From a virus: a DNA stretch of 20,066 nt. Positions 1-20,066 of the stretch are shown piece after piece. The notes under the pieces are model-generated. The model worked only from the letters and a program-made list of their open reading frames with translations. It was not told where the DNA came from and ran no database searches. The DNA is taken from positions 1 to 20,066 of IMG/VR virus record IMGVR_UViG_3300038701_000472. One strand, 5' to 3'. The first letter of the stretch is position 1, and the number at the start of each line of letters is the position of its first letter. A program made the position numbers and the translations under genes.

Positions 1-1862
1 GCGGTGTTACGGATGAGATACAGCGAGAGGTCAAAGCGTCAACCGAACTTGAAAAGCGTATGCAGAAGCTACGTGATTCGGAGCGCGACCTGATTGTATC
101 AACGGCTCAACGTAATGCAGAAGTTGCGAAGCTACGTGTAACCATTGAAGATCAAAGTAAAAGCGAAGAGGAGCGATTAAAAGCGGCTCAGCGTGCAACA
201 GCATTGCAACGCCAAACGATTGAAGAGGAGAAGGCACTAGCGCAAGAAAGGGTTGACATTATAGAAGCACAACTAGCGTTGTCTGAAAACTTAGAAGAGG
301 ATGAACAAAGGTTAGCCGATGCAAAGGCTATGCGTTTCCAAGTTGAAGAAAGAGCGACAACCAGACTTGTTGAGTTGAACAACAAAGAGGTGCAACTACG
401 TAAACAGATAGCGGCTGAAAAAGAGAAGGCAACGGCAAGCGTAACGGGTTCTATTGAAAAGGAAATTGAAACCGATGAAGAACGCCAAAAGAAGATAGAA
501 GATGGTTACCAAGAAGAAAGGCGGCTAATTGAACAACAGGCCGAACTAAAGAAATCACAGGCCGAAATAGAAATAGCCAATGCAGAAGAAAGGGCGGAGC
601 GTATTGCTTTTATAGAACGCGAAGCACTGTTTGAGAAGCTAAGAAGTATCGAAGATGAAACAGCGGCTTACACGGCTTCTGCTGATATGGTCGGGGCGGT
701 TGACGAAAAGAAGTATGCTAAACAATTAGCCGAACGCGCGAAGTATGAAGCTGAATTGGCATCGATTGACAGAGAAGCGAAAGCCGATGAGTTCAACCGT
801 GAAATGGAGTTGCTTCAAGGGCGTGAAGAACTTGCCAATCAACAAGCTGAAATTGAGATTGAAAACGTTGAGGAACGAGAATTAGCAAAACAGAAGATTG
901 CGCTTAAATTCTTAAATGAACGTTTGGCTATCATGGAACAATCGGCTATGCTTGATGATGTTCTAACTGATAGGGAAATTCAGAATCTGCAAAGAGTACG
1001 CAATGAGATAGAAATACTTCAAAATCAAATCAACAATCCAGATAACAAGACGGTAGCCGATATGATAGGGCTATCCGAAGAAGGTCAGGAAAAGTTGATG
1101 CTAGGAATGGAAGTTGTCAATAGCGTATTGCAATCCGTACAACAAGCAACACAACAAGCAACTGAAAACAAGTTAGCTGGAATTGATAGAGAACTTCAAG
1201 CGGAAATCAACGCTATCAATAGCAGTAAGAAGTCCGAAGAAAACAAAGAGAAGGCCATAACCAAAGCCGAACAGAAAGCGGCTAAGGAACGTTATCGAAT
1301 AGAGGTTCAACAGTTCAAGACTGCCAAAGCCTTACAGATAGCGTTAGCGGTTGCGAATACGGCTACGGCTGTTATGGCTCAACTATCCAACCCTACACCG
1401 TATGCGGGGTTTGTGTTGGCAGCGTTAGCGGCTGCAACGGGTGCGGTTCAGATAGCAACTATTTCAAGTCAGAAACCACCTCCACCTCCTGCATTTGCAA
1501 CGGGTGGAAAGGTGCTAGGGGCAGGAACAGGCACAAGCGATAGCATACCTGCAAGGCTTTCAAATGGTGAAGCTGTAATCAATGCTAAATCAACTAAGAT
1601 GTTTGAACCTATGTTATCTGCAATGAACGCGGCAGGAGGCGGTGTTGATTGGTACAATAGCGGAAGTTATGCTAAAGGCGGTCTAGTGCAGAAGTTCGCA
1701 GCGGGTGGTGTTGCTAGGTCAAGCGGTGTAATAATGCGTGAGAACATGGCGCAAATGGATTTACAGGAAACTATATTGCAAACGCCACCTGTTTTAGTAT
1801 TGGAAGAATTTCAGAACGTACAAGGTCGGAAAGTAAGAACAGAACAGAATTTACAAATATGA
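1..1862 (+). CDS. Tape-measure-like tail protein, C-terminal part (5' end outside window)
   Basis: The frame is open from base 3 to the window edge, so the ATG at 60 is internal and this is the C-terminal part of a longer protein. About the first 400 residues are highly charged Glu/Lys/Arg/Gln heptad-like coiled coil. A hydrophobic Ala-rich stretch follows near residues 419-467 (numbered from the ATG at 60), then PPPPP and a Gly-rich segment (FATGGKVLGAG) with a SDSIPARLSNGEAVIN-like motif. A long coiled coil, then a hydrophobic segment, then a Gly-rich tail that mentions ARLSNGEAVI is typical of the C-termini of tape measure proteins of siphoviruses, which set tail length and line the tail tube. 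The stop overlaps the next start in ATGA, so the downstream genes are translationally coupled. The family call is good; the exact role is inferred. Confidence 0.8.
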   Translation, partial: GVTDEIQREVKASTELEKRMQKLRDSERDLIVSTAQRNAEVAKLRVTIEDQSKSEEERLKAAQRATALQRQTIEEEKALAQERVDIIEAQLALSENLEEDEQRLADAKAMRFQVEERATTRLVELNNKEVQLRKQIAAEKEKATASVTGSIEKEIETDEERQKKIEDGYQEERRLIEQQAELKKSQAEIEIANAEERAERIAFIEREALFEKLRSIEDETAAYTASADMVGAVDEKKYAKQLAERAKYEAELASIDREAKADEFNREMELLQGREELANQQAEIEIENVEERELAKQKIALKFLNERLAIMEQSAMLDDVLTDREIQNLQRVRNEIEILQNQINNPDNKTVADMIGLSEEGQEKLMLGMEVVNSVLQSVQQATQQATENKLAGIDRELQAEINAINSSKKSEENKEKAITKAEQKAAKERYRIEVQQFKTAKALQIALAVANTATAVMAQLSNPTPYAGFVLAALAAATGAVQIATISSQKPPPPPAFATGGKVLGAGTGTSDSIPARLSNGEAVINAKSTKMFEPMLSAMNAAGGGVDWYNSGSYAKGGLVQKFAAGGVARSSGVIMRENMAQMDLQETILQTPPVLVLEEFQNVQGRKVRTEQNLQI

Positions 1863-2080
1863 ACGCAATCATTAAAGAACTCGATGAATCTGGTCAACTA
1901 ATTAGGCTAATGCGCGAAGGGTTCATTTCTTACAAGATAATGCGCAACAAGGACATCTACTTGACTTTTGAAGTGCATCGAAAAACAGGTAAGAACTATT
2001 CGCAATCAATAAAAAGGACTGCCGACCAATTTGATATGTCAGACAGACAGATTGAAAGGATTGTAAAACAGATGCAATGA
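1859..2080 (+). CDS. Small HTH-like protein (73 aa)
   Basis: The start overlaps the tape-measure stop by 4 bases and its own stop overlaps the next gene by 4 bases, so it belongs to a tightly coupled operon. The C-terminal half (about residues 40-73; RKTGKNYSQSIKRTADQF then MSDRQIERIVKQM) reads as two amphipathic helices with a turn, like a helix-turn-helix in which the second helix begins SDRQIERI. No metal site, membrane segment or signal peptide is visible. It could be a small DNA-binding regulator or a tail-associated helper protein. I do not recognise a named family, and the function is unknown. Confidence 0.65.
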   Translation: MNAIIKELDESGQLIRLMREGFISYKIMRNKDIYLTFEVHRKTGKNYSQSIKRTADQFDMSDRQIERIVKQMQ

Positions 2081-2832
2081 GATTTGAAATAATCTGCACA
2101 GGTTGGAACTGCGCTTCATACGTTGATAAATGCGTTAAATCTGTTAAGAATCAAACTTACGACAATTGGCACTTGCATTTGATTTCAGACGGTTCAACCG
2201 ATGGAACGTGCAACGCTATCAAAGGTTGGGAAAGTGAAAACATATCCGTACATATTTACAATGAGAACAAAGGCGCGGCACTTAGGCGGTTACAAGCAAT
2301 AAGACCACTTGACAGCGAAAGCGTTTGTTTGTTGCTTGGATTGGATGACGAACTGTTACCTAATTGCTTAGAGCGCGTCAAACGAGAATACGATAGCGGT
2401 AAGTGGATGACCTACGGAAATTGGGTAGACCAACATGGTAACGGCTTACCAGATAGCTTTGATTTGAACTTCAACCACCTAACGCATCAAAATAGAGATT
2501 ACAGGAAAGTGATGTATCGGTCAACTGCACCTAACACGTTTAAGAAGTTTCTATTTGATGAGATACCAGACGAGGACTTCAAAGTATTCGGAAAGTGGAT
2601 TGACAACGCAACCGAAACCGAACTGATGTTTTCATGTTTGGAGATGTGTGGAAAAGACAGAATCGGAGTGATTACAGAGCCTATCTACCTTTACAATCGC
2701 GCAAGGGTTGGCGGCACAATGAAACGAACCTACATTCACAAGGGACAAAAGATGTCAGGTTCTGAATACAAGATGAAAGTAATCTACTCGGAAGTGATCA
2801 AACGAAAAAAGAAACCACTATTGAAACGATGA
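2077..2832 (+). CDS. Glycosyltransferase, GT-A fold (family 2-like)
   Basis: The N-terminus has the GT-A nucleotide-sugar binding pattern: a hydrophobic first strand (FEIICTGWN), an amphipathic helix ending in VKNQTYDNW, and a strand with SDGSTDGT at residues 37-44, where D38 and D42 are the usual nucleotide contacts. A second acidic pair at L89-D90-D91-E92, after a hydrophobic strand (VCLLLG), sits where the metal-binding DxD of the family lies. Family 2 enzymes transfer a sugar from a nucleotide donor to an acceptor in the cytoplasm. The C-terminus is strongly basic (KRKKKPLLKR) and there is no membrane helix. It sits in an ATGA-coupled run with a second glycosyltransferase and a sugar dehydratase, which implies one pathway. 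The acceptor is unknown. Confidence 0.85.
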   Translation: MRFEIICTGWNCASYVDKCVKSVKNQTYDNWHLHLISDGSTDGTCNAIKGWESENISVHIYNENKGAALRRLQAIRPLDSESVCLLLGLDDELLPNCLERVKREYDSGKWMTYGNWVDQHGNGLPDSFDLNFNHLTHQNRDYRKVMYRSTAPNTFKKFLFDEIPDEDFKVFGKWIDNATETELMFSCLEMCGKDRIGVITEPIYLYNRARVGGTMKRTYIHKGQKMSGSEYKMKVIYSEVIKRKKKPLLKR

Positions 2833-3734
2833 AAGTTCTAAACATCAGTACCAACGATTGGGCTAACTATTCCTATTCTAACTCGGTTGCATTGCGTTCT
2901 GTGGGCGTTAAATGCGATGGATTGAAGATATACCCACATTCATTCGGTTACGACAAACAACACCCGTTAGCAACACCACACGAAATAAAACACGCTGTTC
3001 GCAATTACGACATTGTTCAGATATTCAATAGCGATACTCGGATGCTGCAATTGATTAACGGTTACAAGGGTAAGGTAATTGTTTACCATACTGGAACAGC
3101 ATATCGAAGAAACCCGAAAGACCTCAATAGGTTATTCAATAGAGTAGTCTGGAAAACTTGCATAGCACATGGTGAGTTCGCAGGACAAGGTGCAAAGAAT
3201 GAAGTTTACATAGATAGGGCGGTTGACGTTGACAATATCAAACCATCTTACAGGTTATCTTCAAACGATTGGAAGTTCCTGCATTGCCCATCAAACCCAA
3301 AGGTTAAAGGAACAGAAGCAATCAAACGAATGATGCACGATTGCGGTGCTAACTTCAAATCACACACGGATATTTTGAACCATTCTAAAAGCCTTGACCG
3401 TATGCGAGATTGCGATATTTACGTAGAACTGTTTTCACCAGAGGTGGAAGGTAAGAAGTACGGACACTTTGGAATCACGGCTATTGAAGCGGCTGCAATG
3501 GGTAAGGTTGTTGTTACTCAAAATCTGAGTTCAGATGTTTACGAAAAGAATTATGGAGATTGCCCATTGATACTGGCTAAAGATGAAAATGATTTCAAGA
3601 ATCACATCTATTGGCTGATGAATATGGACGATGAAGAAATGCGAGGATTGCAACAAGCGCATAGAAAATGGGCGGTCGAAAAACATTCGTTTAAAGCGAT
3701 GGGTGAACGGCTGAAAGGAATACTCGAAATATGA
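2829..3734 (+). CDS. Glycosyltransferase, GT-B fold (GT4-like)
   Basis: The N-terminal half is Rossmann-like, with short strands such as KVLNIST, YDIVQIFN (residues 60-67) and KVIVYHTGT (82-90). The C-terminal half carries the donor-binding pattern of GT4/GT1 enzymes: YGHFGITAIEAAAMGKVVV at 211-229. Here the E220-A-A-A-M-G stretch matches the usual 'P.E.FG...lEAmA.G.PvV' motif, with E220 the conserved glutamate. At 301 residues it is shorter than the usual 350-400 of GT4 enzymes, so it is a compact version. There is no signal peptide or membrane helix, so it should act in the cytoplasm. Starts and stops overlap both neighbours by 4 bases. Sugar donor and acceptor cannot be read from the sequence. 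Confidence 0.8.
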   Translation: MKVLNISTNDWANYSYSNSVALRSVGVKCDGLKIYPHSFGYDKQHPLATPHEIKHAVRNYDIVQIFNSDTRMLQLINGYKGKVIVYHTGTAYRRNPKDLNRLFNRVVWKTCIAHGEFAGQGAKNEVYIDRAVDVDNIKPSYRLSSNDWKFLHCPSNPKVKGTEAIKRMMHDCGANFKSHTDILNHSKSLDRMRDCDIYVELFSPEVEGKKYGHFGITAIEAAAMGKVVVTQNLSSDVYEKNYGDCPLILAKDENDFKNHIYWLMNMDDEEMRGLQQAHRKWAVEKHSFKAMGERLKGILEI

Positions 3735-4582
3735 AATTACTTAATCGAGAAGAGCGCAACATCGACCTTACAGATGCGTGTATATTTCTGAAAGGTAAGA
3801 AGATAGTCGTAACGGGTGCGGCTGGTTCAATAGGCTCTGAAATATGTCGACAACTAATTTCGATGGGCTTGGAAGTTCTCGCATTGGATAATGCTGAGAC
3901 ACCACTGCATAATTTATGTTTAGAGTTACCGACCGTTCAACCAATGCTAAATGACATACGAACACATGATGGGAGTTATGATGTATGCTTCCACGCTGCT
4001 GCATACAAGCATGTTGGAATGTTGCAGATGTTTCCAGATGTGGCATATGATGTCAATGTAAGCGGAACATTGAACATGATGCGTAAATCAAAAGACTTCA
4101 TTCTAATATCAACTGACAAAGCTGCGCAACCTAAGTGCGTAATGGGTCAAACGAAGAGGTACGCTGAAAACGATGTAATTACATTCGGTCAAAAGTTTGT
4201 ACGATTTGGCAATGTTCTAGGTTCAAATGGTAGCGTTTTGAAGATATGGGAGAAGCAAATATCAGAAGGTCATAACCTGACCATAACCGATAAGGATGCG
4301 ACACGTTATTTTATGACCATTCCAGAAGCCGCTAAGTTTGTTATTGCAACAATCGCAATGCCTGCAGGTGGTTACTTATTGGATATGGGAGAGTCTGTTT
4401 CAATATACAATCTTGCAAATCGTTTCATTGAGTTGTCAGGCGAAAAGGTTGATATTGATTATATCGGTCTTAAAGACGGTGAAAAGTTGCACGAGGTTCT
4501 TCACTCACAACTTGAAACGTTGGAAGAAACAGGTGTTAAAGGAATTTTGAAGTTAAAGACAACCTGTACTAAAAAACATTAA
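3731..4582 (+). CDS. NAD(P)-dependent nucleotide-sugar dehydratase/epimerase, CapD/FlaA1 type
   Basis: This is an extended SDR enzyme of the UDP-GlcNAc 4,6-dehydratase (polysaccharide biosynthesis) group. It shows the dinucleotide motif GAAGSIG (residues 29-35) followed by SEICRQL, D75-I-R for the nucleotide, HAAAYKHV (88-95), the catalytic STDKA (127-131), and M138-G-Q-T-K142 in place of the usual YxxxK. FGNVLGSNGSV (159-169) and DATRYFMT (189-196) are also family hallmarks. Met replacing the SDR Tyr is normal in the FlaA1/PglF/CapD branch. It lacks the membrane domain of full-length PglF/CapD, so it is the soluble 283-residue form. It is coupled to the two glycosyltransferases. It probably makes the keto-sugar precursor of a deoxy or amino sugar that they transfer. 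Dehydratase versus epimerase activity is not decided. Confidence 0.88.
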   Translation: MKLLNREERNIDLTDACIFLKGKKIVVTGAAGSIGSEICRQLISMGLEVLALDNAETPLHNLCLELPTVQPMLNDIRTHDGSYDVCFHAAAYKHVGMLQMFPDVAYDVNVSGTLNMMRKSKDFILISTDKAAQPKCVMGQTKRYAENDVITFGQKFVRFGNVLGSNGSVLKIWEKQISEGHNLTITDKDATRYFMTIPEAAKFVIATIAMPAGGYLLDMGESVSIYNLANRFIELSGEKVDIDYIGLKDGEKLHEVLHSQLETLEETGVKGILKLKTTCTKKH

Positions 4583-4597
4583 AACCGTTTTTTTAGT
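4568..4597. terminator. AT-rich hairpin after the sugar operon
   Basis: ACTAAAAAAC (4568-4577) pairs with GTTTTTTTAGT (4587-4597) around a short loop, and the stop codon of the dehydratase gene lies inside it. The stem is nearly all A-T, with T runs on the right arm. It could stop transcription from the left (sugar operon) and, because it is symmetric, also from the right (minus-strand operon). No separate U-tract follows. Confidence 0.45.
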
Positions 4598-4602
4598 AAT
4601 CC

Positions 4603-4640
4603 GTTGTGCTTCATTAAAACGCCACTTCGTTAAGCACAAC
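4603..4640. repeat. Nested inverted repeat, attC-like fold
   Basis: GTTGTGCTT (4603-4611) and AAGCACAAC (4632-4640) are perfect 9-base complements. Inside them AACG (4618-4621) pairs with CGTT (4628-4631). The inner stem is joined to the outer one directly on the right, but through a 6-base bulge (4612-4617) on the left. It lies between the ends of two convergent operons. Confidence 0.6.
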
Positions 4641-4687
4641 AAAGGCTATATTGCATTGCTGCCGTTCTTCGTAGATAGGTCGGTTCT

Positions 4688-4921
4688 TCATTGCCCGTTT
4701 TTATTTTTCCCACCGCACATCTGCATACGCAGTTTGGTTAAAGGCTCTACCCATTTTTTAGGTAGTTCTTGAGTGCCTTTTACCGCTTTACTCAATGTAG
4801 TATCAGGTATGCCTAATTCCTTCTCTATCGCTCGGAAGGATAGGCGTTCTTTGTTGGCGCGCAGCCAGTTGACTATTTCCATATCTGTTGTGTCGATTAT
4901 GTCAATAAGAAAATCACTCAT
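4688..4921 (-). CDS. Small HTH DNA-binding protein (77 aa)
   Basis: Residues about 27-60 form a Cro/XRE-style helix-turn-helix: LSFRAIEKELGI, the turn PDTT, then LSKAVKGTQELP. A third helix follows (WVEPLTKLRMQM). The tail is basic (GGKNKNGQ). It is the last gene of a three-gene minus-strand operon and overlaps the stop of the gene before it by 8 bases. A palindrome overlaps the operon promoter, and this protein is the obvious candidate to bind it. That link is inference from context only. Phage immunity or accessory-gene control would fit. Confidence 0.75.
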   Translation of the reverse strand: MSDFLIDIIDTTDMEIVNWLRANKERLSFRAIEKELGIPDTTLSKAVKGTQELPKKWVEPLTKLRMQMCGGKNKNGQ

Positions 4922-5120
4922 TTAACAAGTGCCTGTTACTGAAATCGAAGGGATCATAACCTTCATCAAGAATTAAATCAACAAGTTTTTTAGCTGATTT
5001 TTTTGTATTGCAATTCCAAAGATGCTTTCCATCTGGTGAAAAAACACCAAAATACTTTCGTGTCTTTGAATGCTCTACTGGCTCAATTAAATAAGCTCTA
5101 TATGTGATTTCTTCAAGCAT
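4914..5120 (-). CDS. Small protein of unknown function (68 aa)
   Basis: It starts one base inside the stop of the gene upstream and its own stop overlaps the HTH gene, so the three are co-translated. The sequence has a beta-rich N-terminal half (EEITYRAYLI, KYFGVFSPDGKHLWNC) and a helical C-terminal half (SAKKLVDLILDEGYDPFDF). This beta-then-helix pattern is reminiscent of small HicB/DUF-type folds, but no diagnostic motif is visible and I do not recognise a family. It may work with the HTH protein, for example as a toxin-antitoxin-like or regulator pair. That is speculation from gene order. Confidence 0.6.
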   Translation of the reverse strand: MLEEITYRAYLIEPVEHSKTRKYFGVFSPDGKHLWNCNTKKSAKKLVDLILDEGYDPFDFSNRHLLNE

Positions 5121-5362
5121 TAGTCAATGTATTTGCGTTCAACTGTTTCTGCCATTACTAATTTCCCTGTCTTTTTGGTAAAAGTTAAGTCGTTCAATAT
5201 CTGCTCGCCACCTCTTACTATCAAAACAGATACACCGAAGTGGTCTTTGATATTTTTAGGAGTAAATCCATTCATATAAACCTCTTTTGTAAAAGATGTT
5301 TGGTAGTAAGATTTAGCGTTTTTAAGTGCTTTTTCTGTTGGTTTGCTAAATGTTGTGTTCAT
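5120..5362 (-). CDS. First gene of the minus operon, unknown function (80 aa)
   Basis: An in-frame ATG also exists at 5386, but it falls inside the promoter, so translation should begin at the ATG at 5362 (MNTTFSKPTEKAL...). The protein has a basic helical N-terminus and then a segment NIKDHFGVSVLIVRGGEQIL. That segment could be a beta hairpin or a short HTH-like region. No membrane segment or known catalytic motif is seen. It shares the operon with a 68-aa protein and an HTH protein, with start-stop overlaps. The function is not recognised. Confidence 0.6.
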   Translation of the reverse strand: MNTTFSKPTEKALKNAKSYYQTSFTKEVYMNGFTPKNIKDHFGVSVLIVRGGEQILNDLTFTKKTGKLVMAETVERKYID

Positions 5363-5377
5363 CGTTTTCCGTTTTTG

Positions 5378-5399
5378 TTTATCCAAATGTACGGATAAA
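5378..5399. promoter_or_regulatory. Candidate operator overlapping the -7 box
   Basis: TTTATCC (5378-5384) and GGATAAA (5393-5399) are perfect 7-base complements with an 8-base spacer containing most of the -7 element. A dimeric repressor bound here would block RNA polymerase. The HTH protein at 4688-4921 in the same operon is the natural candidate, giving autoregulation; this is inferred. Confidence 0.5.
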
Positions 5400-5414
5400 A
5401 TCTAAACCTCCAAA
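5384..5414 (-). promoter_or_regulatory. Bacteroidota-type promoter of the three-gene minus operon
   Basis: Read on the minus strand, TTTG (5411-5414) and TACATTTG (5384-5391) are separated by 19 bases. This is an exact match to the Bacteroidota -33/-7 consensus TTTG-N19..20-TAnnTTTG. Transcription should start near 5377-5379, about 15 bases before the ATG at 5362. That decides the start codon of the first gene. Confidence 0.75.
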
Positions 5415-5471
5415 TGTTTTGATAAAAAAGTTCAAAAAAATATCCCTCCCTAAAAAATAAAAACTACTTCG

Positions 5472-5544
5472 GTTCTTCGTAGATGCGTAGGAGGTGCAAC
5501 GCATCATAGCCGTACCGTTAGGTGCAAGCGCAGCCAACGCACAC
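5472..5544. repeat. Composite palindromic spacer (left island)
   Basis: It contains GTTCTTCGTAGAT (5472-5484), identical to 4664-4676. It also contains GCAACGCATCATAGCCGTA (5496-5514), near-identical to 18699-18717, and GTTAGGTGC (5517-5525), the left arm of the inverted repeat enclosing the next gene. No coding sequence is needed to explain the stretch. Confidence 0.7.
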
Positions 5545-5758
5545 CTAAGACTTAAATATTGTGATTTCGGGATTTTTCCCACACATTTCATCTTTCATTT
5601 TATAACCTCTTTCTTTAATTAAAGCAGTTATCTCTTTAAGCAATTCCTCAGCTTCATTACAGCTATTAAACTGTTTCCCACCCATTTTTGGGTTAATCCA
5701 AATTGATAATTTAACATTAGTTATTTCCATTATTTTAAATATTGCGCCAGCACCTAAC
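5517..5758. repeat. Inverted repeat enclosing the 61-aa gene
   Basis: GTTAGGTGC (5517-5525) and GCACCTAAC (5750-5758) are perfect 9-base complements. Comparing 5517-5532 with the complement of 5743-5758 gives 14 matches of 16 (GTTAGGTGCnnGCGCA). The gene at 5545-5730 lies entirely within. The left arm also fits GTTRRRY, the core of integron attC sites. Confidence 0.65.
5545..5730 (-). CDS. Small acidic protein of unknown function (61 aa)
   Basis: The ATG at 5730 (MEITNVKLSIWI...) is preferred. The open frame extends to a GTG at 5760, but that extension runs through the right arm of the flanking inverted repeat. The protein begins with a strand-like segment (NVKLSIWINPKMGG) and continues with a helix (NEAEELLKEITALIKERGYK). 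It ends CGKNPEITIFKS, with Cys 51 its second cysteine. The stop TAG lies in a CACCTAA motif next to the spacer. The whole gene is a stand-alone unit bounded by GTTAGGTGC/GCACCTAAC. Family not recognised. Confidence 0.55.
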   Translation of the reverse strand: MEITNVKLSIWINPKMGGKQFNSCNEAEELLKEITALIKERGYKMKDEMCGKNPEITIFKS

Positions 5759-5830
5759 ACATAATATAAAAAATAGCTGCTGACTGGTTAATATTAAAGT
5801 ATTTACATTTATTCAAATTCATCTGTTTTC

Positions 5831-5861
5831 GAAAAGTAGTGCATATATTACGCTACTTTTC
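5831..5861. terminator. Strong hairpin downstream of the 167-aa minus gene
   Basis: GAAAAGTAG (5831-5839) pairs with CTACTTTTC (5853-5861), extended by T-G and G-C to 11 pairs, with a 9-base loop. It sits 17 bases past the stop codon of the minus gene ending at 5878. On the minus strand the second arm ends in TTTTC, so it is a plausible transcription terminator for that gene. Confidence 0.55.
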
Positions 5862-5877
5862 ATATTATCAACGTTGT

Positions 5878-6378
5878 CTAAATCTTACCGTACAGGTAAC
5901 TATCAGGGTGAACGCTTATAATACCTCCCAACTTCTTGTTGAGTATCGCGTAATCTCTTACAGATTGTTCACGCATTTCATCTTTGATATTTGGATGGTC
6001 ATTAAAGTCAACTCCCCAAAGTTTAATTTCAGTTGCTCCGTAAAAATGATACGCAACACCACAGGCAACAAAAGGTGAGTTGTTTGAAGACGGTATAAAC
6101 TCATTCCATCTATCATTGTGTGCTGCAATGTTTTTCAGTTTTATCTTCTGGACGCGCGGCAGATAGTTCCAATCGTCCAAATGAGTAAAGAACAAATCGA
6201 CCTTTAGTGATTCGATTGCCTTTAACCTTTCAGAATTGAAAACCGAAGGACGGTCAACGCAAACGTTACGACCACAACCATCAACATCATTAACGCCTAT
6301 TGTCAGGTTACCATCTGGTTTGAAGTGCTTTGCGCTTTCGCCTAATCCAATTACGTGAATTGTGTTCTTGTATTCCAT
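5878..6378 (-). CDS. Rossmann-like protein of unknown function (166 aa)
   Basis: The ATG at 6378 (MEYKNTIHVIGLGES...) is chosen over an in-frame ATG at 6423 because AAAAGGA precedes it at good spacing and the longer version begins in the divergent promoter region. The N-terminus is a strand-loop-helix with GLGES, then a second strand ending IGVNDVDGCG and VCVDRPSVF. This order resembles DUF115/GT42-like proteins that bind nucleotide sugars or pterins, and the later segment VACGVAYHFYGATEIKLWGVDF supports a Rossmann-like fold. No catalytic residue can be assigned with confidence. It is the only gene of its size on the minus strand amid virion genes, so it looks like an independently expressed accessory gene. 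Confidence 0.65.
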   Translation of the reverse strand: MEYKNTIHVIGLGESAKHFKPDGNLTIGVNDVDGCGRNVCVDRPSVFNSERLKAIESLKVDLFFTHLDDWNYLPRVQKIKLKNIAAHNDRWNEFIPSSNNSPFVACGVAYHFYGATEIKLWGVDFNDHPNIKDEMREQSVRDYAILNKKLGGIISVHPDSYLYGKI

Positions 6379-6414
6379 TACCGTCCTTTTCGTGTCGGTA
6401 AATATAGTAAACAA

Positions 6415-6434
6415 CGGTTGCAATTTTACAACCG
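6415..6434. promoter_or_regulatory. Inverted repeat abutting the protease start codon
   Basis: CGGTTG (6415-6420) and CAACCG (6429-6434) are perfect complements with an 8-base spacer, ending immediately before the ATG at 6435. It lies between divergent genes and could be an operator or a structure covering the start. No consensus promoter for the rightward operon is evident beside it. Confidence 0.35.
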
Positions 6435-7553
6435 ATGGAAGGAAATATTTTCATTTACGGAGACATTTACCACGACCAAAGCGATAACGCGAAGGAGTAC
6501 GGGGCGGTATCTCTAAAGTCCGTTACTGACCAGATTAACGCGGCTAAAGATGCTGATACGTTGATTGTTCACATTCATTCGAGAGGCGGAGATGTTAACG
6601 AAGGTTGGGCTATTCACGATGCGATTGTAGCAACTGGAAAGGAAATTATAACCATCAACGAAGGCATGGTGGGTTCAATTGCAACTGTTCCATACTTAGC
6701 TGCTAAAAAAGAAAACAGACGCTCACTTCCAAACGCTAAGACGTTTATTCATAATCCGTGGGGCGGTCTAATGGGTGATGCAAAGGAAATCGCGAAGTAT
6801 GGTGATGACCTTAAAAAAGAAGAGGAAAAACTAGCAAAGTTCTACGCTGAACAAACAGGCCACGACATCGAGGACATCATTTCTAAGATGGACGCTGAAA
6901 GTGAGTTTACAGCGGAAGAAGCTAAAGAACTTGGTTTTGTTGGTTCAATCAGCGAGCCATTAAAGGCGGTAGCCAAATACACACCAAAGAGAAAACAAAC
7001 TAATAAAGTTGATATGTCAAAAGTTGAAGCAAAAATTGACGAGCAGAAAACGCTCCTAAACACCATTCTCGACAAATTGGGAATGAACAAAAAGGCACTT
7101 GCCTACACTCTGGACAATGGAGACATTGTGGAAACAGAAGGTGATGCAGAACTAGCAGAAGGCCAATCATTGACAATGGACGGTGAGCCATTGGGTGAGG
7201 GTACTTACACGCTTGAAGATGGAACATCTGTTGTGGTTGACGCTGAAGGTGTTGTAACATCTATCACAAGCGAAGGCGAAGATGATGAAATGGAAGCCTT
7301 GAAATCTGAAAATGAAGAGTTGAAAGCTAAGGTTGAAAAGATGGAAGCCGAAGCAAGCAAAAACACTGAACTACTTGAAGAGGTCAAAGGTGAGGTTGCG
7401 AAGTTGGCTAAGATGTCATCGACTTACAAGCCGAAAGCACAAGCACCATCATTTAAGAAACCAACGTCTGACGTTGACACCAAAGAAGCAAAAGAAAGCT
7501 ACGAAGAAATCAAAGCACGTAGAAAAGAAAAACGAAACAAACAAACTAAGTAA
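6435..7553 (+). CDS. Head maturation protease, ClpP/S14 type, with scaffold-like C-terminus
   Basis: Residues 1-175 are a ClpP-like serine protease: IVHIHSRGGDVNEGWAIHDAI (44-64), the nucleophile region GMVGSIATV with Ser81, FIHNPWGG with His106, and KMDAESEFTAEEAKELGFV, where D153 is the likely acid. Phage ClpP-type proteases clear the internal scaffold and trim capsid proteins during prohead maturation. From about residue 180 the chain is acidic and low-complexity. A coiled coil (DDEMEALKSENEELKAKVEKMEAE) and a basic C-terminus ending RRKEKRNK follow. This fits an attached scaffolding domain, a known arrangement in other phages. The capsid gene begins 2 bases after its stop, which supports the role. 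The fusion to scaffold is inferred. Confidence 0.85.
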   Translation: MEGNIFIYGDIYHDQSDNAKEYGAVSLKSVTDQINAAKDADTLIVHIHSRGGDVNEGWAIHDAIVATGKEIITINEGMVGSIATVPYLAAKKENRRSLPNAKTFIHNPWGGLMGDAKEIAKYGDDLKKEEEKLAKFYAEQTGHDIEDIISKMDAESEFTAEEAKELGFVGSISEPLKAVAKYTPKRKQTNKVDMSKVEAKIDEQKTLLNTILDKLGMNKKALAYTLDNGDIVETEGDAELAEGQSLTMDGEPLGEGTYTLEDGTSVVVDAEGVVTSITSEGEDDEMEALKSENEELKAKVEKMEAEASKNTELLEEVKGEVAKLAKMSSTYKPKAQAPSFKKPTSDVDTKEAKESYEEIKARRKEKRNKQTK

Positions 7554-7555
7554 TC

Positions 7556-8674
7556 ATGGCAGATATTATCAACCCATCTGATTTAACCTTTAATGGTGAG
7601 GAAGTAAGAGCAATTTCCGAAGCCATTATGGAAGAGGTGTTCGCTAAACCAGCGTTGACCGAAGTATTAACCGCTTACACAGGCATCAAGGCAAAGAAGC
7701 AAATTGCTTTCTTAGGTCGATTGAATGGACTTGTTGGACAAGCATCTGACACAAGTCAATGCGCTCCTGTTGAGAACACGGCAGGAATTACCAACACTGA
7801 GAAGTTCTGGAATCCTGTTTTCATTGATGACAGATTCAGCGAATGTTGGACTGACCTATTAGACACGTTCTTCATCTACGGAACTCAGAACGGTTTGAAC
7901 AAAGCCGATTTGACAACTACTGATTTTGCAGACTTTTTCATCGAGCGTTATCAAGATGAAATCTTCGAAGCAATGCACCGATTCATCTGGTTCGGTGACA
8001 CGGATGCGGCTACAATCGCTGCAAGTCCTGCGGGTAACTTCAAAGTTGCTGGATTCGTTGCGAAACGATGGAACGCAATTGACGGACTTTGGAAACAACT
8101 TTACGCAATTGCTGCGGCTGATTCTGACCGAAGAACATCGGGTGCAGGAACTATCAGCGTGAAGAACGCGGAAGCAACATCGGCAGACCAAGCGTTTAAC
8201 GATACAGACACTACTAACAGAGTTGTAACTAAGACGTTGCAACAAGTGATTTTCGGAGCAGATTACAGGCTACAAGACAAGCAGGACAAGATTATCCTTG
8301 TTACTAAGTCAGTAGCCGACCAATACATCAGAGAACTAGAAGCTGAGACTTCAAACGGAATTGATGTTGCTTTTGAATATCTACAAGACGGTATCATGGT
8401 TCTAAAACGAATGGGTGTAACAATCATTGCGCTTTCATTCTGGGATAGAATGATTACGGGTTACACTTCTAACTCAGCAGGAACAGGTGCTTTCAGACGT
8501 CACAGAGTATTGATGACAACTAAAGCTAACCTTGCCTTTGGAACAGAAGAAGAGGGCAACCTTTCAGAAGTAGATATTTTCTACAACAAACGATTGAAAC
8601 AAAACTACTTTGACTTCGGTGCTAATCTTGACGCGAAAGTGCTTCAAGACTACATGGTACAGATGTCATACTAA
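7556..8674 (+). CDS. Major capsid protein (probable)
   Basis: 372 residues, directly downstream of the prohead protease, in the place and size range of a HK97-fold capsid protein. The N-terminus is helical and acidic (LTFNGEEVRAISEAIMEEVF). The middle is mixed (FIDDRFSECWTDLLDTFF, FADFFIERYQDEIFEAMHRFIWFGD). Near the C-terminus are the segments KIILVTKSVADQYIRELE and EYLQDGIMVLKRMGVTIIAL followed by a beta-rich tail, resembling the P- and A-domain pattern of phage capsid proteins. There are no membrane helices and no enzyme motifs. The call depends on gene order and overall composition, since capsid proteins have no short signature. Confidence 0.75.
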   Translation: MADIINPSDLTFNGEEVRAISEAIMEEVFAKPALTEVLTAYTGIKAKKQIAFLGRLNGLVGQASDTSQCAPVENTAGITNTEKFWNPVFIDDRFSECWTDLLDTFFIYGTQNGLNKADLTTTDFADFFIERYQDEIFEAMHRFIWFGDTDAATIAASPAGNFKVAGFVAKRWNAIDGLWKQLYAIAAADSDRRTSGAGTISVKNAEATSADQAFNDTDTTNRVVTKTLQQVIFGADYRLQDKQDKIILVTKSVADQYIRELEAETSNGIDVAFEYLQDGIMVLKRMGVTIIALSFWDRMITGYTSNSAGTGAFRRHRVLMTTKANLAFGTEEEGNLSEVDIFYNKRLKQNYFDFGANLDAKVLQDYMVQMSY

Positions 8675-8687
8675 AAACTAGAAACAC

Positions 8688-9263
8688 ATGGCAACTTGTG
8701 ACGATTTAACAGCGGGCATTTTATATGACTGCGATAACCCACCATCAGGCGGTGCAAATGACAGATTGATTCTGTTCAATTACGATGACATTAACGGTAA
8801 TGTGACCGTTGACCCTACTAACTCGTTATTGTTTACAGACATCACACTTGCATCAGGTGTAACAGGGTTTGTATTTGAAGGAATTAACAATTCTAACGAA
8901 CCGCGTTCAGCGATGGTCAAAGGGCGGTACGTGAACGGTTACGACCATGAAGTTATCTTCAAAGTGTTCAAGAACTCACCACAAGCGAAGGCACAACTGC
9001 AAAAGCTAGATGGTGCTAAGGTGGTCGCGTTGGTTCAGAACAACCACAAAGGTGAAGATGGTAACGCTGCATTTGAAATTTACGGTTACGAGACAGGGTT
9101 GCGACTTCAAGAACTTGAAAGGGTAATTGCAGACAGTGAACTTCAAGGAGCGTACAACGTGAACATCAGAAATGATGAAGTTTCTCGACCTAGTTCATTA
9201 CCGCACACATTGTGGGACACTGACTTCGCAACTACTAAGGCAATTGTTGACAGTTTAGTTTAA
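8688..9263 (+). CDS. Virion structural protein, possibly tail tube
   Basis: 191 residues starting MATCDDLTAGILYDCDNPPSGG. They are mostly alternating hydrophobic and polar segments suggesting a beta-rich protein (RLILFNYDDI, HEVIFKVFKNSP, KVVALVQNNH, AAFEIYGYETGLRL), ending with VNIRNDEVSRPSSLPHTLWDT. Size, beta content and the place right after the capsid gene fit a tail-tube or other abundant virion protein. Three Cys residues are near the N-terminus or scattered, with no metal motif. A strong terminator follows, so it closes the head transcription unit. The family is not firmly recognised. Confidence 0.55.
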   Translation: MATCDDLTAGILYDCDNPPSGGANDRLILFNYDDINGNVTVDPTNSLLFTDITLASGVTGFVFEGINNSNEPRSAMVKGRYVNGYDHEVIFKVFKNSPQAKAQLQKLDGAKVVALVQNNHKGEDGNAAFEIYGYETGLRLQELERVIADSELQGAYNVNIRNDEVSRPSSLPHTLWDTDFATTKAIVDSLV

Positions 9264-9290
9264 GATTGACGTAAGATTGATTGTGAAGGG

Positions 9291-9319
9291 GGCGAGGTGG
9301 TTAACATCTCGCCTTTTTT
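9291..9319 (+). terminator. Rho-independent terminator after the capsid/tube genes
   Basis: GGCGAGGTG (9291-9299) pairs with CATCTCGCC (9305-9313), 9 pairs including one G-T, with loop GTTAA, followed by TTTTTT (9314-9319). It lies 27 bases after the stop of the 191-aa protein. This is the clearest intrinsic terminator in the window and should allow high expression of protease, capsid and tube separately from what follows. Confidence 0.85.
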
Positions 9320-9333
9320 GTTAAATTAGAACA

Positions 9334-9915
9334 ATGAACGTACAAGAACTAAAGGACAAATTAGAGGGTTACAGGCCTTCGATTCTAGTAAGCGGCAAAG
9401 AGATAGATAAGAACGATGAAAACGTCAAAGATTTCATTGAATTATACTATCAACTAACGGGAAACCGTGTTGGCGAAGGTACGTGTCGAAATTGTATCTT
9501 TGATGCATACATGGAATTGTCCATAAAAACAGAAAAACAACTAAAACAATTAGTTATGCCTAGTAAATACAAGATGCGTGAAGGTAGAGTAGTGGTTTTT
9601 AACAACACAGACTACACTAACGCGAACATGACCGATGAGGTTGCCTTAGAAATGGTAGGATTCAACGTAAAACACGCTGGTAACTTTATTAATGGTGACG
9701 AACTGTTGGGTGATTACAAACCAAAGAAGAAAACCAAAGCAAAAGAGGTTGTTTCAGAGGTTGAAAGTAGCGTTGAAGCAGAAAAAAGTGATACAGAATC
9801 AGCAGAACTTCCAACACTTGACGAACTTAAAGAACTTTACAAAGCAAAAAAGGGCAAAAAGCCGCATTGGAAATGGGATTATGACACCATTTTGGAGAAG
9901 TTAAATGAGGATTGA
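9334..9915 (+). CDS. Phage protein of unknown function with CxxC and a small C-terminal helix-extended-helix-like domain (193 aa)
   Basis: The N-terminal domain (about 1-125) contains GTCRNCIFDAYMELS with C51 and C54, a possible zinc or redox pair. A Lys/Glu-rich linker (about 126-155) follows. The last 35 residues (PTLDELKELYKAKKGKKPH-WKWDYDTILEKL) look like the small HeH/LEM-type helical domains found at the ends of several phage proteins. Position between the tube and portal genes suggests a virion-assembly role. The final 11 bases overlap the portal start. The exact family is unknown. Confidence 0.55.
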   Translation: MNVQELKDKLEGYRPSILVSGKEIDKNDENVKDFIELYYQLTGNRVGEGTCRNCIFDAYMELSIKTEKQLKQLVMPSKYKMREGRVVVFNNTDYTNANMTDEVALEMVGFNVKHAGNFINGDELLGDYKPKKKTKAKEVVSEVESSVEAEKSDTESAELPTLDELKELYKAKKGKKPHWKWDYDTILEKLNED

Positions 9916-11029
9916 TTTAGCTAAAATACAAAAGCGGATAACCCGAAGGGATGACCGTAAGTATGGCATTATCAACTATGATGATGACAACGCATATCCA
10001 CAAAGAACGGTTGATATTGTCAATGGTTCGGGTGTTGCGAAGTCCTGCATTGACATTTTTCAAAAGTTCATCAACGGTGGTGGATTTGTAACGGGTGGAG
10101 ACAATCTAGTCAACCCAGATTTGACCACAAATGAACTACTGCGAAAGCACACGATGGACTACGCAAAGCATAAAGGTTTTGCAATCCATTTCAACTACAC
10201 AATTACGGGCGAAGTTGCAAGCGTTGACTACGTTCCTTTCGCTCATTGTCGTTTGGGTGTGAATAAAGACACGAACGAAGTTGACAAGATTGCAATATAC
10301 GACAATTGGGATAGGGAAAAGAGCAAGAAGGTCAATAAAGATGACATTGATTACATTGATGTTTACGACCCACGACCAGAGGTTGTAATGGGGCAAATAG
10401 AAGCGGCAGGAGGCATTGAACATTACAAAGGTCAAGTTTACTATCACGGTGAACACGGTGAGTTGATTTACCCTTTGGCTTACTATGATAGTGAGTTAGA
10501 AGATATTGAAACGGATAGCCAAATAAAGCTGTTCAAGTATCGGAACATTTCAGGTAGTTTCATGGCTTCGCATATGCTTGTAAGATATGGTCAAGCAGAG
10601 GGCGGTGGTTACGGTGGTGCTGGAATTGAACCACCATTGAAAGACGAAGCGAGAGCAGATATATCATTTGAAGAAGATGATATGGTTGATAATCTCAAAG
10701 AGTTTCAAGGTGCTGAAAACTTCAATAGAATCATGTTGATTGATGCTGAAACACCAGATCAAAAACCAGAACTTGTACCGTTCACTCATCAGAACAATGA
10801 CAAGCTGTTTGAGTATCACGAAACATCAACACAGAACAACATTCGTAAGGTGTTCGCAATACCAACTATATTCTTAGATGCTGTTTCTGGAAAATTAGGA
10901 TTGACAAAGGAACTGCAAGAAGCTGTAAGCTTTTACAACCTAATGACCAAAGACGAACGCGCAATCTTTGAGCAATGCTACTCGAAGATATTTGATGCCG
11001 ATTACCAAATTCAACCTTTCGCATTATGA
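9905..11029 (+). CDS. Portal protein (probable)
   Basis: 374 residues. The N-terminal region (NGSGVAKSCIDIFQKFINGGGF) fits the early part of portal proteins, where a helix precedes the wing. The C-terminal half has the usual portal signature order: AENFNRIMLIDAE, then a helix-rich stretch with IRKVFAIPTIFLDAVSGKLGLTKELQEAV and FYNLMTKDERAIFEQCYSKIF. The 'I.k.f.iP..l....' followed by a helix with a variable NxxMTxxER tail is common in these proteins. The portal is the dodecameric vertex for DNA packaging and tail attachment. It is short compared with many portals (400-550 residues). Its place after the capsid gene is unusual. The start overlaps the upstream gene and the stop overlaps the connector gene. 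Confidence 0.75.
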   Translation: MRIDLAKIQKRITRRDDRKYGIINYDDDNAYPQRTVDIVNGSGVAKSCIDIFQKFINGGGFVTGGDNLVNPDLTTNELLRKHTMDYAKHKGFAIHFNYTITGEVASVDYVPFAHCRLGVNKDTNEVDKIAIYDNWDREKSKKVNKDDIDYIDVYDPRPEVVMGQIEAAGGIEHYKGQVYYHGEHGELIYPLAYYDSELEDIETDSQIKLFKYRNISGSFMASHMLVRYGQAEGGGYGGAGIEPPLKDEARADISFEEDDMVDNLKEFQGAENFNRIMLIDAETPDQKPELVPFTHQNNDKLFEYHETSTQNNIRKVFAIPTIFLDAVSGKLGLTKELQEAVSFYNLMTKDERAIFEQCYSKIFDADYQIQPFAL

Positions 11030-11541
11030 ACAGACTAATCAGCATAACAGACTTCACGAATAACAAGTACGTTAGTCAGAACTTGGACGAACGCGACATT
11101 GACCCCGTGATTGACGAGGCACAGGAGTTTGATCTTAAACCCGTACTAGGTAGAGAGTTGTATTTAGACTTTATCAATAACGTAACGGTAACGAAATACG
11201 ATGAATTACTTAACGGCAAGACGTACACACCAACGGGCTACACAAGCGCGGTCAGATTTGAAGGTGTTAAAGAAGTATTGAAGTATTACGTGTACGCGCG
11301 TATGGTTGTTTTGGACGGTGTTAAGAACACTAACTCAGGGTTCGTGCAAAAGACCTTAGAGAACAGCGAAAGGTTAAGCGGTACGCAACGCACGCAAATG
11401 ATAGCGCAAGCACGTAGCGGTGCGAAAGCACACGAAGATGAAATGATTTTCTTTTTGAATAACTTCTATACAGACTACCCACTATGGCAATGTAGTCTTA
11501 GAAAGAATCAAGGTTTTGGATTTAGAATGAGAGCAGTATGA
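11026..11541 (+). CDS. Head-tail connector/adaptor protein (probable)
   Basis: 171 residues, ATGA-coupled to the portal gene upstream and the next gene downstream. The N-terminus (VSQNLDERDIDPVIDEAQEFDLKPVLGRELYLDFI) is the helical opening typical of gp6-like head-completion adaptors in Bacteroidota phages, where a short helix precedes 'LKPVLG..LY'. A central helix (VRFEGVKEVLKYYVYARMVV) follows. Adaptors bind the portal ring and bridge to the tail. Position right after the portal supports this. No enzymatic motif is visible. Confidence 0.65.
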   Translation: MNRLISITDFTNNKYVSQNLDERDIDPVIDEAQEFDLKPVLGRELYLDFINNVTVTKYDELLNGKTYTPTGYTSAVRFEGVKEVLKYYVYARMVVLDGVKNTNSGFVQKTLENSERLSGTQRTQMIAQARSGAKAHEDEMIFFLNNFYTDYPLWQCSLRKNQGFGFRMRAV

Positions 11542-12314
11542 GTGTATTTAGCGAATTAGATAACATGGTATTGAGGACTACCTCAAACCCACCATTGACC
11601 ACGAAAGGTGCTGAGTTGTCATTTGAAGAAATGGACGCGCGAATAATTGCGATGTATGACGTTGTTCAAAGCATTGTAAGCGGTGCTAACGTAACGGCAT
11701 ACGATGCGGGAACTACTTACGATAAGTTTGATGCTGACATCAGAAACAGATACGCAAGTTATGACAGTAAGATTTGGGAGGCTGCCTACGTTGGTTCACC
11801 TAGCACGTTCTCAGGTCAAACACCCGAAGAGGGTATATATTGGACTCAGGTAACGTTAGCCGAGTTGATGCCTAACATTCTACCGTTAGCAAACTTTGCA
11901 ACACACATATCAAACACTAATAACGCTTGTCCTACTTATTGCGCTGAGTTAACTATTCCGAGTGCAGATGTATTGCAACTAAACTCAACGCCTCAAACAA
12001 TTGTTGCAGCGCAAGGTGTAGGAACTGCTATTGAAGTAATTAGCGCATCGCTTAAAATTGACTTTAATTCAGTCGCTTATGCTACGAATACAGTTTTGGA
12101 ATTAATAACAAACACTAGTGCAGTTAAACAAGCTGAAAATTTAATAAATCAATCAGCAGATGCTTTTTCAAAATTTGAAATGGAGGTTTCTGCATTTGGT
12201 GCAGAACAAATAATAGATAATGAAGCGTTAAACGTGTCTGTTCAAACAGGAAACCCAACAGCGGGCGATTCAGACATTACCGTTTACGTGCTTTACAGAA
12301 TAATCAACGTTTAA
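11538..12314 (+). CDS. Virion protein of unknown role (258 aa)
   Basis: The start overlaps the connector stop. After an N-terminal segment (LRTTSNPPLTTKGAELSFEEMDARII) comes a short region with Tyr/Gly/Pro and aromatic residues (YDAGTTYDKF, EGIYWTQVTLAELMP). The C-terminal half is beta-rich and Asn/Thr/Val-rich (VLELITNTSAVKQ, FEMEVSAFGAEQI, DITVYVLYRIINV), compatible with a jelly-roll or decoration-type domain. No enzyme motif or membrane segment. It could be a capsid decoration, neck or fibre protein. The sequence does not decide. Confidence 0.5.
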   Translation: MSVFSELDNMVLRTTSNPPLTTKGAELSFEEMDARIIAMYDVVQSIVSGANVTAYDAGTTYDKFDADIRNRYASYDSKIWEAAYVGSPSTFSGQTPEEGIYWTQVTLAELMPNILPLANFATHISNTNNACPTYCAELTIPSADVLQLNSTPQTIVAAQGVGTAIEVISASLKIDFNSVAYATNTVLELITNTSAVKQAENLINQSADAFSKFEMEVSAFGAEQIIDNEALNVSVQTGNPTAGDSDITVYVLYRIINV

Positions 12315-12355
12315 TACAAACCGTCAAGCATTGGAACTGCAAGACAAAAAGAGAC

Positions 12356-12661
12356 ATGAAAGCAGATATGAACTTACAGGACTACATTAGCGAAATCTTA
12401 GTAGCTGGGGGCGGTGTTGCTACAACTGTTACGGCCTACGTTCAAGGCAAAAAGAACGCTAAATCAACCGAACTCGACAATGTAGCAAAAGCGATAACGA
12501 TTTGGCAAGATACGGCTAAGTCATTGCAAGATGAACTTTCTAACGTTCAAGACGAACTAAAGGTTATTCGTCAGAATCACGAAGATTGCGAGGACAGCAA
12601 GAAACGATTGGAACAGAAGGTTGAGGAAATGGACAAACGTATTTGCAATCTTGGCAAGTAA
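12356..12661 (+). CDS. Small coiled-coil protein with hydrophobic N-terminus, possible holin/lysis accessory (101 aa)
   Basis: Residues about 10-27 (ISEILVAGGGVATTVTAY) are a short, mostly hydrophobic segment that could enter a membrane. From residue 38 on there is a continuous charged coiled coil (NVAKAITIWQDTAKSLQDELSNVQDELKVI... KKRLEQKVEEMDKRI). This one-segment-plus-coiled-coil design is seen in small lysis-region and holin-like proteins in Bacteroidota phages, but also in virion scaffolds. ATGs at 12356 and 12368 are both possible. The upstream one follows AAAAAGAG. Function is tentative. Confidence 0.55.
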   Translation: MKADMNLQDYISEILVAGGGVATTVTAYVQGKKNAKSTELDNVAKAITIWQDTAKSLQDELSNVQDELKVIRQNHEDCEDSKKRLEQKVEEMDKRICNLGK

Positions 12662-12738
12662 GAAGGTCTGGTGCAAAGTCCGACCTGTAGAATGTTCTAA
12701 GCATTGCATCAGAACAGGGCAATGTGATAGTAAAGGAT

Positions 12739-12771
12739 AATTCGTAATTTGCGTATCGCGATTTGCGAATT
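12739..12771. other. 33-base imperfect hairpin upstream of the 109-aa gene
   Basis: AATTCGTAATTTGCG (12739-12753) and CGCGATTTGCGAATT (12757-12771) pair in a 15-bp stem with loop TAT. There are two G-T pairs and one mismatch. It lies 11 bases before the ATG at 12783 and contains a direct repeat ATTTGCG. There is no T-run after it, so it does not look like an intrinsic terminator. Confidence 0.6.
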
Positions 12772-12782
12772 AAAAACACAAC

Positions 12783-13112
12783 ATGAGCGGAGGGCACTTT
12801 AATTACGACCAATTCAAGATTGAACAGATTGCTGATGAAATTCAAGAAGAATTAGATAGGCAAGGAAAGGAAAAGAAAGGTGATGACCTATGGGGAATGG
12901 GTGACTACTATGAAAAGTACCCAGAGGAAAAGTTTTATCCAACTTACCCAAAGGAAATACAGAATAGGTTTAAACAGGCTATTCGTTTTTTGAGAATGGC
13001 TCAAATATACACACATAGGATTGACTGGTATTTGAGTGGTGATGACGGTGAAGATAATTTTTTAGATAGGTTGAGTTCAGATATTAGACATTTTAACAAA
13101 GAAGGTAAATGA
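12783..13112 (+). CDS. Small phage protein beginning MSGGHFNY (109 aa)
   Basis: The start MSGGHFNYDQFKIEQIADEI is a pattern I associate with a group of small phage proteins of unknown function (SGGHFNY followed by a helix with IAD.I). The rest is charged and helical, with an aromatic mid-section (WGMGDYYEKYPEEKFYPTYP) and a helix (NRFKQAIRFLRMAQIYTHRIDWYLSGDD). No signal peptide. It overlaps the next gene by 4 bases. Function unknown. Confidence 0.6.
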   Translation: MSGGHFNYDQFKIEQIADEIQEELDRQGKEKKGDDLWGMGDYYEKYPEEKFYPTYPKEIQNRFKQAIRFLRMAQIYTHRIDWYLSGDDGEDNFLDRLSSDIRHFNKEGK

Positions 13113-13309
13113 GCGCATACCACGAAAATCAAGGCATCAGAGAAGCGATTGACCGCATATTAAAGCGAAACGCAAGAAGGCAAGCTAATCAAGGGCTTGA
13201 AACCACAGACGAACAAAAAGAACGTGACGCTAGAGAATGGTCAAATGATCTAATGCAAATCGCAAAGCTAGATAAGGACTTTGCAGATACATTGCACGTT
13301 GAGGAATAA
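13109..13309 (+). CDS. Small charged protein of unknown function (66 aa)
   Basis: Overlaps the upstream gene in ATGA, which supports translation. It is highly charged and helical (REAIDRILKRNARRQANQ, ERDAREWSNDLMQIAKLDKDF) with no cysteine or membrane segment. Basic in the first half and acidic in the second. Family not recognised. Confidence 0.5.
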   Translation: MSAYHENQGIREAIDRILKRNARRQANQGLETTDEQKERDAREWSNDLMQIAKLDKDFADTLHVEE

Positions 13310-13322
13310 CTAAAACCAAAAC

Positions 13323-14342
13323 ATGGGAAACCGAACTGTAAAAGGTCAGATAGTTGTTGAATATCTGAACGATGAAGTAACTAAAGACCTTCCGAGTAAA
13401 TCACTTGCAAAACTAATCTACAAGAAAAACAAAAAGGTTTTTAAAGATGTAGAGGACGTTCGAGACAAAATTAGATATTACAGGGGTCAGAGTGGTGAAA
13501 ACGATAGACATTTAGCAACGCATAAGACTGAAAAAGCACAACACGCTAAAGCGTTAGGAGTTTCAAACCCTTTCGGACTTCCAGAAACCGATGAAGAAGA
13601 ATGGCCTCCTTTTGAATTACCAAAAGGCGCAACTAGAATACTTCTGTTATCTGACATTCACGTACCTTATCACAACATTCAAGCGTTAACCGTTGCCATC
13701 AAATACGGCAAGGAAAAGAAGTGCAACGCGGTTGTTCTGAATGGTGACACGTTGGATTGTTACGCTTTGTCTCGTTACGAAAAAGACCCACGAAAACGAA
13801 AGTTCAGCGAAGAACTAGAATCATGCCGCGAACTATTGGGAATACTTCAAAAAGAACTTCAATGCCCTATTTACTTCAAGCTAGGAAACCACGAAGAACG
13901 ATATGAAGCTTATCTAAGAACGAAAGCACCCGAACTACTTGGAACGTCTGAATTTACCTTAGACACTTTGCTAAAGTTCGGTCAATACGGATGCACTTTA
14001 ATACAAGACAAGCGAATAATTAAAGCGGGCCGTTTAAACATCTTACACGGTCACGAGTTCGGGCGTTCGGTGTTCAGTCCTGTAAACCCTGCGAGAGGTT
14101 ACTACATGAGGGCTAAAGCGTCTGTTATATGTGGTCATAACCATCAAACATCGGAACATACTGAAAACAACTTAGAAGGCAAGATTGTAACTACATGGTC
14201 AACGGGTTGCCTTTGCGAAATGCACCCGCAATATATGCCGATTAACAAATGGAATCATGGTTTTGCGTTTGTCGATGTTGACCCGTCAGATGGCAGTTAT
14301 GAAGTAGATAACTTTAGAATCATTGATGGTAGATTAAGATGA
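13323..14342 (+). CDS. Calcineurin-like metallophosphoesterase
   Basis: It carries the full metal-binding set of the calcineurin-like superfamily, in order: SDIHVPYH (D111, H113), NGDTLD (D142), GNHEERY (N189-H190), HGHEFG (H242, H244) and GHNHQ (H272, H274). Such enzymes use two metals to hydrolyse phosphomono- or diesters. Phage members act on DNA ends, nucleotides or cyclic nucleotides, and the substrate cannot be told here. The first 65 residues (IVVEYLNDEVTKDLPSKSLAKLIYKKNKKVFKDV) are an extra basic helical domain that may bind nucleic acid. It sits just before the M15 peptidase gene with an ATGA overlap. Confidence 0.9.
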   Translation: MGNRTVKGQIVVEYLNDEVTKDLPSKSLAKLIYKKNKKVFKDVEDVRDKIRYYRGQSGENDRHLATHKTEKAQHAKALGVSNPFGLPETDEEEWPPFELPKGATRILLLSDIHVPYHNIQALTVAIKYGKEKKCNAVVLNGDTLDCYALSRYEKDPRKRKFSEELESCRELLGILQKELQCPIYFKLGNHEERYEAYLRTKAPELLGTSEFTLDTLLKFGQYGCTLIQDKRIIKAGRLNILHGHEFGRSVFSPVNPARGYYMRAKASVICGHNHQTSEHTENNLEGKIVTTWSTGCLCEMHPQYMPINKWNHGFAFVDVDPSDGSYEVDNFRIIDGRLR

Positions 14343-14731
14343 AAGCACAATGGAATAAATACCCTAATTTCTCTAAAGAAGAGTTTGACTGCAAGGAGAC
14401 AGGTGAAAACGATATGCAACATGAGTTCATGGAAAAAGTTCAAGAATTGAGAACTGCATATGGTAAACCTATGGTTGTTAATTCTGGATTCCGATCATAC
14501 GAACATTCAATTGAAAAGCGAAAACCAAACAAGGATGGAACACACCCTTTAGGACTTGCGTCAGATTTTAAGGTTGACAGGGGAGATGCTTACTTACTGA
14601 CAAAACTTGCCTTTGAATTTGGATTTACAGGTGTAGGATGGAAGCAACACGGTGGCGGAAGGTTCGTTCATTTAGATATTGCACCCAGCACAAATACAAG
14701 GATTCGTCCGACCGTTTGGAGTTATAGATGA
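14339..14731 (+). CDS. M15-family peptidase, probable endolysin
   Basis: 130 residues with the zinc-peptidase M15 signatures: SGFRSYEHS (49-57), HPLGLASDFK with H69 and D76 (the SxHxxGxAxD-type motif), and FVHLDIA with H111 and D113. H69, D76 and H111 are the expected zinc ligands. Such enzymes cut peptidoglycan cross-links or act as D-Ala-D-Ala/L-Ala-D-Glu peptidases, and in phages serve as endolysins. No signal peptide, so it would need a holin. A possible holin and a spanin-like protein are encoded in the same region. The assignment is strong; the cleavage site is inferred. Confidence 0.88.
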   Translation: MKAQWNKYPNFSKEEFDCKETGENDMQHEFMEKVQELRTAYGKPMVVNSGFRSYEHSIEKRKPNKDGTHPLGLASDFKVDRGDAYLLTKLAFEFGFTGVGWKQHGGGRFVHLDIAPSTNTRIRPTVWSYR

Positions 14732-14761
14732 AGCAAAAACAGAATACTTAACTTTGTAACT

Positions 14762-15127
14762 ATGGCAATAGTAAGAAAATCAGACAACGTAATTGAGTTG
14801 ACCATTAACGGCTCAGACGGTAACCCTATTACGATAACGGGAATGGCAGACCTTGAGGTTGTCGCTTATCAACTGCCAAAAACCATTATTCAAAGGTGGT
14901 TGTTAAGTGATGCTGAAATAACCATTGAAGATGATGCGGGAGGTGTTGTTTCGGTCAACTTCGATAGGGCTAACACCAAACTGTTAAACTTCAAAATTGA
15001 CGATTGCAAACTTGAGGTTATTGCATCATTTACAGATTCGAATTTTGCAGATAACATCAGACGAGAAGTTGACACGGACATTGAACTGACAATAGTTGAG
15101 GACAGTCCAACGGCTTACGAAACATGA
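14762..15127 (+). CDS. Baseplate/fibre-type virion protein (121 aa)
   Basis: A short beta-rich protein (NVIELTINGSDGNPITITG, DLEVVAYQLPKTII, AEITIEDDAGGVVSVNF) with strand spacing like small baseplate or upper-fibre domains in the N-terminal part of BppU-like proteins. It overlaps the start of the large 478-residue adhesin gene by 4 bases, which supports a joint tail-tip role. TAACTTTG (14749-14756) fits the -7 part of the Bacteroidota promoter, but the -33 TTTG is missing at the right distance, so a private promoter is uncertain. Confidence 0.5.
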   Translation: MAIVRKSDNVIELTINGSDGNPITITGMADLEVVAYQLPKTIIQRWLLSDAEITIEDDAGGVVSVNFDRANTKLLNFKIDDCKLEVIASFTDSNFADNIRREVDTDIELTIVEDSPTAYET

Positions 15128-16560
15128 TAACAGCAACCGCAACATTACGTAGTTCAATAAGTGTAACGGCAACGCTTAAAAGCACTCAGGTAGGTAGTTG
15201 CCCAGATGCAACCATTCAAGTCAACGGTGTAGATGTTGACACGGTTGCAAGTGGCGGAACATACGACCAATCCATACACGATAGCGCGGGTGCTGATGTT
15301 GGAACGGCTGCTAATCCTTCGGTTGTTGGTGATGCTACGGTTGAAAACAGTGACGCTAGTTATTCGGGAACGGTCAAAGCTGAGGGTAATTTGGTGTTAC
15401 CAAACATTACTTTCACAGATAGTGATGGCTCAACGTCAAGCGTTCCAAGTGTTCAAGACATTACGGCTACACCTTGCACACCGTCTGCAAGTGTTTCTGT
15501 TTCGTTAGACGATGACACGCCTAAGCTGGGCCAAACGGTTACCATCACAGCAACGGTTACGGGAATAACGGCTACTTCACATACGTTTTATTTACCCCAA
15601 CAAGACGGAAGTTTTGAAACGGTAACACAAGCATCGAATACCTACGATTGGACGGTTTCCAAATACGAGGATTTCACAGTTACGGTAACTGCAACTGATG
15701 GAAGTTCGGATGGTGCAGGAAGTGCAAGCGGCACAACTACGGGAGATATAAAAGCAGACGCAATCATTGCAGCGCAAGAAACAGCGATAGGCGGCACAAT
15801 GGACGCAACGGCAAAAGATTGGGTGCTTGGGTTCATGTTGCGCTTGAAGGGCATATACACCACGTTCAACGAGAATGTATTCGCGCAATTGGAAGCGACC
15901 AATGCAGAGTTGTACGCGATGTTCCCCGATACTTCTGCAACTGCAAGTGTGGCGGGTTATTCCATCAATGCGATAGACCCAACGCGCAACGCTACAATGG
16001 TCGGATTCGTTTCGGGAGATGCAACCGGAAACGGATTGGAAGGCGGCAGCGGCAAGTACATGATAATGAACAATGCGCCAAGCGATTACGGGCAGAATGA
16101 TGTGGGCATAGACACGTATGTACGCACATCTACGCAGTTATCTGTTCAAATAGGTGCAGGTGATGGTGATATTACGAGTAACGACAGCGGTGTTCAAATC
16201 GGTACAATAAACTCAAACGATAGAGCATACGTTAAGGCCAACACGAAGGCATTTTTGACTATTTCAAACACATCTAAAAACCCGAAAAACGTAGGCTTTT
16301 TAACAGTTCAGAGAGATAACTCCACTAATGCAAACATATCGGAATCGGCTAACATATTTGAAATATTCGGAGACCCAATTCTTACACCATCTTCTGAAGT
16401 GTTTTATGGTATGGCTTTGAATAACTCGGGCACAGCCGCCAGAAACACTTCTGAATCTGTCTCATGTTTAATAAACAGACCTTACTTAGAAGAATGCGCA
16501 TTGAAAACATTGGCAGAGGCTGTTATCTGGCTACAAACACAAATAGGTAGAAATGTCTAA
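15124..16560 (+). CDS. Tail fibre or receptor-binding-type protein with Ig/PKD-like domain (478 aa)
   Basis: No signal peptide. Three parts: a beta-rich Gly/Ala/Thr/Asp N-terminal region; a PKD/Ig-like domain around residues 123-205 (SASVSVSLDDDTPKLGQTV, VTITATVTGITATSHTFYLP, YEDFTVTVTATDGSSDGAGS); and a C-terminal region from about residue 245 with MVGFVSGDATGNGLEGG and a further beta-rich part. Such domains mediate binding in phage fibres. Ser/Thr/Asn bias is typical of surface-exposed fibres. Its location between the baseplate-type protein and the small host-lysis genes fits a receptor-binding protein. It overlaps the next gene by 8 bases. What it binds is unknown. Confidence 0.65.
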   Translation: MITATATLRSSISVTATLKSTQVGSCPDATIQVNGVDVDTVASGGTYDQSIHDSAGADVGTAANPSVVGDATVENSDASYSGTVKAEGNLVLPNITFTDSDGSTSSVPSVQDITATPCTPSASVSVSLDDDTPKLGQTVTITATVTGITATSHTFYLPQQDGSFETVTQASNTYDWTVSKYEDFTVTVTATDGSSDGAGSASGTTTGDIKADAIIAAQETAIGGTMDATAKDWVLGFMLRLKGIYTTFNENVFAQLEATNAELYAMFPDTSATASVAGYSINAIDPTRNATMVGFVSGDATGNGLEGGSGKYMIMNNAPSDYGQNDVGIDTYVRTSTQLSVQIGAGDGDITSNDSGVQIGTINSNDRAYVKANTKAFLTISNTSKNPKNVGFLTVQRDNSTNANISESANIFEIFGDPILTPSSEVFYGMALNNSGTAARNTSESVSCLINRPYLEECALKTLAEAVIWLQTQIGRNV

Positions 16561-16738
16561 GATACTTTTCATACAAAACTTCGATTGGCAACCGCAACGA
16601 TCTTCTTGGGGCGCGTGGGATATACCCTCTCCCTATGCTGACGATACGCGAAACGGTTGGATGTTGCCCGATGGTTGGCAAGGACATTTGACAGAACGCG
16701 GAATTGAGTTTGAAGTTGTTGAAATAGATGAAGATTGA
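16553..16738 (+). CDS. Small Trp-rich protein (61 aa)
   Basis: It overlaps the fibre gene stop and the start of the next gene, which supports expression. It is unusually rich in Trp and Pro (FDWQPQRSSWGAWDIPSPY, GWMLPDGWQGHL) and ends acidic (VVEIDED). There is no membrane segment. Family not recognised; it could be a fibre chaperone or a small virion component. Confidence 0.5.
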   Translation: MSKILFIQNFDWQPQRSSWGAWDIPSPYADDTRNGWMLPDGWQGHLTERGIEFEVVEIDED

Positions 16739-17375
16739 CTCAAAGGTTATAATGATAATTGCGCTGATTTGCGTGATTGCGTTACTCATTTTGCGTAATG
16801 GTTGCAACCGTCAAGATGTTGGTGAGATTGACATTGAGTTGATTTATGACAGCATTGAGCGTGTTATCGTTTCGGAATTGCCACCACCAGACACGATTGA
16901 AGTTGAAAAAGAGGTAACTAAATGGTTACCGTCTGCAACTGTTTACGATACAATCTACGTTGACGGTGCAACAAGATACGTCTACAATGACGCGCCAATA
17001 GACACAGCAGCGATTCTAAGCCACTATCTAACAGAAGTGGTCACATATATCGACACGATTCGAGATAGTTCATTACAGGCCGTTATACGCGATACGATAT
17101 TTAGAAACAGAATAGTTTCGCGTGAGTTCACTTACAAGATACTGCGACCTGTTGAGATTCAGAAGATTGACAATAGAGATAAGTTCCAACTGATTGCATC
17201 ATTCCAAGCGGGCGGAGGTATGACTTATGCAAACACACCTAACGCACTACACGCTGGCTTAGACATCGGTTTGAAGTTCAAGAATGGCACGTATATGAGT
17301 GTCGGATATATGGCTGGAACATCACACTATGCTACGTTGAGAGTAGGTCAGGTTATTAGACTGAAAAAGCGGTAA
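16728..17375 (+). CDS. Membrane-anchored protein, spanin-like candidate (215 aa)
   Basis: An N-terminal transmembrane segment at residues about 7-22 (VIMIIALICVIALLIL) follows a short Lys-containing lead. After it comes an extended periplasmic part with repeated short DTI/DTIxV motifs (PPDTIEVEKEV, VYDTIYVDG, YIDTIRDS, RDTIFRNRIVS), which looks like a stalk. A Gly- and aromatic-rich beta C-terminus follows (FQAGGGMTYANTPNALHAGLDIGLKF). A membrane anchor, stalk and beta C-terminus near a lysin gene resembles spanins or outer-membrane-facing tail adaptors of Bacteroidota phages. The C-terminal 20 bases overlap the convergent HTH gene. The spanin role is inference. Confidence 0.55.
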   Translation: MKIDSKVIMIIALICVIALLILRNGCNRQDVGEIDIELIYDSIERVIVSELPPPDTIEVEKEVTKWLPSATVYDTIYVDGATRYVYNDAPIDTAAILSHYLTEVVTYIDTIRDSSLQAVIRDTIFRNRIVSREFTYKILRPVEIQKIDNRDKFQLIASFQAGGGMTYANTPNALHAGLDIGLKFKNGTYMSVGYMAGTSHYATLRVGQVIRLKKR

Positions 17376-17583
17376 GTATTTCCTTGTAAAGGAACATAAG
17401 TTCAGCGTCCTTGCATTTGTAGTTTTCAAACCTTTGAATTGTCTTGATGCTTCTATCAGTCAAATCAGACATTTCTTGTTGCGACATTTTTGTCCTACGC
17501 AATATAGTGAGGTCTTGAACTTTTCCGCACCAATGAAGCATGAAATCAGCTTTAATCACCTCAATATCAATGTCTTTAGTCAT
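17356..17583 (-). CDS. Small HTH regulator (75 aa)
   Basis: Residues about 33-69 are an XRE/Cro-type helix-turn-helix (MSQQEMSDLTDRSIKTIQRFENYK), with the usual Q at the second position of helix 2 and a recognition helix SIKTIQRFENY. The N-terminal 30 residues are an extra domain (IKADFMLHWCGKVQDL). Its 3' end overlaps the opposite-strand spanin-like gene by 20 bases. The unit upstream ends in a GTT/AAC inverted repeat. It is probably a regulator of the minus-strand genes or of lysogeny, which cannot be settled here. Confidence 0.65.
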   Translation of the reverse strand: MTKDIDIEVIKADFMLHWCGKVQDLTILRRTKMSQQEMSDLTDRSIKTIQRFENYKCKDAELMFLYKEILTAFSV

Positions 17584-17612
17584 GCGTCAAATTTGTCGTG
17601 TTGTTTAGCGAA

Positions 17613-17856
17613 TGTTGGCAAACATTTACAACCCGCTGTTTATCCTAAGTATCTCAAGCCGAAATTGAACCAAAGAAATATCAGACTTGCTATATTTTGT
17701 GTCTTTAAATTCAGTCAGTGGTTCATTATTATTGTTTCTATCTACAAGCCTCCACTTACCGTTTGAAGTGCTGTTTGCTACCCTTGGATAGTTTCTAAAT
17801 TTCCTTGGTTCTTTTAATTGTCCGTCAAGTATCATAATTAAAAACGTTTGCCAACA
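17613..17856. repeat. Inverted repeat enclosing the 69-aa gene
   Basis: TGTTGGCAAAC (17613-17623) and GTTTGCCAACA (17846-17856) are perfect 11-base complements. The gene at 17626-17835 lies wholly inside. On the plus strand the left arm starts (T)GTT and the right arm ends AAC(A), as in the other units. Confidence 0.7.
17626..17835 (-). CDS. Small basic protein of unknown function (69 aa)
   Basis: The ATG at 17835 (MILDGQLKEPRKFRNYPR...) is preferred over the longer open frame to 17901, because the longer version passes through the inverted repeat. The protein is polar and basic with NNNNEPLTEFKDTKYSKSDI and no clear hydrophobic segment. The stop lies 3 bases from the left inverted-repeat arm. 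No known family is recognised. It forms a stand-alone unit with its own private inverted repeat. Confidence 0.5.
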   Translation of the reverse strand: MILDGQLKEPRKFRNYPRVANSTSNGKWRLVDRNNNNEPLTEFKDTKYSKSDISLVQFRLEILRINSGL

Positions 17857-18168
17857 ATAAATAAAATGAATAGCGCAGGTTGGCGTTCTGCTTCTATTCA
17901 ATGTTTGTTCGTGCGCTACTGCATTTTATTAGGGCCGTTGTGCAAAATAAAATCAAAGGGGCGGGTACTCCTTGGAATGTTTCCCCGTTCCCTTTGCCGA
18001 ATACCAAGCGGAAGTTTAGCCGCTTCCAAGTTCTTTACCAAATGAGACAGGTCATTAATCTGTCTAAGCACATTCAATCGGCAAAGGCTGATATAACTTG
18101 GTGTCAGTTTTTTAGGCATCCAGTCAGCTTCTTTGATTTTACATTTCACAACATCAGATATAAAATAA
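17836..18168. other. Largely noncoding spacer between small genes
   Basis: The stretch contains the right arm of the 69-aa gene's repeat (17846-17856) and GCGCAGGTTGGCG, which with the arm makes GTTGGC/GCCAAC pairs. It also holds GGGCCGTTGTGCAAAATAAA (17933-17952), a spacer-like segment whose GTTGTGCAA complements 19173-19181. An open frame, 17916-18119 minus, crosses most of it but is doubtful. Otherwise I see nothing in it. Confidence 0.5.
17916..18119 (-). CDS. Doubtful small ORF (67 aa), possibly spacer-derived
   Basis: The ATG at 18119 begins MPKKLTPSYISLCRLNVLRQINDLSHLVKNLEAAKLPLG... and is basic and Leu-rich. It lies in the right direction after the Cys-rich gene (18169-18420). A longer frame extending back to 18326 overlaps that gene in another frame and is not credible there. 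The C-terminal residues (FDFILHNGPNKMQ) translate a spacer segment that contains the GTTGTGCAA motif, which weakens the case. No family recognised; it may be a degenerate gene. Confidence 0.25.
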   Translation of the reverse strand: MPKKLTPSYISLCRLNVLRQINDLSHLVKNLEAAKLPLGIRQRERGNIPRSTRPFDFILHNGPNKMQ

Positions 18169-18420
18169 TTAAGGGTCTCTCCTGTGTTTGAAACACTCCT
18201 GCGTATGCAATTGACAAACGTTAGGAATGAATGATACGGGTTTCCCAAATTTCGTGCAGTCACCATATTGCACGCGATGCGATGGTCGCTCAACCTTTCC
18301 ACTTTTGTTAGTGTATAGGTGGTCATATGATTTATACTTCTCTAAATCGCGTGCCATGAAAGCGCAATCGTTACAATTGCAATCAATCTTTTGGAGTTCT
18401 ATAATGCTTTCCTTGTCCAT
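18169..18420 (-). CDS. Small Cys-rich, probably metal-binding protein (83 aa)
   Basis: Residues include DCNCNDCAFMARD (three Cys close together), then YGDCTKFGKPVSFIPNVCQLHTQECFKHRRD at the C-terminus, with a further three Cys plus His. The spacing of Cys and His suggests a zinc-binding fold, and the string 'CxxCxFM.RD ... YGdC.KF.K.VSFIPn.CQ..TQeCF.HRR' is one I associate with small phage-associated proteins of unknown function in Bacteroidota. No signal peptide. It precedes the doubtful ORF on the same strand. Metal binding is inferred from residues only. Confidence 0.65.
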   Translation of the reverse strand: MDKESIIELQKIDCNCNDCAFMARDLEKYKSYDHLYTNKSGKVERPSHRVQYGDCTKFGKPVSFIPNVCQLHTQECFKHRRDP

Positions 18421-18432
18421 CCCTTAACTATT

Positions 18433-18457
18433 CATATCTGTACCCGTTAGCGGTAAT
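18433..18457. repeat. Spacer repeat copy 1
   Basis: 18433-18457 and 19506-19530 share 22 of 25 bases: both begin CATATCTGTA, then one differing base, CCGTTAG, two swapped bases (CG versus GC), and GTAAT. Each copy is directly downstream of a minus-strand gene's stop codon. Confidence 0.75.
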
Positions 18458-18603
18458 TATAAAAGAACGATAACACCTCTATTTAATTCGCCTTTGCTTC
18501 CATCAGGATAAGCAATTGTGTGTACTGTTTTTGATTTTTTGCTCATATACTCAAGATATTCAATTTCAGTTAGTGGTTTACTGTCAGAATAACTACCGCT
18601 AAC
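18446..18603. repeat. Inverted repeat unit C (gene tail unit)
   Basis: GTTAGCGGTA (18446-18455) and TACCGCTAAC (18594-18603) are perfect 10-base complements. The left arm lies immediately beyond the stop codon of the minus gene ending at 18457. The right arm is inside that gene, where GTT-AGC-GGT encodes V21-S22-G23. The 158-base unit therefore spans only the C-terminal two thirds of the gene. Confidence 0.7.
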
Positions 18604-18663
18604 ATCGGCTATAAAATCATTACCGTTTTCGTGCTTATCCAAAGTTTTGTTCTCTTTACTCAT
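18457..18663 (-). CDS. Small acidic protein of unknown function (68 aa)
   Basis: The ATG at 18663 (MSKENKTLDKHENGND...) is used. The open frame continues upstream through a spacer repeat (translated NAYGYEALP), which is not credible coding sequence. The N-terminal 20 residues are charged. Residues 21-68 begin V-S-G-S, encoded by an inverted-repeat arm, and continue YSDSKPLTEIEYLEYMSKKSKTVHTIAYPDGSKGELNRGVIVLL. No known family. The shared entry point with two neighbours suggests a modular C-terminus. Confidence 0.55.
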   Translation of the reverse strand: MSKENKTLDKHENGNDFIADVSGSYSDSKPLTEIEYLEYMSKKSKTVHTIAYPDGSKGELNRGVIVLL

Positions 18664-18698
18664 TTTGTTTTTATTTGAAAGTTTAAGCGTATTTATCG

Positions 18699-18724
18699 GC
18701 AACGCTTCATAGCCGTAGGCGTTA
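18699..18724. repeat. Spacer repeat related to 5496-5520
   Basis: GCAACGCTTCATAGCCGTA (18699-18717) matches GCAACGCATCATAGCCGTA (5496-5514) with one difference, and both continue to GTTA after 2-3 bases. AACGC (18701-18705) and GCGTT (18719-18723) are complementary. It holds the stop codon of the upstream minus gene and lies just before the start of the next. Confidence 0.75.
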
Positions 18725-18829
18725 TCGGTAATTTTCTTCATCGAAAGTTCCGTAACCTTTTGCAAGTGCATCTCTTACACCATCTTTATATGCTTGTTCA
18801 AGTTTATCAGAAGAAAACATACCGCTAAC
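18721..18829. repeat. Inverted repeat unit B (gene tail unit)
   Basis: GTTATCGGTA (18721-18730) and TACCGCTAAC (18820-18829) are complements with one mismatch (9 of 10). The left arm contains the stop codon of the gene; the right arm encodes V32-S33-G34. The right arm is identical to that of unit C. Confidence 0.6.
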
Positions 18830-18922
18830 ACCAAATAAATCCAATACTTGCTTTGATGCTAAATTATACTTTATTTCTCCTTTACTTAACCTGTACATTA
18901 TTTGTAATATCTCGTTTTTCAT
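18722..18922 (-). CDS. Small protein with modular C-terminus (66 aa)
   Basis: MKNEILQIMYRLSKGEIKYNLASKQVLDLFG, then V-S-G-M at 32-35 encoded by the inverted-repeat arm, then a charged helical tail ending in ENYR. The N-terminal half is compact and helical (LSKGEI...ASKQVLDLFGVS), a pattern I have seen at the start of several small phage proteins in Bacteroidota. The stop TAA is within the spacer-repeat arm. No enzyme motif. Function unknown. Confidence 0.55.
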   Translation of the reverse strand: MKNEILQIMYRLSKGEIKYNLASKQVLDLFGVSGMFSSDKLEQAYKDGVRDALAKGYGTFDEENYR

Positions 18923-18947
18923 ATCGTACTGTATTTATTTGTGAACC

Positions 18948-19181
18948 GTTGTGGAACATAGCTACACATTACCCTTGTAAAAATTAGTCGTTGCGTAAGG
19001 TTTTATTTTACCCGCATCATTTCTTACTGCAATGTAACCACCTGTCGAAATCCACTCAACCCAATAATCTTTGTTGTGAGTTAAATACTTTGTTTTTGGC
19101 TGAAAAGCCTTAATCTTATCGTGTTTTCTATATCCCATATTTTCAAATTTTGTAGTTAATAAACCGCTAAGATTGCACAAC
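18948..19181. repeat. Weaker inverted repeat around the 58-aa gene
   Basis: GTTGTGGAA (18948-18956) and TTGCACAAC (19173-19181) are complements with one mismatch. The same right arm is a perfect complement of GTTGTGCAA at 17937-17945, so two nested pairings are possible. Confidence 0.4.
18962..19138 (-). CDS. Small protein of unknown function (58 aa)
   Basis: The ATG at 19138 (MGYRKHDKIKAFQPKTKYL...) is used. The open frame extends further upstream through spacer sequence containing GCACAAC. The protein has a basic start and a beta-like centre (DYWVEWISTGGYIAVRNDAGKIKPYATTNF), which could be an SH3-like small barrel. No motif to name a family. It is enclosed by a 9-base inverted repeat with one mismatch. 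Confidence 0.5.
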   Translation of the reverse strand: MGYRKHDKIKAFQPKTKYLTHNKDYWVEWISTGGYIAVRNDAGKIKPYATTNFYKGNV

Positions 19182-19216
19182 AATACCTAAAAAGCATACC
19201 CTACGGGATACGCATT

Positions 19217-19423
19217 TTAGCCCTCCCACCGTTCTAAATAAACAACCTCTTTATATCTTTGCTGTTTCCACTGCCTTATATTTCTCTTACAAGTTTCTAA
19301 AACTTCTTTTGCTTCTTCGTATGTAAATTCACTTTTTTGAATAACTCCGTTCACAAATACCTTAAACCAAACCCTGCCATTAGGCTCAATTTCCTTTACA
19401 ATTTTAAATTCATGTTCTTGCAT
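19217..19423 (-). CDS. Small protein of unknown function (68 aa)
   Basis: The ATG at 19423 (MQEHEFKIVKEIEPNGRVW...) is chosen; an in-frame ATG at 19501 lies in spacer. A beta hairpin (EFKIVKEIEPNGRVWFKVFVNG) is followed by a helix (TYEEAKEVLETCKRNIRQWKQQ) and a charged end. This beta-then-helix layout is common in small phage proteins but not diagnostic. ATACGCA (19208-19214) and TGCGTAT (19483-19489), complementary 7-mers, flank the gene. Confidence 0.5.
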   Translation of the reverse strand: MQEHEFKIVKEIEPNGRVWFKVFVNGVIQKSEFTYEEAKEVLETCKRNIRQWKQQRYKEVVYLERWEG

Positions 19424-19505
19424 AATTTTACTTTTTGCCCACGCTCGCAAACGTGGAGGTTTGTAACTCGTATTTAGTGTAGTGCGTATGTGAGGGCGCA
19501 CTTCC

Positions 19506-19530
19506 CATATCTGTAACCGTTAGGCGTAAT
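19506..19530. repeat. Spacer repeat copy 2
   Basis: Pairs with 18433-18457 at 22 of 25 bases, differing at one base and at the CG/GC swap. It sits directly beyond the stop of the 104-aa minus gene. Read on the minus strand it continues into AGTGCG (19493-19498) and CGCACT (19481-19486 region), a further hairpin. Confidence 0.7.
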
Positions 19531-19690
19531 GTTATTTGAACGCCTTGTACATTTTTGCGGTTAATTCTCTTGCTCTTTTTAAGGTAATGAAGTCTAACGA
19601 ATAGCCGTGTGCATCTAATAGCAAATCGTGTAATGCTTCAATCGTTGCAATATCACTATCTACTATATTAACAGAAACACTACGCCTAAC
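19519..19690. repeat. Inverted repeat unit D (gene tail unit)
   Basis: GTTAGGCGTA (19519-19528) and TACGCCTAAC (19681-19690) are perfect 10-base complements. Compared with unit C, both arms carry the same CG-to-GC swap. The right arm encodes V53-R54-R55 in the 104-aa gene. The left arm fits GTTRRRY and lies 3 bases past the stop codon. Confidence 0.75.
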
Positions 19691-19846
19691 ATCGGCTAAA
19701 TCAACAGATTTAACTTGCTGCCTGTGGTAGTATTTAGCGTAGTCGGTCATCAACTTGCCTATCAGTTCAAACTTATTCCTGTCAATTGGAAAATCAATGC
19801 CATCATAAAGGTCATCAATGTATTCCTGTGGTGTTATTAGTTTCAT
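19532..19846 (-). CDS. Small protein with two-part structure (104 aa)
   Basis: The first 46 residues (MKLITPQEYIDDLYDGIDFPIDRNKFELIGKLMTDYAKYYHRQQ) form a helical segment of a kind seen at the start of small phage-associated proteins. At residue 53 the frame enters the inverted-repeat arm (V-R-R-S), and the remaining 52 residues (VNIVDSDIATIEALHDLLLDAHGYSLDF...) are a different helical module with no obvious relation. The codon phase at the arm is the same as in the two other modular genes. Function unknown. The first gene leftward from the terminase promoter region. Confidence 0.55.
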   Translation of the reverse strand: MKLITPQEYIDDLYDGIDFPIDRNKFELIGKLMTDYAKYYHRQQVKSVDLADVRRSVSVNIVDSDIATIEALHDLLLDAHGYSLDFITLKRARELTAKMYKAFK

Positions 19847-19931
19847 CTTATAGTTATTTACCCGTTAAATCCGATTGTTTAGCAGTAACCGTTGGGGCAA
19901 ATTGCCTTCGGTCGAACAAACATAAAACATT

Positions 19932-19964
19932 TTTGCAACCAATACAAATTTATTTATATATTTG
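19932..19964 (+). promoter_or_regulatory. Bacteroidota-type promoter before the terminase-like gene
   Basis: TTTG (19932-19935) and TATATTTG (19957-19964) are separated by 21 bases, matching the -33/-7 consensus with a spacer slightly longer than the most common 19-20. Transcription would start near 19970, about 16 bases before the ATG at 19987. Confidence 0.65.
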
Positions 19965-19986
19965 CATCAAATCAATAATTAAAGCC

Positions 19987-20066
19987 ATGACGAAAAAAGC
20001 AATTGAAAAGGACGTAGCCGTTCCAACTAACTCTGAAATCGGGTTAGGCCGTCCACTTAAATACCC
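19987..20066 (+). CDS. Probable terminase small subunit, N-terminus only (truncated by window)
   Basis: The frame from the ATG at 19987 is open to the end of the window (MTKKAIEKDVAVP then TNSEIGLGRPLKY). The string GRPLKY near residues 21-26 is what many phage small terminase subunits show before their first helical domain, where it reads GRPxKY. Position after a divergent minus cluster and behind its own promoter is typical of the first gene of a packaging operon. Only 26 residues are seen, so the call is tentative; the large subunit would be expected to follow outside the window. Confidence 0.55.
   Translation, partial: MTKKAIEKDVAVPTNSEIGLGRPLKY

Follow-up and report, generated by a model that had tools for sequence, protein, structure and literature searches.

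Inverted repeats at small genes of a putative Bacteroidota phage as probable R' and R'' boxes of integron-type cassettes with a translated attC-like core

Clusters of attC sites (CALINs) have been described in phages, including Polaribacter phage P12002L, by Qi et al. 2023 (PMC9892861), who noted divergent attC directions and methyltransferase cargo and reported that one P12002L attC recombined with IntI1. Integron integrases are recognised by an additional domain, said to be necessary for IntI activity (PMC2426708). In Bacteroidetes, IntegronFinder 2.0 retrieved only integrase-only elements and one complete integron (Salinibacter). The Polaribacter phage Freya isolates, to which we return below, were described in a paper that gives their size range and infers a temperate life style from the integrase; neither "integron" nor "cassette" occurs in its text.

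The locus analysed here lies in a stretch of 20,066 nucleotides of viral DNA (IMG/VR record IMGVR_UViG_3300038701_000472, positions 1 to 20,066; hereafter the window), putatively from a phage of Bacteroidota, the host being assigned from its named relatives. A first-pass annotation of the window had pointed to private pairs of inverted 10-mers at two small genes, C and D. Very probably, these repeats are the R' and R'' boxes of integron-type gene cassettes whose attC-like core is translated and which, in related phages, are linked to a recombinase. On this reading the units of the window comprise the following parts, with the basis of each in brackets.

19891..19900, minus strand: left boundary of cassette D, the R''-type end of the preceding unit, TTGCCCCAAC (sequence)
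19691..19890, minus strand: attC-like core ("header") of cassette D, 200 nt, ending in the L' box ..TTTAGCCGAT (fold, frame)
19677..19690, minus strand: 5' arm (R' box) of cassette D, GTTAGGCGTAGTGT, within the reading frame (sequence)
19532..19846, minus strand: gene D, small protein of 104 aa (reading frame)
19519..19532, minus strand: 3' arm (R'' box) of cassette D, ACATTACGCCTAAC, the unit ending in AAC (sequence)
18721..18829, minus strand: decayed unit, GTTAGCGGTA .. TACCGATAAC, in the gene 18922-18722 (9/10 paired, outer pairing lost)
18604..18720, minus strand: attC-like core of cassette C, 117 nt, with L'' GCCTACGGCTATG and L' ATAGCCGAT (fold)
18590..18603, minus strand: 5' arm (R' box) of cassette C, GTTAGCGGTAGTTA, within the reading frame (sequence)
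18457..18663, minus strand: gene C, 68 aa from ATG 18663, the upstream ATG 18771 being also in frame
18446..18459, minus strand: 3' arm (R'' box) of cassette C, TAATTACCGCTAAC (sequence)
17614..17855, minus strand: third unit, arms GTTGGCAAACGTTT/AAATGTTTGCCAAC (signature search)
5517..5758, minus strand: fourth unit, arms GTTAGGTGCTGGCG/CGCTTGCACCTAAC, core 5759-5872, 114 nt (signature search)

The four 10-mers of units C and D are present exactly at 18446-18455 and 18594-18603, and at 19519-19528 and 19681-19690, and their pairing holds; the real extent is about 14 nt per unit, with a G opposite a T at position 11. Their placement at the ends of consecutive small genes has to be amended, as the genes are on the minus strand, with the 5' arm within the reading frame (..FIAD|VSGS.. 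in gene C, ..DLAD|VRRS.. in gene D) and the 3' arm just past the stop codon, and as C and D are separated by other small genes and by the decayed unit. The view that chance pairing is unlikely holds for arm pairs of the form GTT..AAC, which exceed dinucleotide shuffles of the window: exact 10-mer inverted repeats of this class number 2 at a spacing of 100-220 nt (0.08 expected, maximum 1 in 300 shuffles) and 6 at a spacing of 100-1100 nt (0.63 expected). The class matters, since without the GTT..AAC restriction the inverted repeats of the window are at chance level (39 versus 29 in shuffles). A search with the whole signature, 14-nt arms with G.T at position 11, retrieved four units from the window; shuffles yielded none. 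In the third of them the gene start (ATG 17835) is inside the unit, so that its attC-like site (17856-17906, a hairpin of 51 nt) is untranslated. A second minus-strand block of small genes stands among structural genes at 4688-6423 and holds one signature unit (5758-5517), which continues into GGTACGGCTATG, an L''-like start. Pfam and PHROG searches with the small proteins of the window, including that of gene D, gave nothing significant.

More than 100 related loci were gathered by pattern scans of viral contigs, which are fragments, several of the loci being duplicates. In Cellulophaga phage phi17:1, a stretch 90.6% identical to the 126 nt between gene start and arm of cassette C runs into an unrelated gene body with a private arm pair of its own. 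The C-terminal part of gene D recurs behind other headers in the loci L004-L008, and the gene D body of other phages has different N-termini and arms that are altered yet still paired (GTTAGGCGTA/TACGCCTAAC in the window and L005, GTTGTGCGTA/TACGCACAAC in L006). Covariation across related loci was the check proposed with the first-pass annotation, and 66 of the 129 distinct units match their own partner exactly, compared with a permuted mean of 2.2. Because covariation of units selected for pairing is circular, permuted-tail counts and a set defined by an attI-like site, described below, were chosen as tests. From 27,157 in-frame GTT sites in the related loci, 154 units with at least nine of ten pairs were obtained, versus 23-42 with permuted tails. 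When tails were defined solely by the attI-like site, 18 of 24 found their own 5' arm upstream (2.25 in permutations), and some of the six misses look like a misplaced YAAC. Some units are weak; a stricter set of 160 units displays 95 different arm sequences. The proposal that the two ends are selected or generated as a pair is thus borne out, the arms covarying across many units and bounding precise mobile units.

At position 11, G stands opposite T in 82 of the 129 distinct units, and a conserved G opposite T also occupies two positions of the L stem in most cores. This G.T of the gene-sense strand, which is A.C in the other, could mark the strand for the recombinase. A methyltransferase unit of phage type was also retrieved from a MAG contig labelled Mollicutes (L148), which is probably a misbinned phage contig.

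The cores themselves fold. For 17 cores lying between independently found units, end pairing is 10.1, versus 6.2 when permuted and 5.3 when letter-shuffled. Among 40 cores, the length is mostly 112-121 nt where the 3' half is translated and about 38-51, 64-82 or 116-121 nt in untranslated cores; both kinds have stems that beat shuffles (mean fold z of -2.6 and -3.7, respectively), and the gene-sense strand is the more stable one in 37 of the 40. The lengths group around 40, 80 and 117-120 nt, as though separated by a step of some 40 nt. The arms are the same in units whose core is untranslated. In C and D, a single long hairpin results when the core is closed by the arms of its own cassette. 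The core of D, which folds with the arms into a long stem, contributes the start codon (ATG 19846-19844) and, in frame with gene D, its first 52 codons, and the core loop of C holds the start codon (ATG 18663-18661) and the N-terminus MSKENKTLDKHENGNDFIAD. As the stem boxes are in the reading frame, the peptide motif [HF]IAD-VxxS represents the L' and R' boxes read as protein. Like attC sites, these units combine R'' and R' boxes complementary within each cassette, an L''/L' stem and otherwise free sequence. The initial suggestion of recombination sites or a folded structure proved right on both sides, the arms being at once exact unit boundaries and the base of a conserved hairpin; what had been missed is the position of the 5' arm inside the gene, the start codon in the hairpin and the integron-like system.

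The extent of the mobile unit is given by 12 methyltransferase units that have a common header and body and wholly different flanks before the header's YAAC and after their own YAAC. Since header and body are shared between YAAC joints, the unit is made of core, body and R'' arm. The canonical polarity of a gene with its downstream attC was considered and rejected. Of 100 pairs of homologous bodies, 77 have the upstream core in common, a count partly biased by the retrieval of the loci with the upstream motif, and one, a self-match, the downstream core. The unit ends contradict the canonical polarity as well, and in view of this bias the polarity argument rests on the boundaries and on the Freya isolates. 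When the methyltransferase body was used for an unbiased search, 8 of the 80 loci had arms (control 0-1); five different N-termini were represented, and one version was untranslated. Exchange between header and body at GTT has occurred too, as 14 GNDFIAD headers, of the family of the cassette C header, are joined at GTT to 14 different bodies. This exchange is not accounted for by a single crossover site, and we attribute it to a second, rarer crossover or to homologous recombination within headers.

The Freya isolates (Freya_1 to Freya_10, MT732463-MT732472), obtained on one host, have circular genomes of 43,978-48,920 bp. Upstream of the integrase, the seven isolates compared (Freya_1, 2, 5, 6, 8, 9 and 10) are identical apart from cassette blocks. 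Inserts of 842 nt (from Freya_1 to 2), 902 nt (2 to 5), 472 nt (5 to 6) and 307 nt (9 to 10) all lie at YAAC|ACCCCTATAAC, 47 nt before the integrase start, and Freya_8 and Freya_10 differ by an exact internal block of 902 nt. Each block starts after YAAC and ends in YAAC, with unrelated sequence joined there, and the blocks account for the entire differences in genome length. Translated cores are present in the 307-nt block and in the first unit of the 842-nt block. The Danklef isolates, of 47.2-48.2 kb in the same paper, may show similar cassette differences.

A recombinase is a recurrent neighbour of such arrays in the relatives. Among 35 cassette-bearing phage records tested, four encode a PF00589 protein and 31 no recombinase; three of the four proteins (263-270 aa) are encoded 0.4-1.2 kb from the units, and no other signature units occur in these genomes of 46, 90 and 126 kb. 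A search with an alignment of these three yielded 43 loci. Upstream sequence of about 700 nt or more is available for 27 family loci, several of them near-duplicates, and all 27 carry one to seven units directly upstream and on the same strand, versus none of nine distant control recombinases and none in shuffles. The last YAAC is at a near-constant distance of about 52 nt before the recombinase start codon and is followed by a conserved site, AAC|TAnnATATnT. Three loci (L301, L302 and L304) have this site and the recombinase in common and unrelated cassettes joined exactly at AAC. The relatives thus display, as integrons do, cassettes at an attI-like site beside an integrase gene; in the window, a 20-kb fragment with four units, no recombinase was seen. 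In phi17:1 (L001), the sequence after the unit, CTAACTACCATATATAAAACC (2431-2380, minus strand), resembles the attI-like site, and no tyrosine recombinase was detected in that phage.

All 22 aligned phage recombinases match Xer and integron-integrase models, below the cut-offs; with TIGR02249, three members reach 124-162 bits, below the cut-off of 265. Relative to IntI4, the phage recombinase lacks about 48 residues, located between positions 175 and 259. They correspond to the region of the additional domain that defines IntI, which places the phage enzymes outside the IntI family. The predicted structure of the recombinase (pLDDT 88) resembles XerA (Z 21.0) and VchIntIA (Z 20.6) about equally.

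These observations suggest the following mechanism. A cassette consists of the attC-like core, the gene body and the R'' arm, with YAAC bounding both sides. In the free circle its two arms would meet around its own core and form one complete attC-like hairpin, which would account for the pairing of arms within a unit but not between neighbours. Placed 5' in the gene, the core would be translated and provide the start codon and the N-terminus, with the L' and R' boxes read in the same frame (..IAD|VxxS..). In the relatives, where a tyrosine recombinase gene closes the array at its 3' end, cassettes enter about 50 nt before the recombinase start codon. That the phage recombinase catalyses the exchange is suggested by its adjacency and strengthened, though unproved, by the Freya isolates. 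The folded gene-sense strand may be the substrate, to which the strand asymmetry of folding points indirectly, and the phage of the window presumably uses the same recombinase or an enzyme acting in trans. We consider it likely that Bacteroidota phages harbour a distinct and so far overlooked class of integron, with an Xer-like integrase devoid of the IntI domain, reversed genes, a translated attC and native N-terminus shuffling at the GTT joint, and that it is active in isolated phages.

Related recombinases are also found in potential hosts: 101 of 395 Bacteroidota genomes carry one close to the phage family, often longer at its N-terminus, and 10 of the best 20 host recombinases have signature units alongside. 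Nine chromosomal integron-like arrays of Bacteroidota (L341, L345, L347, L355, L356, L358, L361, L364 and L367) adjoin a long Xer-like recombinase that lacks the IntI insert, have the canonical gene orientation and apparently fall outside current integron surveys. The cargo of the host arrays (nucleotidyltransferases, a beta-lactamase-fold protein, hydrolases) is typical of integrons. Similar arrays with the same hairpin type in Bacteroidota chromosomes would also be expected if the phage units were an ordinary integrase-less attC cluster (CALIN) derived from host integrons, with cassettes moved by host enzymes alone and an incidental translation of attC. The recombinase-free window and the 31 of 35 related records in the same situation agree with this explanation, as does the capacity of phage attC sites, including the one from P12002L, to recombine with IntI1 (PMC9892861). 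We nevertheless hold it to be unlikely, since the phage arrays possess their own recombinase family and attI-like site, and since their genes are oriented opposite to those of host arrays (sense:antisense 44:4 in phages versus 1:13 in host arrays, Fisher p = 4e-9). The antisense orientation of the host arrays is the usual one of integrons, and in the phage cassettes the attC-like site is not at the 3' end of the gene. Moreover, the translated header type has 115 matches in viral contigs, whereas a header motif scan of 85,000 genomes gave 14, approximately the chance number, so that this type is rare there or missing altogether.

An RNA element, in which the stop-codon region would pair with the start region in the mRNA and control translation, would be in line with the better pairing of the gene-sense strand and with the possible G.U at the conserved G.T positions. 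It appears very improbable given that the arms double as exact breakpoints of DNA units, in the Freya indels and the methyltransferase units, that the pairing distance reaches 800 nt and that the same arms are carried by units with untranslated cores; an Rfam search of the region returned only a chance-level match, none being above the gathering score. Still less probable is a chance pairing combined with homologous recombination between common headers, whose identity between phages, up to 91%, could permit recombination: chance is excluded by the shuffles, the permuted tails and the attI-defined set, and at YAAC the Freya inserts abut unrelated sequence. A transposon or MITE with terminal inverted repeats, although it would also be a discrete unit between inverted ends, is scarcely credible, as the ends are not conserved between copies (95 different arms), the YAAC joints need no target duplication and the moving unit takes in the core, outside the arms.

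Under the integron-type reading, phages have an integrase-linked gene-collecting device of their own, whose cargo includes DNA methyltransferases and a restriction-alleviation protein. The cassettes explain part of the accessory variation among sister phages, which was left unexplained at their original description. The arrays found next to similar recombinases in Bacteroidota chromosomes point to a reservoir which present integron finders may overlook. Structure-based cassette recombination would here be separated from the IntI-specific domain, which makes the purpose of this domain directly testable.

Among known systems, the phage recombinases resemble the Xer-type enzymes (XerA, XerH, XerC/D) by their matches to Xer models and their XerA-like predicted fold, and differ from them in being linked to cassette arrays instead of a dif site. 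The arm signature recurs in units of phage P12002L, which also has a hairpin with these L boxes; compared with the phage CALINs of PMC9892861, the present system adds its own integrase, the translated attC and the cassette exchange between isolates, which are unreported there. Within the open-licence literature, preprints not included, we found no description of a translated attC, of reversed cassettes or of this phage recombinase, and a natural attC doubling as coding sequence is, as far as these searches show, undescribed. The likeness to class 1 and chromosomal integrons is the closest: R''/R' ends that pair within each cassette, an L''/L' stem with a variable loop, a crossover at the YAAC/GTT joint, tolerance of any arm sequence provided that it is paired, and an array adjoining a tyrosine recombinase with an attI site, the newest cassette being nearest to attI (Freya). 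Conversely, the phage system departs from integrons by a recombinase without the IntI additional domain, by its carriage on phages, by a gene reversed relative to attC, so that attC is at the 5' end of the gene and is often translated, supplying the start codon, and by arms that pair over about 14 nt with a conserved G.T.
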